Assembly (NCBI GenBank): GCA_020832235.1
Contig: JAFIEZ010000010.1
Location: 186,001-250,000, forward strand
Source: Bacteroidota bacterium
GTDB taxonomy: Bacteria; Bacteroidota; Rhodothermia; Balneolales; HLUCCA01
Reading direction: 5' to 3'
Length of the DNA: 64,000 nt
The notes under the pieces are model-generated. The model was given only the letters and a program-made list of their open reading frames with translations, was not told where the DNA came from and searched no databases. The translations under genes and the position numbers were made by a program. Positions 1 to 64,000 of the stretch are shown here, in pieces. Each line of letters opens with the position of its first letter. The first letter of the stretch is position 1.

Positions 1-209
1 CAATGACAATTATTTCCCAGGATATACGTGATTTCATAGAGATGTCGGTTTCAATGTATGCCTTATTATATGGAGGTTTACGTAATGGAGGTCATGAAAG
101 TTCAACCTGACAGGCATAATGCTTAATTTACTCAAATTGATACGGGAATCTCGCTCAGATGATAACATCTGACGTATTAACTGCATAACGTTCACAACTT
201 TTAAAAACT
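1..209. other. Left-edge leader, no confident gene
   Basis: No recognisable gene. One plus-strand frame is open from position 3 to a TGA at 108-110 (35 residues) and could be the end of a gene entering from the left or chance. The rest is an AT-rich leader of the hydrolase gene starting at 210. It holds a short hairpin (155-172) and a loose promoter-like pair, TTGATA at 137-142 and TGATAA at 160-165. Confidence 0.3.
155..172. repeat. 7-bp inverted repeat upstream of first operon
   Basis: TCAGATG (155-161) and CATCTGA (166-172) are perfect inverted copies around the 4-base loop ATAA. No T-run follows, so it is not a classical terminator. It lies 38 bases before the ATG at 210 and could be an operator or a leader hairpin. 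Confidence 0.4.
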
Positions 210-920
210 ATGAAAACAAAACTTATTTGGTTAGGTCACTCTGCATTTCAATTAACTACACCTACCGGCAAGGTGGTTTACATAGATCCATTTTTATCGG
301 GTAATCCCAAGACACCCGATGCGTTTAAAAAAGTAGAAAAGGCCGACTATATTCTGCTAACGCATGGTCATGAGGATCATGTGGGCGACACCCTTGAAAT
401 TGCCGCCGGTACCGGGGCAAAGGTTGTAGGTAATGTAGAGCTCATTGGATTGTTGAAAAAAGCAGGCCTTGCACAGTCGCAGGCTGTTGAATTCAACAAG
501 GGCGGAACCTTACAATTTGAAGGATTTACCGTTACGCTGGTATCGGCAAATCATAGCTCTTCGTACAAGATGGAGTATGCCGGGGAGGCGGGTGGCCTCG
601 TTGTTCGCATGGAGGATGACCTCACGTTTTATCACATGGGCGACACGAATATCTTCGCAGATCTAGAATTTTATGGAGAGATGTACAAGCCCGACCTCAT
701 CGCGGTACCTATTGGGGATTTGTACACGATGGGTCACTTTGAGGCTGCCTTATGCTGTGAATTAATTGGGGCACCGTTTGCTGTACCCATTCACTATGGC
801 ACCTTCCCTGCGCTTACAGGATCACCGGAATTGTTTCAGGCTGCAGCCGCAGAAGGGTCCGATACAACGGTGCTGATTCCGAAGCCCGGTGAAATCATTA
901 CCTTGCCTGAAACAGCATGA
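210..920 (+). CDS. UPF0173-type metal-dependent hydrolase (MBL fold)
   Basis: A 236-residue metallo-beta-lactamase-fold hydrolase, probably a cytoplasmic two-metal enzyme of unknown substrate. The HxHxDH motif is present as THGHEDH (residues 51-57). Further likely metal ligands are H115 (SANHS), D145 (GDTN) and H195 (PIHYGTFP), in the order and spacing of the UPF0173/YtkL family. There is no signal peptide. The stop codon overlaps the next start as ATGA (917-920), so this is the first gene of a translationally coupled operon with an M20 amidohydrolase, a cupin and a pseudouridine synthase. No clear Shine-Dalgarno sequence precedes the ATG. Family assignment is secure; the physiological substrate is unknown. 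Confidence 0.9.
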   Translation: MKTKLIWLGHSAFQLTTPTGKVVYIDPFLSGNPKTPDAFKKVEKADYILLTHGHEDHVGDTLEIAAGTGAKVVGNVELIGLLKKAGLAQSQAVEFNKGGTLQFEGFTVTLVSANHSSSYKMEYAGEAGGLVVRMEDDLTFYHMGDTNIFADLEFYGEMYKPDLIAVPIGDLYTMGHFEAALCCELIGAPFAVPIHYGTFPALTGSPELFQAAAAEGSDTTVLIPKPGEIITLPETA

Positions 921-2122
921 TAAACAGGCAGATAGAAGAGCTGGCTCACGGAGTGTACGACAAATTGGTAGATTTACGTCGCCATTTTCATCGACATCCG
1001 GAGCTCAGCTATCACGAGTTTAACACCACACAACGGATTGTAGAAGAGTTGGAACCGCTCGGTTATGAAGTTCATCGTCCACTTGAAACAGGATGCATTG
1101 CGGTGTTGAAAGGGGGCGTAGAGGCCGACCGTGTATTGGCCTTACGTGCGGATATTGATGCGCTGCCTATGGAAGAAGAGGGTGACTACAAAGCAGACTT
1201 TCTTTCGCAGGTACCCGGTGTGGCACATTGCTGCGGACATGACTTGCATACGGCCAACCTGTTAGGCGTTGCGCATATATTATCGAGCTTGCAAGAGCAG
1301 ATTCCAGGTACCGTGGTGCTCATTTTTCAACCAGGAGAGGAGAAGCCTCCCGGAGGTGCCCGCCTGCTCATGGAGACCGGTTTATTACAACGTCTGGGTG
1401 TTCAGGCCATATACGGACTGCATTCGTATCCCTATGGTCAGGTAGGAGAAGTTTCGTTGATTAAAGGTCCTATGATGGCCCGCCCCGATGAGTTTGTGCT
1501 AAAGGTTATTGGGAAGGGTGGTCATGCCGCCATACCGCAAAAAGCCATAGATCCGGTGGTTATTTCAGCGCAGATCATTACGGTCATCCAAAGCATCGTA
1601 TCTCGTTCGGTTAATCCGTTGGAGTCGGCCGTTGTGACCATCGGCAAAATCGCCGGAGGTACAGTTTGCAACGTCATTCCCGACTCGGTCATCATGCTGG
1701 GAACCATTCGATCGTTTTCAGAGGAGCTCAGCGAACGCATCAGCCGTCAGATTGAACAAACTGCCACTGGTATCGCCAACGCCGCAGGGGCAAGCATAGC
1801 ATATGAGCTGATAAAAGGTTACCCTGCCGTTGTGAATACGCCCTGGGCAGTGGATGCACTGGAACAAACGGCTGCTGGATTACCCGGAGTACGGGCTGTT
1901 CCATTAGCAGAACCGATCATGGCCGGCGAAGACTTTGCATTCTATCAGCAGGAGTTTCCGGGCAGTTACATGTATCTGGGCACGGGAAGTCCGCAGGCAG
2001 GGTCCGACACCTGGAACTGGCACCATCCGTGCTATAACACCGACGAACGGGCCATGATTACCGGAATGTGCCTGATGGCAGCATTGGTTTTTAACCCGAA
2101 AAGTACACAATCAAAATCATGA
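917..2122 (+). CDS. M20-family amidohydrolase
   Basis: A 401-residue amidohydrolase/peptidase of the M20D (hippurate hydrolase, N-acetyl-amino-acid deacetylase) group, expected to cleave N-acyl amide bonds with two divalent metals. Visible motifs: ALRADIDALP (76-85) with the first metal Asp region, HCCGHD (104-109) followed by H111, the GEEKPPGGA loop near 140 that carries the catalytic Glu, a central H in KGGHAAIP (dimerisation/catalysis), and AGEDFAFYQ near the C-terminus. Length is normal for the family. It overlaps both neighbours by ATGA, indicating coupled translation. The exact substrate (acetyl-diaminopimelate, hippurate, indole-acetyl conjugates) cannot be read from the sequence. Confidence 0.9.
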   Translation: MINRQIEELAHGVYDKLVDLRRHFHRHPELSYHEFNTTQRIVEELEPLGYEVHRPLETGCIAVLKGGVEADRVLALRADIDALPMEEEGDYKADFLSQVPGVAHCCGHDLHTANLLGVAHILSSLQEQIPGTVVLIFQPGEEKPPGGARLLMETGLLQRLGVQAIYGLHSYPYGQVGEVSLIKGPMMARPDEFVLKVIGKGGHAAIPQKAIDPVVISAQIITVIQSIVSRSVNPLESAVVTIGKIAGGTVCNVIPDSVIMLGTIRSFSEELSERISRQIEQTATGIANAAGASIAYELIKGYPAVVNTPWAVDALEQTAAGLPGVRAVPLAEPIMAGEDFAFYQQEFPGSYMYLGTGSPQAGSDTWNWHHPCYNTDERAMITGMCLMAALVFNPKSTQSKS

Positions 2123-2574
2123 AGCTGGCATTTGATAACATACAAGGACCTGTATATCAGCTTACTCAAACCGACTGGCAGGACGGACTGCAGGCATCAC
2201 GTGAGAGTCCGCGCGGCAGGTTCATCCTTCCCATTCACCGCCGGCAAGATGCGCTTGTGCAGCGCATGCTCAATTTCATGCAGCCCGGAACGTATGTACG
2301 TCCCCATCGGCATCCGCGACCCGGAGCCGTAGAGTCTATTGCCGTGCTGAAAGGGGCCATCAGGTTTCGTATATTTGATGACAGAGGAAAGGTTACCCGT
2401 GAGTTTGATTTGAAAGCTGGCACTCCGCACAGTGTTGTTGATATAGAACCCCATGTCTGGCACGCCTTTGATGTACTCGAACCTGACACCATCCTTTTTG
2501 AAACGAAAATGGGACCATATGATGTGAACCTCGATAAAGAGTTTGCCTCATGGTCTGAAGAAGAACGCTACTAA
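2119..2574 (+). CDS. WbuC-like cupin metalloprotein
   Basis: A 151-residue protein resembling the WbuC cupin family, whose members often sit near polysaccharide or sugar-modification genes. The cupin metal-site pattern is visible as RPHRHPRPGAVES, giving H63, H65 and E72, with a second histidine patch at H112/H115 (EPHVWHAF). No signal peptide. It overlaps the upstream amidohydrolase by ATGA and its stop abuts the ATG of the next gene, so it is the third gene of the coupled operon. Family assignment rests on the motif and size; the catalytic role of WbuC-like proteins is not established to my knowledge. Confidence 0.8.
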   Translation: MKLAFDNIQGPVYQLTQTDWQDGLQASRESPRGRFILPIHRRQDALVQRMLNFMQPGTYVRPHRHPRPGAVESIAVLKGAIRFRIFDDRGKVTREFDLKAGTPHSVVDIEPHVWHAFDVLEPDTILFETKMGPYDVNLDKEFASWSEEERY

Positions 2575-3510
2575 ATGAAAATCCGCCTCAATAAATATAT
2601 CAGTGAAGCCGGTATCTGCTCCCGTAGGGAAGCCGACCGAAAAATAGAGCAGGGCAAGGTTCGTGTGAATGGCCGTGAGGCATCCTTAGGGGATGTTGTA
2701 GGTGAATACGATAAGGTTCTGGTGGATGGAAATCCGATTAAGAACATGGTACAGCGCGTGTATCTGGCCTATAACAAGCCCGTTGGCGTAACGTCAACAA
2801 CCGAACGCAGCGATCCTGATAACATCATCAAAGCGGTTGGTTATCACGGCGGACGTATTTTCCCGGTTGGAAGACTCGATAAAGACTCTCACGGTTTGAT
2901 TTTGCTCACCAACGACGGAGATATTGTTAATAAGATTCTCCGTGTGAGCAATGAGCACGATAAAGAATATCTCGTAACAACCGACAAACCGGTTACCGAT
3001 GATTTCATAAAAAAGATGGGTTCGGGAGTAGATATTTTAGGCATCAAAACCAAGGCCTGTCCGGTTGAGCCTCTGGGTACCCACGGCTTCAAGATTATCT
3101 TGCAGCAGGGGATGAATCGTCAGATCAGGCGTATGTGTAAAGCATTGGGCTACACCGTTCGTGATCTGCAACGTGTTCGGATCATGCATATTCAATTGGA
3201 TAGTCTTGCTACGGGCACCTGGCGCTTTCTAGACGATAATGAAATAGCGACGTTGCTTGAAAAAGTATCGGATAGTGATGATAAGCCGGCGAAGCGGTCG
3301 CCTTACAGAACACGAAAGCCTGTAAACAAGCCTGGTAAATACTCTCACCCCGAGCCCGAGACTACTACAAAGGGTAGACCTGTAAAAGGAGGTCGCTCGG
3401 GAAGGCCAGGAAAAGGTCCGGGCAGAGGGAGCAATTCTGCAAAAAGCGGCAAACCGCAGCGGTCGAGTACGAGAAATACAACTACGCCCAAACGCTCGAC
3501 CCGAAAGTAA
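2575..3510 (+). CDS. RNA pseudouridine synthase, RluF/RsuA type, with basic tail
   Basis: A pseudouridine synthase of the RsuA/RluB/E/F family that isomerises uridine in rRNA or tRNA. Residues 1-50 form an S4 RNA-binding domain. The catalytic motif GRLDKDSHGL (99-108) supplies the nucleophilic Asp102, and LLTNDGD follows. MNRQIRRM is the usual C-terminal catalytic-domain motif. After about residue 245 comes an ~65-80-residue Lys/Arg/Pro/Gly-rich tail with no fold I recognise, making the protein longer than a plain catalytic domain requires and probably adding nonspecific RNA affinity. Its ATG follows the cupin stop directly. RluF is the best guess; RluB-like specificity is possible. Confidence 0.88.
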   Translation: MKIRLNKYISEAGICSRREADRKIEQGKVRVNGREASLGDVVGEYDKVLVDGNPIKNMVQRVYLAYNKPVGVTSTTERSDPDNIIKAVGYHGGRIFPVGRLDKDSHGLILLTNDGDIVNKILRVSNEHDKEYLVTTDKPVTDDFIKKMGSGVDILGIKTKACPVEPLGTHGFKIILQQGMNRQIRRMCKALGYTVRDLQRVRIMHIQLDSLATGTWRFLDDNEIATLLEKVSDSDDKPAKRSPYRTRKPVNKPGKYSHPEPETTTKGRPVKGGRSGRPGKGPGRGSNSAKSGKPQRSSTRNTTTPKRSTRK

Positions 3511-3527
3511 ATCCTTCTCGTTTGTTT

Positions 3528-3544
3528 GGGCTTGGGTTAAGCCC
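3528..3544. terminator. Short convergent hairpin, possible weak terminator
   Basis: GGGCTT (3528-3533) and AAGCCC (3539-3544) form a perfect 6-bp stem with a 5-base loop. It lies where the pseudouridine synthase gene and the oppositely oriented NUDIX gene converge and overlaps the NUDIX stop codon. There is no T-run on either side, so termination is only suggested by position. Confidence 0.35.
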
Positions 3545-4193
3545 TATCCCTAAAATTATCGGCCGACCTGCTTAGGAGCTGCATAAACTCGCTTAATATC
3601 ATGGCAGTTGCTCCCCATAGCGGCACCTTTTGATGAACACGCCAAAACGGAACAGTTAAGGTTTGATTTCGAAGGTTCCACGTTTCTTTTGACTGTTTAT
3701 GGGGGTCTGAAAGCGTGGCAACATCCACCTGAAATGCCTCGGAAACTTCGAACGGTTCAAGTGTTAATGCAGGCAGCTTATCAATCCACGCAACCACAGG
3801 GTATATGAGGTTACCGGAATGAGGTACATGCAAGGGAGTTAGTCTGCCCAACATTCTCGGAGCATGAACCGGCACACCGATTTCCTCGTAGGTCTCGCGG
3901 AGAGCAGCCTGTTCGGGTGTTTCCCCTTTTTCAATACGTCCACCCGGCAGGCTGAGCTGACCGCTATGCGAAAGCAGGCGACTGCTGCGAAGCGTGAGGG
4001 TAAATTGAGTACGCAGGCTTTCGGGATGCGGACTTAAAAGCAATAGGACGCCACTTTCTCGTGTATTAGGACCGGGTTTTGGAACAGGTCCAGCCGTTGT
4101 GCCTTCGGCATGTGGAGCCATAAGCAACTGAGCCTGTTCTCCGGGTAGCGGTTTATTCAGGAGGGATGTTATCTGTATTTCGTTCAGAATCAC
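3537..4193 (-). CDS. NUDIX hydrolase, CoA pyrophosphatase-like
   Basis: A NUDIX hydrolase, probably of the CoA-pyrophosphatase (NudL/PCD1) group that splits CoA into phosphopantetheine and ADP. The Nudix box is complete: GGRIEKGETPEQAALRETYE followed by EIGV. The upstream LLSHSGQLSLPGG is typical of CoA pyrophosphatases. An ATG exists at 4289, but it would overlap the preceding S46 peptidase gene by 86 bases and add residues unlike the family. I prefer the GTG at 4193 (218 residues), 10 bases after the S46 stop. It is the last gene of the M28-S9-S46 run and probably co-transcribed. Start codon uncertain; family call good. Confidence 0.82.
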   Translation of the reverse strand: MILNEIQITSLLNKPLPGEQAQLLMAPHAEGTTAGPVPKPGPNTRESGVLLLLSPHPESLRTQFTLTLRSSRLLSHSGQLSLPGGRIEKGETPEQAALRETYEEIGVPVHAPRMLGRLTPLHVPHSGNLIYPVVAWIDKLPALTLEPFEVSEAFQVDVATLSDPHKQSKETWNLRNQTLTVPFWRVHQKVPLWGATAMILSEFMQLLSRSADNFRDRA

Positions 4194-4203
4194 TACGACA
4201 ACG

Positions 4204-6381
4204 TTACGGATGTGCTCCGGTTGAAATCTCCCGGACCAATCGCTCCGCCTGGTAAACGTGGCGTAACGACTCAAGCATACCACGAGCATCTACGTTCACC
4301 GCCCGGGCACTGCGGTCATCTAGTATGAAATCACTGGATCCCATCCCTTCAATGTTGCTGTCGAAGGCAAGGCCAACCACTTCCAAATGAATATTGACCA
4401 CCGGAGAGCCCGAATTACCTCCAATAATATCGTTTGTTGAAACGAAGTTGATTGGTGTAGATAAATCCAGAGTTATACTCGGGCGTTTCCATAAATTAGG
4501 CAGGTCCCATTCAGGCTCACCGACGTGCGAGTGATACCGGTCGTAGAGTCCATAGAATGTGGTAAATGCCGGTGCTACAGTCCCGTTGTACGCATACCTG
4601 GCTACCACACCATCTGAAATGCGCAGTGAAAAGGTGGCGTCGGGTGGAATACTGGTTCCATAAACCGCAAACCTCGCTCTGCCGAGCTGAGATAGTAGTT
4701 CGCTTTCTTCAGCTGTAAGAAGTTGATATTGTTGCTGCGCTTCCAGAAAGTTTGGTGCGAATTGACTAACCAAGGCAATCATCGGATCATCTGACTCAAT
4801 TATATTGCCGGATGCAAGCATGGCTTCCGTTCCCTCATGCGAGACCAATGCCGATTCTTGCAAGATTTCATCGGCAACCTGTTCCGCATTTCTGCCATCC
4901 ATCATGTCGATAAACACAGGATGGTCTGCACCCAGGATGTCTTCGAATAGCCCTAATCGGCTGATTAACAGACTACGATCGAGCATGGCGGGCTTGTCGG
5001 TTATCGATACCAAACGGGCACTGAGTTGATCAACTTGTGCTTCCGGCATTCCCGTTTGTCGATAGTAATCGTACAGAAATGCGAGCAATCCTCTTTGCAT
5101 CACGGATGAAGAGAGGCGTGAATTCGGACTAATTCCCAGTCCGGGATAATTAAATCGGGCCCAGGCAATTTTCTCTTCCTGGATTTCGGCGATACGGTCG
5201 AAAATAGGAAGGAAATCTGACGCAAGAGCAGGGTCACCTGCAATAGCCTCTCTGAAGCGGTTCTCGTTATCTACCCGTCTGCCCATCAGAAATGGATCAC
5301 GCAATGCTTCTACCTGTCCGCCATAGAATTTATCGGCGTTTTTAAGCGCAAATATGAAATTTCGCAGATCCATTTCTTCGGCCGTATCAGGGTCGTAATC
5401 ACTGAAGGCTTCCAGCCCGGAAATGGCCCTGTTGATATATCGGGCTCTGAAATAATCGCCATATATTCCTCGGTAAGTCAGCTGCGATACGGTCTGTTGA
5501 CGCGTGGTACTGCCCGGGTTTCCAATTAGAAAAACAGCATCACCCTCCTTGAGGTCGTTCTTTGCGAATGGGAAATAGTAGGGGGTATCTAATGGTTTAT
5601 CATCCACATACACCCGGTAGAAGGTCATGTCCAGATTATAGCGAGGATAGGTGAAGTTATCGGTATCGCCTCCAAAATAGCCGATTACCAACTCCGGAGC
5701 CATAACCATGCGGATGTCGTTGTACCGTCGGAAGGTGTATGCCGAGTAGCGTCCGCCGTTGTAGAGTGAAACGATTTGTACCAGCATATCTTGCCGGTCT
5801 TCAAACTGGGCATTGAGTTCGGCCTGTAATGATTGAACTGCTGCGCGACGGGCATCCGCAGGTTCCATGCTGCTGGCATCGATGGCGGATAGGATTTGAT
5901 CAGTGACATCTTGAATATCAATGAGCTGATCAACATAATAGTTTTCAATTTTGCGCTCATCCTCAAGCTGGGCGGCGTAAAACCCGTTATCCAGCAGGTT
6001 TTCTCCCTCAAGACTGACCTGTGATATCTGCTCGCGGGCGCAGTGGTGGTTGGTCATCACCAATCCGTTTGCGGAGATAAATGAACCCGAACAATTCGGT
6101 AACCGTACGGCTCCGAGCCGGGCCCGCTCAAACCAGGCTTCATCGGGATCAAAATCATACGTCTCGCGAAAATAATCAACGGGAGCGTATTCAAACGTCC
6201 ACATCCTGCCGTTATCAAAAATACCAGAGGGTACAGGGTCAAAGGTTGGCAATGAGCTTTGCGAAACCGTTTCAGAGGTTTGAGGCAGGCTTTCCGTACG
6301 GACGGTTTCCGCACTGCTCGCACAGCCAACGAAAATAGTAGCGGCTACGAGTAGAGAGCCAAATAAACGAAGATGATTCAT
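4204..6381 (-). CDS. S46 dipeptidyl-peptidase (DPP7/DPP11 family), lipoprotein
   Basis: An S46 serine dipeptidyl-peptidase that removes dipeptides from peptide N-termini outside the cytoplasm. I start at the ATG at 6381 because it gives a lipoprotein leader (MNHLRLFGSLLVAATIFVGC, lipobox FVGC); a longer frame begins at 6429. The catalytic His lies in MTNHHCA and the catalytic Ser in GGNSGSP near the C-terminus (about codon 658 from this start). Eighteen residues after that Ser the sequence reads FDSN: the position that is Gly in DPP7 and Arg in DPP11 is Ser here, so P1 preference is unclear. Length, about 725 residues, is normal. Neighbours are two other exported peptidases. Confidence 0.9.
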   Translation of the reverse strand: MNHLRLFGSLLVAATIFVGCASSAETVRTESLPQTSETVSQSSLPTFDPVPSGIFDNGRMWTFEYAPVDYFRETYDFDPDEAWFERARLGAVRLPNCSGSFISANGLVMTNHHCAREQISQVSLEGENLLDNGFYAAQLEDERKIENYYVDQLIDIQDVTDQILSAIDASSMEPADARRAAVQSLQAELNAQFEDRQDMLVQIVSLYNGGRYSAYTFRRYNDIRMVMAPELVIGYFGGDTDNFTYPRYNLDMTFYRVYVDDKPLDTPYYFPFAKNDLKEGDAVFLIGNPGSTTRQQTVSQLTYRGIYGDYFRARYINRAISGLEAFSDYDPDTAEEMDLRNFIFALKNADKFYGGQVEALRDPFLMGRRVDNENRFREAIAGDPALASDFLPIFDRIAEIQEEKIAWARFNYPGLGISPNSRLSSSVMQRGLLAFLYDYYRQTGMPEAQVDQLSARLVSITDKPAMLDRSLLISRLGLFEDILGADHPVFIDMMDGRNAEQVADEILQESALVSHEGTEAMLASGNIIESDDPMIALVSQFAPNFLEAQQQYQLLTAEESELLSQLGRARFAVYGTSIPPDATFSLRISDGVVARYAYNGTVAPAFTTFYGLYDRYHSHVGEPEWDLPNLWKRPSITLDLSTPINFVSTNDIIGGNSGSPVVNIHLEVVGLAFDSNIEGMGSSDFILDDRSARAVNVDARGMLESLRHVYQAERLVREISTGAHP

Positions 6382-6451
6382 ACTTATCGGGATGTTGTTC
6401 ATAATAAAAACGCCGATATGTTGAAACACATCGGCGTACAGGGATTGTCAA

Positions 6452-8497
6452 TTAAGGTTTGAGCCACTGATCAAGCCAGCCGTAAAATTCACGATGCCAG
6501 AGCAGGCTGTTTTGAGGTGATAAAATCCAGTGATTTTCATGGGGGAAGATGACCATTCGACTTGGAATACCCAGTCTGCGGGCTGCCGTGAAGGCTTGCA
6601 TGCTTTGTCCCAGAGGAACGCGATAGTCAAGCTCACCATGAATAATCAGCATAGGCGTGTTCCAATGTTGCACATAGGTGTGCGGAGAGTGTTTGTCGTA
6701 ACTTACGGGTCTTGGGGTCTGCCAATATGAGCCACCCAGATCGTGATGCACGAAAAACATCTCTTCGGTTTCGCCATACATGCTTTCCAGATGAAATACT
6801 CCGGCGTGCGAGATGAACGCACTGAAGCGATTCTCATGATTACCGGCCATCCAGAATACGGAGTACCCTCCGAAACTGGCTCCTACCATGCCCAGTCGGT
6901 CGGAATCTACATAGGGTTCTTCCGACAGGTGATCGATAGCAGAAAGAAGATCTTGCATGGCCTGACCTCCCCAGTCTCCGCTGATCTGCAGGTTCCAGTC
7001 CTGACCGAATGATGGAAGTCCGCGTCTGTTTGGTGCAACTACGATGTAGTCGTTGGCTGCCATCACCTGAAAATTCCATCGGTAAGAGAAGAACTGAGAT
7101 ACCGTACCCTGTGGACCTCCCTGTGCGTAGAGCAGGGTCGGATAGCTTTTCGACGGGTCGAAATCCGGCGGATAAATGACCCAAACCAGCATTTGTTTAT
7201 CGTCTGTTGTGGTTACCCAGCGTTGTTCTACCCGGCCCATATCGGTTTCGGAGAGCAGATGCTGATTAATATTTGAAAATGCAGTAGTACGACCATTCTC
7301 GGGATCCACGCGGAATATTTCTACAGGGGCCGACATCGACATTCTTGCGGCAATGATTTCGGTTCTATTTCGAACGGTAGATAGATCAAATGCTGTGAAA
7401 TCGTGTGTTCCGCTGGTTATTTTGCGGATGTTGGGTTGATTTCGTCTGGTGCGGAAATCATAGGCGTGTAGTTGTACCGTAGCTTCAATGCCGCTCAAAA
7501 AGTAGATGGTATTCCCATCCGGACTCCAGCGATGTGCGTTTACATTCTGGTCGAAACCAACAGATAGCTCGGTTATGGAACCATCCTGCATCGTACGCAT
7601 CATCAGCCTGTAACGGTCGGCCTCGTACATGGGGGTTTCCATGCGCAGCCAGGCTAACCGAGAACCATCGGGAGAAAAAGCAGGATAAAAATCATACCCG
7701 GAATTGTCCTCGGTGAGGTTCGTTGTTAGCCCGGTTTCCAACTCGTACAGATAGAGGTTGGAATTCGTTGAATATGCGGCCTCAACACCGGTCAGCTTTT
7801 TGGATGTGTACACAATCGCACGACCATCAGGACGCCAGGTAATCTGAGATGAACCGCCGAATGGTTTCAAGGGAGTGTCGTAGGTTTGACCTTCCATGAT
7901 GTTGATTAACTCGCCCGTAATTTGTCCATCAGCATACGGAGCAATGTGCAGATGACGATAGGTACCATCGTGCCAGGTATCCCAGTGGCGATACATTAAA
8001 TCATCTATAATTCGCGCTTCTGCTTTTGGCAGGTCGGGATGCAGGTCTATCGCCAGATCGTCCAGTTTGATATTGCGCGTAAACGATATGTGCTTTCCGT
8101 CAGGAGCGTATTGAACGAACGCAATACCGCCCTGAATGTCGGTAACCTGCCGGGCGTTGCTCCCGTCGGTGTTTACCTCCCAAAGCTGACCACCTCTCAT
8201 GAAGCCAACGGCTCCACCATCGGGTCTCCAGATAGGAGAGCTGCCTGATACCAATTCTGTCGGCTCGCCAGAGGGCAATGATTGCATCATCACCACGGTG
8301 GAAGAGGTGTTTTCTTCGGTCAACATCCGGGTAACGGTGTACACCACAGTTCGACCATCCGGTGAGACTACCGGAGAGCCCACACGTTGAATCTCAAGCA
8401 TACGTTCAGCAGTGAGCCGATGCTGTGCGGTCAATGAAAAGGCACTGACCACTATAAGGGTAAGTGATAAGGCAAGGGTAATAAGATTACGATACAT
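6452..8497 (-). CDS. S9 family peptidase, secreted
   Basis: A prolyl-oligopeptidase-family (S9) enzyme of 681 residues. The N-terminus is a signal peptide ending near FSLTAQ. Residues ~30-400 are a WD40/TolB-like beta-propeller with repeated PDGR/SPDG motifs (for example SPDGRTVVYT, RPDGRAIVYT, SPDGSRLAW). The C-terminal ~260 residues are the alpha/beta-hydrolase domain with nucleophile motif GASFGGY (Ser near 538), GELDYRVP with the likely catalytic Asp, and HENHW with the catalytic His. The family acts as dipeptidyl- or acylaminoacyl-peptidases. The gene overlaps the M28 peptidase gene by one base and sits 70 bases before the S46 gene, suggesting one operon for sequential peptide trimming in the periplasm. 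Confidence 0.92.
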   Translation of the reverse strand: MYRNLITLALSLTLIVVSAFSLTAQHRLTAERMLEIQRVGSPVVSPDGRTVVYTVTRMLTEENTSSTVVMMQSLPSGEPTELVSGSSPIWRPDGGAVGFMRGGQLWEVNTDGSNARQVTDIQGGIAFVQYAPDGKHISFTRNIKLDDLAIDLHPDLPKAEARIIDDLMYRHWDTWHDGTYRHLHIAPYADGQITGELINIMEGQTYDTPLKPFGGSSQITWRPDGRAIVYTSKKLTGVEAAYSTNSNLYLYELETGLTTNLTEDNSGYDFYPAFSPDGSRLAWLRMETPMYEADRYRLMMRTMQDGSITELSVGFDQNVNAHRWSPDGNTIYFLSGIEATVQLHAYDFRTRRNQPNIRKITSGTHDFTAFDLSTVRNRTEIIAARMSMSAPVEIFRVDPENGRTTAFSNINQHLLSETDMGRVEQRWVTTTDDKQMLVWVIYPPDFDPSKSYPTLLYAQGGPQGTVSQFFSYRWNFQVMAANDYIVVAPNRRGLPSFGQDWNLQISGDWGGQAMQDLLSAIDHLSEEPYVDSDRLGMVGASFGGYSVFWMAGNHENRFSAFISHAGVFHLESMYGETEEMFFVHHDLGGSYWQTPRPVSYDKHSPHTYVQHWNTPMLIIHGELDYRVPLGQSMQAFTAARRLGIPSRMVIFPHENHWILSPQNSLLWHREFYGWLDQWLKP

Positions 8498-10173
8498 CAG
8501 TTTTGCTCCATATTTCGCCGTTCCTGAAGCGCACGCTCACGAGCTGCTTCAAACTCATTACCCGGAGTCCAGCTCATCATTTCTGGCGCATTGGCTATAT
8601 CGAAGGCCACCTTAAACATGAGGCGGGTATCATTCACCGCACCGGATAAATCCCAATCAGGGTTATACTCATCAAACACCGTATGGTAAATGCGGTTCAT
8701 TTCGGGTTGGATGACCTCACGGTAGTAGTTTTCGGGCTGACCGATAAACTGTGTACCCATCATGGTGAACGTTGCGGGAACGCCCTGCTGTGCGAAAGAG
8801 AAATGGTCGCTACGATAAAAATACCCCTGATCCGGATTCGGATCGGGGGCGATTACACGTCCCAGTGCTTCTGCATGACGTTTCATAATGGCATCGATGC
8901 TGGTACGCCCCAGTCCTATTGAAACCAGATCGGTGGTAGGACCGAACACATTAAGTCCATCCAAATTAATATTGGCACTCATAAATCCGGTAGGAACGGT
9001 GGGGTTTGCAGCGAAATATTTAGACCCGAGCAGTCCAGACTCTTCGGCTCCAACAGCTACAAAAAGCATAGAACGTTTGAGCTGAGGCTGAATGGCTTTA
9101 AATCCTGCTGCCATATTCAACATAGCACCAACACCGCTGGCATTATCCAGGGCACCATTGTAAATAGAATCTCCTTCCACAGGGAACCCGACACCCAAAT
9201 GGTCGTGATGTGCCGAAAATACGACATACTCGTCTCGTAGTATCGGATCATGGCCTTTCAGTACTCCCACCACATTTTGTGCGCTAAGCTCACGATAGGT
9301 GGCTTTAACATCTATGTTGGCACGGAGGTTGCCAAGAGGGATAGGTCTGAAATCGGGGAATTCGGCGGATTCGAAAAGCTCTTCAATGTCATATCCGGCC
9401 GATTCAAACAATGCACGGCTGGCGTTTGCACTTAGCCAACCCTGTATTTGAGTTGCTGCCCGTTCTTCACCTTCAGGCTTGAGCATGAAACGCTCGCGAC
9501 CGAAACTGTTGGCAACCACGCTCCATGGATAACCGGCAGTGGGCGTAGTGTGAACAATGAGTACCCCAAGCGCGCCTAATTCCTGAGCGATTTCATACTT
9601 GTATGTCCATCTACCGTAATAGGTTCGGGCCTCGCCATCAAACTTATCGGGATGATTGGCAGGGTCGCTGTTTTTCATGATGAGGATTTTCCCGGTTACA
9701 TCCAGCCCTTTATAGTCGTTCCAGCCCTCTTCCGGAGCCACTATCCCATAACCAACATAAACCATTTCTGCATTGCGGATGGAAATTTCGCGCTGATCTT
9801 GCGCCGGGGATACAATTAGCTGTGTGCCAAATGGGAAGTTATGCACCGTATTATTGCCTCTGGTAATTCTCAGAGAGGTATTACGGTCTGTTTGCTGAGC
9901 CAGAATGGGAAAGTGCTGCACCCAACTGCCATCCGGCATGCCAGGCTCTATTCCAATTTCCTCAAATTCTGCGATAATGTAGTCTACAACCATCTGCTCG
10001 CCACGGGTAGCCGGTGCCCTACCCATCATGGAGTCGTCGGAAATGGCCCGAATATGGTGGCGTAGCGACTCTTCTGTAATTTGCGAGAGTCCGGGCTCCA
10101 GATTGGGTGCTGAGGAACAAAAGCTGAGGAACAGACAGCAAACAACCGCTGCTGGAATTAACATTCTTTTCAT
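8497..10173 (-). CDS. M28 family aminopeptidase with PA insert, lipoprotein
   Basis: A zinc aminopeptidase of family M28, 558 residues. The leader MKRMLIPAAVVCCLFLSFC ends in a lipobox (LSFC), so it is probably a lipoprotein. A protease-associated (PA) insert covers about residues 130-270. The metal-binding motifs follow in family order: SAHHDHLG, GALDNASGVGAM and AVGAEESGLLGS, with a later HF ligand region (YRSDHFSF). It is the first gene of the minus-strand peptidase run M28-S9-S46-NUDIX. With S9 and S46 enzymes it would release free amino acids and dipeptides from external protein. The substrate range cannot be told from the sequence. Confidence 0.92.
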   Translation of the reverse strand: MKRMLIPAAVVCCLFLSFCSSAPNLEPGLSQITEESLRHHIRAISDDSMMGRAPATRGEQMVVDYIIAEFEEIGIEPGMPDGSWVQHFPILAQQTDRNTSLRITRGNNTVHNFPFGTQLIVSPAQDQREISIRNAEMVYVGYGIVAPEEGWNDYKGLDVTGKILIMKNSDPANHPDKFDGEARTYYGRWTYKYEIAQELGALGVLIVHTTPTAGYPWSVVANSFGRERFMLKPEGEERAATQIQGWLSANASRALFESAGYDIEELFESAEFPDFRPIPLGNLRANIDVKATYRELSAQNVVGVLKGHDPILRDEYVVFSAHHDHLGVGFPVEGDSIYNGALDNASGVGAMLNMAAGFKAIQPQLKRSMLFVAVGAEESGLLGSKYFAANPTVPTGFMSANINLDGLNVFGPTTDLVSIGLGRTSIDAIMKRHAEALGRVIAPDPNPDQGYFYRSDHFSFAQQGVPATFTMMGTQFIGQPENYYREVIQPEMNRIYHTVFDEYNPDWDLSGAVNDTRLMFKVAFDIANAPEMMSWTPGNEFEAARERALQERRNMEQN

Positions 10174-10244
10174 GATGGGTACGTTATGTTCAGGTTAGTG
10201 AAGTCAAGTGAACAAAATACCCCAAAATTCGTGAAAATCCCTAA

Positions 10245-10832
10245 TTATGCATGGTATTTTAGCCAATATGTAAGCTGTTTCGGTGCCTCTGCCGTTTCAT
10301 CGAGGTCCTGCCAGGTAAAAGTTGAGACTAGCTCTGGGTGCTTTTTGTAGCCCCGCTTCTTCCAGAAGGCGTCGAGTGGCTGGTAATCGACTGGTCTGCG
10401 TGGGTGGTCTTCGCTGCGGTTCACCGCACAAAAGGTTGTTATAGAATAACCATTCTTCAGTGCATGTGCTTCCCGCTCTTTAAAGAAGGCAACGCCGGCT
10501 CCCTGACCCCGATACCCGCTAAGTAAAACCGACTCCCCGAAGTAGAAAATATCTGAAATATCATAGCCGGCTTTCTCGAAGGGTTTGCGAATGGCAATAT
10601 CTTCATCGCGCATGGGCATTCCCGTTGAAGCACCTACTACCTTGTCTCCATCAAAGGCAATAGCTACAACCGTTTCATCGGAGGTGAGGTATCGTCGCAG
10701 ATATTTCGACTCATAACGTTCATCTCCATCATACAGATAAGGGAATTCGCGAAATACCGTAATGCGAAGACGGGCAAGATCGCCAATATAAGGCTGAATC
10801 CGATTGCCGCTAAATCGTTGTATTCGTAGCAT
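10245..10832 (-). CDS. GNAT family N-acetyltransferase
   Basis: A 195-residue cytoplasmic protein with the GNAT acetyl-CoA-binding motif: the strand SVLLSGYRGQGAG (about 110-122) corresponds to motif A (R/Q-x-x-G-x-G/A). The preceding part VVAIAFDGDKVVGASTG matches the GNAT beta4 region. The C-terminal part contains YQPLDAFWKKRGYKK, usual at the end of GNAT domains. It acetylates an unknown amine. The gene stands between the peptidase run and ndk and starts divergently from ndk, with 99 bases between them. No partner gene gives away its substrate. Confidence 0.8.
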   Translation of the reverse strand: MLRIQRFSGNRIQPYIGDLARLRITVFREFPYLYDGDERYESKYLRRYLTSDETVVAIAFDGDKVVGASTGMPMRDEDIAIRKPFEKAGYDISDIFYFGESVLLSGYRGQGAGVAFFKEREAHALKNGYSITTFCAVNRSEDHPRRPVDYQPLDAFWKKRGYKKHPELVSTFTWQDLDETAEAPKQLTYWLKYHA

Positions 10833-10859
10833 AATATGACCATCTTGTCATTCTTTTCA

Positions 10860-10891
10860 TTTCAGAATGAGGGCTGAAATTCGTAATTTTG
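10860..10891 (+). promoter_or_regulatory. Bacteroidota-type promoter of ndk
   Basis: TTTC (10860-10863), a 20-base spacer, and TAATTTTG (10884-10891). TAATTTTG fits the Bacteroidota -7 consensus TAnnTTTG exactly and TTTC differs by one base from the -33 TTTG. The start of transcription would be a few bases downstream, leaving a leader of about 35 bases before the ndk ATG at 10932. The pyrG promoter has the same layout. Confidence 0.6.
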
Positions 10892-10931
10892 AAGTCTTTA
10901 CCAAAAACTACCACGAAATTTCACAAAAAAC

Positions 10932-11360
10932 ATGGCTATTGAAAGAACACTTTGCATTCTCAAGCCCGATTGCGTTAAAAAAAATCTCCAGGGTGCTGTT
11001 TTAAAGCAGATTCAGGATGCCGGCTTTAAAGTACTCGGTATGAAAATGATTCGCCTTACCCCTGAAACGGCCGGTGGGTTTTATGCTGTACATAAAGAGC
11101 GTCCATTTTTTGGTGAACTTGTAGAATTTATGACCAGCGGACCATGCGTTCCGGTTGCTCTAGAAAAAGAAAATGCTGTTGCCGATTACCGTAAGCTGAT
11201 TGGTGCAACCGATCCCGCTGAAGCAGAAGAGGGTACGGTTCGTAAACTTTATGCCGACAGCAAAGCTGAAAACATCGCCCATGGCTCCGATTCTGTTGAA
11301 AACGGTAACATTGAAGTTGCCTACTTCTTTGCAGAGTCCGAATTGATTGCCAATCAATAA
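10932..11360 (+). CDS. ndk: Nucleoside diphosphate kinase
   Basis: Ndk transfers the gamma phosphate of ATP to nucleoside diphosphates through a phosphohistidine. The protein is 142 residues, normal for the family. The N-terminal [10 protein letters not shown] is characteristic, and the active-site motif NIAHGSDS places the phosphorylated histidine at H117. No signal peptide. It is monocistronic: a Bacteroidota-type promoter lies upstream and a strong intrinsic terminator begins 32 bases after the stop. There is no Shine-Dalgarno sequence before the ATG, only an A-rich stretch, as is common in this lineage. The identification is certain. Confidence 0.98.
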
Positions 11361-11391
11361 GCACTCAACAGGTTTTTACTTGTTTCTTGCC

Positions 11392-11427
11392 AAAGGGTTA
11401 TCGATTTTGCATCGGTAACCCTTTTTT
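11392..11427 (+). terminator. Intrinsic terminator of ndk
   Basis: AAAGGGTTATCGAT (11392-11405) pairs with ATCGGTAACCCTTT (11411 onward), with one G-T wobble, around a short T-rich loop. A run of six T (11422-11427) ends the structure. It separates ndk from the downstream NamZ-like gene, whose ATG is only 16 bases further. Confidence 0.85.
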
Positions 11428-11442
11428 CATCTACAACATTCT

Positions 11443-12690
11443 ATGATACTACGTTTACTCGCCCTGTTTGCAGCTACGGCGTTGTTCGCCGCATGCACCC
11501 CATCAACGAATACCCCATCAGAACCTCCAGCTGTACGTACCGGAGCTCAGGTCATGATTTCCGATATGGCCGATGACCTTGCCGGAAGAAACATCGGGCT
11601 GGTCATGAATCCCACAGCCCGTATCTACGGTACCCATGTGCTGGATTCACTCATGTCGCTGGGTATCAATGTAGTTGCACTGTATGCGCCCGAACATGGA
11701 TTTCGAGGCGACTATGGCGCCGGAGAACGCATCAGCGACGGCATCGATGAAGAAACCGGATTACCCGTATTTTCACTATATGGTGAAACCAGAAAGCCTT
11801 CCGAAACAATGCTTGAGGGCGTAGACCTGCTCCTATTTGATATGCAAGATGTGGGTGCACGCTTTTATACCTATCTGTCTACCATGGGACTGGTGATGGA
11901 AGCTGCAGCTGATTATGATGTAGAAATGTGGATTCTGGATCGACCTAATCCGGCCGGTGGCGAGTACGTAAGCGGTTGGATGCGAGAAGACGAGCATACG
12001 TCTTTTGTGGGGGCGTATCCCATCCCTATTGCACATGGCATGACATTAGGTGAGCTGGCCCATATGATTGTGGGGGAGGGATGGCTTGAGCTAACCAATC
12101 CAGCAGCACAGCTCAATTATCGGGTAATCCCAATGCAGCACTGGGACCGATCTATGCTATGGCCGCAAACCGGATTGCCCTGGGTTCCTCCATCGCCTAA
12201 TCTGCCTACGTTCGAGCATGCTTTTGTGTACTTGGGTACTTGCCTTATTGAAGGAACCACTATGTCGGAGGGCAGGGGGACAGACGATCCTTTTTTGCTC
12301 ATCGGAGCTCCCGATCTGAATATACCTGATGCTGCTTTACAAACTCTGGCGACCCGATATTCGCTAACGATTCGCGACACTACCTTTACGCCTGTTGAAA
12401 TTCCGGGCCGCGCACTAAGGCCCAAACATCAGGATACCCAGGTCTCCGGGATATATATCCGGGTTCAGGACGATCATTTTTCTACCGTTAATCCGGTTGC
12501 TTTTGGGCATGCACTGCTACGACTGAGCCTGCAACATAGTCCTTCCTCTACAACCAACAACTTCCTGAAACGCCTCGCCGGAACCGACAGAATTCTGGAT
12601 TATTTACAGACCGATGTTGATGCAGTTTATATGTGGACAGCTGAAGTGGAGGCGTTCAAAACGCTTCGTCAGGCGTATCTTATTTACTAG
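11443..12690 (+). CDS. DUF1343 exo-beta-N-acetylmuramidase (NamZ-like) lipoprotein
   Basis: A DUF1343 protein of 415 residues. Characterised members (NamZ) remove terminal N-acetylmuramic acid from peptidoglycan fragments, so a role in wall recycling or scavenging is likely. The leader ends in a lipobox (LFAAC), predicting a lipoprotein. Typical family stretches are LVMNPTARI, ALYAPEHGFRGDYGAGE and LLFDMQDVGARFYTYLSTM. The start follows the ndk terminator closely, so it needs its own promoter inside or before that hairpin, or receives read-through. Downstream is the convergent rlmB gene. The family call is strong; NamZ activity is inferred from the family. Confidence 0.9.
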   Translation: MILRLLALFAATALFAACTPSTNTPSEPPAVRTGAQVMISDMADDLAGRNIGLVMNPTARIYGTHVLDSLMSLGINVVALYAPEHGFRGDYGAGERISDGIDEETGLPVFSLYGETRKPSETMLEGVDLLLFDMQDVGARFYTYLSTMGLVMEAAADYDVEMWILDRPNPAGGEYVSGWMREDEHTSFVGAYPIPIAHGMTLGELAHMIVGEGWLELTNPAAQLNYRVIPMQHWDRSMLWPQTGLPWVPPSPNLPTFEHAFVYLGTCLIEGTTMSEGRGTDDPFLLIGAPDLNIPDAALQTLATRYSLTIRDTTFTPVEIPGRALRPKHQDTQVSGIYIRVQDDHFSTVNPVAFGHALLRLSLQHSPSSTTNNFLKRLAGTDRILDYLQTDVDAVYMWTAEVEAFKTLRQAYLIY

Positions 12691-12779
12691 TATGCAGCAT
12701 TACAGGCGTCGAACTGTAGACGGAAAACTTAATTGGGATGTCGCCGGAGACGTTTCTAAGGCCGTTAATCATCCATTAC

Positions 12780-12799
12780 AAGTGCCCAATGGGGCGCTT
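12780..12799 (+). terminator. Possible terminator between NamZ-like gene and rlmB
   Basis: AAGTGCCC (12780-12787) and GGGCGCTT (12792-12799) form an 8-bp stem with one wobble and a 4-base loop, just before the end of the convergent rlmB gene. The following sequence is AT-rich but has no clean T-run, so it is a weak candidate. Confidence 0.4.
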
Positions 12800-12803
12800 A
12801 TAA

Positions 12804-13544
12804 TTATAACTTTTGACGTTGCCGTACGATTTCGTAGCAAATGAGCGCAGCAGAAACGGATGCGTTAAGCGACTCAACATCATTATACATTGGAAGGCTC
12901 AGCGTAAAATCACAATGGTCGAGTGTTTTCTTCCGAATTCCCTTTCCTTCATTACCAATAATTACAACCAAAGGCATCGTGAAGTCCTGCTGCCATAAAG
13001 AGGTATCGGCGTGCTGGTCGAGTCCGGCCACCCAAAAGCCTACATCTTTAAGTTTTAGAATGGCCTGATTCGTATTGGTAACCCGAATGATGGGAATTCT
13101 TCCGGCAGTACCAGCAGAGGTTTTGAAAACAGCCGCATTCACCGGTGCCTGCCGATGTTTAGGTACAATTACAGCATGCACACCTGCTGCGGCTGCTGTA
13201 CGCAAGATGGCTCCAAAGTTAGCCACATCCTCCAGCTCATCCATTACCAGTACCACGGGATTTTGCGTAAGCTGTACGCTTAGCAACCAGTCTTCCAGCT
13301 CAATATACGTAACCATACTCACCTGGGCTACCACACCCTGGTCGTTCACAGGCCCTGCAAGGTCAAAGAGCTTTTTACCCGGAACGCGTTGCAGCGGTAT
13401 TCTGTTTTCAGATGCAAGGCTGATAATTTTAGAAAGACCACCGCCGGCAGAGTCCTTAATGTACACCTTTTCCACCTTCTCAGGAGTTTTTTGAAGTATT
13501 TCCTCAACAGGATTTCGCCCGTATACAATCTGATTTTCTTCCAT
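12804..13544 (-). CDS. rlmB: 23S rRNA 2'-O-methyltransferase RlmB (SpoU family)
   Basis: A SPOUT-class methyltransferase of 246 residues expected to 2'-O-methylate the conserved guanosine of 23S rRNA. The N-terminal ~75 residues (YGRNPVEEIL onward) form the L30e-like RNA-binding domain. The three SpoU motifs are visible: VMDELEDVANFGAILRTA (N and R of motif 1), VVIIGNEGKGI (motif 2) and LSLPMYNDVESLNASVSAA (motif 3, the knot). Length is standard. The gene converges with the NamZ-like gene and diverges from a small membrane-protein gene. A TrmH-like tRNA methyltransferase is less likely because of the NPV N-terminal domain. Confidence 0.9.
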   Translation of the reverse strand: MEENQIVYGRNPVEEILQKTPEKVEKVYIKDSAGGGLSKIISLASENRIPLQRVPGKKLFDLAGPVNDQGVVAQVSMVTYIELEDWLLSVQLTQNPVVLVMDELEDVANFGAILRTAAAAGVHAVIVPKHRQAPVNAAVFKTSAGTAGRIPIIRVTNTNQAILKLKDVGFWVAGLDQHADTSLWQQDFTMPLVVIIGNEGKGIRKKTLDHCDFTLSLPMYNDVESLNASVSAALICYEIVRQRQKL

Positions 13545-13644
13545 ATTTAAATATTTTGTAACAAATGTGTACCCGAAGACTCGTTATACTAAAGTGGGTA
13601 AGATTTAAGTCTGACTTCATAAACACGCGCTAAAAGAACGTCAC

Positions 13645-13986
13645 ATGAACAAGCCGAAATTAAAAAAAGATGTGCTTTTGCCATCATCCAGGTCAAATGT
13701 ACGATATTCGCGAAGCTTTATCGCCAAAATTATGATTGCTTTACGCAGGTATAAGCCCATTTACCTGCTTGCGGCCTTGTCACAGATGCTTTTTGGTTTA
13801 CTAGTTGTCGGACTCTCCATGGTTGGTCTTATTCAACCCATTTGGGTAGCTGCTATTGTGAATGTACTGGGATGTATAAGTGTGCTGGCCGGGAGTTACC
13901 AGCTCTACGACATGCTTAGGAAAAACTCTGGAGCATCAGGACTTGTATCGGAAGCAATGAACGATGCCATTAACTACCGTAACTGA
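13645..13986 (+). CDS. Small two-helix membrane protein, unknown
   Basis: A 113-residue protein I do not recognise. The N-terminal ~35 residues are strongly basic (many Lys/Arg), so the amino end is probably cytoplasmic. Two hydrophobic segments follow, about residues 49-68 (LLAALSQMLFGLLVVGLSMV) and 72-93, then a short polar tail. No enzymatic motif. Its stop is 3 bases from the stop of the convergent gene 13990-14301, which also encodes a small two-helix protein. Confidence 0.6.
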   Translation: MNKPKLKKDVLLPSSRSNVRYSRSFIAKIMIALRRYKPIYLLAALSQMLFGLLVVGLSMVGLIQPIWVAAIVNVLGCISVLAGSYQLYDMLRKNSGASGLVSEAMNDAINYRN

Positions 13987-13989
13987 TCA

Positions 13990-14301
13990 TTACTGAGCTT
14001 CCAGGTATTCAATAGCCAAGTTTATCTGTTTTCGCTGATGAAAGATCAGCAGCACGTTTAGCACGAAAACCGTTCCCAAAGCATAATAAACCACACTATT
14101 GAGCTGGGTAATTTCATAGATAAACGAATAGCTGAAAAAAAGCAGGGCAAGAGCATTTACGGCGATCATTACCCAATAGCGAGACCGTCTTTTACGCAGT
14201 CCTTCCAGCATTTCCGTTACTTCCAGCGAGGTAAATTCTTTGCCCAGATGTAGCGTTAAGATGGCCGATATGTCGGATGGAATTTCTTTTAGTGTACTCA
14301 T
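13990..14301 (-). CDS. Small two-helix membrane protein, unknown
   Basis: A 103-residue protein without a recognised family. The first ~35 residues are polar (DISAILTLHLGKEFTSLEVT, then an Arg-rich RKRRSR patch). Two transmembrane segments follow, roughly residues 41-60 (MIAVNALALLFFSYSFI) and 68-86 (VVYYALGTVFVLNVLLIF), with a polar end. It is convergent with the similar-sized gene at 13645-13986 and divergent from pyrG. The coding sequence looks genuine because hydrophobic blocks and charge flanks fit a membrane hairpin, but no function can be assigned. Confidence 0.6.
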   Translation of the reverse strand: MSTLKEIPSDISAILTLHLGKEFTSLEVTEMLEGLRKRRSRYWVMIAVNALALLFFSYSFIYEITQLNSVVYYALGTVFVLNVLLIFHQRKQINLAIEYLEAQ

Positions 14302-14354
14302 GCACTAAAAATACTTAAAAAGACGGTTTCTGCATCGCACTGAATGTTAAAACG

Positions 14355-14386
14355 TTTCAATTTATACTTTATGGCTTTTAGGTTTG
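14355..14386 (+). promoter_or_regulatory. Bacteroidota-type promoter of pyrG
   Basis: TTTC (14355-14358), a 20-base spacer, then TAGGTTTG (14379-14386), an exact match to TAnnTTTG. This has the same geometry as the ndk promoter. It leaves a leader of about 50 bases before the pyrG ATG at 14442. A C/T-rich leader of this kind might host pyrimidine control, but I see no clear attenuator. Confidence 0.6.
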
Positions 14387-14441
14387 ATAAGCGTTGGAGG
14401 ATGTCCTATTTTTTACATCCATCCACCTAAAACATTTTTAA

Positions 14442-16054
<1,613 letters not shown>

Positions 16055-16055
<1 letters not shown>

Positions 16056-16519
16056 TGAGTCATCCTTTTGGAAATAAAGTTCGGGTAAGAGTGAATGGCA
16101 TTGTAATGCGGGATGATGCCGTCTTATTGGTTAACCTGCAGTCGCCTACCCGACCCGAACCATTCTGGACTCCTCCGGGTGGGGGGGTTGAGTTCGGAGA
16201 AACTATGACCGACGCTCTAACCCGCGAAATTCGGGAAGAAACAGGAATTCACACCAGCGTTGAAAGGCTGTTGTATGTTTCAGAATATGTTAAACCACCC
16301 TGGCACGCCGTTGAATGTTACTTTTTGTGTAAGGAGATTGGAGGTACGCTGCTAAAGGGCAGTGATCCGGAATTAAGCGATCATCAGCAAATGATCAGGC
16401 AGACCGCCTTCATTACCCTGCACGAAATGAAATCTGTTAATGTAATTCCTGAGTTTCTGCGCCATCGCTTGCCCGATCTTCTGAAACACGGAGCAGGTAG
16501 TCCGGAATGGATACACTAA
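16055..16519 (+). CDS. NUDIX hydrolase
   Basis: A 154-residue NUDIX pyrophosphohydrolase. The Nudix box is complete and near the middle of the chain: GGGVEFGETMTDALTREIRE followed by ETGI (about residues 44-67). The first ~25 residues form the usual beta-strand entry VRVRVNGIVMRDDAVLLVN. The substrate cannot be deduced; a nucleotide- or sugar-nucleotide-cleaning role beside pyrG is plausible but inferred from position only. The start shares one base with the pyrG stop. Its last 83 bases are also coding on the other strand for the GNAT gene 16437-16970. Confidence 0.87.
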
Positions 16520-16970
16520 GCTCAATACGGAAGTCATTCATACGGGCGTAATACTCGGTGTTGGTAACTTCAAAACCGTCTTTTAGCCCAAATAACAGCA
16601 TCTCCCGATAGTGTTTTGGGAAGGTATCGTATCTGAATGTTTGATAGCCGGCCTGCCATGCTTGCTGCATCATATGAATCATCAACTTTCGGGCGTAGCC
16701 TTTTCTTCGGAAAGCAGGCATAATACCGCCTTTAGCGCTGTAGAAAACTCCGTCTTCACGTCCATAACCAATTTTAAAACCTGCCCGAATACCGTCTATT
16801 TTCAGCAGAAGGGCCATCATATCGGGTTGATCATAACGCGTAATGAGCCGCTCCTCCTTAAATAGCATAACGTTAAGATCGCGAAGGTGATCCAGCTCTG
16901 TTAAGCTGAGCTTAACGATGTCAACATCAATGGCGTAAAGTGATGCATTGGTTTGTGGGAATGAAAACAT
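16437..16970 (-). CDS. GNAT family N-acetyltransferase, overlaps NUDIX gene
   Basis: A 177-residue acetyltransferase. The acetyl-CoA motif A region is AKGGIMPAFRRKGYARKLM (about 79-97, R/Q-x-x-G-x-A), preceded by beta-strands RAGFKIGYGRE. The chain ends in a region with DGFEVTNTEYYARMND typical of the end of GNAT domains. The substrate is unknown. The last ~28 codons overlap the 3' end of the NUDIX gene tail-to-tail by 83 bases; both protein ends look natural, so I accept both genes. It diverges from nadE across a leader carrying a symmetric nested inverted repeat. Confidence 0.75.
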   Translation of the reverse strand: MFSFPQTNASLYAIDVDIVKLSLTELDHLRDLNVMLFKEERLITRYDQPDMMALLLKIDGIRAGFKIGYGREDGVFYSAKGGIMPAFRRKGYARKLMIHMMQQAWQAGYQTFRYDTFPKHYREMLLFGLKDGFEVTNTEYYARMNDFRIELSVSIPDYLLRVSEDRASDGAETQELH

Positions 16971-16990
16971 TGACGGCTATTTTGTGTATA

Positions 16991-17038
16991 CTTCTGCGAT
17001 TTGAACGCTGGTTGGGTCCAGCGTGTATTTTACAGAAG
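16991..17038. repeat. Nested symmetric inverted repeat between GNAT gene and nadE
   Basis: Two inverted repeats share one centre: CTTCTG (16991-16996) with CAGAAG (17033-17038), and inside them ACGCTGG (17005-17011) with CCAGCGT (17018-17024). The spacers between outer and inner arms are 8 bases on both sides and the central loop is 6. It lies in the divergent region upstream of both genes, so it is more likely an operator or leader structure than a terminator. Confidence 0.55.
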
Positions 17039-17077
17039 ATAGTGTTAATAATAATATCCTGATCCTGGCATAAGAAC

Positions 17078-18763
17078 ATGCGAATACGAATTCAGCAACT
17101 CAATACCATCGTTGGCGACGTAACCGGCAATGCCTCCCTGATAAAAGAAGCTTATGAGAAGGCGCTTAACGATCAGATCGACCTGCTGGTTCTTCCGGAA
17201 CTCGCCGTCAGCGGTTACCCGCCAATGGACTTGCTGGAAAGACAAATATTCCGCGAGTTGGTTTACCAAACCAATAAACACCTTATTGCACAAACTCGTT
17301 CAACTGCGTTATTATTTGGTACATTCACGCCGAACCAGGGTGCCGGCAGACGTATGTTTAACGCGGCGCTGCTTGCCCGTAACGGTATGCTGCTGGATGA
17401 GACCCATAAAACCTTATTGCCAACCTACGATATTTTTGATGAGTTTCGTTACTTCGAGCCGAATCGCAGTTTCAAAATAGTAGAGCTAGATGGCATAAAA
17501 CTGGGCATCACTATCTGTGAAGATATATGGAACAGCGATAATGAAATTGTATATCACGTCTATGATGAAAATCCCGCTGCCCGACTCAAAGAATTAGGTG
17601 CTGAAATACTGGTGAACGTCTCGGCATCACCATTCAGCAAAGGCAAGGCACCCATACGCCTGAAAATGCTTCAAAATCATGCACGTGAACTTCATCTTCC
17701 AATTCTATATGCCAATCAGGTAGGTGCCAATACTGAAGTTCTGTTCGATGGAGATTCAATGGCCTTACAACCCAGTGGGCAGGTGGTGGCTACAACACGT
17801 ATGTTTCATGCCTCTGCTACAGATGTGCAATGGGACGCATCCGCTGGTAAACTGATTCCCCTGAGTACATTTGTTCAGCGGGATTTCAGCGTTGAAGAAC
17901 GCACGTTTAATGCGCTGGTCATGGGAATTCGAGATTATCTGGATAAATCGAAGCTGAGTAAGAAGGTTATTTTGGGCCTGTCGGGTGGAATTGACTCCGC
18001 CATTGTTGCAACCCTTGCCTGTGAGGCTGTTGGTGCACATAATGTAACCGGACTTACAATGCCTTCCGAGTTTTCATCTACAGGAAGCGTTACAGACTCG
18101 GTGAAACTGGCAAATGCACTCGGAATGACTGTCCATGAAGTACCTATCAAGTCGCTATATAAACAGTATTCACAAACCCTGGCTCATCTATTTGAGGGAA
18201 CTCCGTTCAATGTTGCCGAGGAAAATCTACAAAGCAGAATCAGGGGGGTACTACTGATGGCAATGTCGAATAAGTTTGGCAGTATTCTGTTAAACACCGG
18301 TAACAAATCGGAGCTGGCCGTCGGTTACTGTACCTTGTACGGTGATATGAACGGCGGGCTGTCCGTTATTGCCGATCTGTATAAAACCGAAGTTTATACT
18401 ATTGCAAACTGGTTGAACGACAGCTATTTCGGCAGGGAAGTTATTCCATCTGATACTATAACCAAGCCTCCCAGTGCGGAACTTCGTCCCGATCAGAAAG
18501 ACACCGACAGTTTGCCAGATTACCATGTACTGGACGGTATTCTGAAACGTTACATTGAAGATCAACTATCGCGCGATGCTATTATAGATGCCGGTTTCGA
18601 CGCACAGACCGTTGATCATGTTATTAAATTGGTAGATTTGAACGAATATAAGCGACGTCAGAGTCCACCCGGACTTCGGCTGAGTGCTAAAGCATTTGGT
18701 ATAGGTCGACGCTTACCTATTGTGCAGCGATGGACAGGACATGAATTGAAATCCGCTCAATAA
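17078..18763 (+). CDS. nadE: Glutamine-dependent NAD+ synthase
   Basis: NadE makes NAD+ from deamido-NAD+ using ATP and ammonia drawn from glutamine. Residues 1-~260 are a nitrilase-fold amidase with the Glu-Lys-Cys triad: E41 (LPELAVSG), the Lys in THKTLLPTYDIFDE, and C147 (TICEDIWN). The synthetase domain follows, with the PP-loop GLSGGIDSAI (about 299-308) and TGNKSELAVGYCTLYGDMNG. At 561 residues it matches the shorter two-domain bacterial form. A symmetric nested repeat in the leader could be a control site. The identification is secure. Confidence 0.96.
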   Translation: MRIRIQQLNTIVGDVTGNASLIKEAYEKALNDQIDLLVLPELAVSGYPPMDLLERQIFRELVYQTNKHLIAQTRSTALLFGTFTPNQGAGRRMFNAALLARNGMLLDETHKTLLPTYDIFDEFRYFEPNRSFKIVELDGIKLGITICEDIWNSDNEIVYHVYDENPAARLKELGAEILVNVSASPFSKGKAPIRLKMLQNHARELHLPILYANQVGANTEVLFDGDSMALQPSGQVVATTRMFHASATDVQWDASAGKLIPLSTFVQRDFSVEERTFNALVMGIRDYLDKSKLSKKVILGLSGGIDSAIVATLACEAVGAHNVTGLTMPSEFSSTGSVTDSVKLANALGMTVHEVPIKSLYKQYSQTLAHLFEGTPFNVAEENLQSRIRGVLLMAMSNKFGSILLNTGNKSELAVGYCTLYGDMNGGLSVIADLYKTEVYTIANWLNDSYFGREVIPSDTITKPPSAELRPDQKDTDSLPDYHVLDGILKRYIEDQLSRDAIIDAGFDAQTVDHVIKLVDLNEYKRRQSPPGLRLSAKAFGIGRRLPIVQRWTGHELKSAQ

Positions 18764-18899
18764 AACAGTTCAAAATCGCTATATTATGAAATTCGAAAAA
18801 TTGATGTAAACTATGATGTGGCAGCTCGCAGTGTCATAAATGGTTGGCGTAATTACCAGGAAATCCCATCTCAACTCAGACTTTTAGTTTCAGCAACAC

Positions 18900-20882
18900 A
18901 TGCTCCGACATTTACTTCTCGTAATCTTCACAGCCACACTGGCGTTCACCGCGCAGGCACAACAAACCGAACCGTCTACATTACCAGATTTCCGCCTTCC
19001 TTATGTAGACCCACTCGACATTCCTGTATCGCAGCGTACATCAAGTTTTTTGTCTACCTTCAGCGGATCTGACGACAATGAATTGCTGCCAGATATTACC
19101 CAGATTTACAGAATATACATACGGGCTCTGGAAGCACTAAGCGATGACGATCTGGTTGCGGCAGAGCAATACATTACCCGGGCACTCGCCTCTATTCAGC
19201 GTTTGGCCGATGAGTATCCTGAGGCGCAATCGAGCAGAAGAATGGCCGAATTGTACCGCACGGTAATGATCGAGTATCATATTTTTTACGGGATTACAGA
19301 TCCGATTCCAGCATCCGAAGGAGAGATTTTTGCTGTTCTGGAAGAGATGTTTAACCTGGAAGACGATTTGTTCGAAAGCGACCGTTTTGTAATACCCGGA
19401 GATATTGATCTGCGCCGTACGGAAGTTCCGCTTATTCTAAATACTCAAGTTCATAATCAAATTAACTTTTTGGTCAATCGCAGACCGGAAATTATGGAAA
19501 GATGGCTCGAACGATCTGCTATCTACTTCCCCATGATGAGACAAATCTTTGAAGAGGAGGGAGTTCCGGAAGAGCTTATTCACTTGTCTATGATTGAAAG
19601 TGGTCTGGTTCCAACGGCGCGAAGTCATGCCCGAGCCGTTGGTTTGTGGCAGTTTATTTATGCTACCGGAGCGCATTATGGGCTGGAAGCGAACTGGTGG
19701 ATAGATGAGCGTCGTGATCCGGAGAAATCGACCCGTGCCGCTGCACGTCACCTTCGCGATCTTTATAACACCTGGGGTGACTGGCATCTGGCCTTAGCCG
19801 GCTATAATGTGAGTCCAAGACGCATACGAAGCAGCATACAACGAGCCGGTGGTGTTCGCGACTATTGGGCTATATTCCCGTATCTGCCACGTGAAACGCG
19901 AGGGTACGTACCCGGATATATTGCCGCTACTATCGTGGCTATGAACCCAAAGGAGTTTGGATTTGATCCAAAACTAGATGCGGCGCCATGGGCCTACGAC
20001 CTGGTACCTGTTCAAGGTTCGGTTGACCTTAACACGCTGGCTGAGTTTGCCGGTATTACCACTCAGGAATTGCGAAATCTGAATCCGGAATTACTGCGAT
20101 GGGCCACGCCTCCCGGCCGCACACCTTACCAGCTTAAAATTCCGGTCGGTACGAAGGAAAAGTTCCTGGAAAACTACAAAACCCTACCCGAGTCGGCCAG
20201 ACGACAAGTCGTAGTGCACACCGTTTCAAGAGGTGAAAACCTCGGTATCATTGCGAATCGCTACAACGTTACCGTTCGAGATCTTTATGCTGTAAACGAG
20301 CGACTATCCACGACAATTTTTCCTGGACAAGAGATTGTAATTCCGGTTCCTCAGGGTAGTAACGTAGCTATTGCAGCCAATACACCTTCTCGAGCCCGTA
20401 CTGCTGCAACATCATCATCCAGTACTGCAGCTACAGCACCCACCCAAAACACGCCTGCGAATTCTGCTCGACTTACCTACACGGTTAAATCGGGTGATAC
20501 GATAGGTCATATTGCAGAATGGTATGGAACCCAGGCGTGGAGAATCCGAAACTGGAATAATATTGGTAATACTATAAGAGTAGGGCAACGCCTTACCATA
20601 TTCGTGCCAGCTAACCAGCTTGCGATGTACCAAAATGTAAATGCGATGACATTCGCCGAGAAACAAGCTTTCGTTCGCGACAGACGGGCAGGTAGAGTTA
20701 CGCCGGCAACGGTAGCAACTACCGGTAGTGCTGCCACTGGCGCAGATACATACACCGTTCGGCCTAACGATAATCTTTGGGATATAGCTCGAGCCAACAA
20801 TACGACTGTTGACCGCATTAAACAGCTCAATAACCTAACCTCTAACCGTATTGTGGTTGGACAGGTTCTGAGATTACGATAA
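18900..20882 (+). CDS. Membrane-bound lytic transglycosylase with three LysM domains (MltD-like)
   Basis: A periplasmic peptidoglycan-cleaving enzyme, 660 residues. A signal peptide (LLLVIFTATLAFTAQAQ) is followed by a ~150-residue helical region. The SLT domain has the catalytic Glu233 in MIESGL, then SHARAVGLWQF and the GYN motif (ALAGYNVSPRRI). Three LysM peptidoglycan-binding domains follow at about 438-482 (HTVSRGENLGIIANRYN), 526-571 (YTVKSGDTIGHIAEWYG) and 617-660 (YTVRPNDNLWDIARANN). The Thr/Ser/Ala-rich linkers between them are typical. It is 9 bases from the S41 protease gene, a common pairing in envelope turnover. Confidence 0.92.
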   Translation: MLRHLLLVIFTATLAFTAQAQQTEPSTLPDFRLPYVDPLDIPVSQRTSSFLSTFSGSDDNELLPDITQIYRIYIRALEALSDDDLVAAEQYITRALASIQRLADEYPEAQSSRRMAELYRTVMIEYHIFYGITDPIPASEGEIFAVLEEMFNLEDDLFESDRFVIPGDIDLRRTEVPLILNTQVHNQINFLVNRRPEIMERWLERSAIYFPMMRQIFEEEGVPEELIHLSMIESGLVPTARSHARAVGLWQFIYATGAHYGLEANWWIDERRDPEKSTRAAARHLRDLYNTWGDWHLALAGYNVSPRRIRSSIQRAGGVRDYWAIFPYLPRETRGYVPGYIAATIVAMNPKEFGFDPKLDAAPWAYDLVPVQGSVDLNTLAEFAGITTQELRNLNPELLRWATPPGRTPYQLKIPVGTKEKFLENYKTLPESARRQVVVHTVSRGENLGIIANRYNVTVRDLYAVNERLSTTIFPGQEIVIPVPQGSNVAIAANTPSRARTAATSSSSTAATAPTQNTPANSARLTYTVKSGDTIGHIAEWYGTQAWRIRNWNNIGNTIRVGQRLTIFVPANQLAMYQNVNAMTFAEKQAFVRDRRAGRVTPATVATTGSAATGADTYTVRPNDNLWDIARANNTTVDRIKQLNNLTSNRIVVGQVLRLR

Positions 20883-20891
20883 GTATGATGT

Positions 20892-22541
20892 ATGATTAAC
20901 CGATTATCGCGCAATGTTTTAATCCTTTTCCTGATCTTTTTCGGGCTATTCGCAGGCGCTGCGACATTACGAAATTCCGATTCGTTCTTTCAGATAAAAC
21001 GTGGTTTTGCTGTCTTTAGTGAAGTATTTCAGGAAATTACGCTCCGGTATGTTGATGAAATAAATCCCGACGAGCTTATAAGAACAGGCATCAACGCAAT
21101 GCTTGAGTCTTTAGACCCATATACTGTACTTATAGATCAGGCAGAGTCGCAGCAACTCGAAGTGCTTACCCGAGGCAGTTATGCCGGTGTAGGTATAGAA
21201 GTCGGCGCTCGAGGAGGCCGGCTAGTTGTTGTAGCACCTTTAGACGGGTATTCTGCCCAGCGACAGGGCATTCGTGCCGGAGATATAATTTTGCAGGTTG
21301 ATGGTATATCTGTAGAGACGTTCTCTGTTGACGATTTACAAAGTCTGATTGCTGGAGAACCTGGCTCAACCGTTACCATTACCATAGAACGCTTTGGAAT
21401 TGACCAGCCAATTCGTTTTGAGTTGACGCGTGAGCAGGTAGATATCAGAAATGTGCTGTTTTTTACGTTTCTAGATGATGAACAGACCCTGGGCTACGTA
21501 GCTTTGTCGCGATTTGGTCAGAACGCTGCTGGAGAAGTTCGTGATGCTATTTCTGAATTGAAACGCAATGGTACCATGCAGGGATTGGTTCTGGATTTAA
21601 GAAACAATCCGGGAGGTCTGCTCGATGAAGCCGTTAAATTGGTTGACCTATTCGTAGGACCGGGCATTGAGGTTGTTCGCACTCAGGGTCGTGGTATTGA
21701 AAGTACATTTCGTTCGCGCACAGAATCTCCGGTTTTTTATGACGGACCCTTGGTAGTACTTCAGAATAACGGCAGCGCCAGTTCATCTGAAATTGTCTCG
21801 GGGGCATTGCAAGACCTTGACAGAGCCGTGCTGGCCGGTGAACGATCCTTCGGTAAGGGACTGGTTCAAGTTGTACGCTCCCTATCGTATAATACTACCC
21901 TTAAAATTACAACCTCACGCTACTATATACCCAGTGGCCGGTCTATACAGTCGCCGGCATTCAACCCCGAAAACCCGGAAGATTCTTATCAGTTACCGGA
22001 TTCACTGCGTAATAAGTTCTCCACTCGTGCTGGTCGAACGGTGCGCGATGGTGTAGGTATCGATCCAGATATTCGTATTCCCTCACCACGGTTATCGCTG
22101 TTTGAAATTGCCTTGCTCAGGCAAAATGCATATTTCTTTTTTGCCAACGAATATCGCTCAGAACATGAGTCCTTTCCGTACGATTCGCTTCCCGATGAAG
22201 TTTACGACGCGTTTATTGAATACTTGATGAGGTCTGGCTTTTCTTACGAGAGCCGCACCCAATATCATTTTACAGGAATGCGTGAGCAATTAACGGATCA
22301 CGATAATGAGGATGTGGCAGCCGCCCTACGTTTGCTAGAGCAGCTGTTAATTGATGAGAAAATGAATCGCTTTGAAACCCATAAAAAAGATATTCAGCGA
22401 GAACTCTATCTGGAACTTGTTTCACGGTACTATTCGGAACCTGAAAAAGCCCGTGTAGCCCTTAAAAATGATCCTCTCATAGATCAGGTTGCAACCCTAT
22501 TTGAGTCTCCGCAGGATTTAGCCCGGATGCTCCACCCATGA
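20892..22541 (+). CDS. S41 C-terminal processing peptidase
   Basis: A tail-specific serine protease of 549 residues. The N-terminus has one hydrophobic segment (VLILFLIFFGLFAGA) serving as anchor or signal. A PDZ domain spans about residues 80-165 (YAGVGIEVGARGGRLVVVAPLDG), then the protease core. The catalytic Ser lies in NGSASSSEIVSGAL (about 294-304) and the catalytic Lys in SFGKGLVQ. The protein continues with a ~150-residue C-terminal region found in the Bacteroidota-type CTPs. It likely processes periplasmic proteins or hydrolases. The stop overlaps the start of the PHP gene as ATGA. Confidence 0.92.
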   Translation: MINRLSRNVLILFLIFFGLFAGAATLRNSDSFFQIKRGFAVFSEVFQEITLRYVDEINPDELIRTGINAMLESLDPYTVLIDQAESQQLEVLTRGSYAGVGIEVGARGGRLVVVAPLDGYSAQRQGIRAGDIILQVDGISVETFSVDDLQSLIAGEPGSTVTITIERFGIDQPIRFELTREQVDIRNVLFFTFLDDEQTLGYVALSRFGQNAAGEVRDAISELKRNGTMQGLVLDLRNNPGGLLDEAVKLVDLFVGPGIEVVRTQGRGIESTFRSRTESPVFYDGPLVVLQNNGSASSSEIVSGALQDLDRAVLAGERSFGKGLVQVVRSLSYNTTLKITTSRYYIPSGRSIQSPAFNPENPEDSYQLPDSLRNKFSTRAGRTVRDGVGIDPDIRIPSPRLSLFEIALLRQNAYFFFANEYRSEHESFPYDSLPDEVYDAFIEYLMRSGFSYESRTQYHFTGMREQLTDHDNEDVAAALRLLEQLLIDEKMNRFETHKKDIQRELYLELVSRYYSEPEKARVALKNDPLIDQVATLFESPQDLARMLHP

Positions 22542-23386
22542 CCTTAGTTCCAAAGGCTGATTTACATGTCCATACTACGGCATCTGATGGCAAATTTTCA
22601 CCACAGCAGGTAATAGATCTGGCTGTTTCTAAAGGGCTCAAAGGTTTGTCAATTACAGATCACGATTCCATAGAGGGGTATCTGAGCATGAGAGAATATG
22701 CTCAGCAAAAAGATATTGAACTACTCTCTGGTGTTGAAATTTCATGTGATTATAACGGGCGGGAAGCCCATGTGCTTGCATATGGTTTTGATGCAACATC
22801 AGCCGACTTGCAACAGATGCTGCGAGAGCAGCGCCAAAAACGTACAACCAGATCAAAACAGATTATTTCAAAACTGAATACACTCGGGTTTGATATTGAA
22901 TATGATGAAGTTCGGGCCGAGGCCGGCAAAGCCAGCATCAGCAGGAACCATATCGCTGACGTGATGCGTCAGAAATTCATTGTTGCGAGTCGTAAAGAAG
23001 CTTTCGATCGCTTCCTTTACACCGGAGGGCCGGCCTATGTACAGAATGGGTATATTACCGTGAATGAAGCCATCGAGCTCGTTCACCAGTGCGGGGGAGT
23101 GTGTGTACTTGCGCACCCCGGGCCGTATTACATTTTCGAAGATTTACGTTATTTTTTAAATGCCGGTATCGATGGAATGGAGTATATCCATCCAAGCCAC
23201 AATTTTCAGACGCAAAAGAAAATTAAAGACTATGCTGAAAATTATAATTTGCTGCTAACCGGTGGCAGTGATTTTCATGGAATCAAGCCTTTTGAAGAAC
23301 AAATGATTGGTACCGTTTGCGTAGATTTAACCAGACTAGATAAAATACAAGAGCGCTGTACAAGCAGATATAGCCTAAACATATAA
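22538..23386 (+). CDS. PHP-domain phosphoesterase (YciV/RNase AM-like)
   Basis: A metal-dependent PHP-superfamily protein of 282 residues. The N-terminal metal motif is [19 protein letters not shown], followed by [15 protein letters not shown] and HVLAYG, and late metal ligands in LAHPGPYY and GSDFHG. This order matches YciV/RnmA-type enzymes, which hydrolyse 3',5'-nucleotide bisphosphate or trim RNA 5' ends. It is translationally coupled (ATGA) with the S41 protease gene and followed 4 bases later by ribH, so it belongs to one envelope/cofactor transcript. The function is inferred from the family. Confidence 0.87.
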
Positions 23387-23390
23387 TACT

Positions 23391-23861
23391 ATGAGTATCC
23401 AAGTTATTGAGGGCGATTTTCGTCCCGAAAAATTTCAAACAGCCATTGTGGTTTCACGCTGGAACAGTTTCATAACCGAGCGTCTGAAAGAAGGTGCACT
23501 TGAGGGGCTGAAGCGTCATGGTGTTTCTCCAGAAGATATTACGGTGGTCTACTGTCCGGGCTCTTTTGAAATCCCGCTTACAGCCAAACAATTGCTGGAA
23601 ACCGGTAAATACGATGGAATAATTACGATAGGCACGGTTATCAAAGGAGCAACAGCCCATTTCGATTACGTCTGCAGCGCGGTTACCAATGGTGTAGCTC
23701 GACTTAATCTGGACTACGGCAAGCCTGTTATTTTCGGTGTTCTTACAACCGACACAATTGAACAGGCGATTGAAAGAGCCGGTACAAAAGCAGGAAATAA
23801 GGGCGAGGAAGCGGCTATGGCCCTCATTGAAATGGTATCACTTCGTTCCCGCATCGGATAG
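23391..23861 (+). CDS. ribH: 6,7-dimethyl-8-ribityllumazine synthase
   Basis: RibH condenses the pyrimidine and the C4 sugar phosphate in the penultimate step of riboflavin synthesis. At 156 residues it has the usual length. Diagnostic stretches are [13 protein letters not shown] near the N-terminus, [15 protein letters not shown] around 51-65, [15 protein letters not shown] (about 83-97) with the catalytic His, and [23 protein letters not shown] near the C-terminus. No other rib genes are nearby and I see no FMN riboswitch. It follows the PHP gene by 4 bases and is separated from uppS by a strong inverted repeat. Confidence 0.96.
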
Positions 23862-23871
23862 GTTTTAAGTT

Positions 23872-23912
23872 GTTTATAGCAATTTAAAGCCCTAATTTTC
23901 TTTGCTATAAAC
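23872..23912. repeat. 11-bp inverted repeat between ribH and uppS
   Basis: GTTTATAGCAA (23872-23882) and TTGCTATAAAC (23902-23912) are perfect inverted copies separated by 19 bases. No T-run follows, so it is not a standard terminator. It sits 10 bases after the ribH stop and 16 before the uppS start and may be a processing, attenuation or operator site. Confidence 0.55.
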
Positions 23913-23928
23913 TAAAATAGAGTCAACT

Positions 23929-24726
23929 TTGGATAATTTCACACTGACCAATAAAAAGCAGACGGATGATGACCGTGGTATTCAGGTCGATTTGTCGAAA
24001 GACGGACTGATACCCCGACATATTGCTGTTATTATGGACGGTAACGGGAGATGGGCCAAATCCCGTGGCAACATCCGCTTATTTGGGCATAAAGCCGGTG
24101 TGGATTCTGTAAGAGATATTACTGAGGCCTGTGCACAATTGGGAGTCGAGTATCTGACGTTGTACGCATTCTCCACAGAAAACTGGGGTCGACCCATGGA
24201 CGAGGTCACGGGGCTCATGCAGTTGCTCGTTCAGAGCTTACGAAGTGAAACGAAAAAGCTCAATGAAAACGATATCAAGCTTCTAACAATTGGTCAGCTT
24301 GAACGCTTTCCGGAGTCTTGCCAAAGGGAGCTGAAAGAGGCTATTAGCCTTACCAGCGGTAATAAACGATTGAACTTATGTCTTGCTTTGAGCTACTCCG
24401 GAAGATGGGATATTATACAAGCAGTCAAGAAACTTGCTCACCAGGTTAAAGAAGGCAAAATTGACCCGGATGATATCAATGACGAGCTCATAACCTCTGA
24501 ATTGGTTACTGCCGACATCCCCGATCCTGATTTGATCATCCGCACAAGTGGGGAATTTCGAATCAGTAATTTTTTACTTTGGCAGCTGGCATACTCTGAA
24601 TTATATATTACCAACACGTATTGGCCTGATTTCAGAAGAAATGAGCTTTATGAAGCTATACGTTCCTATCAAAAGCGTGAACGACGCTATGGGAAAACAT
24701 CCGATCAACTTCAGCGAAATGTCTAA
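23929..24726 (+). CDS. uppS: Isoprenyl transferase (undecaprenyl diphosphate synthase)
   Basis: UppS builds C55 undecaprenyl diphosphate, the lipid carrier for cell-wall synthesis, from FPP and IPP. The signature HIAVIMDGNGRWAKSRG (about 32-48) has the catalytic Asp, and YAFSTENWGRP and IRTSGEFRISNFLLWQ are the usual later motifs. Length is 265 residues with a TTG start; the first ~25 residues are not conserved, so the start is uncertain. It begins the uppS-bamA-ompH segment, an arrangement also seen in other Bacteroidota. A short 6-bp hairpin (24749-24765) lies between it and bamA. Confidence 0.95.
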   Translation: MDNFTLTNKKQTDDDRGIQVDLSKDGLIPRHIAVIMDGNGRWAKSRGNIRLFGHKAGVDSVRDITEACAQLGVEYLTLYAFSTENWGRPMDEVTGLMQLLVQSLRSETKKLNENDIKLLTIGQLERFPESCQRELKEAISLTSGNKRLNLCLALSYSGRWDIIQAVKKLAHQVKEGKIDPDDINDELITSELVTADIPDPDLIIRTSGEFRISNFLLWQLAYSELYITNTYWPDFRRNELYEAIRSYQKRERRYGKTSDQLQRNV

Positions 24727-24805
24727 TATGTTGATCTCAGGCAATCAGAACGGAGTTTATCCGTTAAACAGAATCGAACTGAATTTTAGAAACTAAATCA
24801 CACTC

Positions 24806-27292
24806 GTGAATCCAGTATATATCGCACCCCGAACTATTAAGGCGTTATTTGTTTTTCTTTGTGCACTTCTTGTACTTCCAACCTGGGCCTCGGCTCAGGA
24901 TGCACGTCCGGAGTTACCCCGAATTCAGATTGAAGACCCCACCCAGAATCGTCCCAGAACGTATCAAATCGCCTCTGTTGAGATAATAGGTGCGGAAGCA
25001 CACAATGAAACGTTCATCAGAGCCTCAGCCAACTTGAACGTAGGCGATGAAGTTACTATTCCGGGGGAACAGATACCCGGTGCCATACGACGCCTTTTCC
25101 GAACAGGTCTTTTCTCGAACGTTCAGATTTTCCACAGAATGGTTACGTCCAATTCTGTTCATCTGGAAATTCATGTAAGAGAACAGCCCAGACTTCAGGA
25201 ATTCAGAATTGAAGGTGTACGACGTAGTCAGCGCAGAGACTTACGCGATGAAATTAATCTTATTCCGGGGTTTGCGGTCACCGAGTCATCTAAAGCACAG
25301 GCTGTGAGTACTATTCATCGGTTTTTTCGCGACCGTGGCTTTCGTAATACACAGGTTGATATAACAGTACTGGAAACCGATACCCTACGAAACCGGGTAA
25401 CATTGGTATTTGAAGTTGATCGCGGGGATCGCATTCAGGTTAGAGATATCTCATTTGAAGGGAATGAGAACTTCTCAGACAGGCAGTTACGCAAAGCCAT
25501 GAAAGAAACCAAGCAAAATACCTGGTGGAGACTTGGCCGACAACTTTTCAAAAGTGACGAATATGACGAATCCCTGGACAATCTTGCAGCTTTTTATCGT
25601 AAAAACGGCTTCAGGGATTTTCGTGTAGTTTCTGATACGGTTTTTGTATACGAGCATAGCCGGCGCAGACAAGGTATTGCCATTAATCTGAATATTTTCG
25701 AAGGCCCCCAGTATTTTGTCCGAAATGTCACCTGGGAAGGGAATACCGTTTTCAGCGAAGATCAGTTGCTAACCGCACTAGACATGCGAACCGGAGATAT
25801 ATTCGACGAAGAGAAATTTGAGCAAAACCTGTATGGTAATCGTGATAACTCAGATGTATTTAGTATGTATCACGATTCAGGCTATTTATTTCTGAATATA
25901 CAGCCTGAAATCAGGTCGGTTCCCGGTGACTCAGTCGATTTGCATTTCTATGTAGTAGAAGATGAAATCGCCAAAGTGCGCCGCGTAATGTTTACCGGCA
26001 ATGTTAAAACACATGATGATGTTGTTCGCCGTAACCTTCGGAATATCCCGGGACAAAATTACAACCGCTCGGCAATCATGCGTTCCATCAGAGAGCTCTC
26101 TACACTTGGGTATTTCGTTCCAGAAAATATACGTCCCGACCTGGATGCTGATCCACAGGCCAAAACAGTAGACATCATTTATTCTCTTGATGAATCGGCC
26201 AGCACCGACAACTTCGAGTTTTCCGGAGGCTTCGGAGGGCGCCAGTTTGGGGTTATTCTCTCTGCGCGCGTAAACTTCAACAACTTCTCTGCTCAGAATA
26301 TGTTTAACAGAGAAGCGTGGAGGCCACTGCCTGGAGGAGACGGTCAACGCCTTTCGTTAGGTGTGCAGGTAACTGGGCGTGGATATCGTAATTATAACTT
26401 TCAGTTTACAGAGCCATGGTTCCGTGGAAAACCGAACTCACTGAGTTTTGGATCTTCTTATAGCTTATATAGATTTTCTGCAGACCGTCGTTTTGAGCAA
26501 TTTGCAGCTAATGTCGCATTCGGACGCCGACTTACCTGGCCTGATGACTTCTTCCAGCAAACCACGATTCTTCAGTACCAGATGTTTGATGTATTTGGTA
26601 GAGAAGGCTTCATAGAACCGGGTCGGGCGAACATCATATCGTTACGACAAGTGTTGGAACGAAACTCTTTAGATAATTTCATTTCACCACGTGTAGGCTC
26701 TAAATTCATGCTATCGGCTGAAGTTGCGCCACCGCTCGGTCAGTTGCAGGAATTTTATAAAATCCTCACAGCTTTTCAGCATCACATTCCGCTAATCGAA
26801 AAGCTTACATTTACTAATGGTGTTGAATTCGGATATATCGGGTGGTTTGGAGACAGCCAGCGAAGTCAGTTTAACCGATTTTATCTGGGTGGAACACCAC
26901 TGCAGCAGCAGCAAACATTTTATCGCGATAACATCGACCTGAAAGGTTTCCCGGGTGGATTTGGCGGCTCAATTACACCCTATGTGGCTAATGAGGCTGT
27001 AGGTGGTCAAATGTACACCAAGTACTTCACTGAAATGCGTTATCCGCTGGTTGCTAACGAGCAAATTCAGCTCATACCCTATATGTTTGCAGAGGCTGGA
27101 AATGCCTATCTCACACCCTCTCAGTTCGACCCATTTAATGTAAAGCGCTCAGCCGGGTTTGGATTGAGAGTATTTTTACCCATCCTCGGATTGGTAGACC
27201 TGAGTTATGGTCATCGTTTTGATGGTATACCTGGTACAAGCGTGGAGCCGGGCCGATGGGAATTTCTGTTTAATATTGGAGCACCATTCTAA
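24806..27292 (+). CDS. bamA: Outer-membrane assembly factor BamA
   Basis: BamA is the essential beta-barrel that inserts outer-membrane proteins. This gene starts with GTG and encodes 828 residues. A signal peptide ends near PTWASAQ. A series of POTRA domains follows to about residue 430, then a 16-strand barrel with the FRGKPNSLSFG-type strands; the chain ends in an aromatic residue (IGAPF), as expected for a barrel C-terminus. The L6-type motif appears as DLKGF near 712. The TAA stop shares a base with the ATG of the first ompH-like gene, matching the bamA-skp pairing. The identification is certain. Confidence 0.95.
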   Translation: MNPVYIAPRTIKALFVFLCALLVLPTWASAQDARPELPRIQIEDPTQNRPRTYQIASVEIIGAEAHNETFIRASANLNVGDEVTIPGEQIPGAIRRLFRTGLFSNVQIFHRMVTSNSVHLEIHVREQPRLQEFRIEGVRRSQRRDLRDEINLIPGFAVTESSKAQAVSTIHRFFRDRGFRNTQVDITVLETDTLRNRVTLVFEVDRGDRIQVRDISFEGNENFSDRQLRKAMKETKQNTWWRLGRQLFKSDEYDESLDNLAAFYRKNGFRDFRVVSDTVFVYEHSRRRQGIAINLNIFEGPQYFVRNVTWEGNTVFSEDQLLTALDMRTGDIFDEEKFEQNLYGNRDNSDVFSMYHDSGYLFLNIQPEIRSVPGDSVDLHFYVVEDEIAKVRRVMFTGNVKTHDDVVRRNLRNIPGQNYNRSAIMRSIRELSTLGYFVPENIRPDLDADPQAKTVDIIYSLDESASTDNFEFSGGFGGRQFGVILSARVNFNNFSAQNMFNREAWRPLPGGDGQRLSLGVQVTGRGYRNYNFQFTEPWFRGKPNSLSFGSSYSLYRFSADRRFEQFAANVAFGRRLTWPDDFFQQTTILQYQMFDVFGREGFIEPGRANIISLRQVLERNSLDNFISPRVGSKFMLSAEVAPPLGQLQEFYKILTAFQHHIPLIEKLTFTNGVEFGYIGWFGDSQRSQFNRFYLGGTPLQQQQTFYRDNIDLKGFPGGFGGSITPYVANEAVGGQMYTKYFTEMRYPLVANEQIQLIPYMFAEAGNAYLTPSQFDPFNVKRSAGFGLRVFLPILGLVDLSYGHRFDGIPGTSVEPGRWEFLFNIGAPF

Positions 27293-27831
27293 TGAACAAG
27301 CAAACGCTGATATTTTCTTTAGTACTTGTAGGTATGGCGCTGTCGAGCCATGTTGCATTGGCTCAGAATCAGCGTATAGCTTTTATTGATTCGGAATTTA
27401 TTCTTTCCCGAATGCCCGAATACTCTGGACTGGAACAGCGACTGCGAGCGCTCACGGACGGCTGGAGGGAAGAAATAGATGAAATTCAACGGGATATTGA
27501 CCGATTGGAAAGGGAATTCACTGCGCGGGAAATCCTATATACGGATGAAGTAAGGCAACAGAGACTCAATGAAATTGAAGCCAGAAAACGAGCAAAAGAT
27601 CAGTTTATTAATGCTCGTTTTGGTCCGGAAGGGGAGTATTTTCGTCAACAACAGCAAATTTTGGAACCGCTGCAACGACGCATTATGGAAGCCGTTGAAG
27701 CGGTTGCCGACAGAGATAATCTAGATTTCGTTTTTGATCGTGCTGGTGATTTTTTGTTTTTATACACCCGTTCACAATGGAATATCAGCGAAGACGTTCT
27801 ACTAGAAATGGGAATCCAAATTAATCAATAG
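27292..27831 (+). CDS. OmpH/Skp-like periplasmic chaperone, copy 1
   Basis: A 179-residue OmpH/Skp-family protein: signal peptide ending near HVALAQ, then IAFIDSEFILSRMPEYSGLEQ, a long charged coiled-coil (about 45-115) with ERE/EIEARKRAK repeats, and a C-terminal beta region (LDFVFDRAG). Skp-like proteins form trimers and escort unfolded outer-membrane proteins to BamA. It is the first of three tandem copies, translationally coupled to bamA (TAATG). The closing segment NLDFVFDRAGDFLFLY marks the Bacteroidota-type OmpH proteins. Function is inferred from family and position. Confidence 0.88.
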   Translation: MNKQTLIFSLVLVGMALSSHVALAQNQRIAFIDSEFILSRMPEYSGLEQRLRALTDGWREEIDEIQRDIDRLEREFTAREILYTDEVRQQRLNEIEARKRAKDQFINARFGPEGEYFRQQQQILEPLQRRIMEAVEAVADRDNLDFVFDRAGDFLFLYTRSQWNISEDVLLEMGIQINQ

Positions 27832-27885
27832 GTAAAATTGCGGTTAAGTTGATATTTTCTGACCGTTTCACACTAAATAACATAT

Positions 27886-28416
27886 ATGAAAAGATCATTG
27901 CTAATTTTAGCCGTATTTCTTCTGGGGATCTGTGTCGGGCCACAACAGGCTCAGGCTCAGGTGAAGGTCGGCTATATAAATCCTCAGCTTGTGCTGGCTG
28001 AGCTTCCGGAAAGGGAAGCCATCGAGCGCCAGCTCACGTCTTTAATTGAACGATTGGAAGGTGAGCTTGCACAAGCAGAAGAAGGGTTTATATCTGAACT
28101 TGAGATGCTCCAGCAAAGAGTGGAAGCAGGTACAGCAACCATGCAGCAACTTGAAGCACAGCGTGACGCCTTTCGTGAGGAAATCACGGAGTTGTTCCGA
28201 TCTCAGCAAATGCAGGTACAGCGACGTCAGCAAGACTTACTGCGCCCTGTATTGATGAGCATCGACGAGGCTATTGCAGAAGTTGCTACTGAAATGGGAC
28301 TGTCCTATGTCTTAAATGAAATGACATCAGACGGTGAAATGATTCTGCTGTTTATCTCTGGTGACGGACAGAATACACTGAATATTACCGATCGCGTACT
28401 TCAGAAACTTAAATAA
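27886..28416 (+). CDS. OmpH/Skp-like periplasmic chaperone, copy 2
   Basis: A 176-residue paralogue of its neighbours. The signal peptide ends near QQAQAQ; the mature start VKVGYINPQLVLAELPEREAIE matches the copy-3 start GYVDPNTVLMRMPEMAAVE. A Gln/Glu-rich coiled-coil (about 50-115) and the C-terminal LSYVLNEMTSDGEMILLF follow. It is the second of three tandem copies, likely forming homo- or hetero-trimeric chaperones for outer-membrane proteins delivered to BamA. The gap to copy 1 is 54 bases, without a terminator. Confidence 0.87.
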   Translation: MKRSLLILAVFLLGICVGPQQAQAQVKVGYINPQLVLAELPEREAIERQLTSLIERLEGELAQAEEGFISELEMLQQRVEAGTATMQQLEAQRDAFREEITELFRSQQMQVQRRQQDLLRPVLMSIDEAIAEVATEMGLSYVLNEMTSDGEMILLFISGDGQNTLNITDRVLQKLK

Positions 28417-28435
28417 CTCTATCACTTATACGATT

Positions 28436-28984
28436 ATGAAAAAGACTTTATTACTTGGTGTATTTACAGCCATTTGTTTTCTCGCTTTCTATACGCCACA
28501 GGCTCAGGCACAGTCGAGCGAATTGCGTATTGGTTATGTTGATCCGAACACCGTTCTGATGCGTATGCCTGAAATGGCTGCAGTTGAAAGACGTCTTCAG
28601 AACTTTGCAGAACGGAAACGTAGAGAGTTTGCCCAGCTGCAGAATCAAATTCAGGAGATGGACAGAAATCTGGAAGACCGAAGAGCAGTGATTTCTGCCG
28701 AGGCTGTAGCCCGTGAAGAGCAAAGAATTACGGAGATGTTCATGGAATTACAGCAATTTGAGCAGAACTATGCTGTTGAACTTCAGCAGCAACAAGCTGA
28801 ACTAATGGGGCCGCTTCTTCAGCGTGTACAGCAAGCTATAGATGCTGTTGCCAGTGAATTGAGGCTCACTTTTGTACTGAATACCATGACGAATAACGGT
28901 GATTTCATCATACTTTATGCCTCTCCTGAAATGCAGCAGAATTATGATATTACTACCCGTGTAGCTGAGCGACTTGATCTGTAA
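28436..28984 (+). CDS. OmpH/Skp-like periplasmic chaperone, copy 3
   Basis: A 182-residue third OmpH/Skp copy. The signal peptide ends near PQAQAQ, followed by RIGYVDPNTVLMRMPEM. The coiled-coil is very rich in Gln and Glu (ELQQFEQNYAVELQQQQAEL), and the terminal part is LTFVLNTMTNNGDFIILY, close to copy 2. Copies 2 and 3 resemble each other more than either resembles copy 1, by eye. It is the last gene of the uppS-bamA-ompH transcript; an intrinsic terminator lies 41 bases after its stop. Confidence 0.87.
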   Translation: MKKTLLLGVFTAICFLAFYTPQAQAQSSELRIGYVDPNTVLMRMPEMAAVERRLQNFAERKRREFAQLQNQIQEMDRNLEDRRAVISAEAVAREEQRITEMFMELQQFEQNYAVELQQQQAELMGPLLQRVQQAIDAVASELRLTFVLNTMTNNGDFIILYASPEMQQNYDITTRVAERLDL

Positions 28985-29025
28985 ACCGGCTGATGTTTAT
29001 CTAGATTGAGATTTAGCAGAAAATA

Positions 29026-29062
29026 AAAAAGCCTGACTGTAGCTGTACAGTTCAGGCTTTTT
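29026..29062 (+). terminator. Strong intrinsic terminator after the bamA-ompH block
   Basis: AAAAAGCCTGACTGTA pairs with TACAGTTCAGGCTTTTT around a GCTG loop, with one bulged T. The poly-A before and poly-T after the stem would allow it to stop transcription from both sides, so it also serves the convergent vWA gene that ends at 29111. Confidence 0.9.
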
Positions 29063-29110
29063 CTATGTTAAAATGGGTGCTAATCTGAACAGGCAGGTAT
29101 TTAGCGTCTG

Positions 29111-30217
29111 CTACTGTACGCGTTTTCTTCTGTTACGTATGTAATCTTCAAATATATAGCCGCCCAGGTTATCCAGCGTGGCGTAGTAAGCACGACCTTT
29201 ATTCGCCTCCGTGAGCTCTCTTACGAAACCTTGCAAGTATGGATCGCTGGCAATCATAAACGTGGTGATATGGATACGATCACGCCGGCATTTTACGGCT
29301 TCATCCAGAACTCGGTTTACAATCTTACGATCGAGACCAAAGCTATTTTTATATAACTTTCCTCCATCAAACATGGCAGAAGGTTTCCCGTCTGTTATCA
29401 TGAATATCTGCTTATTTGCGAACTTCCTTCGCTGCAAAATATGACGCGCCAGCTCTAGTCCTGCTAGTGTGTTAGTATGGTAGGGGCCAACTTTGAGGTA
29501 TGGCAGATCTTTTACGCTTACCTGCCAGGCGTCATTCCCGAATGCAATAATGTCTAGCGAATCTTTAGCATACTGATTCATGATAAGCTCAGACAGCGCC
29601 ATCGCCACTTTTTTTGCTGGAGTGATTCGGTCCTCTCCGTAGAGAATCATGCTATGACTCAAATCAATCATCAGTACCGTAGATGTTGAAGTATGATGAT
29701 CGGTTTCAAATACCTCCAGGTCATCCTCCTTCATATCCATATTATCAATGGAACTGTGACGCAGTACATTCATCAGCGTTGATGTGCTGTCGATGTGGGT
29801 AATATCATCGCCAAAGCTCCAGCTTCTGGTCTCTGGTTCGCGCTCTGTACCCTTTCCGGCATAGGTAGTCTTGTGATTACCTTCTCCGCCCTTGCGTAAC
29901 CCCTTAAATATTTCTTCGAGCGAACGTTGTCGAATAGACCGCTCCGTTTTACCGGTGATTTCTACCCGGGCGGTTTCATCATTGTACTTCAGGTAACCGC
30001 GCTCTTCCAGTTCTTCAATGAAATTCCCCAGCCCATATCCATCTTGCTTGGGTGCAAGGTTGTGCATCTTGTCAAGCTCCGTAAGCCAGCGCAGTGCCTG
30101 TGATACATCACCACTTGAAATGAGTAAAAGCTGCTGGAAAATATCGTAAAGCTTATCAAACGGTGAACCACTCTGTGTAAGCTTTGATGGGTCAAATTTT
30201 GTATACTCGAAATGCAT
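29111..30217 (-). CDS. vWA-domain protein
   Basis: A 368-residue cytoplasmic protein with a von Willebrand factor A domain in its second half (about residues 179-360). The MIDAS motif appears as MIDLSHSM (D-x-S-x-S), with further metal-site positions in the strand DIIAFGNDAW and IFMITDGKP. The first ~170 residues are helical and charged without a familiar fold, with a loop rich in Gly/Thr/Glu around 130. Such proteins often work with a MoxR or Mg-chelatase-type AAA ATPase, but none is next to it here; rnhB is divergent and the bamA block convergent. The family call is firm, the role unknown. Confidence 0.83.
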   Translation of the reverse strand: MHFEYTKFDPSKLTQSGSPFDKLYDIFQQLLLISSGDVSQALRWLTELDKMHNLAPKQDGYGLGNFIEELEERGYLKYNDETARVEITGKTERSIRQRSLEEIFKGLRKGGEGNHKTTYAGKGTEREPETRSWSFGDDITHIDSTSTLMNVLRHSSIDNMDMKEDDLEVFETDHHTSTSTVLMIDLSHSMILYGEDRITPAKKVAMALSELIMNQYAKDSLDIIAFGNDAWQVSVKDLPYLKVGPYHTNTLAGLELARHILQRRKFANKQIFMITDGKPSAMFDGGKLYKNSFGLDRKIVNRVLDEAVKCRRDRIHITTFMIASDPYLQGFVRELTEANKGRAYYATLDNLGGYIFEDYIRNRRKRVQ

Positions 30218-30291
30218 CGTACTCCTGTGTTTAAAATCTCAACAGAGTCGGTTCAGACATCGTTTCAGCCAAATTGTAAATCGTTTAGATA

Positions 30292-30921
30292 ATGAAAACA
30301 TATACCCTTTCTGCCAATAATGTTGAGGTTCCTCTTTGGGAAGAGGGTTTTGCCAGAGTGATGGGGCTGGATGAAGTGGGTAGGGGTTGCCTGGCCGGGC
30401 CTGTTGTTGCAGCGGGGGTCATTTTTAATCCTAATAACATTCCCGAAGGAATTTACGATAGTAAAAAACTTTCGGCCCGAAAACGAGCCACCCTAGCTGA
30501 GGAGATTAAAATAGCCGCTGCATTTTGGTCTGTTCAGCATTGTGAGCCGGAGGAAATTGATAAGCTTAACATTTTATGGGCATCTATGCGTGCTATGGAG
30601 AAATGCGTACAGGCAGAAGGGGCCGACCCGGATTACCTGCTCGTAGATGGAAATCGCTATCTACCAACACTCACACCACATCAATGTCTTGTAAAAGGGG
30701 ACAGCAGGTGTGTGAGTATAGCAGCGGCGTCTATATTGGCAAAAGAGCACCGCGATGCTTATATGAAGAGGTTAGACGAAGTTTATCCTGAATTCAACTG
30801 GGTTAAAAATGTGGGGTATCCTACCCGTGATCATTACGAGGCTCTGATAAAACACGGGTATACTCCACAACATCGGCAGTCTTTTAAGCTCCGCACCAAG
30901 AAGGTTTACCTGTTTACATGA
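30292..30921 (+). CDS. rnhB: Ribonuclease HII
   Basis: RNase HII cuts RNA in RNA/DNA hybrids and single ribonucleotides misinserted in DNA. The 209-residue protein has the signature GLDEVGRGCLAGPVVAAGV (about 25-43) with the first two acidic active-site residues, then YDSKKLS, LLVDGNRYLP with the third acid and VKGDSRCVSIAAASILAKEHRD with the fourth. Length is typical. The gene is divergent from the vWA gene across 74 bases and convergent with rodA, with no clear terminator between the two. The identification is secure. Confidence 0.96.
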   Translation: MKTYTLSANNVEVPLWEEGFARVMGLDEVGRGCLAGPVVAAGVIFNPNNIPEGIYDSKKLSARKRATLAEEIKIAAAFWSVQHCEPEEIDKLNILWASMRAMEKCVQAEGADPDYLLVDGNRYLPTLTPHQCLVKGDSRCVSIAAASILAKEHRDAYMKRLDEVYPEFNWVKNVGYPTRDHYEALIKHGYTPQHRQSFKLRTKKVYLFT

Positions 30922-30961
30922 TGTAATTACAAGGCCGTGGACGGTGGCAACTGACGGAATA

Positions 30962-32218
30962 CTAGGCGAAAGGACTCATTTCTCGCTGGCGAAAATAAAG
31001 ATTCAGACAGACACCCAACATTATACTGTTTGCCAGAAAAGAACTTCCTCCGTAGCTCATAAAGGGCAAAGGCACCCCGATTACGGGCACGATACCCATA
31101 ACGCTGCCCAGGTTAACCAAGATATGCGTGAATAGTATGGTCACCACGCCAACTATAACCAGCTGAGCGAATGGCGTTTTCATAGCAACGGCATTACTAA
31201 GAAGGCGCATGAGCAGCAGCAATAAGGCGAGTATAGCCAATCCTCCCCCAATTAATCCAAAATCTTCGGCTATAACACAGAAGATGAAATCTGTCCACTG
31301 CTCCGGTAGAAAACGTAACTGGGTTTGGGTACCCTGCATGAAACCTTTTCCATAAATACCACCTGAACTGATGGCCGTTTTTGCCTGAATGATATTCCAT
31401 CCTGCACCTTGAGGGTCTTGAAACGGATTCACAAAGGCTTCAATTCGGTTACGCTGGTGTGGTTGGAGTATATCTGTAAGAGCTACGTTAACGGCAACAA
31501 CTAATAATAAACCAGTGACCAGACTGGTGATTCCTAGCCAGGGTCGTTTTTGCAACAGGTAAATCACAAGTGTAAAAAAGAGCGTAGCGGCAACACCGTA
31601 TTGCCAGCTAATAATGCTAGCATAGGTGATAATAGCAGGTGAAATCATCATTAGCGCAATGCCGTAGGGCAAACCGGAAAGAAATAGCATTACGGGAATA
31701 AGCGGCAAAAAGATCAATGCAGATCCAGTGTCGTTTTGCAAAATGATGATAACAACCGGAAGTAGAATCATCGATGTGGCCACCATGGCCGATTTCAAAT
31801 TAACGGCTTCAATATTTCTGCGCGATGTGAGATAGTTGGCCACAGCCAGAATAACGGCAATTTTCATGATTTCAGAGGTCTGAAACCGAATTCCTCCAAA
31901 ATCCAGCCAACTTTTGGCCCCATTCACCTCAATACCGATGAAAATAGTACTGGCAGTAAGTAAAAGCGCTACAAAGTAAAACAAATATGAAAGCTGTTGA
32001 AAGCTTCTTGGTGAGGTGAATTGTATCACTATAACGACAACCAACGACAGAGCAACCCAGGTTAGCTGCTTGGCAAAGTTTTCCTGAATATGAGCCGGCA
32101 GAAACTCGCTGACGGGTCCTAGTGTAGCAGAGTAAATACCTACAAGACCAAACGCGGTTATTGCTACCCATATAAGAACAGTCAACCAATCAAAATCTTT
32201 GTACCAGGCAATGTTCAT
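30962..32218 (-). CDS. rodA: Rod-shape SEDS glycosyltransferase RodA
   Basis: RodA polymerises lipid II into glycan strands during side-wall elongation, working with the class-B PBP encoded just upstream. The 418-residue protein has about ten membrane segments. SEDS features are visible: GGIRFQTSEIMK, DTGSALIFLPL, and the long extracellular loop GWNIIQAKTAISSGGIYGKG with RFLPEQWTDFIFCVIAEDFGLIGG. The final segment carries VPLPFMSYGGSSF. It overlaps the mrdA stop by 4 bases, the last gene of the mreBCD-mrdA-rodA operon. The identification is certain. Confidence 0.96.
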   Translation of the reverse strand: MNIAWYKDFDWLTVLIWVAITAFGLVGIYSATLGPVSEFLPAHIQENFAKQLTWVALSLVVVIVIQFTSPRSFQQLSYLFYFVALLLTASTIFIGIEVNGAKSWLDFGGIRFQTSEIMKIAVILAVANYLTSRRNIEAVNLKSAMVATSMILLPVVIIILQNDTGSALIFLPLIPVMLFLSGLPYGIALMMISPAIITYASIISWQYGVAATLFFTLVIYLLQKRPWLGITSLVTGLLLVVAVNVALTDILQPHQRNRIEAFVNPFQDPQGAGWNIIQAKTAISSGGIYGKGFMQGTQTQLRFLPEQWTDFIFCVIAEDFGLIGGGLAILALLLLLMRLLSNAVAMKTPFAQLVIVGVVTILFTHILVNLGSVMGIVPVIGVPLPFMSYGGSSFLANSIMLGVCLNLYFRQREMSPFA

Positions 32219-34047
32219 CGTTGTATTGTACTCTCCCGTGGTACGAAATTCAGCATGTCTCGCAGCAGATTCTGGCGACGGACCTCTCCGTTCATATACT
32301 GCTCAATTAACAACGATGCAATAGGGGCAGCCGATACGGATCCGAATCCACCGTTTTCAATAATTACGGCAATGGCGATCTGTGGGTCGTCGTACGGGGC
32401 ATAGGCAATAAACCAACCATGATCCCGGCCATGGGGGTTTTGGGCTGTTCCGGTTTTACCCGCTGTTGGAACGGACTGTAAATTGGCAAAAAAGCGGCCT
32501 GAACCCTCTGTTACCGCTCTGCGCATTCCTACTCTTACAGGTTCAAGATCTTTCTCTTGAATCCATTCAACACGGGTTTTTGTTGGATTTGCGTATTCAA
32601 TTTCGCCGTATTCGTGGTGTATAGCCCGTACTACGTGGGGTTGCACCCAATACCCGCCATTTGCAATTTCTGCGGTGGCAATGGCCATTTGCAACGGTGT
32701 AGCCGATACAACTCCCTGACCTACACCAAGGTTAATCTGATCACCAAGTCCCCATCTGCCACGCCCAAAAATTTGGTCCATTTGGGTGCTGTCAGGTAGG
32801 ATTCCACGTTGTTCAGATGGAATATCAATTCCATTCAGCCTTCCGAGTCCCATGGTCTGCATGTAACGGTGCCATTCGTTTAAACCAATAGTATTTGCAA
32901 ATCGGTTCATCATATGAAAGAAGTAGGTGTTGCATGAGTTCATGATCGCTTCTTCCAGATTCTGGTTACCATGAATGGCCGTACAGCGGTAGAGCCTGCC
33001 TCTGACGTAGCCACCGTTGCAGAAAACAGTTGTCTGGGGTGTTACAAGTCCTGTATGTAAGCCCACGAGACCCATCATAGGCTTAAATGTAGACCCTGGT
33101 GGTTGCCGTGTGGCTATCGCTCTGTTGAACATAGGTCTGGTACTATCCGAAATTACCGAGCTAAGGTAGGTTCTGTCTACTCTGCCTGATAAGCGTGAGA
33201 TTTCAAAATCGGGTGCACTTACCAGTGCCAGTACTTCTCCGTTATTCGGGTCGAGAGCAACAAGGCTTCCGACTTTTCCTTCCATAAGCTTTTCTGCAAG
33301 CCTTTGAAGCTCCGCATCTAAGGTTGTTTGCAGGTTAGCGCCCCGAACCGGGCTCCGATCCATCATTCCATCACTGTAAGGACCAATACCCTGACCGAAA
33401 GCATTAACTCTTCGTAACTGTGCCCCCGTTTCTCCTCTCAGGTAAGATTCATAGGTACGTTCGATTCCAGTTCTTCCAGCTTTATCACCCAGTCGGTAAA
33501 TATTGGTAGATCTGAAGTCGGCATCGCTTACTTCCCGTAGGTAACCAAGTACATGTGCGGCTCGAATACCGGCGGGATATACTCTTTTACTCTCAATTTG
33601 ATGGCTAATACCGGGTAGTCGCCAAATATTTTCTTCAATTCGTGAAAAAACATCAAACTCAACTTCTGAGAACATCCGAGAAGACCTGTACCAGGAAAAA
33701 TTTCGGGCCCGTTGCAAGGCGTTCGTTACAGATTCTTCAGGAATATTCATGAGGTACGCCAATAAGGGAACATTATCGGCATTAAAATCGATGGGTGTTA
33801 CATGGATACTGAAAACAGGGGTGTTTTCAACAAGCAGCACACCGTTTCTGTCGAATATTAGTCCCCTCGAAGGGTTAACGGTTTCCTGACGGATGCTGTT
33901 ACGCTCTGAAATCGGATTATAGGTATCGAACTCAAAGACGGTTAACTGCACAAGCCTTCCCAAAAACAGTAGAAATACTGCCAGAATAATAATCTGAATG
34001 ATCCGTAACGAGGTTTGAAGTCGTCTGGAGGAGTTTGGGTGTATCAT
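32215..34047 (-). CDS. mrdA: Penicillin-binding protein 2 (elongation transpeptidase)
   Basis: A class-B PBP that cross-links peptidoglycan during elongation in partnership with RodA. The 610-residue protein has one N-terminal membrane anchor (IIQIIILAVFLLFLGRLVQL). The pedestal region includes RGLIFDRNGVLLVENTPVF. The transpeptidase motifs are PPGSTFKPMM (SxxK nucleophile), NSCNTYFF (SxN-equivalent) and AGKTGTAQN (KTG). The gene follows mreD by 20 bases and overlaps rodA by 4. Length is normal for PBP2. The identification is secure. Confidence 0.96.
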   Translation of the reverse strand: MIHPNSSRRLQTSLRIIQIIILAVFLLFLGRLVQLTVFEFDTYNPISERNSIRQETVNPSRGLIFDRNGVLLVENTPVFSIHVTPIDFNADNVPLLAYLMNIPEESVTNALQRARNFSWYRSSRMFSEVEFDVFSRIEENIWRLPGISHQIESKRVYPAGIRAAHVLGYLREVSDADFRSTNIYRLGDKAGRTGIERTYESYLRGETGAQLRRVNAFGQGIGPYSDGMMDRSPVRGANLQTTLDAELQRLAEKLMEGKVGSLVALDPNNGEVLALVSAPDFEISRLSGRVDRTYLSSVISDSTRPMFNRAIATRQPPGSTFKPMMGLVGLHTGLVTPQTTVFCNGGYVRGRLYRCTAIHGNQNLEEAIMNSCNTYFFHMMNRFANTIGLNEWHRYMQTMGLGRLNGIDIPSEQRGILPDSTQMDQIFGRGRWGLGDQINLGVGQGVVSATPLQMAIATAEIANGGYWVQPHVVRAIHHEYGEIEYANPTKTRVEWIQEKDLEPVRVGMRRAVTEGSGRFFANLQSVPTAGKTGTAQNPHGRDHGWFIAYAPYDDPQIAIAVIIENGGFGSVSAAPIASLLIEQYMNGEVRRQNLLRDMLNFVPRESTIQR

Positions 34048-34067
34048 CGATTGAGAAGGGTGGGCAT

Positions 34068-34544
34068 TTAAACTTGTTCCGTTTTGAAAAAGTACAGAAA
34101 AGTGCCAATAATTGCTGTAAAAATGGTGTTCCCTAATAGTATTTCGACAAAATAGCTTGATGTGGACAAACTTTGTATAAAAGCAGAGACTCCCAGAAGT
34201 ACGGCATTATGAAAGAAGGTGATGGCCACCATAGTGATAAATATCTGCAAAAGCTGAGGCTTGGAGTCTTCGGGCCTTGGCATAAAGTTATAACAAAACA
34301 TGACCATTGCTACTTTAGCAAACATGTGAAGGCCCCATAAGTCTAGAAATGCATCGTAGGCGAGTCCGAAAACAGCTGCAGCTATAAGGCTGCGCGTTCT
34401 GTCGTGATAGTGTACAAAGAGCAGTAGAAATACAAGTATAAGATCGGGTTCGCTGTTAAAAATACGAAGGTGTCGGAAAATCATGATCTGCCCCACCAGC
34501 ATGAATACCCCGAGAACGATGTGGTTGAGAAGATTAGGTTTCAT
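34068..34544 (-). CDS. mreD: Rod shape-determining protein MreD
   Basis: A small polytopic membrane protein, 158 residues with about five hydrophobic segments (for example IVLGVFMLVGQIMIF, LILVFLLLFVHYHD, IFTAIIGTFLYFF). MreD is poorly conserved; the call rests mostly on hydrophobic pattern, length and position between mreC and mrdA, with DLILVF and GLAYDAFLDLWGLHMFAKV matching MreD signatures. It shares one base with the mreC stop and lies 20 bases before mrdA. It connects the elongation machinery in the inner membrane. Confidence 0.88.
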   Translation of the reverse strand: MKPNLLNHIVLGVFMLVGQIMIFRHLRIFNSEPDLILVFLLLFVHYHDRTRSLIAAAVFGLAYDAFLDLWGLHMFAKVAMVMFCYNFMPRPEDSKPQLLQIFITMVAITFFHNAVLLGVSAFIQSLSTSSYFVEILLGNTIFTAIIGTFLYFFKTEQV

Positions 34545-35386
34545 CAGAACTGTACCTCATACACTTGAACCAAACTGTCGATTTCGGCGGGGGGGATGTA
34601 TTGCACGATGAAACCTTCCGCAACGTTGCTCAAATTAACAAACGGCTCTACATAAATTACTTGTGTATCTCTTCCAGGCTCAGGTTCCGATTTCGTTATT
34701 GTACCAATCGGGATGTTGGCAGGGAAGGTGTTGCTCAAACCGCTGGTTTCTATTACCATTCCCGCCTCTACAATCACTGTCTGAGGTACATAATTCAAGA
34801 TCAGTGTATTGCCGGAACCACTCCATGAAATCATTCCATACGATCGTGAGCCTTGAATGCGGGCGCTTGCCCGAAAAAGGTTGTTTTGAATAGGCATCAC
34901 CTGTGCATGATTACGGCCTACAATAACAACCTGCCCTATCAGGCCGTTGGAGTTAACCAATGGCATTCCAATCTCAATTTCATCCTCCCGTCCTCTGTCA
35001 ACCGTAATCATATTTCGGAGACCTGTGAGGTTTTTCCCTACAATTTGTACCGGTATAAGTGGATGGGTATCCTGATTGGCGTACCGAAAGTTAAGTAACT
35101 CACGCAACTGAAAAATTTCTTCGTTTGCCGAGCGCAGGCGGCTAAGTTCGTCTCTTAGCCTGACATTCTCTTCATGCAGCTCCCTATTGGTCTGCAGCGC
35201 TGTTCGGTACACACGAGCGGATGACAGCGGTCTTTCCATGTAGCTCATGGCCGTCATGGCTATAATGCGTGTATTTTGCAGTCCTCCGTCATGACGTGTT
35301 ACCAGCAACGTAATTGCGATAATCAGTAAAACGCCGGTGAGTATGTGATCTCGAGCATTTTCAATTTTACTCAGGAGGAAGGGCAT
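34544..35386 (-). CDS. mreC: Rod shape-determining protein MreC
   Basis: MreC is a bitopic periplasmic scaffold that activates PBP2-RodA. The 280-residue chain has one N-terminal helix (ILTGVLLIIAITLLVT), a coiled-coil around 60-95 (LQTNRELHEENVRLRDELSRL), and the beta-domain with VDRGREDEIEIGMPLVNSNGLIGQVV, the MreC signature. It ends with a short extension rich in acidic residues. It follows mreB by 16 bases and shares a base with mreD. The identification is secure. Confidence 0.95.
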   Translation of the reverse strand: MPFLLSKIENARDHILTGVLLIIAITLLVTRHDGGLQNTRIIAMTAMSYMERPLSSARVYRTALQTNRELHEENVRLRDELSRLRSANEEIFQLRELLNFRYANQDTHPLIPVQIVGKNLTGLRNMITVDRGREDEIEIGMPLVNSNGLIGQVVIVGRNHAQVMPIQNNLFRASARIQGSRSYGMISWSGSGNTLILNYVPQTVIVEAGMVIETSGLSNTFPANIPIGTITKSEPEPGRDTQVIYVEPFVNLSNVAEGFIVQYIPPAEIDSLVQVYEVQF

Positions 35387-35402
35387 TCGCGATGCAGTAC
35401 GT

Positions 35403-36479
<1,077 letters not shown>

Positions 36480-36551
36480 TTAAATAAAAAATTATAACAA
36501 AGTAAAATACACTTTTGTTTATGTACTTGCGAATGATTATCGCATTTTTTC

Positions 36552-38126
36552 TTAATGCCTGAAATGGCGCATTCCAGTGAATATCATAGTCAGACCAAGA
36601 TCGTTTGCTGTATCAATGACTTCCTGATCGCGAACACTGCCCCCGGGCTGAATAATTGCTGATGCACCGGCGCGGGCCGCGGCTTCTATTCCGTCCGCAA
36701 ATGGGAAGAAAGCGTCGCTGGCTACTGCGCTGCCCTGTAATGATAGGTTGGCCTTGGAGGCTTTTCGAACAGCCAGCTCGGAGGAGTCAACACGGCTGGT
36801 CTGACCATTGCCAATACCCAGTGTCTGACCATCTTTTGCGAATACGATTGCATTTGACTTAACGTGCTTGACGATTTTCCAGGCAAATTCCATATCGATT
36901 TTTTCTTGTTCAGTTGGCTGTCTGCTGGTGACAACTTTCCAATCTCCGATGTCTATGGTGCCATGATCGCTGTCTTGTTGAAGAATTCCGCCGAAAATAC
37001 TTCTCATGTCTGAGGAGCGCTCATTCATGGTATGCTTTAGCAGTTTAATCAATCTGCGATTGACCTTTTTAGTGAGTAAATGGATGGCTTCCTGAGTGAA
37101 GTCAGGTGCAATTATGATCTCAGAAAAAATGTCGTCCATTGCTGCAGCCGCTTCAATATCCAGGGTGGTATTCACAGCAATTATGCCTCCAAAGGGAGAC
37201 ACGGTGTCGGTCTGGAAAGCTCGGTCCCAGGCTTGTTTAAGGGAACGGCCCGTTGCTACTCCGCAGGGATTGGTGTGTTTTACGATGACGCAAGCGGGAG
37301 TATGTTCGGGAAATTCCTGAATCAGCTGTAGTGCTGCATCTGTATCGAGATAATTATTGTAGCTGAGTTGCTTTCCATGGAAACAATCGATGAAATCATG
37401 TTGATTGCCGTATACAGCTGCGCCCTGGTGAGGGTTTTCGCCATATCGGGGCGTTTCTGCAAGCTTAAGTGAAATATTAATTTGTCTGGCGGGTTGTTCG
37501 CCTGTCATCGTTGTGAGATAGGTAGCTATATGCGCATCGTAATCTGCCGTATGCTGAAAGGCATCTCTTGCCAGGTTTCGCCTTGTTTCGAATGTGATTT
37601 CTCCGGAAGTTGTGAACTCCTGAATGAACTTTGCATATTGTTCGGGGCTGGTAAGAATGCTTACATGAGAAAAATTCTTTGCTGCCGCGCGTACCATGGT
37701 AGGTCCACCGATATCTATAAATTCAACGGCTTTTTCGAATGTGGTGTCTGCTTGCGCTATTGTTTCGCGGAAAGGGTAAAGGTTAACAACCACCAGTTCA
37801 ATGGGCTCTATCTGTAGCTCCTGAAGCTTTTCTGCATCCTGCTGGTGACTCATGCGGGCCAGAATACCTGCATGAATAACAGGATGAAGTGTTTTTACCC
37901 GTCCGTCAAGACATTCAGGGAATCCGGTAACCTCCGAAACTTCTGTTACAGGAATACCGGCATCGTGAATGGTTTTGTATGTTCCTCCGGTTGAAATTAA
38001 CTCAACATGCTTATGGTGCAAAGCTTGCGCCAGCTCAACTATTCCTGTTTTATCGGATACGGAAAGCAGGGCACGTTTCAGCTTTACCGGTTCAGTATGA
38101 AATGCAGTGATATTGGCGGTACTCAT
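36552..38126 (-). CDS. purH: Bifunctional AICAR transformylase/IMP cyclohydrolase
   Basis: PurH catalyses the last two steps of IMP synthesis. The 524-residue protein has the cyclohydrolase domain first (ALLSVSDKTGIVELAQ, STGGTYKTI, GFPECLDGRVKTLHP, DIGGPTMVRAAAKN) and the formyltransferase after residue 200 (RYGENPHQGA, VKHTNPCGVATG with catalytic Lys-His). It overlaps the purN stop by four bases. Purine genes lie here at the end of a transcript that starts with recA; no purine riboswitch is seen. Identification is certain. Confidence 0.97.
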   Translation of the reverse strand: MSTANITAFHTEPVKLKRALLSVSDKTGIVELAQALHHKHVELISTGGTYKTIHDAGIPVTEVSEVTGFPECLDGRVKTLHPVIHAGILARMSHQQDAEKLQELQIEPIELVVVNLYPFRETIAQADTTFEKAVEFIDIGGPTMVRAAAKNFSHVSILTSPEQYAKFIQEFTTSGEITFETRRNLARDAFQHTADYDAHIATYLTTMTGEQPARQINISLKLAETPRYGENPHQGAAVYGNQHDFIDCFHGKQLSYNNYLDTDAALQLIQEFPEHTPACVIVKHTNPCGVATGRSLKQAWDRAFQTDTVSPFGGIIAVNTTLDIEAAAAMDDIFSEIIIAPDFTQEAIHLLTKKVNRRLIKLLKHTMNERSSDMRSIFGGILQQDSDHGTIDIGDWKVVTSRQPTEQEKIDMEFAWKIVKHVKSNAIVFAKDGQTLGIGNGQTSRVDSSELAVRKASKANLSLQGSAVASDAFFPFADGIEAAARAGASAIIQPGGSVRDQEVIDTANDLGLTMIFTGMRHFRH

Positions 38127-38707
38127 GAATGTAAGATTCGTTGGATGGTTTGTGGTAGTAGTAAATGTTCCTGTTCCAGGACTTTTGCAGCCAATGTTTC
38201 CGGCGTATCGTCTGGGGTGACAGACACGTAACTCTGAGCGATCACCGGGCCCTCATCAAATTCCTCTGTGACGATATGAATACTACAGCCCGACTCGCTG
38301 GCACCATCTGCTATCACCGCCCGATGAACATGCAGCCCGTAAAAACCTTTGCCACCATAGGAGGGAAGGATGGATGGATGGATATTTATGATTTTTCCGG
38401 GATATGCTTTAATCACCACCCCGGGTAGTTTAACCAGATATCCGGCTAGCACAATGAGGTCTGGATTGTAATGTTTTAAGGTGTCAAGCAGGGTCTGAGC
38501 AAAGATGGATTCTTCCGGAAATGACCTGGGGGAGATTACGTGCGAGGGAATAGACGCATCGGAGGCTTTTTTTAGGGCACCAATCCCTTCTCGACTGGCA
38601 ATGAGTGCGCCAATGCTGGCCTGAACACTGCCTGATCGTATTGCTTCAATGATAGCCTGGAAGTTTGACCCTGAACCGGATGCCAGGACCACGAGGGTTG
38701 GTTTCAA
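38123..38707 (-). CDS. purN: Phosphoribosylglycinamide formyltransferase
   Basis: PurN formylates GAR with 10-formyl-tetrahydrofolate in purine synthesis. The 194-residue protein has the N-terminal phosphate loop VLASGSGSNFQAIIEAI, the catalytic NIHPSILPSYGGKGFYG (Asn-His) and the later SGCSIHIVTEEFDEGPVIAQ with the catalytic Asp. Length is standard. It overlaps both purH and the LD-carboxypeptidase gene by four bases (ATGA), consistent with coupled translation. Identification is secure. Confidence 0.96.
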   Translation of the reverse strand: MKPTLVVLASGSGSNFQAIIEAIRSGSVQASIGALIASREGIGALKKASDASIPSHVISPRSFPEESIFAQTLLDTLKHYNPDLIVLAGYLVKLPGVVIKAYPGKIINIHPSILPSYGGKGFYGLHVHRAVIADGASESGCSIHIVTEEFDEGPVIAQSYVSVTPDDTPETLAAKVLEQEHLLLPQTIQRILHS

Positions 38708-39648
38708 TTTTCGAAAATGGAGCCTGTGGAACGTATGGTAGTAACAGGACCATAAGATACGGATATTGGAACACCAACAGGCAAGGAAATTTTGGCGTCG
38801 ATATGCCCGTAGTTAAGTCCACCTATAAATGGAATATCAAAAGGTTCCAGTACGCGTTGGAAAACCGTTTCCAGTAAGGGAACATCTTTATTTATTTCAT
38901 TTTCAGGTTTTGAAAACTCTCCAAAAATGATTCCGCTGGCTTTATTGTAAGCACCAGAAAGTGCAAATTGCCTGAGGTAACCCTCTATTTTGTGCATCGG
39001 CTCATCTACATCTTCGAAAACCAGAATGCGGTCGGTCATGTCGGGGAAGTACGCAGAACCCATTTGTTTAGCAGCAACTGCTAAGGTGCCGGGTAAAATT
39101 GTGCCTTCAATGAATTTTTTAGGACCATCGTATCCCTGCAGGGTTATATCGATAAGACCGGTATCCAGCAAATCCCAGAATTTTGACTCAAAAACAGGGT
39201 CTATGTCGATATATCCCATGTCTGAGGCAACCATTCCCCCCGACACCGTTACCATATTGCATTTCGCAAGAAGGGCCCATTCAAGGGTGGTTATATCGCT
39301 GAACCCGATGAGTAATTTGGGGTTTTTGGCAATTCTATCGAAGTCTAACAGGGGTAGTAAATGCATGCCACCGTATCCACCTCTGGCACACATAATGGCA
39401 TCAATGTTTGGGTCTTCGAAGAAGTTCATCAATTCGGATGCGCGCAACTGATCATCGCCGGCCAGATAGTTGAGTTTGCTAGTGCAGGTTTTACCGACTA
39501 CAACCGTATAACCAAGTTTTTCAAGATAGGAGACGCCCAAATTTAGTAAAGACAAATCGGGTGTGGTAGCAGGTGAGGTAACTGCGATAGTTCCGTTTTT
39601 GGGTAATCGTTTTGGCTTAATCAGTTTAGGTGTCTGACTTGAATACAT
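38704..39648 (-). CDS. S66 LD-carboxypeptidase family protein
   Basis: A murein tetrapeptide LD-carboxypeptidase (S66) homologue that would trim peptidoglycan peptides during recycling, or cleave microcin C-like compounds (MccF group). The 314-residue protein has AVTSPATTP near the N-terminus, the CARGGYGGMHLLPLLDFD signature, the nucleophile in LIGFSDITTLEW, and late Glu/His in EDVDEP and GLNYGHIDAKISLPVG. There is no signal peptide, in line with a cytoplasmic recycling role. It overlaps the AI-2E transporter gene by 23 bases. LdcA function is inferred from the family. Confidence 0.88.
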   Translation of the reverse strand: MYSSQTPKLIKPKRLPKNGTIAVTSPATTPDLSLLNLGVSYLEKLGYTVVVGKTCTSKLNYLAGDDQLRASELMNFFEDPNIDAIMCARGGYGGMHLLPLLDFDRIAKNPKLLIGFSDITTLEWALLAKCNMVTVSGGMVASDMGYIDIDPVFESKFWDLLDTGLIDITLQGYDGPKKFIEGTILPGTLAVAAKQMGSAYFPDMTDRILVFEDVDEPMHKIEGYLRQFALSGAYNKASGIIFGEFSKPENEINKDVPLLETVFQRVLEPFDIPFIGGLNYGHIDAKISLPVGVPISVSYGPVTTIRSTGSIFEN

Positions 39649-40690
39649 GATAGTTATTTATGCTCCAGTTGATTTCTGTAATGGTAATTTTGATAATGGT
39701 AGCGGTTGGTATAGCTAATAACATACCTACAAGGCCTGCTAACTCAGCCCCTATCATTATGATAAATAAAATGTACAAAGGGTGAAAACCAGACGATTTA
39801 CTGAAAATCAGGGGCTGCAGAATAACGTTATCTACAATTTGGGCAACCATAATGGCACCAATGGCGTATGGGACAAGGGAAAAGTCACCGGTTTCAAAAA
39901 TGGCTATGATGATCGATAAAATGTAACCGATTACCGGACCGAAATAGGGGATGGTGTTGGCCACTCCAACGGCCGCACCGACAACCAGTGCGTTTTTTAA
40001 TCCAATTGAAGACAGTAATAACCACGAAATGATACCAACCAGGGTAGACTGAATGAGTACCCCCTTGAAATACAATATCAGACGTGTTTCAATCTTGTTT
40101 AGAATGGTCAGGGTTGTTTCGAAAAATGGGTTAGGCACAAGCTCCAGAACTTGTCGCCTAAGCTTGCTGCCGTCTTTCAGGAAGAAAAAAGTAGCGAAGG
40201 GAATAATTAATGCAGCGGTGAAAATGTTGGCAAATATTCCAAATAGGTTTGTCACGGTATCTTGGAAGTTGCCCAAGTCGAAGGTGCGGTTGAATAAATT
40301 ATTTACGACCTCTACAATTTGTCCTTCCGCAATAAAGGGTATTCGGTAAACCAGCTCATTTTCAACCTGCAATGCAATGGTGTTTATCGTTTCGGTATTT
40401 AGCTGGGAGGCTAGTAAAATGACCTGATTACCAATAGTCGGGGCTAACGTTGTTGAAGCCCAGATGATAAGCAATATGAATGAGGCGACAACCAATGCAA
40501 CGGCATTTGTTCGCCTGAAACCGGCAACCTGCATCCTGTTTACAACCGGATCGAACAAATAAGAGAATACGAGCGCTACCAGAACGTAGGCAACCAGCGT
40601 TGAAAAACGATAGAGTAACAAGGCTGTGATGACAATAGCTATCACTGTCAGCAGCAGCTTGAAAAAACGTTCTAGTGTAAATTTTTTCAT
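39626..40690 (-). CDS. AI-2E family transporter
   Basis: A 354-residue membrane protein of the AI-2E (PerM-like) transporter family with about eight helices: a pair at the N-terminus (LLLTVIAIVITALLLY, LVAYVLVALVFSYLF), a large extracytoplasmic middle segment, then a helix bundle including VGAAVGVANTIPYFGPVIGYIL, the best-conserved family motif. Substrates are varied or unknown; most are not autoinducer exporters. The gene overlaps recX at its start and the LD-carboxypeptidase gene at its end, so it belongs to the recA-purH transcript. Confidence 0.87.
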   Translation of the reverse strand: MKKFTLERFFKLLLTVIAIVITALLLYRFSTLVAYVLVALVFSYLFDPVVNRMQVAGFRRTNAVALVVASFILLIIWASTTLAPTIGNQVILLASQLNTETINTIALQVENELVYRIPFIAEGQIVEVVNNLFNRTFDLGNFQDTVTNLFGIFANIFTAALIIPFATFFFLKDGSKLRRQVLELVPNPFFETTLTILNKIETRLILYFKGVLIQSTLVGIISWLLLSSIGLKNALVVGAAVGVANTIPYFGPVIGYILSIIIAIFETGDFSLVPYAIGAIMVAQIVDNVILQPLIFSKSSGFHPLYILFIIMIGAELAGLVGMLLAIPTATIIKITITEINWSINNYHVFKSDT

Positions 40691-41394
40691 TTAGTTAGAG
40701 AATCCATGATTGCTTCAATATTGCTAAAAACAACATCACTATCATATCCTTTTCGCAGGAGGTAGTCAACGATTTTTTTCTTTCTTTTTGTGTCGTTTTC
40801 TTCACGTAAAAAATGAAGTTTTCGCTTCTCAATCAACGTATAAATTGCATCAGATTGTATTTCTTTGCCCGTTACCTTTTTAACTACTTCAGAGGCCATA
40901 CCCGCAGCAATGCCATTCTTTTGGAGATGTTGCTTGATTTTGGCTGGTCCCCACTTTTGAAATTCCGCCTTATCTCTGGCAAAGCTTTTTGCATAGGTGT
41001 AATCGTCTATCCAACTACGCGACTCAAATTCATCTAAAATTGCGTTTACGACTTCCGGGTTGTACTGTTCTTGCCTGCATTTTCTGATCAACTGCATTCT
41101 GGAGTACGGTTTTTTCGCCAGTAATCCTAATAGCCAGCTTCGGATTGCATCTCTGTGGGTTTCCGATTCGATTTGCCAGAATAAAGTCTCGGTTATTTCG
41201 GTGCCTTTTGCCAAACCAAGCGTATTCGATACATGAATGGGCAACCCCAGTAGGAACTTCTCATCTGCGAAAACGGAAACTCTGGAGGGGTCGTTAACTT
41301 GCACCTGTATCCCTGATATAACAACAGGCAGAAGATCCAAGACCTCCTGCCTGTGCTCATCATCAAAAAGTTGAGCTTTAGGCTTACGCTTCAA
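40687..41394 (-). CDS. recX: RecX regulatory protein
   Basis: RecX binds and inhibits RecA filaments. At 235 residues it is longer than E. coli RecX but normal for the group. After an ~85-residue N-terminal extension, the tandem helical repeats begin with [18 protein letters not shown] and continue with [21 protein letters not shown] and [20 protein letters not shown]. It overlaps the 3' end of recA by 11 bases, ensuring coordinated synthesis. The family call is firm from position and motifs. Confidence 0.9.
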
Positions 41395-42457
41395 CGTTTT
41401 TGTTCTTCTTGGTTTCTTTTGGTTCTGCCTTATCTGCGTCTGGCTCTATAACCAGTTCTGGAAACAGTTGTGCCCTTACCATGCCTTCAATCTTTTTATT
41501 CAATTCCGGATCTTCCTCCAGGAATTGCATGGCTGAGTCGGCTCCCTGGCCAATAGGCTCGCCCTCATAGCGATACCAACTTCCGCGTTTCTCAATAATT
41601 TCAAGATCTACAGCCATATCCAGCAGCTCCGCTATACGCGAAACACCCTTGCCGTACATAATGTTAAACTCAGCTTCTCTGAATGGTGGGGCTACTTTGT
41701 TTTTAACAATCTTGATGCGCGTACGGTTGCCAATAACTTCATCACCTTTCTTAATGGCTCCGATTCTACGAATATCCATTCTCACAGAAGAGTAAAATTT
41801 GAGCGCCCTACCGCCTGAAGTGGTTTCCGGACTTCCAAACATCACTCCGATCTTCTCCCGAATCTGGTTGATGAAAATAACCGCTGTTCGCGTCTTGTTT
41901 ACTATACCTGTAAGCTTTCTCAAAGCCTGCGACATCAGTCGCGCCTGAAGACCAACGTGAGAATCACCCATTTCGCCTTCCAATTCGGCACGTGGTACCA
42001 AGGCCGCAACGGAATCGATTACAACGACGTCCAGCGCACCAGAACGAATCAGAGCCTCTGCTATTTCAAGAGCCTGTTCACCGCTGTCAGGTTGAGAAAT
42101 AAGCATTTCTTCCGTGTTAATGCCCAGGTTTTTGGCATATTTCGCATCGAATGCATGCTCTGCATCAATAAAGGCCGCATGACCACCAGCTTTCTGTGCT
42201 TCCGCTATCACGTGCAGGGCCATGGTAGTTTTACCGCTCGACTCAGGGCCGTAAATTTCAATAATCCTTCCACGAGGCACACCACCTACACCCAAGCAGT
42301 AATCGATGGCCATTGAGCCGGTTGAAATGGTATCTACGAGCACTACGGGCTTGTCACCAAGGCGCATGATGGTACCTTTTCCGTGTGCCTTTTCTATTTG
42401 ACCGAGTGCGAGTTCTATTGCTTTAAGTCTGTCCGGATTCCCGTTTACGTTTGCCAT
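41384..42457 (-). CDS. recA: Recombinase RecA
   Basis: RecA carries out strand exchange and SOS co-protease activation. The 357-residue protein has the P-loop GPESSGKT (70-77), [20 protein letters not shown]-type Walker B and L1 regions, and [20 protein letters not shown] near L2. The acidic/basic tail ([18 protein letters not shown]) is typical. It is the first gene of a six-gene run with overlapping junctions (recA, recX, AI-2E transporter, LD-carboxypeptidase, purN, purH). A TTGACA-type promoter candidate lies 60 bases upstream. I saw no clear LexA box by eye. Confidence 0.98.
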
Positions 42458-42493
42458 ATAGTGCTTAAGTTAGTTTATGTAGTTTATATGTGT

Positions 42494-42521
42494 AAAATAT
42501 GTAATTATTCGCAGTTGTCAA
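42494..42521 (-). promoter_or_regulatory. Candidate recA promoter
   Basis: Read on the minus strand: TTGACA (42516-42521), a 16-base spacer, and TATTTT (42494-42499). The -35 is a perfect sigma70-type hexamer; the -10 is partial and does not complete TAnnTTTG. It lies 37 bases before the recA ATG and would drive the whole recA-purH run. Confidence 0.42.
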
Positions 42522-42621
42522 TAGGTATATTGCAACGAAGAACTGCTCTTTGTTACTAATGAGTCTTCAGTGATGATTTTCTTACATGTTTATACACAAA
42601 ACTCACAGCAAAAGTTAAAAA

Positions 42622-43809
42622 TCAGTCCTGGTTAACAATGCTGCCCAAAATGCTGAAGGCCTCCTCAATCTGAGCGCTCACCATGTATGGAGCCGATCCA
42701 AACCGAAGAATGTCTCCTCGGCAGTCCGTCAATACACCGGCATCTTTCAGCTTCCCCCAGTACAGCTGTGCGTCTGCGCCTCTGAGCGACAAAAATCCGC
42801 CCACTGCGGTAACCGGATATTCATGGCTTAATCTCAGCTTCATCGGGTCAATTCCGAGATTTAAAAATGTGTACTTCATGTAGCCCGTGTGCTCCATGTA
42901 CATTCTGCGCAACAAAGATGGTGTTAATTCCTGCTCCCTGAAAAACTCCGCTACGGCGGCTCCTCTGAATGCAGAAACCCCGTCGAAGGTGCCTCCTGCA
43001 AAGAGCAAGTCACCATCATCGTAGGCAACCTTCCCGCTGGTTCGACCTTTCTTCAGCGATGAAAAACCGGAAAACCATCCTGTGAGTGCCGGTCGCATGG
43101 CACAGGTTTCCGGAAAACGCATAAAGCAATTCCCTTCACCCCATTGCAGGTATTTGTATCCGCCAATAAGGATGTAACAGTCTTCAAGGTCAGCCTCCCG
43201 CACAGAAAGGGGAACCACATTGGTCCCATGATAGTCGTCTATCATCAGCGGAACACCCTTTTCCCTACAAATTCGTGAGCATGTTGAAAGCTCATGATTA
43301 ATCAGTCCGCTTTCGAAATACACCCGCGAGAGCATCACGGCCAGGGTGTCGCCATCTACAGCATCCCGTAGGCGCTCTGAAAATCCATCCAGTGGCAGGG
43401 CAGCAACTCGTTTAATGGTAAAGCCTTCTTCCGCCAGACGATCCATCTGACGGGCGATGCTATAAAACTCGGTGTCGCTGATAACAATGGTTCGTTTTTT
43501 TGAGTAATCCAGTCCGGAAAGCCATCTGACGAACAAATTATGGGTATTCTCCCCATGCGTGTACTTACCGTTGGGGTCGTCGTAGTAATCTTTGAGATAC
43601 GAACGCATGATATCGACCTTCTCAAATACTACATCCCATTTTGTATCGACTGCCGAAGCAGCAACATCAAACGATTCTATGAGTCCTTCGAGGGCCACAT
43701 CCGGCCAGGCCTGGTGCGAATGGCCTGTAAAAAGGAGGCGATTTTGAACGTCGAAATGACTGTAGTGGCGCGCCAGTCGTTCGCTGAAAATATCGGTATG
43801 TAATGACAT
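42622..43809 (-). CDS. Kynureninase-like PLP-dependent enzyme (aminotransferase class V fold)
   Basis: A fold-type I PLP enzyme of 395 residues resembling kynureninases and class V aminotransferases. The PLP-binding Lys is K219 in IGGYKYLQWGEGN; D191/D192 and H194 in MIDDYHGTNVVPL would bind the pyridine ring; TGWFSGF matches the kynureninase region after the Lys. The N-terminal FTGHSHQAWP parallels the kynureninase NSLG/GHS entry motif. No other tryptophan-catabolism gene is nearby, so the kynurenine substrate is unproven. It sits three bases downstream of xseA in the same direction. Confidence 0.75.
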   Translation of the reverse strand: MSLHTDIFSERLARHYSHFDVQNRLLFTGHSHQAWPDVALEGLIESFDVAASAVDTKWDVVFEKVDIMRSYLKDYYDDPNGKYTHGENTHNLFVRWLSGLDYSKKRTIVISDTEFYSIARQMDRLAEEGFTIKRVAALPLDGFSERLRDAVDGDTLAVMLSRVYFESGLINHELSTCSRICREKGVPLMIDDYHGTNVVPLSVREADLEDCYILIGGYKYLQWGEGNCFMRFPETCAMRPALTGWFSGFSSLKKGRTSGKVAYDDGDLLFAGGTFDGVSAFRGAAVAEFFREQELTPSLLRRMYMEHTGYMKYTFLNLGIDPMKLRLSHEYPVTAVGGFLSLRGADAQLYWGKLKDAGVLTDCRGDILRFGSAPYMVSAQIEEAFSILGSIVNQD

Positions 43810-43812
43810 GAG

Positions 43813-45210
43813 TTATCGTGTTGAGTTTCCGTCTTTCCATTCTATCGTCACAGGCTGCGAGACATCCAGATCTTTGCGACTGCGAATCCATTTTTCTTGC
43901 TGCAGAATGCGGGTAAAACCGCGCTCCAGGGGTTCGGTCGGATTTACGGCCCCTAACCGATAATGTAACTGTTGCCATCGATTGTAATCCCGTTGAAATC
44001 GGCTGCGAACCAACGGCTCAGCTGAACGGGAAACAAGCGAAAGTCGCTCTTTCTCGGTGTTAAGGAGCAGCCGTTGTGCTGGTAGCAGCGAACGCTGCAA
44101 TTTATTCCGTTCTTCTCGATGTTGCATCAGGCGTAACCGCAGACCGGGAAGCAACGTTCTTTTTCCTCGATCAATAATTTCGCGGGAGGAGGTCGTTTGT
44201 TGGCGCAGAGCCGACCGTAGCCGCTCTTGGAAGCGTTGAATTCGCTCATGACTCAGCTGCATCTGATCGCGTATGGCCAGCAGGGCATGGGTTTTAACCA
44301 TTTTTCGGATGGTGTCGTTGCCCGAATCTATACGTCTGCGCACGGCGCGTTCAGCTGCTGTACTCATCCCGTCTAGCTGGAATTGCAGATCCTGTACATC
44401 CGGGGACACCAGTACGGCAGCCTGTGTGGGGGTAGCCGCGCGAACATCCGCCACAAAATCAGATATGCTGAAATCCGTTTCGTGACCAACGGCGCTCACA
44501 ACGGGTACCGGACAGGCCGCCAAAGCCCGAGCCACAACCTCCTCATTAAAAGGCCACAAGTCTTCCAGTGAGCCCCCTCCTCGCCCTACAATCAGCACAT
44601 CTGCCGGAGGCGGGTCCTGAGAAAACCACGCAATTCCCTTGCTGATTTCACCCGCTGCCCCAACACCCTGAACCGCAGCATGATACAATAGCACACGTGC
44701 CAGCGGGTAGCGCCGCTCCAGCGTCGACCGTATATCCTGAAATGCCGCGCCGGTTTGCGAGGTCACCACGCCAATCACCTTCGGGAAAGCCGGTAAAGGC
44801 CGTTTTCGCTCCGCACTGAACAGTCCCTCAGCCTCGAGCTTGGCTTTCAACCGTTCGAAGGCCGCCTGAAGAGCGCCTTCCCCGGCCTGTTCAATACCTT
44901 TCACAATAATCTGATACCTTCCGCTGGGTGCATACACCGCGACATCCCCGCGCACATGAATCTGCTGGCCATGCTGCAGTTCTCCGCGCATCCGCTGCAC
45001 GGTCGACTTCCAAATCACACAGGCAATCTGAGCGCCATCATCTTTCAAGGTAAAATACAGATGACCGTTGCGGCTCAGCGTGGGCTGACTCACCTCGCCT
45101 GCCACAGCAATGCCGCTGAAATTCCCCTCCAGCAGGTCTTTAATTCGCCACGTAAGCTCGGTTACACTTGGTATTTCATTAGGTTTTCGCATATCTTCGA
45201 AGGTAATCAT
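43813..45210 (-). CDS. xseA: Exodeoxyribonuclease VII large subunit
   Basis: XseA is the catalytic subunit of exonuclease VII, which degrades single-stranded DNA. The 465-residue protein has the N-terminal OB-fold (VTELTWRIKDLLEGNF, VAGEVSQPTLSRNGHLYFTL) and the core with IGVVTSQTGAAFQDI, GRGGGSLEDLWPFNEE and SAVGHETDFSISDFVADVRAATPTQAA. A long helical coiled-coil follows. The small subunit XseB, usually a ~70-residue protein next door, is not seen in this window. The gene is divergent from pyrC. The identification is certain. Confidence 0.96.
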   Translation of the reverse strand: MITFEDMRKPNEIPSVTELTWRIKDLLEGNFSGIAVAGEVSQPTLSRNGHLYFTLKDDGAQIACVIWKSTVQRMRGELQHGQQIHVRGDVAVYAPSGRYQIIVKGIEQAGEGALQAAFERLKAKLEAEGLFSAERKRPLPAFPKVIGVVTSQTGAAFQDIRSTLERRYPLARVLLYHAAVQGVGAAGEISKGIAWFSQDPPPADVLIVGRGGGSLEDLWPFNEEVVARALAACPVPVVSAVGHETDFSISDFVADVRAATPTQAAVLVSPDVQDLQFQLDGMSTAAERAVRRRIDSGNDTIRKMVKTHALLAIRDQMQLSHERIQRFQERLRSALRQQTTSSREIIDRGKRTLLPGLRLRLMQHREERNKLQRSLLPAQRLLLNTEKERLSLVSRSAEPLVRSRFQRDYNRWQQLHYRLGAVNPTEPLERGFTRILQQEKWIRSRKDLDVSQPVTIEWKDGNSTR

Positions 45211-45291
45211 TACCCATGATTTTCTCCTTAAAAATTCCGTTTTTTACCCTTCATCCTTTCGCGGTCTATCGACCTCATAACCAATCGATTC

Positions 45292-46584
45292 ATGGCTCAA
45301 ACACCGAATCTGCTCCTGCAGAACCTGCGTATTGTAACCGCAACCGAAATCGCACCTTCATCTGTCAGCATTCGCATAAAAAACGGCGTTATTTCCCAAA
45401 TATCAGCCGATCTTACCCCCGAATCAGATGAAACGGTTCAGAATTTCAACGGCGCATACGTCTCGGGCGGATGGATGGATATGCACGTTCACCTGCGCGA
45501 ACCCGGATTTGAACATAAGGAAACCATTGAAACCGGTTGTAAGGCCGCAGCCTTCGGAGGATTCACGGCGGTTGCCTGCATGCCGAATACCAATCCCCCA
45601 ATTCATACCCGCGACGTGGTGGAGTACATCATCAAAAAGGCCTCGACTTTACCGGTGGATGTACACCCGATAGCCTGTGTTTCCAAAGATCGTAAAGGAC
45701 ATTCCATTACCGAAATGGCCGATTTAAAGGAGGGAGGTGCGGTGGCATTCAGCGATGATGGCGATCCGGTGTTCGACGCCAAGCTTATGCGTATTGCGCT
45801 CGATTATGCATCCATGCTAGATATGCCCATCATCAACCACGAAGAAGATCTGGCGTTATCACGTCCCGGACACATGCACGAAGGTAAAGTTTCAACCCGT
45901 CTCGGGCTGGCCGGAACACCCTCCATTGCCGAGGAAGTGATGATCGCTCGTGATATTCTGCTTGCCGAACTCACCGGAGGGCATGTCCACGTTGCACACA
46001 TCAGCACCCGAAATGGTGTAGACCTGGTGCGACAGGCCCGTAAAAAAGGCATTAACGTGACCACCGAGGTTTGTCCTCACCATTTTGACCTCACCGAAGA
46101 GGAAATTGAGAAGCGCGAATTCGATACCAACTGCAAAATGCATCCTCCTTTACGAACAGCCGATGATATTCAGGCCATGATTGAAGGGTTGGCGGATGGC
46201 ACCATTGATGTAATCTGTACCGACCACGCTCCCCATGCCCTCGAAGAAAAAGAGGTGGAGTTTATTTACGCCCCGAATGGAATCCTCGGACTGGAGACGG
46301 CCTGGGGTGTGAGTGTGCGTTGTTTGCTCGACTCAGGTGCATTAACCCTGCATCAGTTAATCGATAAACTATGTGACAAACCCCGGGAAATTTTACGATT
46401 GGATGTTCCTAAGGTGGCCGTAGGGGAGACCGCAAACCTTACCATCTTCAATACGGATGCCCGCTGGGAATTTACCCCTGCACATATCAAAAGCAAGTCG
46501 GTTAACACTCCATATGTCGGAACCACCATGCATGGTAAAGCATTGGCCATATACAATAAAGGTCAGCTGGTTATCAACGATTAA
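45292..46584 (+). CDS. pyrC: Dihydroorotase (class I)
   Basis: A zinc amidohydrolase closing carbamoyl-aspartate to dihydroorotate in pyrimidine synthesis. The 430-residue protein has the metal motif DMHVHLREPGFEHKE (63-77), further ligands in INHEEDLALS (metal-binding His), VHVAHISTRNG and ICTDHAPHALEEKE with the catalytic Asp. Length fits the class I form. It starts 81 bases from the divergent xseA start. Related hydantoinases are a less likely alternative, since the HLREPG signature and neighbouring sequence favour dihydroorotase. Confidence 0.92.
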   Translation: MAQTPNLLLQNLRIVTATEIAPSSVSIRIKNGVISQISADLTPESDETVQNFNGAYVSGGWMDMHVHLREPGFEHKETIETGCKAAAFGGFTAVACMPNTNPPIHTRDVVEYIIKKASTLPVDVHPIACVSKDRKGHSITEMADLKEGGAVAFSDDGDPVFDAKLMRIALDYASMLDMPIINHEEDLALSRPGHMHEGKVSTRLGLAGTPSIAEEVMIARDILLAELTGGHVHVAHISTRNGVDLVRQARKKGINVTTEVCPHHFDLTEEEIEKREFDTNCKMHPPLRTADDIQAMIEGLADGTIDVICTDHAPHALEEKEVEFIYAPNGILGLETAWGVSVRCLLDSGALTLHQLIDKLCDKPREILRLDVPKVAVGETANLTIFNTDARWEFTPAHIKSKSVNTPYVGTTMHGKALAIYNKGQLVIND

Positions 46585-46705
46585 ATGATATAAATGACTG
46601 GTTGCTTACGTATGCGGGTTGCAGTAAAGGGACGGCGTAGTAAAAAGCCGAATAGGACTAACAACTGAAAGCCATAAAAGTGTATGCGCTAGTGGTTGAT
46701 GCACA

Positions 46706-46741
46706 TAAAAAAAGGAGGTCCGGCAGTAAACCGAACCTCCT
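46706..46741 (-). terminator. Intrinsic terminator of the M16 peptidase pair
   Basis: On the minus strand AGGAGGTTCGG pairs with CCGGACCTCCT with one mismatch around a seven-base loop (TTTACTG), followed by a long T-run (the A-run at 46707-46713 on the plus strand). It lies 29 bases after the stop of the second M16 gene (46770) and separates it from pyrC, which ends at 46584. Confidence 0.85.
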
Positions 46742-46769
46742 CGAACAAACCGGGCAAATACCCTCAGCA

Positions 46770-48815
46770 TTAAGGATTAACCGTGTGAGACGTAATGGTA
46801 ACTTTGCCAGCGCTCATTCCACCGGCCGTTGACTCGGTTGTATAGGCCATAGCTACACCATCAACAGTGGTCCAGTCACTGTAAAATGTTACCGCTTCAA
46901 TCTCCTGACCAGCCATCGGATTGAACTCCTTCACCCTGGTTCCCAACGGCAGGGAAGTTTCCTTGCTCAGGTACATGGTGAGATTCAATTCCGGGAAAAA
47001 GATCTCTGTTGCGGTTTGATCTGCGAAATCAGCGTCTCCAACCAATACAGCAGTTCGTTCGCCTGCAGCAACGGCAATACTCAGGTAATGTCGCGCCACT
47101 TCATTTTGAAGCGCCTCCACTTGCATGCCGGGCAGAGGTTGCTCATTTGGACCCATCGCCATTTTACCTGCACCATTGGCGTACTCAATGGTAATCATAC
47201 CCTGAGGAGCCTGAATAACCTGGGTTAAGGCATCAGGGAATCCCATAGTAGCCTCAACCTGTAGATTCATTCCGCCTTGATTCAACGAAGCCGTGTATTG
47301 CACTCGCTCGAGGTTTACTCCCTCGCTGATGAGCGCCGCAGCCATAGCGGTTACCACTTCTGAAGCATCATCTCCGTCAACTTCTGCCTGTGCAACGGCG
47401 CGTCGTGGAATGGTGATATCGATTTCATTATACTCACCTAATTGCGAGAGCTGTTCGCCCAGCGCATCACGACTCCCCACGATAAGCACCTGCAACGCAT
47501 CCGGACGGATGTATGTGTTAGCAACGCGCTGAATGTCGGCTACGGTTACGCGGCTGAGCTCTTCAATGTATCGATTGAATGCATCGGCAGGTAGTCCGTT
47601 ATAATCATTGCTGATACGCTCGTTGAGTACAGCCGCTCTGCTGGTATAACGAAAAACCAGCGAGTTCAGAATACGGTCGCGGGCATCAAGCAATTCGCGC
47701 TCGGTTACCGGTTCTGTCTGTAAACGGCTAATTTGATGGATGGTAGCCTCCACAGCCTCTGCGGTGTTCTCATTCGCTGTTGACAAGCTTACAAAGAAGG
47801 TACCATCATACTGGGTGAGGCTTTGATATCCGCCACCTACACTGTAAGCGAGGCCTAAATCGGTACGAATAATCTGTAATAATCGACCTGAAAACCCGCC
47901 GCTCAGAATTTCGTTCATGAGTTGAAGGGCTGCAAAATCAGGATTATCACGACGACCACCGATATGACCGATACGAATAAAGCTTTGTTGTGCATCACTT
48001 TTGTTTACAAAATTGAGCGACGGCTCAAAGGTGTAATCTACAGCAGGCAAGGTCAAGTCGGTTCGGGTTCCGGCAGGAATATCCCGAAATGCTCTTTCAA
48101 GCATTCTGCGCATATCACGAGCACGGAAATCACCAATTACCGCAATTTTCAGATTCCGGCCGACCATCACTTTTTCGTGAAAAGCCCGCATATCTTCGAT
48201 GGTGATATTGTCGAGATCGGTGTATTCCTGGGTGCGACCGTATACCGAGTCGGTACCATAAATCAAGCGACGGAACTCTCGCGCAGCAATGGATGATGGC
48301 TCATCGTTTCTGCGGGCGATAGCTGAGTTACTCTGCGTTTTGGCCAAATTAAAACGAGCTTCCTCATAGCCCGGATGACGCAGCATTTCAATGAAAATCG
48401 GCAACATGGAGTCAAAGTCTTCCTTCAACACACTCATAGAGGCCGATGCACTGGTTAACCCGGCGCCGGCTTCCATACGGGCCGCACGACGCTCCAGTAA
48501 TTCATTCAGCTCATCGTACGACATCGATCGGGTACCGCCATTTCGCATTTGGCTAAACGTAAAGCTCGCCAGACCGGTCTGACCAACAGGATCCATAAAC
48601 GAGCCCGCTCGTACCGTCACGCTCATGTTAATCAGCGGTAGCTCATTATCTTCAACCAGATAAAATGTAATGCCATTACGCAGTTCAAATGTAACGACGT
48701 CGGGCATGTTGAACAGGTTGATTTCCGGGAATTCGATTTCATCGTGAAACCGTTGTGCAAAAACAGCTGAGGCAGTTACCACCATCAGCACAGATAGAGT
48801 CAAAAATCGTTTCAT
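46770..48815 (-). CDS. M16 peptidase-like protein, inactive partner
   Basis: An exported M16-family protein in which the zinc motif is absent: where HxxEH is expected the sequence reads LASFTFSQM (about residues 89-97 counted from the Met at 48833). Otherwise the M16 fold is intact, with YDELNELLERR, the second M16 domain (AVIGDFRARDMRRML) and LGLAYSVGGGYQSL. I start at the ATG at 48815 because MKRFLTLSVLMVVTASAVFAQ is a good signal peptide. The last ~170 residues are an extension. It follows the active M16 gene by 27 bases, so the two likely form an active/inactive heterodimer as known for bacterial M16B pairs. Confidence 0.87.
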   Translation of the reverse strand: MKRFLTLSVLMVVTASAVFAQRFHDEIEFPEINLFNMPDVVTFELRNGITFYLVEDNELPLINMSVTVRAGSFMDPVGQTGLASFTFSQMRNGGTRSMSYDELNELLERRAARMEAGAGLTSASASMSVLKEDFDSMLPIFIEMLRHPGYEEARFNLAKTQSNSAIARRNDEPSSIAAREFRRLIYGTDSVYGRTQEYTDLDNITIEDMRAFHEKVMVGRNLKIAVIGDFRARDMRRMLERAFRDIPAGTRTDLTLPAVDYTFEPSLNFVNKSDAQQSFIRIGHIGGRRDNPDFAALQLMNEILSGGFSGRLLQIIRTDLGLAYSVGGGYQSLTQYDGTFFVSLSTANENTAEAVEATIHQISRLQTEPVTERELLDARDRILNSLVFRYTSRAAVLNERISNDYNGLPADAFNRYIEELSRVTVADIQRVANTYIRPDALQVLIVGSRDALGEQLSQLGEYNEIDITIPRRAVAQAEVDGDDASEVVTAMAAALISEGVNLERVQYTASLNQGGMNLQVEATMGFPDALTQVIQAPQGMITIEYANGAGKMAMGPNEQPLPGMQVEALQNEVARHYLSIAVAAGERTAVLVGDADFADQTATEIFFPELNLTMYLSKETSLPLGTRVKEFNPMAGQEIEAVTFYSDWTTVDGVAMAYTTESTAGGMSAGKVTITSHTVNP

Positions 48816-48842
48816 AAGTATAGATTGTTGCATTTGATGGTG

Positions 48843-50348
48843 TTATTCAGACTTGTTAACGACATAGCCAACGGTGCGCTGACTGTGATCGAAATAAATA
48901 TTGGCTACGCGCTGGAGGTCTTCCGGCGTTAATTCCATCATACGATCCAGATCGGTGAAAATAGTTCGCCAGTCACCGGTTTTGCCCTGCGTGAAGGCGA
49001 TCAGGTTGGCAATTCCGTTGTTGTTGCCTAATTGGCGAAGCAGATTGGCACGGCGTACGGTGATAACCCGCTGTAGCTCTTCCTCACTCACCAGCTCGGT
49101 TTTGAGTCGATCAAATTCAGCGTGAATAGCTGCTTCCAGATCCTCCAGGCTTACATCCTGATTCGGCAGCGCAAGGGCTCCGAACAAGGTTGTATGCTTA
49201 TCGCCGGGGAATCCACTCAGACTGAGTGCTGCCAGGGCAAGCTCCTGCTCGTCAACAAGCGAGCGATTCATACGGGATGTTCGTCCTTCGAAAAGCACAC
49301 CGGCCAGTACATCCAGTGCCAATGCATCGGGATGTGAAGCGGAAACGGTTTTGTACCCGATAGCTAACATAGGCTGTGTAGTGTCTTCAATTGTAAATCG
49401 ACGTTCACCTCGCTGACGCGGCTCCTCAACCATCATAATCGGGGGCTCTACACCTTCTCCCGGCATATCATTGAAATACAGCTCCGCAAACTCAATCATT
49501 TCCGCGGCATCAACATCACCCACAATGACCACAAACATATTGGAAGGCACATAAAAGCGCTCATAAAACTCAAGAGCGCTGGCAATCGTTACCGATTCAA
49601 TATCGGATGGCCATCCAATCAGGGCATCGCGATAGGGAAGGGCCGTAAAGGCTACAGCGGTAAACTCTTCGAGGAAACGACGTATTGGGTTCGATTCCAC
49701 AACCTGTCTGCGTTCTTCGGTAATGACTTCTTTCTCGACGTAAAACTCCCGCATTACCGGGTCTTTAAATCGCTCTGCCTCCAACGAAAACCAAAGCTCT
49801 GCCTTATTTTGCGGAAGGCTGTAGAAGTAAATGGTGAAATCCATCCCTGTACCGGCGTTTAGTCCTACGCCGCCGGCACGGTCTATAATTTGTGAGAATT
49901 CGTTGCTTACGACATATTCTTTAGCCTGCTCCTCTAGCTCCTGAAAACGGGTCCACAGAGAGTCCATACGAGCCTGATTCGGACGCGGACTGCGACGTTC
50001 GCGAATCCATTGACTGTATGTGGCATCAATTTCCGGAATCAACAGGCGCTCAGCTTCAATATTGTTGGTTCCGATGCGGCTGGTACCTTTGAAGGCCATG
50101 TGCTCAAAAATGTGAGCCACTCCGCTGAGTCCGATAGGTTCATCCACGCCACCGGCATGTACGAAGGTCATGAATGTGGCTACCGGGGCCACATCCCGCT
50201 CAACAATGATGAATTTCATTCCATTGGCAAGGGTATGTTCGGTAACGTTACGTTCAAAGGCGGAAAGATTTTGCGCAAAAGCTGCGGTACTGCCCAGCAA
50301 CAAAGCCAGACACAGTCCTGCGACAACATAGATTTTTCTCATACTCAT
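48843..50348 (-). CDS. M16 family zinc peptidase, active subunit
   Basis: A 501-residue exported M16 metallopeptidase. The signal peptide ends near STAAFAQ. The inverted zinc motif HxxEH is intact as H79-I-F-E-H83, with the third ligand in EKEVITEERRQVVE some 75-80 residues later. The usual substrate-pocket region ALPYRDALIGWPSDIESV follows. It would cleave peptides or presequence-like segments in the periplasm. It is the first gene of a two-gene operon with the inactive partner; together they continue the proteolysis theme seen at 4-10 kb. Confidence 0.92.
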   Translation of the reverse strand: MSMRKIYVVAGLCLALLLGSTAAFAQNLSAFERNVTEHTLANGMKFIIVERDVAPVATFMTFVHAGGVDEPIGLSGVAHIFEHMAFKGTSRIGTNNIEAERLLIPEIDATYSQWIRERRSPRPNQARMDSLWTRFQELEEQAKEYVVSNEFSQIIDRAGGVGLNAGTGMDFTIYFYSLPQNKAELWFSLEAERFKDPVMREFYVEKEVITEERRQVVESNPIRRFLEEFTAVAFTALPYRDALIGWPSDIESVTIASALEFYERFYVPSNMFVVIVGDVDAAEMIEFAELYFNDMPGEGVEPPIMMVEEPRQRGERRFTIEDTTQPMLAIGYKTVSASHPDALALDVLAGVLFEGRTSRMNRSLVDEQELALAALSLSGFPGDKHTTLFGALALPNQDVSLEDLEAAIHAEFDRLKTELVSEEELQRVITVRRANLLRQLGNNNGIANLIAFTQGKTGDWRTIFTDLDRMMELTPEDLQRVANIYFDHSQRTVGYVVNKSE

Positions 50349-50457
50349 ATGTACTATTTTTGGTTAGGATAGCTATCATCCGACGATCAGGACGAATATT
50401 CAACCTTGTTACGGCTAAAAAGCAAACTTGTTGCAAACTACTTAAAAATTGCGGCTA

Positions 50458-50493
50458 TTTGTAGAAAATATGCCCGTGCGGAAGGTATATTTG
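50458..50493 (+). promoter_or_regulatory. Candidate promoter of tsaB
   Basis: TTTG (50458-50461) and TATATTTG (50486-50493), the latter matching TAnnTTTG exactly. The spacer is 24 bases, slightly long for the Bacteroidota consensus. A leader of roughly 65 bases would precede the ATG at 50565. Confidence 0.42.
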
Positions 50494-50564
50494 CGATGGG
50501 TTGTACGTCAAAAATGTGTAGTTTTTCTGATCTACATAACGCTTGGAACCTCACGTAACTGACT

Positions 50565-51236
50565 ATGAACACGCTGGCTGTTGATACCTCTACTTCAATT
50601 TGCTCTGTGGCATTACACATGTCGGGTAAAATGTATGCTCGTCAGCAAATTATCTCCGGCAAACATTCATCAGTACTTTTCGGGCAAATCCAGAGCGTTC
50701 TGCAAGATGCCGGCACGGATTTAACCCACCTCGATGCCGTAATCTACGCAGCGGGACCGGGTTCGTATACCGGTCTACGTGTAGGAGGCAGTGCGCTTAA
50801 AGGACTTCTGTTTCCTCACCCGCAGCTGGCTTTTTACGCGGCATCAACACTGGCGGGTTTTGCCTGCTGCGTACCTCATGACGAGGCTAAGATAACCGTA
50901 CATTCCGTAATTGATGCACGCAGGCAGCATGCCTATTACCAATGCTTTACCATCGGCAACGGACATGTAGAGGCGTGCGGTGAACCTGCGATCGAACCGT
51001 TAACAACCATTCAAACGTTTTTGAATCCGGGAGATCATATCATTGGAACCGGTCTCGCCCGTTTCAACGAAACGGTGTTGCTAGGTTTAAATCAGCATCC
51101 CGAAACAGCTATCAGCGCTGAAGGCCTCCTAAAACTTTTTATGTCAGATACGTCCCAAAAGTATATACGCAAAGTAAATCCGGCATCATTTGAACCCGAC
51201 TATATGTCGGGAAACACCTGGAATCATGCCCGATAA
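50565..51236 (+). CDS. tsaB: tRNA threonylcarbamoyladenosine accessory protein TsaB
   Basis: TsaB partners with TsaD and TsaE to make the t6A base of tRNA. The 223-residue protein has the ASKHA-type start ILAVDTSTS-like (NTLAVDTSTSICSVAL), then SSVLFGQIQSVL and the diagnostic DAVIYAAGPGSYTGLRVGGSALKGL (about 64-88). The C-terminal half is more divergent, normal for TsaB. No signal peptide. The neighbours are the M16 pair (divergent) and accD (downstream), neither functionally tied to t6A. The identification is secure. Confidence 0.93.
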   Translation: MNTLAVDTSTSICSVALHMSGKMYARQQIISGKHSSVLFGQIQSVLQDAGTDLTHLDAVIYAAGPGSYTGLRVGGSALKGLLFPHPQLAFYAASTLAGFACCVPHDEAKITVHSVIDARRQHAYYQCFTIGNGHVEACGEPAIEPLTTIQTFLNPGDHIIGTGLARFNETVLLGLNQHPETAISAEGLLKLFMSDTSQKYIRKVNPASFEPDYMSGNTWNHAR

Positions 51237-51309
51237 TTTTAGATTAGTCAGTATCTCGGTGCTTTTTGTATTTTAGCAGGTCAGAACACGAATTACATAA
51301 TTACGTTTT

Positions 51310-52173
51310 ATGAGTACAATGAATTGGTTTAAGCGACAAGGATCAAACATTCAGACCAATACCCCAAAGGAGATGCCTGAGGGGGTGTGGATTAAAGTAC
51401 CCACTACAGGTGAAACGGTTCACCGTCGTGAACTTGCCGAGAACAATTGGGTTGACCCTAGCAGCGGATATCATTTCAGCATTGGAAGTACGGAATACTT
51501 CGAGATTATTTTTGATGACAAAAAGTATGAGGTCATCGGTGAAGAGATTGTTTCCAAAGATCCTTTGGAGTTTACCGACCGAAAAAAGTACAGCGATCGA
51601 TTGGCAGAAACCCGTAAAAAAACAAAGCTTACAGACGCCGTAAAAGTCGCGACCGGTAAAATGAATAAAATTGACCTGGTTGTAGCTTGTATGGACTTCC
51701 GCTTTATCGGAGGCAGTATGGGTTCGGTTGTGGGTGAACGTCTTGGCCTGGCCATTGATACAGCCCGAAAAAACAAACATCCATTGCTCATTATCTCCAA
51801 ATCGGGCGGTGCCCGCATGATGGAAAGCGTACTCAGCCTCATGCAAATGGCTAAAACATCGGCCAAGCTTGCACAGTTATCGCAAGATGGGGTACCGTAT
51901 GTATCGCTGATGACCGACCCTACTACAGGTGGTGTTACCGCCAGTTACGCTATGCTGGGTGATTTTAACATCGGCGAGCCCGGTGCGCTTATCGGTTTCG
52001 CAGGTCCTCGGGTTATTCGTCAAACAATCGGCCGCGATCTGCCCGAAGGCTTTCAGACCTCAGAGTATTTGCTGGAACACGGATTTCTGGACTTTATTAT
52101 CCCTCGAACGAAGTTGAGAACACGCTTAACGCGGTTGCTTAAATTACTTCAGAACAAGTATGCGGAAGGTTGA
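51310..52173 (+). CDS. accD: Acetyl-CoA carboxylase carboxyltransferase subunit beta
   Basis: AccD, with AccA, transfers the carboxyl group from biotin to acetyl-CoA in fatty-acid synthesis. The 287-residue chain has VVACMDFRFIGGSMGSVVGERL, ISKSGGARMMESVLSLMQMAK and TGGVTASYAMLGDFNIGEPGALIGFAGPRV, all standard. The N-terminal segment that normally forms a four-Cys zinc ribbon (here residues 26-56, GVWIKVPTTGETVHRREL...) contains no cysteine; the sole Cys in the protein is in VVACMD. I recall Bacteroidota AccD proteins sharing this loss, so it supports the lineage call. No accA in the window. Confidence 0.94.
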   Translation: MSTMNWFKRQGSNIQTNTPKEMPEGVWIKVPTTGETVHRRELAENNWVDPSSGYHFSIGSTEYFEIIFDDKKYEVIGEEIVSKDPLEFTDRKKYSDRLAETRKKTKLTDAVKVATGKMNKIDLVVACMDFRFIGGSMGSVVGERLGLAIDTARKNKHPLLIISKSGGARMMESVLSLMQMAKTSAKLAQLSQDGVPYVSLMTDPTTGGVTASYAMLGDFNIGEPGALIGFAGPRVIRQTIGRDLPEGFQTSEYLLEHGFLDFIIPRTKLRTRLTRLLKLLQNKYAEG

Positions 52174-52248
52174 TTGCTGCGCTCAGCCATACGGCTGCTG
52201 TGCTGACCTATATCGCTAACCATTCACCTGCCAAACACTGGTCTCAAG

Positions 52249-55200
52249 TTGAAACTTTCCGATGTTAATATCGCGATTCAGCTGCTGGCAGCAATCGTTG
52301 TACTAATAAGTACAACGGCAGTACACGCAACGGAGCCGGTCAAAGGCAATTTTTTGGTTACCAATTACAGTCCCAGCGAATATGGCGCTGGAACACAGAA
52401 CTGGGAGATGGTTCAAGATGACGCCGGCCGGATCTACATTGCCAATCGGGACGGTGTACTGGTTTTTGACGGTATTAACTGGAACTTAATTGAACTTCCC
52501 ATTTCAACCCCTTTGCGATCGCTGGCAATCGACTCCCGGAATCGGGTTTATATTGGCGGCGTCGGACAGTTTGGATACCTCCAGCCCGATTCAGCAGGAG
52601 TTCTGAAGTTTGTTTCCCTGTCGGATCAATTTGAGGAAGTGATAAGCGATGTATGGGAAACGCATCTCACCGATGACGGGGTCGTTTTTGCAACCCGCAG
52701 TTCCTTGTTCCGTTGCCTAGCACATGATTGCGAGCAAATTACGCCGGGCTACCAGATGGCCAGATCGTTTTCTATAAACGGATCGCTACTGGTATCGGTA
52801 CCAGGAAGGGGCATCGCTCAACTACGCGGTAGCGCTCTGGAAATAGTTATACCGGAGGATGTATACCATGGTGGTCTTGTCTTCAAGCTCATTGAGTCCG
52901 ACGAATTTATTACCGATGACATCCGCCTTGGGCAAGGGCTCTATCTTTTCAAACGAAACGGAGATATCTACTATTACGAGTATACAACCTCCAGGATGTA
53001 TGTTTCAGACGAGTTTTTGCCGACTTCAGCTCGTATACCTCCCGAAACGTATCGAATTAATCGACTCAGAAACGGAGACCTGGCCTTTGCAACCATCAGC
53101 AGTGGAATTCACGTACTTGACTACCAGATGCAGGCTCGCTACCACATTAATCGTCAAAGCGGTTTAAGAGTAGATATGGCGCTGAACGTCTTTGAAGACC
53201 GTGACGGATCGTTATGGGCATTGCTCAACAATGGAATATCCCGAATTGATAAACCAGACTATGTCCGCTATTGGAACGAAGATTCGGGCATCGTTGGAAC
53301 GGTTCTGCACATCGGAAAATTTGGGAACAGTTTAGCGGTAAGTACCAGCAGCGGTGTTTTCATAGTTGATTACGACAATGCAAACATTATCCCGGAGCGA
53401 ATTAACCCCGTTGCCTCACAGATGTGGCAATCTAAGGAAATTAGCGTTGCAGGTCGTACCTACCTTCTTGTTGCCGGGAATAATCAGCTCTTCTATTGGG
53501 ATGGGCAGGAGCACCGTCTGCTCAAAGAAACGGCTGCGCGAAGTTTGTACCAGAGCAGAACAAAGCCCGGAAGAATCTTCATAGGCTATTTACAGGGTTG
53601 GGGATACATCGACCTGGTACCCGACGCTTCCGGCAATCTGCGCATACAAAACGATGTGGTGTTTACCGATCCGCCTTTTGAAATCAGAGGTATATTTGAA
53701 GACGAACAAGGATCAATATGGATGCAGGCCCGCTTTCATGGAATATTTAAAGCTAACGTAACGGCCGATCTCAACTCCGATCCGGATATACAAGAATTTA
53801 CGTACGATTGGGCCGATGTGTCATCAGAGACCATTGTAATGGATATGCACATGCTGGCCGATTCGGTTGTTTTTGCAGGTCCAACAGGCATGTTGAAGCT
53901 GAATCATGAAGAAAAACGATTTACAAGCGGAAACCCACTGTATGATGATGTCCTGCGAGATCGAATTATAATGGATGTGGCCATTATTGATGCAGACCAG
54001 ATTCTGGTATTAATGCATCAGGGGTACGCAATACTTCGCAGAGCCGCCGATGGCATCTGGGAGATTCAATCTGAGTCTGGCAGGGATGTCCCCGACGCCC
54101 CCATGTACGGACTCGCACTAACAGAGGAGTACATCTGGACCGGTGGCGCTGAGGGTCTTTTTCGCTATAATCGCAGTCATAGACCAAATCATTTCACGGA
54201 TTTTAATGCGGTAATAACTTCAGTAGTACTTGGTCAGGATAGTCTGATATACGGAGGACATCATGCAGACGAATTTTTACTGCAACTTGCATACGACAGG
54301 AGTCAGATAAGTATCAATTTTGGAGCGGCACGTTTTTCAAGGTTCAGAAACCTGTATTTCGAAAGCAAACTGGAAGGTTTTGATCAGACGTGGACGCCGC
54401 TGACAACAGAATCGCGTCGTATTTACACAAACCTACCCGATGGAAGCTATCGATTCAGAGTGAGGGCTACGGATCTCTATGGTATAACCTCACAGGAAGA
54501 TTATCTGTTGATACAGGTCGCTACACCCTGGTTTAAGTCCTGGTGGGCCTATTTGATGTATACATTCATTATGGCCGGTACAATATTCGGACTGGTAAAA
54601 CTCCGAACCCAATCAGTAGAGCGAAAAAATAAACAACTCGAGCTGATTGTATCGAAACGTACAGCATCACTTCAGGTAGAGAAAAGAAGACTTGAAATCA
54701 TCAATGAGGACTTGCGTACCCACGACGAACATCGTGAAAAGTTTCTGAGTGTTGTTGCACACGATTTGAGAAATCCGCTCATGATTATCAAGAGCAGCGC
54801 TGAACTGGTAGAAGAAGAAGGAATGAGCCGGGAAGAGATGCTGGAATTGACCGGTTTCATCAGGGATGCGGCAGATCGTATGCAAAAAATTATTGAAGTC
54901 CTGCTCGAAGACCGCGCCAAAAAGATTCGTTCATTCGTTGATGAAGGCTCACGTGTTAATATATCGGGTCTTATAGATCAGCTGGTCAAGGAATTTACCC
55001 AGTGGTCAGAGCGAAAGGCTATTTCTATTGATACCTCCGGCGTTCCAGAAGACTTGTATATGCATTCGGATGCAGCTGTTGCGGGTGTTATTGTGTCGAA
55101 CCTGATGAGTAACGCCATAAAATACTCGAATCGTGGAAAGACGATTTGGGTGAAAGCAGCGGCTGAGCCAGGTTGTATGGTCGTAACGGTAGAGGATGAA

Positions 55201-55416
55201 GGCCTGGGTATGACCGCGAACGACTTGAAAGAAGTTGGGAAGCCATTCAAGAAACTATCGGCCCGGCCGACCGATGGGGAGCCGAGTTCTGGACTTGGTT
55301 TACACATTGTTAAAGATCTTATCACGGACCTTGGTGGGAGCATGAATGTATATAGTGATGGACCGGGTAAAGGGACTCGCTTCGTGGTTACATTTCCGGT
55401 CGATACTTCAGTTTAG
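52249..55416 (+). CDS. Propeller-type sensor histidine kinase (Y_Y_Y), orphan
   Basis: A membrane sensor kinase of 1,055 residues starting with TTG. A signal peptide (IQLLAAIVVLISTTAVHA) leads into a beta-propeller sensor (about 40-680) with two-component regulator propeller repeats such as FEDRDGSLWALLNNGISRID and FEDEQGSIWMQARFHGIFK. A Y_Y_Y domain follows (about 680-755; LEGFDQTWTPLTTESR, LPDGSYRFRVRA). One transmembrane helix (about 764-785), then HisKA with phospho-His H838 (VVAHDLRNPL), and HATPase motifs NLMSNAIKYSN, DEGLGMT and GLGLHIV. It lacks the receiver and AraC domains of Bacteroides hybrid systems, and no response regulator is in the window. Confidence 0.93.
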   Translation: MKLSDVNIAIQLLAAIVVLISTTAVHATEPVKGNFLVTNYSPSEYGAGTQNWEMVQDDAGRIYIANRDGVLVFDGINWNLIELPISTPLRSLAIDSRNRVYIGGVGQFGYLQPDSAGVLKFVSLSDQFEEVISDVWETHLTDDGVVFATRSSLFRCLAHDCEQITPGYQMARSFSINGSLLVSVPGRGIAQLRGSALEIVIPEDVYHGGLVFKLIESDEFITDDIRLGQGLYLFKRNGDIYYYEYTTSRMYVSDEFLPTSARIPPETYRINRLRNGDLAFATISSGIHVLDYQMQARYHINRQSGLRVDMALNVFEDRDGSLWALLNNGISRIDKPDYVRYWNEDSGIVGTVLHIGKFGNSLAVSTSSGVFIVDYDNANIIPERINPVASQMWQSKEISVAGRTYLLVAGNNQLFYWDGQEHRLLKETAARSLYQSRTKPGRIFIGYLQGWGYIDLVPDASGNLRIQNDVVFTDPPFEIRGIFEDEQGSIWMQARFHGIFKANVTADLNSDPDIQEFTYDWADVSSETIVMDMHMLADSVVFAGPTGMLKLNHEEKRFTSGNPLYDDVLRDRIIMDVAIIDADQILVLMHQGYAILRRAADGIWEIQSESGRDVPDAPMYGLALTEEYIWTGGAEGLFRYNRSHRPNHFTDFNAVITSVVLGQDSLIYGGHHADEFLLQLAYDRSQISINFGAARFSRFRNLYFESKLEGFDQTWTPLTTESRRIYTNLPDGSYRFRVRATDLYGITSQEDYLLIQVATPWFKSWWAYLMYTFIMAGTIFGLVKLRTQSVERKNKQLELIVSKRTASLQVEKRRLEIINEDLRTHDEHREKFLSVVAHDLRNPLMIIKSSAELVEEEGMSREEMLELTGFIRDAADRMQKIIEVLLEDRAKKIRSFVDEGSRVNISGLIDQLVKEFTQWSERKAISIDTSGVPEDLYMHSDAAVAGVIVSNLMSNAIKYSNRGKTIWVKAAAEPGCMVVTVEDEGLGMTANDLKEVGKPFKKLSARPTDGEPSSGLGLHIVKDLITDLGGSMNVYSDGPGKGTRFVVTFPVDTSV

Positions 55417-55733
55417 CTTCTGTTAAGCGACTAAAATTTCTTGTCTGTCTATCTGCTGCTTATCTAATCAAACGCCTGCTCGTCTGCAAACGCCTGTTTT
55501 ATGTGCACTCGCACAGCCAGCATTTCCTCCACAGGCTTTTTCGTATGCCTGCTTCACGGCTTGAGGATGGGTAGCTAAGCTTCTGCAGGCTAATCGATCG
55601 TGGACGTACCACACGCATAAGCCCATAACGCACGCCCTCTTCGCAGTCTTATTCGGGCGCCAATCATGCTCACACGCACATCTTTCGTGCTCATCCTCAC
55701 GCAAATACCGGCAACTTCCAGTCTATTACTTTA

Positions 55734-55764
55734 AAGAAAACAAGCTTATATATTATGTTTTCTT
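55734..55764. repeat. 9-bp inverted repeat in AT-rich spacer
   Basis: AAGAAAACA (55734-55742) and TGTTTTCTT (55756-55764) are perfect inverted copies around a 13-base AT loop. It lies 318 bases after the kinase stop. It might act as a weak A-T terminator or a protein site; the position does not decide. Confidence 0.45.
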
Positions 55765-55967
55765 AATATTTTAATATGCTTTTCTAGGCTTTTTTATTAA
55801 AAAATCAAAAATATTTTAGGGCTGATTGGCGTCGTTAAAATCGCAATTGCGGAGTGTAGAAAAACCATGAAGTGCGTCTTAGGCTTAATAAACGGCGAAA
55901 ATAGTACTTAAGGTTTTGTTTGATTCGGCCGATAATAAATCATTTTGAGAATGTCAATATCTATTTT

Positions 55968-55991
55968 AATTATTAAGATAATTTAATAATT
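55968..55991. repeat. 9-bp dyad abutting the promoter of the 56075 gene
   Basis: AATTATTAA (55968-55976) and TTAATAATT (55983-55991) are perfect inverted copies with a 6-base centre, ending three bases before the -35 hexamer at 55995. Position and symmetry fit an activator or repressor operator. Confidence 0.5.
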
Positions 55992-55994
55992 GTC

Positions 55995-56023
55995 TTGACT
56001 TGGGTGGTCGGGGGTGCTATATT
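55995..56023 (+). promoter_or_regulatory. Sigma70-like promoter of DUF4402-like gene
   Basis: TTGACT (55995-56000), a 17-base G/T-rich spacer, and TATATT (56018-56023), close to the sigma70 consensus (TTGACA, TATAAT). This is the best-matching -35/-10 pair I found in the window. The expected leader is ~45 bases and ends in an unusually good ribosome binding site. Confidence 0.6.
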
Positions 56024-56061
56024 CTGTTAGAGAATCTTAATAAAACTTAGCTCTCAACAGA

Positions 56062-56068
56062 AGAGGAG
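56062..56068 (+). promoter_or_regulatory. Strong Shine-Dalgarno site
   Basis: AGAGGAG, six bases before the ATG at 56075. Most genes of this window lack such a site, so this mRNA is probably translated efficiently. Confidence 0.55.
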
Positions 56069-56074
56069 CCCACT

Positions 56075-56569
56075 ATGAAAACCCGAATCACTCAAATAAT
56101 AAAAGTCATGGCCACTTTAGCAGTCTTTTCAACACTTACCGCCGACATTCTTGCACAAGGATCATCCGTAGCTTCCATGACCATCCGTGCAACTGTGGTG
56201 GAATCAGCTTCTATTCAAGCTGTAAATGATCTTCGATTTACCGAAACATCATTCAACGACAACCAATTTATTTCGCAAACAGACGGGTTCGCTGAATTTG
56301 TTATTACCGGAACCAGAGATGCTGAAATCAGTGTAACTGTAAGCAGTCAGTCAATGTTGTCTGAGGAAGCAAGCAGTGTCGTATTTACGCCTTCATTGGT
56401 ATCTGGCAACGGATTGCTTTCCCAGCATCAAACAATCCAGCTGAAATCCGACTCTCAAAGCGGACAGTCCAGAGCATCTGTCTGGGTAGAAGGAAAAATT
56501 GAAAGTCCTACACAAGCCGAAGCAAATGAGTATATAGGACAATACCTGATTGACGCTGTGTATAACTAA
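56075..56569 (+). CDS. Small secreted DUF4402-like (pilin/spore-coat-U-like) protein
   Basis: A 164-residue secreted protein. The signal peptide ends near TADILAQ. The mature part is all-beta in appearance, Ser/Thr-rich and without cysteine: SMTIRATVVESASIQAVNDLRF, ITGTRDAEISVTVSS, VWVEGKIESPTQAEAN and the ending GQYLIDAVYN, which resemble DUF4402 and fimbrial/SCPU-type domains. It may be a surface or pilin-like subunit. It has its own strong promoter with an abutting dyad, a good ribosome site and a clean terminator, suggesting a highly expressed monocistronic gene. It precedes two larger surface proteins. The family call is by resemblance. Confidence 0.72.
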   Translation: MKTRITQIIKVMATLAVFSTLTADILAQGSSVASMTIRATVVESASIQAVNDLRFTETSFNDNQFISQTDGFAEFVITGTRDAEISVTVSSQSMLSEEASSVVFTPSLVSGNGLLSQHQTIQLKSDSQSGQSRASVWVEGKIESPTQAEANEYIGQYLIDAVYN

Positions 56570-56689
56570 ACGTCCTGAATAGTAACCAATAACAATCTAT
56601 TAGATGATGATCACGGCATCATAGGCTCTATTGCAGCTGGCCAAACTACCCAGCATATACACAAACAAATTTAAAGTGGTTCATTCTCT

Positions 56690-56724
56690 AACGCCGGGCT
56701 GTTGAAAGCGGTCCGGCGTTTTTT
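56690..56724 (+). terminator. Intrinsic terminator of DUF4402-like gene
   Basis: AACGCCGG (56690-56697) and CCGGCGTT (56713-56720) form a perfect 8-bp GC-rich stem with a 15-base loop, followed by TTTT. It lies 120 bases after the stop codon and isolates this gene from the next. Confidence 0.88.
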
Positions 56725-56844
56725 GTGGATTAGATTACAGGAATATTAAAAAAGTTTAATCTCCTTTGTGTCTCAAAGATATTCAATAGGAGCTAGTATC
56801 CGTTCTATGAGAGTTATTTAACTCATTTTGTAGTGTCTATTGTG

Positions 56845-56860
56845 TATAATGTATGCATAC
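56845..56860 (+). promoter_or_regulatory. Candidate -10 box with palindrome before the second surface gene
   Basis: TATAAT (56845-56850) runs directly into the 10-bp perfect palindrome GTATGCATAC (56851-56860). A -35 is not obvious. A start at about 56857 would leave ~44 bases before the predicted N-terminus at 56901, which agrees better with that start than with the GTG at 57069. It is preceded by 120 bases of AT-rich sequence after the terminator in which I see nothing else. Confidence 0.4.
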
Positions 56861-56900
56861 TGTAATCATTATAAGTTTTCTTATCCGATTTTAATCAAAA

Positions 56901-57788
56901 ATATCGATTCTCTCGGTTTTAATTCTCGCCATTTTATGGCCGCAGGTAGTTTATGCACAGGCGAATTTAACAATATCAGGTAATTATTCAACGCCTGGCG
57001 ACACGCTCCAGGTTGGTACGCTCAGTATCGCCAACGGTACCAACTCATTCAACGGATCAACCCTTGTTGTGAATAACGACTTTAGTATGACAGGAAACCG
57101 TACCCTGAACTGTAATAGTGGTACAATGATCTTTGAAGGAAACTTCCAGGTTGGTGGAAGTGCGACATTTAATATGGGGGGTTGTACGATAAAATTCAAT
57201 GGAAACTTGGCTCGATTCGGTAATGCAAATTCGTTCGACCCTGGTACAAGTACGGTGATTTTTGGTGGAAACACTGAAATCGAATGGAATTCGGGAAGCG
57301 ATATTCAATTCTATAACGTCATTGTGGAGGATGGTGCTTCTGTAACTGCAGATGTTGATGTTTTTGTGTTAAATGACATGACTGTTGAGGGTGACGGATC
57401 ATATTCAAATATTAATAACACTTCACTTAATGTTGTAGGGCAGGTAACAGGAGACCCTCAAATATTTGGTGTCGCACCTTTTATTACAAATATTTCTATT
57501 CTGAATAGCAATTCAATTGAGGTTTTTTTTAGTAGGAAGTTAAACCAAGGTCCTGCCGAAAATATTGGCAATTACAAGGTAAGGTCAACACTAGCCGGGG
57601 CTTTTACAGATCCGGGAGTTGTAGATCCATCCCCATCCATAACTTCAGCCGTCTGGAATCCGACCGACTCTAACAGAGTTGTGCTAAGTCTTGGATTTAC
57701 TATAGTTGCAGATACCAATTACTATCTGTGGATACAGAATGTCACCATCGAGGACAGTTTTACCCAAAAAATTACGGTAATTAAATAG
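56901..57788 (+). CDS. Secreted surface protein, start codon unresolved
   Basis: A ~295-residue protein whose first ordinary start is the GTG at 57069. However, the same frame stays open upstream to a stop at 56892 and encodes a good signal peptide there (KISILSVLILAILWPQVVYAQ). No ATG, GTG or TTG occurs in this part; the candidates are ATA (56901) or ATT (56907). The mature part has beta-helix-like repeats (FEGNFQVGGSATFNM, IFGGNTEIEWNSG), then VIVEDGASVTADVDVFVLND and an Ig-like end (YYLWIQNVTIED). It aligns by eye with residues ~310-498 of the next protein. Either a rare start codon or a start-codon mutation. Confidence 0.7.
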   Translation: MSILSVLILAILWPQVVYAQANLTISGNYSTPGDTLQVGTLSIANGTNSFNGSTLVVNNDFSMTGNRTLNCNSGTMIFEGNFQVGGSATFNMGGCTIKFNGNLARFGNANSFDPGTSTVIFGGNTEIEWNSGSDIQFYNVIVEDGASVTADVDVFVLNDMTVEGDGSYSNINNTSLNVVGQVTGDPQIFGVAPFITNISILNSNSIEVFFSRKLNQGPAENIGNYKVRSTLAGAFTDPGVVDPSPSITSAVWNPTDSNRVVLSLGFTIVADTNYYLWIQNVTIEDSFTQKITVIK

Positions 57789-57868
57789 TCGTTTTGGTCA
57801 TTATCTAAATCGTTAGAAATATTTAACCGGTTTACCACTCCCCCGGGCCTTTCTTTCGAATATCTAAT

Positions 57869-57891
57869 GTGCAGTTTTTGTAATACTGCAC
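57869..57891. terminator. Hairpin between the two surface-protein genes
   Basis: GTGCAGT (57869-57875) and ACTGCAC (57885-57891) are perfect inverted copies with a 9-base loop, followed by TATTTTC. It sits 80 bases after one gene and 25 before the next: either a weak terminator or a leader hairpin of the giant gene. Confidence 0.5.
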
Positions 57892-57916
57892 TATTTTCTA
57901 GTGTAATAAATGTGCA

Positions 57917-60900
57917 ATGCAACATCGACCTGTTCTACATACAACCCTTCTGAAGCTAGCTTCGGTTTTGTTCCTGCTTATGCTCTCGCAGGTGGGATTG
58001 TTATATGGCCAAACTACTACGTGGAACGGAAGCGCCAGCTCCGACTGGTTTAATCCATCAAATTGGAGCGACGGCGTACCAGGCCCTGCCACCACAGCCC
58101 AGATTAATTCCATACCCGCCGCTAATAGTCAGCCCCTGCTCTCATCAAGCACCACAATTGGTGGCCTAAGTATGGGGTCGAATAACCAATCGCTGACCTT
58201 AGGTCCTGACATCACGCTCACTATTGCCGGGAACCTCACTACCGGCAACTCGGCCATGTTAAGCGGGACCGACGTTACGTTACATGTTGGCGGGAACATG
58301 ACCCTCGGCAATGATGTAAACATTGCCACATCTGCTAATCCAGGTTCTTTATCCGTGGGTGGCAATCTATCCGTGGCAAACGGAAAAACATTTAACGCAG
58401 ATTTTGAATCCATTACGATTGACGGAACACTCACCCTCAACGGACAGATTAACTTGTTTTCTGCCGATCTGGAAACCGAAACTATTACGATCAATAACAA
58501 TGGTGTTCTGAACATTCAAAACGGCAGTGTCACCGTGAATAACACCTCATCAAACAGCGGCAATATTCTGGTTGGTGACGGAGTGTTCACCATTTTGGGG
58601 AACTTCACTCACACGGCAAGCGGGTATCTTGAGGTGCAAACGGGTACTGTGAACGTCGGTCACCCGGGGCCTCCCGCGGTTAGCGGCAACTTTGTTCAGG
58701 ATGGAGGGTCTGAATTCATACTCAATCAAGGATCGTTCAATGTGTTTGGGAATTCCACCTTTTCCGGGGGAGGAGACTTTTTTGCCAACGAAGGTTCTAT
58801 TCTTTTCGAAGGTAACGTCGCCTTCAACGGTGGGAGTGATTTCGATGCGGGAACCAGTACGGTTACTCTGAGCGGTGATGTTACACTATCCACAAACTCT
58901 AATCAGAGCGCCACCTTTTTCAACTTAATAGTTGACGATGGAACAAATGTGACAGCGAATATCAATGTCACCGTTCAAAATAACATGACGGTTGATCCTA
59001 CCGGTAACTACAACCATGTAAATCAAACTACCCTCAACGTATTTGGTCAGGTCATTGGTGAGCCCGAAATCAATGTCAACAGACCGTACGTGGTAGCCTT
59101 AGAGGTCGTCAGTAGCACCCGACTGCGCATCTTTTTCAATACCGAATTTGATGGAAACCCGATTAGTCTGATACCCGGTACAGGTACCAACGCCGCCGAA
59201 CGACTTACCAATTATGAAGTGGTTGAAAATGGTGCAGAGCCAGCCACAGCGATATTGGTATCGCCAAACATCGTTGAAATCGAATTCAATTCTGCAACAT
59301 TTACCATACAAGATAATACGCAGTACACCCTATGGATTAAAAACCTCCGTATTCAGGAGAATAACACAACCAGCGGGCAAATTAGTGCGAATCACTTTAA
59401 GTTTTTTGGTGGCACAAGCTTCACCGTGCCTCAACCCCTAAGTCTGGACTACTACCCCGGCGGGCTCGATAATACCAACCTGCAGCTTTGGTTTGATGTT
59501 GCCGATGCTGCTACACGTTTCTCAAATCCCTCGGGAACCGCACTGGCAACCAATGGTCAGCGCATAGCCCGTCTCAACGACAAGTCCCCGGCTGGTCGTC
59601 ATTCCATTCAGTCGACCACCAACCTGCGACCAGAGCTGGATCTCACCGGAGCATTCGGAGGCCAACCTTCTCTGATTTTTAACAACGCCGAGTTTCTGCC
59701 CTTCGATGGAAGTTTCCTTGCAGGAACCGAATACACCCTTGGCTTTTTTGTCGACCGTGCTAGCACAAGCAGCCGAAATATCTATCTCGGCGGCACCGGC
59801 ACCGGACAAAACAGCAATCTCCACCTATTCTGGAGCACAACAAATCAGCTTGAGTTCCACCAATGGGACAATAACTTCGGTTTTCCGGTTCCCGCTTTCA
59901 CCGGGTCGCTCGAGGGTGAAATACACACCTTCGATCTGAATACATCTCTGTCAAACAATGCTCGTAGCATGTGGCGAAACGGGGCACTGCTTGGCAGCGG
60001 GGGGTCCAACGCCACCTTGGTGTCCTATAACGGGGCTGCACTGGGCGCCTATCAGAACAACGAGTTTTTCAGCGGTCGTATCGGCGAGGTCTACATGTTC
60101 AATCGTCGACTCAACAACACCGAGCGCATCATTCTGGAGAACTATACCGCGGCCAAATGGGGAACACTTCTGGCCACGGCGTCTCGGTATTTCACCGCAC
60201 CGACCGGATATGGACATCAACTGGTAGGTATTGGTCGTACTTCATCCACCGACTTGGTTGGTCAAACCGCATTTACATCCGGTGGACTCGGGCTGCAGGC
60301 GTTAACAACGGAGTTTCTGAATACCGACGGGAACTACCTGCTCGCAGCGCACAACAACGCAACGGGACTCAACGCCACCACGATCTTTACCACGACAGCA
60401 CTGTACGAACGCCCAAATAGAGTTTGGTATGCCGACATCACCAAAATCGCGTCGAACGGTCAGCTCACCGTCTCATTTGATCTGGACATCCTTAATGTAA
60501 CGCCCACTACATCTACCGGCCAATACGCACTGCTATTTAACGCCAACGACGATGATTTCAGCGTATTTGAAAACAACAACGTACTCTCATCCAGTGCTTC
60601 GGTTGTCGGCAATGTCGTGAGCTTCACCATTGACGCCGATCAGCTCAGCGACGGATACCTCACCCTCGGATTCTTCATCACGCCGGCCTCTGCCGATCCC
60701 GATGAAACCACCATTACAGCACAGCCAACTGTTATAGAAGCCGATGGTGCATCCACATCGGTAATTACCGTTCAGGCACGCTTTCAGAACGGTGTGGCGC
60801 TTTCCGTCGGAGGCGATACGGTAACCCTTACAAGCACGGCCGGAACCCTGGGAGCTGTGAACGATAATGGCGATGGAACCTACACCGCCGTACTGACTTC

Positions 60901-63900
60901 GGCCAACACAACCTCCACCGCTACCGTAACCGGCACAATCAACGGAGATCCGATTAGTGATCAGGCAACCATTATTTTCTCGGCCGGCGCGCCAGCTCCC
61001 GAAGAAACGCTCATTACCGCCGCCGACGCGCAACTTGCAGCCAATGGCAGCGATCAAACCACCATCACAGTACAGCTGCGCGATAATCTGGGCGCTAACC
61101 TCACCACCGGCGGCGCCAACGTGGTACTATCCACCACCAGCGGAACACTCAGCGCCGTAACCGACAACAACGACGGGACCTACACGGCCACGCTCACTTC
61201 TTCCACAACCATTGCAACCGCGACGATTTCGGCCACCGTGAATGGGAGTCCGGCCACGGCCACGGCTCAGGTGCAGTTCACGGCCGGGCCCATTGACCTC
61301 GCTACCTCCACCATAGGAGCAAGTCCCTCGCAGATTACCGCCAATGGAACATCCCAAAGCTTAATTGTACTCGAACTGCGCGACGCCAATGGAAATCTCG
61401 TAGGCACAGGCGGCGCAACGGTTGTACTCTCTACCACCGCCGGAAGTCTTTCCTCCGTGAATGACCTGGGCAACGGTTTGTACAACGCTACCTTAACCTC
61501 GGCCACTACACCCGGAACCGCCACCATCTCCGCAACGGTAAACGGCAATCCCGTTGCCGCAACCACTCAGGTCGAATTTGTTGATTTCGACATCCTTCGG
61601 TACTATCCCGGCGGACTGGCCAACGGCAACCTCCAGATTTGGTTCGATGCAGCCGATGATGCCTATATTTTCAGCGACGTTGCCGGAACAACACCTGCAG
61701 GCTTCGGCGACCCTGTGGCCTTGCTGCGCGATAAATCGCCCAATGCCCGTCACGCCGAGCAACCCGTTACGGCCAGCCGACCTATTCGCAGCAACACAGG
61801 AGCCTTCGGAGATCGACCTTCTCTGGTCTTCAACAACGCCGAGTTCCTGCCCTTCGACGGTACCTTCCTGGCCGGCACCGACTACACCCTCACCTTTATG
61901 GTCGACCGCTCCTTCGGTGGCTCCGGCCGAAATATGATTTTTGGAGGGACTACCACCTCAGCCAGTGAAAACCTCCACCTATTCTGGAATGGCAGCACGA
62001 CCCTGGAACACCACCATTGGGGCAACAACTACACGATGACCGTCCCGGCCTACACCGGCAGTTTAACTGGGGAAATTCTCACCGTCAATTTAAATACCGC
62101 CATTACAGCGCCCTTCCGCAGAACCTGGCGAAACGGAACCCAGATTGGTTCAGGCGGCACAAATGCCCAGCTCACATCCATGAATGGAGCCGCCATCGGA
62201 CGCTTCCAGACCAGCACCTTCCTTCGTGGACGCATTGGAGAGGTCATCATGCACGACAGGGCGCTGAATACCACCGAGTTTATCATACTCCAGAACTACA
62301 TTTCAGCGCGATGGGGTGTAGGCATTGATGCTACCATCGATTTCTATACCTCCCCGGATGCGGACTTCTTCCACCAACTGGTCGGGATAGGCAGAACCAC
62401 CCCCTCCGATAATGTCATGCAAACGGCATTCACCTCTGGCGGACTCGCCTTCAACTCCAACGGGTTCAGCTTCCTAACGGCGAGTCAGCGCTACCTCATG
62501 GCGGCCCATAATAACCTCACAGGACTCTCATCCGGTCCGGTAGTCGTGGGCGAATCGACCTTCGAGCGATGGGAACGAGCCTGGTACCTTGAAAAAACAG
62601 CCACTACCAGCGGGGGAGAAGTAGCCCTGGAGTTCGACTTCTTCGACTATGACCTTCCCTTACCCCAGCAAGATGAAACCTTTGCACTGATTTTTCATCC
62701 CAATAATCCGTCCTTTGCCTCTGCCGGCGTGCAGACCATCGCGGCAACGGTGAGCTTCCCATCGGTAAGTCGGGTTCGCTTTGTGGTGGATGCCGACGAT
62801 CTTACCAACGGCTTTTATACCCTGGGCAGACGCACCGGAACGGTAACGTATTTCAGCAGAACTTCGGGTGACTTCAACGATGCTGAAACCTGGTCGGTCA
62901 CCGGTCATGACGGTCCGGCACACAGCGCCGCTCCCGGTCCCAACAGCACCGTAATTATTGGCGGGGATGCCGGCAGTGACCACACCGTTACCCTTACGGC
63001 CAATTTCGCCACCCAGTCGGACGGGAACATCACCGTAACCGACACCGGCGACGGAGCGGGGATACTGCTCACCGGCACCCATCTGCTCACCGGAAGCGGC
63101 ACCTTCACCCTGGATGATGGCGGTGCATTGGGCATCGGCTCACCCGACGGCATTACCACCTCAGCGGCCAGTGGCAACATCCGCACCACCACCCGCAGTT
63201 TCAGCGCCGACGCCATCTATATCTATAACGGAAACAGCGCCCAGAATACCGGCAGCGGACTCCCCGGTGAAATCCGAGAGTTGCGCGTGAACAACGCCTC
63301 GGGCGTAACCCTTACCAACAACCTGCGCGTAACCTCCGAAACCCTGCTGGAGGCAGGCAATCTGACCGTCGGTTCCGACCGGGCCTTCGTATCCGAAACC
63401 ATCCAATACAACGGCGGACTCCTTCGCGCGCTGCGCCAGCTTTGGGTGCCGCCAACCGACACACCCGGCGGATGGCGACTGTTTTCCTCGCCCATCGATA
63501 CCGACTACGCCAATTTGTTCTCCGAACTGCTCACCCAGGGCTTCCCCGGCAGCGATTTAGGGGTATCATCCAGCCTGATTCCGAATGTACTTTGGTACGA
63601 AGAATCGTTTGAAGGCACCGACAATCAGCGCTGGAGAGCACCAACAAGCGCCTCTCAAAGCCTGGAACCCGGTCGCGGTATCTTCGCGTACGTCTTTGGC
63701 GACATCTCCACCGACAGCCGGTATGGTCAGCAGGCCGTTACTCTGGAAGTCATCGGACAGGAAAACGCCGGCGACATTAGTCTCCCCGTTACCTATACGC
63801 CCGAGGGAGACCAGGGATGGAATCTGGTAGGCAATCCGTTTTTATCGACCATTTTCTGGAATGATCCCGACGGATGGAACAAAGCCAACATCGGCAACTC

Positions 63901-64000
63901 CATCTACGTATGGGACCAGCAGTCGAACGGCGGGAATGGCGCTTTTCTGGAATGGAATGGTGTGACCGGATGGGGGAATGGTTACATCAAACCGTTTCAG
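57917..64000 (+). CDS. Giant multidomain surface protein, runs off the right edge
   Basis: An uninterrupted frame of 2,028 codons from the ATG at 57917 to the window end, without a stop; the gene is therefore partial. Order: signal peptide (1-32); TWN...NPSNWSDGVP entry; beta-helix-like repeats (to ~330); block shared with the upstream protein (~310-498) ending in an Ig-like fold; LamG/lectin-like module (512-921); three invasin-type Ig repeats (930-1221) with DGTY motifs; second lectin-like module (1229-1639); a second beta-helix start (TSGDFNDAETWS, ~1650) to ~1830; then GWRLFSSPID and GWNLVGNPFLS stretches. Such endings usually precede a type IX sorting domain in Bacteroidota, which would lie outside. 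Probably an adhesin or matrix protein; inferred. Confidence 0.9.
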   Translation, partial: MQHRPVLHTTLLKLASVLFLLMLSQVGLLYGQTTTWNGSASSDWFNPSNWSDGVPGPATTAQINSIPAANSQPLLSSSTTIGGLSMGSNNQSLTLGPDITLTIAGNLTTGNSAMLSGTDVTLHVGGNMTLGNDVNIATSANPGSLSVGGNLSVANGKTFNADFESITIDGTLTLNGQINLFSADLETETITINNNGVLNIQNGSVTVNNTSSNSGNILVGDGVFTILGNFTHTASGYLEVQTGTVNVGHPGPPAVSGNFVQDGGSEFILNQGSFNVFGNSTFSGGGDFFANEGSILFEGNVAFNGGSDFDAGTSTVTLSGDVTLSTNSNQSATFFNLIVDDGTNVTANINVTVQNNMTVDPTGNYNHVNQTTLNVFGQVIGEPEINVNRPYVVALEVVSSTRLRIFFNTEFDGNPISLIPGTGTNAAERLTNYEVVENGAEPATAILVSPNIVEIEFNSATFTIQDNTQYTLWIKNLRIQENNTTSGQISANHFKFFGGTSFTVPQPLSLDYYPGGLDNTNLQLWFDVADAATRFSNPSGTALATNGQRIARLNDKSPAGRHSIQSTTNLRPELDLTGAFGGQPSLIFNNAEFLPFDGSFLAGTEYTLGFFVDRASTSSRNIYLGGTGTGQNSNLHLFWSTTNQLEFHQWDNNFGFPVPAFTGSLEGEIHTFDLNTSLSNNARSMWRNGALLGSGGSNATLVSYNGAALGAYQNNEFFSGRIGEVYMFNRRLNNTERIILENYTAAKWGTLLATASRYFTAPTGYGHQLVGIGRTSSTDLVGQTAFTSGGLGLQALTTEFLNTDGNYLLAAHNNATGLNATTIFTTTALYERPNRVWYADITKIASNGQLTVSFDLDILNVTPTTSTGQYALLFNANDDDFSVFENNNVLSSSASVVGNVVSFTIDADQLSDGYLTLGFFITPASADPDETTITAQPTVIEADGASTSVITVQARFQNGVALSVGGDTVTLTSTAGTLGAVNDNGDGTYTAVLTSANTTSTATVTGTINGDPISDQATIIFSAGAPAPEETLITAADAQLAANGSDQTTITVQLRDNLGANLTTGGANVVLSTTSGTLSAVTDNNDGTYTATLTSSTTIATATISATVNGSPATATAQVQFTAGPIDLATSTIGASPSQITANGTSQSLIVLELRDANGNLVGTGGATVVLSTTAGSLSSVNDLGNGLYNATLTSATTPGTATISATVNGNPVAATTQVEFVDFDILRYYPGGLANGNLQIWFDAADDAYIFSDVAGTTPAGFGDPVALLRDKSPNARHAEQPVTASRPIRSNTGAFGDRPSLVFNNAEFLPFDGTFLAGTDYTLTFMVDRSFGGSGRNMIFGGTTTSASENLHLFWNGSTTLEHHHWGNNYTMTVPAYTGSLTGEILTVNLNTAITAPFRRTWRNGTQIGSGGTNAQLTSMNGAAIGRFQTSTFLRGRIGEVIMHDRALNTTEFIILQNYISARWGVGIDATIDFYTSPDADFFHQLVGIGRTTPSDNVMQTAFTSGGLAFNSNGFSFLTASQRYLMAAHNNLTGLSSGPVVVGESTFERWERAWYLEKTATTSGGEVALEFDFFDYDLPLPQQDETFALIFHPNNPSFASAGVQTIAATVSFPSVSRVRFVVDADDLTNGFYTLGRRTGTVTYFSRTSGDFNDAETWSVTGHDGPAHSAAPGPNSTVIIGGDAGSDHTVTLTANFATQSDGNITVTDTGDGAGILLTGTHLLTGSGTFTLDDGGALGIGSPDGITTSAASGNIRTTTRSFSADAIYIYNGNSAQNTGSGLPGEIRELRVNNASGVTLTNNLRVTSETLLEAGNLTVGSDRAFVSETIQYNGGLLRALRQLWVPPTDTPGGWRLFSSPIDTDYANLFSELLTQGFPGSDLGVSSSLIPNVLWYEESFEGTDNQRWRAPTSASQSLEPGRGIFAYVFGDISTDSRYGQQAVTLEVIGQENAGDISLPVTYTPEGDQGWNLVGNPFLSTIFWNDPDGWNKANIGNSIYVWDQQSNGGNGAFLEWNGVTGWGNGYIKPFQ
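59450..60679 (+). repeat. Lectin-like module, copy 1 (residues 512-921)
   Basis: Starts YYPGGLDNTNLQLWFD and continues with DKSPAGRHS, QPSLIFNNAEFLPFDGSF, FSGRIGEVYMFNRRLNNTER, HQLVGIGRTSSTD, QTAFTSGGL, ending SDGYLTLGFFI. The central ~200 residues look like a LamG/concanavalin-type fold (RIGEV, MFNRRLNNTE). Copy 2 at 61601-62833 repeats every one of these landmarks in the same order and is one residue longer, so it is a true internal duplication. Confidence 0.85.
60704..61579 (+). repeat. Three tandem invasin-type Ig repeats
   Basis: Repeats begin at about 60704, 61004 and 61295 (periods of 300 and 291 bases). Each has the same landmarks: ITA..., a strand with TVQ/VLEL, STAG/STTSG/STTAG, then DNGDGTYTA, DNNDGTYTA or DLGNGLYNA, and ATISATVNG-type endings. 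This is the bacterial Ig-like (Big_1/invasin) pattern. They sit between the two lectin-like modules as a rigid spacer would. Confidence 0.85.
61601..62833 (+). repeat. Lectin-like module, copy 2 (residues 1229-1639)
   Basis: Second copy of the ~410-residue module: YYPGGLANGNLQIWFDAADD, DKSPNARHA, RPSLVFNNAEFLPFDGTF, LRGRIGEVIMHDRALNTTEF, HQLVGIGRTTPSD, QTAFTSGGL and the ending NGFYTLGRR. Both copies share DNA-level similarity in the FNNAEFLPFDG segment, where 61831-61860 and 59682-59711 are nearly identical by eye. Confidence 0.85.

Follow-up and report, generated by a model that had tools for sequence, protein, structure and literature searches.

The reading frame at 56895-57788 of the window (the whole 64,000-nucleotide stretch of DNA analysed here) appears to be an internally deleted and recently silenced remnant of the gene for a large T9SS-secreted surface protein, a reading to which we assign a probability of roughly two in three. 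The frame, which lies on the plus strand like all features of the window described below, is most likely a pseudogene of the ordinary kind, and not one that uses an exotic start signal: given the gutted body of the gene, from which ~700 codons and nearly the whole sorting domain are missing, decay is likelier than a clever start. The sequence-only reading, which had considered that the export signal might be lost and the gene silenced, pointed in the right direction but missed the loss of these codons and of the sorting domain. In the scenario that we propose, an ancestral gene at this conserved position would have encoded a signal peptide, long beta-helix repeats, an Ig-like domain, a beta-rich region and a sorting domain. 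A ~2.1-kb deletion would have fused the Ig-like domain, in frame, with the final 13 codons of the sorting domain, the region just behind the signal would have been lost as well, and so would a usable initiator before the signal codons. Judged from the sequence, translation would fail and no functional product would be made.

Conserved gene order around the focal frame

The window was compared with two congeners, HLUCCA01 (LIHN01000018) and PBR18_bin42 (JAIUMT010000320), both Balneolales of the same genus. Upstream of the focal frame lies an intact gene for a DUF4402-type secreted protein of 164 aa (56075-56569; PF14352, E 4.9e-4, below the curated cut-off), which shares 65% identity with its counterpart in this position of HLUCCA01 and 48% with that of PBR18_bin42. 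Downstream, an intact gene for a T9SS type A protein of 2338 aa with invasin-type Ig domains (57917-64000) extends beyond the window end; its product is 70% identical to the HLUCCA01 counterpart. The order found in the window (164 aa, 297-codon frame, 2338 aa) is the same as that of HLUCCA01, where a DUF4402 gene, a 1413-aa gene and a 2349-aa gene follow one another, and in PBR18_bin42 the slot holds a long copy of at least 824 aa, the frame being cut by the contig end. The best protein-search matches of the focal frame sit in this same slot: they are the 1413-codon frame of HLUCCA01 and the 824-codon frame of PBR18_bin42, with identities over the Ig-like core of 51% and 46.5%, respectively.

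Wider searches were also carried out. A scan of genome contigs with the focal frame found no relatives, and a contig scan with the DUF4402 alignment returned HLUCCA01, PBR18_bin42 and UBA11400, none of which belongs to the same species. A 1.1-kb DNA search of 60 relatives revealed no second copy of the gene, giving only the terminator piece in HLUCCA01 and a 28-base match in one further relative.

Two observations concern the surroundings of the frame. In the 2338-aa T9SS protein (57917-64000), three Ig stretches are of the invasin D3 type. Beyond the downstream end of the window, genes conserved in HLUCCA01 (L030:11131-14565) encode a series of small secreted proteins and a 274-aa exported protein. 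Three of the small proteins match DUF4402, in two cases below the family cut-off, and the group is possibly a surface-fibre gene set.

An in-frame scar joins the Ig-like region to the sorting-domain tail

Behind the signal, the focal frame encodes a shortened run of beta-helix repeats (57003-57452), as seen in a protein alignment of five members (the focal frame and four relatives), followed by an Ig-like region that ends in NYYLWIQNVT and is homologous to the middle of the HLUCCA01 1413-aa protein (57453-57746). The single-sequence fold model of the protein (mean pLDDT 62) contains a beta-strand ladder at residues 37-186, which would fit the beta-helix repeats; it is not reliable for the Ig-like part or for the tail. 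The N-terminal TWxG...NWS region, present in 4/4 aligned relatives, is absent from the frame. Several repeats are also gone behind the signal, amounting to ~100-300 residues (~0.3-1 kb) depending on the relative used for the comparison. Nothing is left of the stretch from NYYLWIQNVT to the last residues.

The final 13 sorting-domain residues, IEDSFTQKITVIK, and the stop (57747-57788) are fused in frame with the Ig-like region, forming a deletion scar. The tail is identical at 8 of 13 positions to the C-terminus of the HLUCCA01 orthologue, LEGSFTQKVTLIR, with a BLOSUM62 score of 46 that was reached by none of 200000 shuffles (0/200000); against 21 further sorting-domain tails from the genome its best score was 21, and against the tail of the downstream neighbour it scored 29. 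Since the joined stretches are ~720 codons apart in HLUCCA01, ~2.1 kb has been lost in frame.

The sorting domain (TIGR04183/PF18962) gives clear matches in the HLUCCA01 1413-aa protein and in the downstream neighbour. In the focal frame no match to this type A domain was found in NCBIfam or Pfam, and the frame is not among the 75 type A sorting-domain matches of the whole genome, a number which makes it probable that many T9SS proteins are secreted by this organism. Type A sorting requires conserved motifs; a review of T9SS signals reports that secretion requires the final 13 CTD residues and that for one CTD the final 22 (motifs D and E) are enough (PMC10202324). Because the focal frame retains only approximately motif E, secretion of its protein is unlikely even if it is made. 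If the frame is translated, it would provide a natural test of the minimal sufficient type A sorting domain.

The signal-peptide codons lack an initiator

The open frame comprises 297 codons, and an in-frame TAA (56892-56894) directly precedes it, at the place where an initiator would be expected. Translation from this stop onward reads SKISILSVLILAILWPQVVYAQANLTISGNYS..., the first 22 codons (56895-56960) encoding a Sec-signal-like stretch, SKISILSVLILAILWPQVVYAQ, in which TCA AAA, the codons preceding the hydrophobic core, come directly after the TAA. Signal-like codons are present here and the start codon that should accompany them is absent: the earliest ATG, GTG or TTG of the frame is the GTG at 57069. 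Both the translation and the ORF list bear out what the sequence-only reading had reported, namely a signal in frame back to the stop at 56892 and no conventional start before GTG 57069. ATA 56901 and ATT 56907, which it had named as the only initiation candidates, are both there, but "only" is slightly too strong, as ATT 56922, ATT 56931, ATA 56973 and ATC 57027 are also in frame.

Both codon usage and homology place the beginning of the coding sequence upstream of 57069. From 56895 to 57068 the codon score is +0.15 per codon in the focal frame and -0.20 to -1.16 in the other five, codon statistics favour the focal frame before as well as after 57069, and the intergenic stretch upstream, at -1.1 to -1.4 in all six frames, is non-coding. 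A run of 58 codons free of ATG, GTG and TTG inside a coding sequence is not itself rare (P ~0.13 under the codon use of the neighbour gene); the oddity is that the initiator is absent at the front of a signal peptide. With no ATG, GTG or TTG before 57069, the ORF list gives only 57069-57788 (239 aa), and gene callers would list the remnant as a 239-aa cytoplasmic protein. That such a protein is really made from GTG 57069 seems very improbable to us: this codon, residue 59 of the frame, lies within the beta-helix repeats, no SD-like sequence precedes it, and a start there leaves the signal-like codons unexplained.

The start codons of the congeners differ in kind. The PBR18_bin42 copy is without ATG, its first start being TTG AGT AAA AAA in front of the signal, and the HLUCCA01 copy has an ATG or GTG available upstream of the signal. 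The start regions of the three congeners align no better than shuffled sequence, so that a codon-by-codon comparison across them is impossible. This also deprives a start at the nearest upstream ATG (56849-56851) of support from related sequence, the region being unalignable to HLUCCA01 or PBR18_bin42 beyond the shuffled level. That ATG lies in another frame (MYAYCNHYKFSYPILIKNID...), which is open past the signal codons, and translation could begin there if the frame had been corrupted by a single sequencing or assembly error, or by a recent indel, near the A5 at 56897-56901; the genome is indeed a 20-contig draft. However, the stretch from 56849 scores -0.69 per codon and is not coding-like, MYAYCNHYKFSYPILIK does not look like a typical n-region, and an upstream start or a sequence error would leave the internal deletion unexplained. 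On balance we consider this explanation unlikely.

Alternatively, the frame could be a live mini-gene of 297 codons, started at ATA 56901 or ATT 56907 and giving a low-level exported beta-helix/Ig protein. Its frame is intact, its codon usage is coding-like and its evolution is not accelerated; moreover, NCBI includes ATA and ATT among the possible starts of table 11, and the tail retains motif E, the last 13 CTD residues being needed for T9SS secretion (PMC10202324). The rare start codon invoked by the sequence-only reading is nevertheless a weak proposal, as initiation at ATA or ATT would remove the only Lys before the hydrophobic core and leave a signal without positive charge, unlike 14/14 signal peptides inspected in the window (proteins judged by eye from its gene list), which carry Lys or Arg at this place. 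Apart from special cases such as infC, ATA and ATT are generally known to initiate very weakly. Of the sorting domain, motifs A, B and D have been lost; the search for a promoter pair gave none, and we regard a live mini-gene as improbable. More improbable still is an in-frame excision that would have converted a ~1400-residue T9SS protein into a 297-residue exported one with a transplanted motif E (NYYLWIQNVTIEDSFTQKITVIK) and a low-level ATA/ATT start.

Comparison with Rfam gave nothing above the gathering scores around the start. The RNA fold of 56840-56960 has a z of -2.4, but 6 of 200 shuffles fold equally well and we left it uninterpreted. A second copy of the start region was sought in the own genome and none was found, so there is no gene-conversion source.

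Transcription signals and switching

The TATAAT box at 56845-56850, which had been taken to fit a start near 56901, does exist; it lends no support to such a start, for it has no -35 partner and is indistinguishable from chance, the motif occurring 30 times in the window against 38.7 expected. No sigma-70-type -35/-10 pair was found near 56845-56850, and a search for TANNTTTG promoters gave numbers at chance level. After the DUF4402 gene, a conserved AAGTGGTTCATTCTCTAA and then a terminator hairpin occupy 56674-56720, with the terminator-like hairpin itself at 56690-56720. Lying between the DUF4402 unit and the focal frame, this terminator should cut off read-through transcription, and the frame would need a promoter of its own.

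The AAGTGGTTCATTCTCTAA element is 18 bp long, identical in three species of the genus and present as a single copy per genome, each time behind the DUF4402 gene, with flanks that cannot be aligned; a variant of the element and terminator follows the DUF4402 gene in one more distant genome too. Situated just before the DUF4402 terminator, the 18 bp may represent a regulatory 3' end or a small RNA.

Phase variation often targets surface protein genes, and phase-variable expression had been suggested for this one. Switching of the export signal by phase variation or a programmed frameshift is nonetheless scarcely credible here: the only nearby homopolymer is the A5, which is too short, no simple repeat tract is seen on reading the start sequence, and the gene occurs in the relatives without such an arrangement.

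Selection and age of the loss

No stops or frameshifts occur within the 297 codons, and the lineage-specific residues of the core (27 in the window, 20 in HLUCCA01 and 26 in PBR18_bin42) give no clear sign of acceleration. The loss of function, if real, would therefore be recent. Between the focal frame and HLUCCA01, pN is 0.36 and pS 0.86, a ratio which, with synonymous sites near saturation, mostly reflects the time before any silencing. The uninterrupted 297 codons, the coding-like usage, the lack of clear acceleration in the core and a pN well below pS all count against the frame being a remnant, and two in-frame joints would be somewhat lucky if the gene was already dead. What is expected of a pseudogene is found in the longer homologue at the same position in relatives and in the lesions affecting the start, the sorting domain and the body of the gene (the deletion); relaxed selection or further stops and frameshifts, which are supportive rather than strictly defining for a pseudogene, were not observed.

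A startless signal peptide can mark a recently dead, internally deleted gene. The locus also illustrates, cleanly and on a small scale, the turnover of large, repeat-rich surface proteins from one Balneolales species to another, with the neighbouring genes keeping their places.

Comparison with known systems

Among genes with unusual starts, the infC type with ATT or ATA is generally known, and the focal frame likewise has both codons in frame close to where a start is expected; it departs from this type in that its signal would lose its positive charge and its start region is unalignable to the congeners. With T9SS type A cargo (TIGR04183/PF18962) it shares a tail whose last 13 residues resemble motif E, whereas such cargo has motifs A-D and a profile match, both of which the frame lacks. 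The PBR18_bin42 copy resembles the frame in its position, in a core that is 46.5% identical and in having no ATG, but it runs to at least 824 codons and has a legal TTG start before the signal. The HLUCCA01 1413-aa T9SS type A protein is encoded, like the focal frame, between a DUF4402 gene and a large T9SS gene and, unlike it, possesses start codons, the TWxG/NWS region, a complete sorting domain and, behind the Ig-like domain, ~700 additional residues.

Follow-up and report, generated by a model that had tools for sequence, protein, structure and literature searches.

A giant, probable T9SS-exported surface protein with a duplicated LamG-like module on either side of three invasin-type Ig repeats

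The window analyzed here, a stretch of 64,000 nucleotides of Balneolales DNA, ends within a long reading frame. This begins at position 57917 on the + strand, and is still open after 2,028 codons where it meets the window edge at 64000. A sequence-only reading had proposed a giant surface protein with a mirrored A-B-B-B-A plan, in which two lectin-like modules of 410 and 411 residues flank three invasin-type Ig repeats. Is this a single intact gene, how is the protein constructed, and what might be its function?

Extension of the contig, suggested as a check by the sequence-only reading, supplied both a stop, giving a protein of 2,338 amino acids, and a T9SS sorting domain at its end. Copies of a module may be collapsed or joined during assembly, and the contig of another genome (G316) ends inside Big_1 repeats, either of which might point to an artefact of assembly or frame. 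Against this, the independently assembled congeneric MAG HLUCCA01 encodes an ortholog of 2,340 amino acids with 70% identity, the same domain order and the same three Ig repeats. Alignment of the two proteins gives 0–2 gap columns in any segment, and the genes flanking the giant are also conserved. Because the congener carries the same protein we reject a frameshift or assembly join, and regard an artefact as extremely improbable. Comparison of the two genes gave dN/dS ~0.13 overall, with dS near saturation (4 of 14 segments saturated), indicating purifying selection.

All the features described below lie on the + strand. The protein begins with a putative signal peptide (residues 1–32; 57917..58012), read by eye as a hydrophobic N-terminus; this region is the least conserved part in comparison with the ortholog (16% of 31). 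It is followed by a right-handed beta-helix (residues ~33–375; 58013..59041) predicted by AlphaFold2, with pLDDT block means mostly 80–95 over model residues 71–330. The model matches pertactin with Z 20.2 (rmsd 3.6, 315 aligned) and the HK620 tailspike with Z ~15–16. Beta-helix-like stretches had been proposed on both outer sides of the modules, and the prediction bears this out for the N-terminal side. The next domain (residues ~386–506; 59072..59434) is predicted to be an Ig domain of S-layer type, from structural matches to SbsB (Z 8.0, rmsd 3.0, 90 aligned) and SbsC (Z 7.9) in a region where pLDDT is ~37–71. On the C-terminal side, residues 1640–1875 (62834..63541) form a beta-rich region, possibly another beta-helix, that is common to a neighboring T9SS protein of HLUCCA01; a Pfam search of this flank (1640–1830) gave nothing up to E=3.

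Each of the two modules consists of a LamG-like half followed by a second beta-sandwich, the GIGR half. In module A1 these halves occupy residues ~510–755 (59444..60181) and ~756–920 (60182..60676), the latter assigned by profile and fold. In module A2 they occupy residues ~1226–1472 (61592..62332) and ~1473–1639 (62333..62833; GI profile E=1e-70). With our boundaries the modules are 411 and 414 residues long. LamG_3 (PF13385) scores 28.6–30.1 bits on A1, above the cut-off of 27.6, and 21.2–24.6 bits on A2, below it; the LG profile gives E=2e-100 and E=7e-103 for the LamG-like halves of A1 and A2, respectively. The two lectin-like modules proposed from the sequence thus stand as homologous units matching LamG_3, but the LamG-like part accounts for only the first ~245 residues (~60%) of each, and the last ~165 belong to a second domain that no Pfam family matches.

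The LamG half is poorly predicted by AlphaFold, with block means of 24–76, mostly <60, so that it is the Pfam match that identifies it as LamG. In this low-confidence model the few structural matches spanning the half, at Z 3.9–4.4, include PilC and toxin binding domains, and no LamG or concanavalin-family protein stands out in the match list. The fold of the GIGR half resembles ankyrin ZU5 (Z 7.8) and the GAIN domains of adhesion GPCRs (Z 6.6–7.2), where the trust level of the tool is Z 8; neither ZU5 nor GAIN was found among the Pfam matches of 21 GIGR members. Sequence profiles detected no relatives in the PDB (best E 0.15 for module A and 0.39 for the GIGR half), and with Foldseek alone neither the module model nor the N-terminal model matched anything at E<=1e-3; the alignments quoted with Z scores come from a second structure comparison.

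Modules A1 and A2 are 48.4% identical over 409 aligned residues, and the possibility that they are unrelated can be set aside. In the tree they form sister clades (support 97/85), within which the proteins of the window genome and HLUCCA01 pair as orthologs at 100/100 and 100/99. Since the two modules are homologous and sister in the tree, the sequences indicate that the whole ~410-residue module was duplicated inside the gene, before the two species split. The duplication suggested by the sequence-only reading is therefore upheld for the entire module. The mirror symmetry is rejected: the domain order is palindromic, but A1 and A2 are head-to-tail copies, each orthologous across species, and there is no structural mirror.

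The three Ig repeats between the modules are of Big_1/Invasin_D3 type, in agreement with the original description. They comprise B1 (residues 928–1024; 60698..60988), B2 (residues 1028–1124; 60998..61288) and B3 (residues 1128–1224; 61298..61588). Three Invasin_D3 stretches were found here at E=4.1e-68, reaching the Pfam gathering score, and residues 932–1221 match the invasin structure 1cwv by sequence (E=1.1e-15). Repeats B1, B2 and B3 are 75, 66 and 66% identical to those at the same position in HLUCCA01, compared with 39–56% across positions, and on these identities the repeats are orthologous position by position. We also sought the ancestral repeat, but B1–B3 are not told apart by their identities to homologues with a single B.

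The beta-rich region leads into a GWRL pre-sorting platform (residues 1876–2070), which starts at 63542 and runs beyond the window (63542..64000 within it). The T9SS sorting tail lies further along the contig (C9:250694-250915), where a type A sorting domain is matched by both PF18962 (29.2 bits, cut-off 27; E=1.1e-6) and TIGR04183 (31.1 bits, cut-off 23; E=1.7e-7). The same genome encodes SprA (SprA_N, E=1.7e-99), and contains 74 sorting-tail matches, 71 of them over cut-off. The sorting domain, SprA and these genomic matches support a surface destination, and the giant is probably displayed there. An NCBIfam search of the 2,028 residues within the window gave no match.

How might such a protein have been assembled? 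The N and C parts of the giant align to a neighboring paralogue of 1,409 amino acids in HLUCCA01, which they match as far as residue 698 and again from residue 706, with scores of 481 and 1607 compared with 75–98 and 58–72 in shuffles (5 each). The A-B-B-B-A block sits where this paralogue has only ~7 residues, and thus the gene has the appearance of an ordinary T9SS scaffold that bears a cassette, within which module A has been duplicated. The middle of the giant aligns to the same protein with a score of 147 over 641 positions at 29% identity; as some beta-rich similarity extends along the whole protein, it is the clean ends that support the cassette reading. The comparison illustrates how T9SS surface proteins may be rebuilt, with a fixed scaffold (beta-helix, S-layer-type Ig domain, pre-sorting platform and sorting tail) and an exchangeable lectin-Ig cassette. 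Both the GIGR half and the GWRL platform also emerge as widespread domains that no Pfam family matches.

Upstream of the giant lies a shrunken remnant of a T9SS paralogue (56895..57785, +), 45% identical over 233 amino acids to the 1,409-residue HLUCCA01 neighbor. It contains a signal-peptide-like stretch, a beta-helix piece, an Ig domain and the last ~10 residues of a sorting tail, and no in-frame start codon (ATG, GTG or TTG) is found ahead of the signal-like stretch. Further upstream is a DUF4402 protein (56075..56569, +; PF14352 E=4.9e-4, below cut-off), 65% identical to its HLUCCA01 counterpart. In the island to which the giant belongs, T9SS giants come first, then genes for DUF4402 proteins, and after these one PapD-like and one usher-like gene. 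The same order was observed in five of the six further genomes for which flanks were fetched, G016 being the exception. A giant is located upstream, on the same strand and within 35 kb, in at least 35 of the 73 usher-like-bearing genomes of the order, a lower bound from all 76 usher-like places and the best 104 of the listed platform places. Chance linkage is roughly estimated at 1.5% per genome, assuming three platform genes in each. For + strand usher-like places preceded by 25 kb of contig or more, a hand count gives a giant at 17 of 21. Many of the misses in the linkage count lie on short contigs. Support for the chaperone and usher labels is weak: PapD_N matches the PapD-like gene at E=0.025, below cut-off, and TcfC was found in one of six usher-like homologues at E=0.14; there was no recognized usher family in these six, and no NCBIfam match for either gene.

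What, then, does the giant do? We favor a T9SS-exported, surface-displayed modular protein resembling an adhesin that would bind carbohydrate, and assign this a probability of about 0.58. The signal peptide would direct the protein to the periplasm, and the type A sorting domain, given SprA in the genome, would take it through the T9SS translocon. Outside the cell the N-terminal beta-helix may act as a rod, and the two modules of LamG plus beta-sandwich, separated by roughly the length of three Ig domains, could bind a repeated ligand. Polysaccharide would be the most likely candidate, either from a phototrophic mat or from the matrix of the cell itself. HLUCCA01 is described as belonging to a unicyanobacterial mat consortium (PMC5468372), and another member of the order, Cyclonatronum strain Omega, as a satellite of filamentous cyanobacteria (PMC6243061); by these descriptions two members of the order live with cyanobacteria. 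No ligand-binding site was identified.

LamG folds serve in protein contacts too, and the giant might instead be a structural protein associated with a matrix or fiber, using LamG for protein-protein contacts to build or decorate the surface layer or fiber of the adjoining DUF4402/chaperone/usher-like genes. The conservation of the island and the S-layer-type Ig domain are consistent with this. However, chaperone and usher are weakly supported labels here and adjoining genes need not interact, and we consider such a role somewhat unlikely. LamG-like domains also often accompany glycoside hydrolases, and phage tailspike glycosidases are among the structural matches of the beta-helix. Could the protein then be a surface enzyme that degrades polysaccharide, with a catalytic beta-helix and the lectin modules as binding domains? 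This seems improbable, as the best match of the beta-helix is pertactin, an adhesin, and no enzyme family scores over the Pfam cut-off in the giant, C-terminal flank included; only the sorting tail and families of Ig/Filamin type exceed it.

A broader proposal, which we make tentatively and think rather unlikely, is that the genes of the island together specify a composite apparatus for adhesion with two outer-membrane routes, in which divergent chaperone/usher-like genes would assemble a DUF4402 fiber, and one to three giant lectin-like proteins brought out by T9SS would cap, coat or anchor it. The window giant would be a lineage-specific version, with its bivalent lectin cassette setting the target. 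If true, two export routes normally investigated separately would be linked across a whole order of environmental bacteria.

Returning to the giant itself, how new is its architecture? The sequence-only reading had not recognized it. Big_1 together with two copies of this module was found only in the window genome and HLUCCA01 among 394 genomes searched, where 4, 9 or 12 candidates were scored per genome, so that absences are lower bounds. Yet a lectin/Ig-like/lectin plan recurs with Calx-beta domains elsewhere in the phylum, and uniqueness of the plan is rejected. The giant combines mostly widespread parts in a new way.

In size and predicted export route the giant resembles the surface adhesins SprB and RemA of Flavobacterium, very large proteins brought to the surface by T9SS; RemA has been described as a mobile cell-surface lectin (PMC5445135). 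No result suggests a gliding role for the window giant. The Yersinia invasin/intimin family (1cwv) also has Ig repeats of Big_1/Invasin_D3 type that serve as a rigid spacer, but the match is confined to these repeats, and the export signal of the giant is a T9SS tail rather than an intimin-type barrel. Neither an intimin-type LysM nor an outer-membrane barrel is among the 7 Pfam families that it matches at E=1 or better, and its N-terminus is the predicted beta-helix. Homologous LamG plus GIGR modules occur, at least two per frame, in other Bacteroidota T9SS proteins (L064:3834-9494, L065, L066, L067, L071, L072), with a T9SS tail in the five scanned, and a Calx-beta domain in the spacer of four of these. 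These differ from the giant in that a profile search found no Big_1 repeat, and their GIGR half is only ~21–29% identical to that of A1. Giants of ~2,370–2,680 amino acids in Balneolaceae (two in L086, and those of L087, L088 and L090) share LamG, one Big_1, the GWRL platform, the T9SS tail and the island, but their LamG lacks the GIGR half, and the sole Big_1 lies C-terminal to the LamG copies instead of between them.

The sequence-only reading held that the frame opening at window position 57917 (+ strand) runs for 2,028 codons and leaves the window, and the open-frame reading bears this out, with all 2,028 codons to the window end open. Extension along contig JAFIEZ010000010.1, the check it proposed, shows that the frame stops at 2,338 codons, with a type A sorting domain of type IX secretion (T9SS; PF18962, TIGR04183) forming the final 75 residues. 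The giant protein begins with a putative signal peptide (residues 1-32), a predicted β-helix (~33-375) and a predicted S-layer-type Ig domain (~386-506). There follow module A1 (510-920), Ig repeats B1-B3 (928-1224), module A2 (1226-1639), a β-rich region (1640-1875), the 'GWRL' platform (1876-2070; window 63542-64000 and beyond), an unnamed region to about residue 2250, and the sorting tail (about 2260-2334). The genome contains SprA and 74 sorting-tail matches at E ≤ 0.01, 71 of them above cut-off.

The N-terminal part was folded with AlphaFold from a five-row alignment (mean pLDDT 75.5). Pertactin aligns with this model over 315 residues (Z 20.2) and the HK620 tailspike with Z about 15-16, and SbsB aligns with the domain after the β-helix (Z 8.0, 90 residues). 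Foldseek alone gave no match to the model at E ≤ 1e-3. The predicted fold thus agrees with the earlier claim of an N-terminal β-helix-like stretch.

The best reading of the giant is a putative T9SS-exported adhesin, in which two lectin-like modules are spaced by an Ig stretch. T9SS sorting domains are described as outer-membrane export signals, and in Porphyromonas A-LPS can anchor T9SS cargo (passages of PMC4804311 and PMC5445135). The congeneric genome HLUCCA01 is a member of a unicyanobacterial mat consortium (passage of PMC5468372), and a cyanobacterial or matrix polysaccharide is therefore a plausible target. Among the open-access papers searched, none mentions 'LamG domain' together with 'type IX secretion'.

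The proposed duplication of the lectin module is upheld. A1 and A2 are 48.4% identical over 409 aligned residues, and in a tree of 38 modules they form sister clades (support 97/85), each uniting the window-genome and HLUCCA01 copies (100/100 and 100/99); the next branch is a single module of genome G035 (100/99). The duplication therefore took place within the gene and predates the divergence of the two congeneric genomes. It is old, since third codon positions are 34% identical, near random.

Both modules are two-part, and the lectin-like assignment applies to the first half, which resembles LamG_3 in sequence (above the Pfam cut-off in A1, below it in A2), and not to the second, 'GIGR' half of ~165 residues (A1, residues ~756-920, window 60182-60676; A2, residues ~1473-1639, window 62333-62833). 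A Pfam search of 21 GIGR members gave nothing convincing (best DUF7675, E = 0.044, 4 members); this is thus a domain without a convincing Pfam match that follows LamG in Bacteroidota T9SS proteins. In the AlphaFold model, block means of pLDDT were 56-88 across the GIGR half (model residues 261-411), and in the LamG half they lay mostly below 60. The GIGR model resembles the ZU5 domain of ankyrin (Z 7.8, rmsd 3.8 over 129 aligned residues) as well as the adhesion-GPCR GAIN domains of CD97 (Z 7.2), CELSR1 (Z 7.1) and BAI2/BAI3 (Z 6.6). With every Z under 8, a ZU5/GAIN-like fold may be taken as a lead only.

In HLUCCA01 a 1,409-aa T9SS protein is encoded directly upstream of the giant. The N part of the giant aligns up to neighbor residue 698 (36%, 457 positions) and the C part from residue 706 (49%, 677 positions), both scoring far above shuffled sequences (5 shuffles each), so that the A-B-B-B-A block lies opposite ~7 neighbor residues. 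The middle part scores 147 against the neighbor, a sign of some diffuse β-rich similarity. The corresponding upstream gene in the window's genome (56895-57785) is a shrunken remnant of this paralogue, in which part of the β-helix, the Ig domain and the final ~10 sorting-tail residues survive. The deletion left these final residues in frame, and the remnant lacks the usual start codons. The giant and its HLUCCA01 counterpart share 70% identity over 2,332 positions and both carry three B repeats; dN/dS is about 0.13, a rough value with dS close to saturation.

The sequence-only reading did not recognize this architecture. Among 394 Bacteroidota genomes the whole-module profile matched 86 (E ≤ 1e-5), many through the LamG half alone, the GIGR half 31, and Invasin_D3 112, including 6 of the 31 GIGR genomes. 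Among the best candidates scored per genome, GIGR and Invasin_D3 shared a frame only in the window's genome and HLUCCA01, a count that is a lower bound. One B followed by one A occurs beyond this sample in G034 (locus L026) and G035 (L028), and in a second HLUCCA01 gene (L030); two other genomes of the family, G002 and G003, gave no module at E ≤ 1e-3. Two or more modules in one frame are common, with a maximum of eight LamG halves (L069). Calx-beta separates two modules in four frames (L064:3834-9494, L065, L066 and L067), which, like L071, end in a T9SS tail. Within this sample the combination was seen in the two genomes only; the module-spacer-module plan recurs, making A-B-B-B-A a variant of a recurring theme. 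In G372 (L072), three adjoining genes each carry three or four tandem LamG+GIGR modules.

The giant is followed on its own strand by three DUF4402-like genes and then a fourth, by a PapD-like gene and by a 1,136-aa usher-like gene with SPOR. The island spans window 56075-64000 and the contig to about 258000 (L005, L006; also L025, L092-L096), and HLUCCA01 has the identical gene order at 51-78% identity. T9SS giants precede the same kinds of gene in G006, G027, G068, G076 and G041; the G016 contig shows none of them. Within the order Balneolales, the usher-like profile matched 73 of 128 genomes (E ≤ 1e-30) and the GWRL platform 90 (E ≤ 1e-15). In at least 35 of the 73, representing three families, the usher-like gene is preceded within 35 kb by a platform-bearing frame of the same strand. 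T9SS giants with DUF4402, PapD-like and usher-like genes behind them make up a conserved Balneolales island, in which the usher and chaperone labels are weak. Open-access searches found no mention of 'DUF4402' and, for chaperone-usher with type IX secretion and Bacteroid, no Balneolota title among the matches listed. A Pfam search over residues 1640-2050, a stretch that takes in most of the platform, gave no match up to E = 3. Four places in the window's genome match the platform piece, three of them within the three LamG-bearing frames. Upstream of the island lies a long sensor histidine kinase (window 52249-55416; kinase domain 788-1053), and the HLUCCA01 gene at the equivalent position is 63% identical to it over 466 aa.
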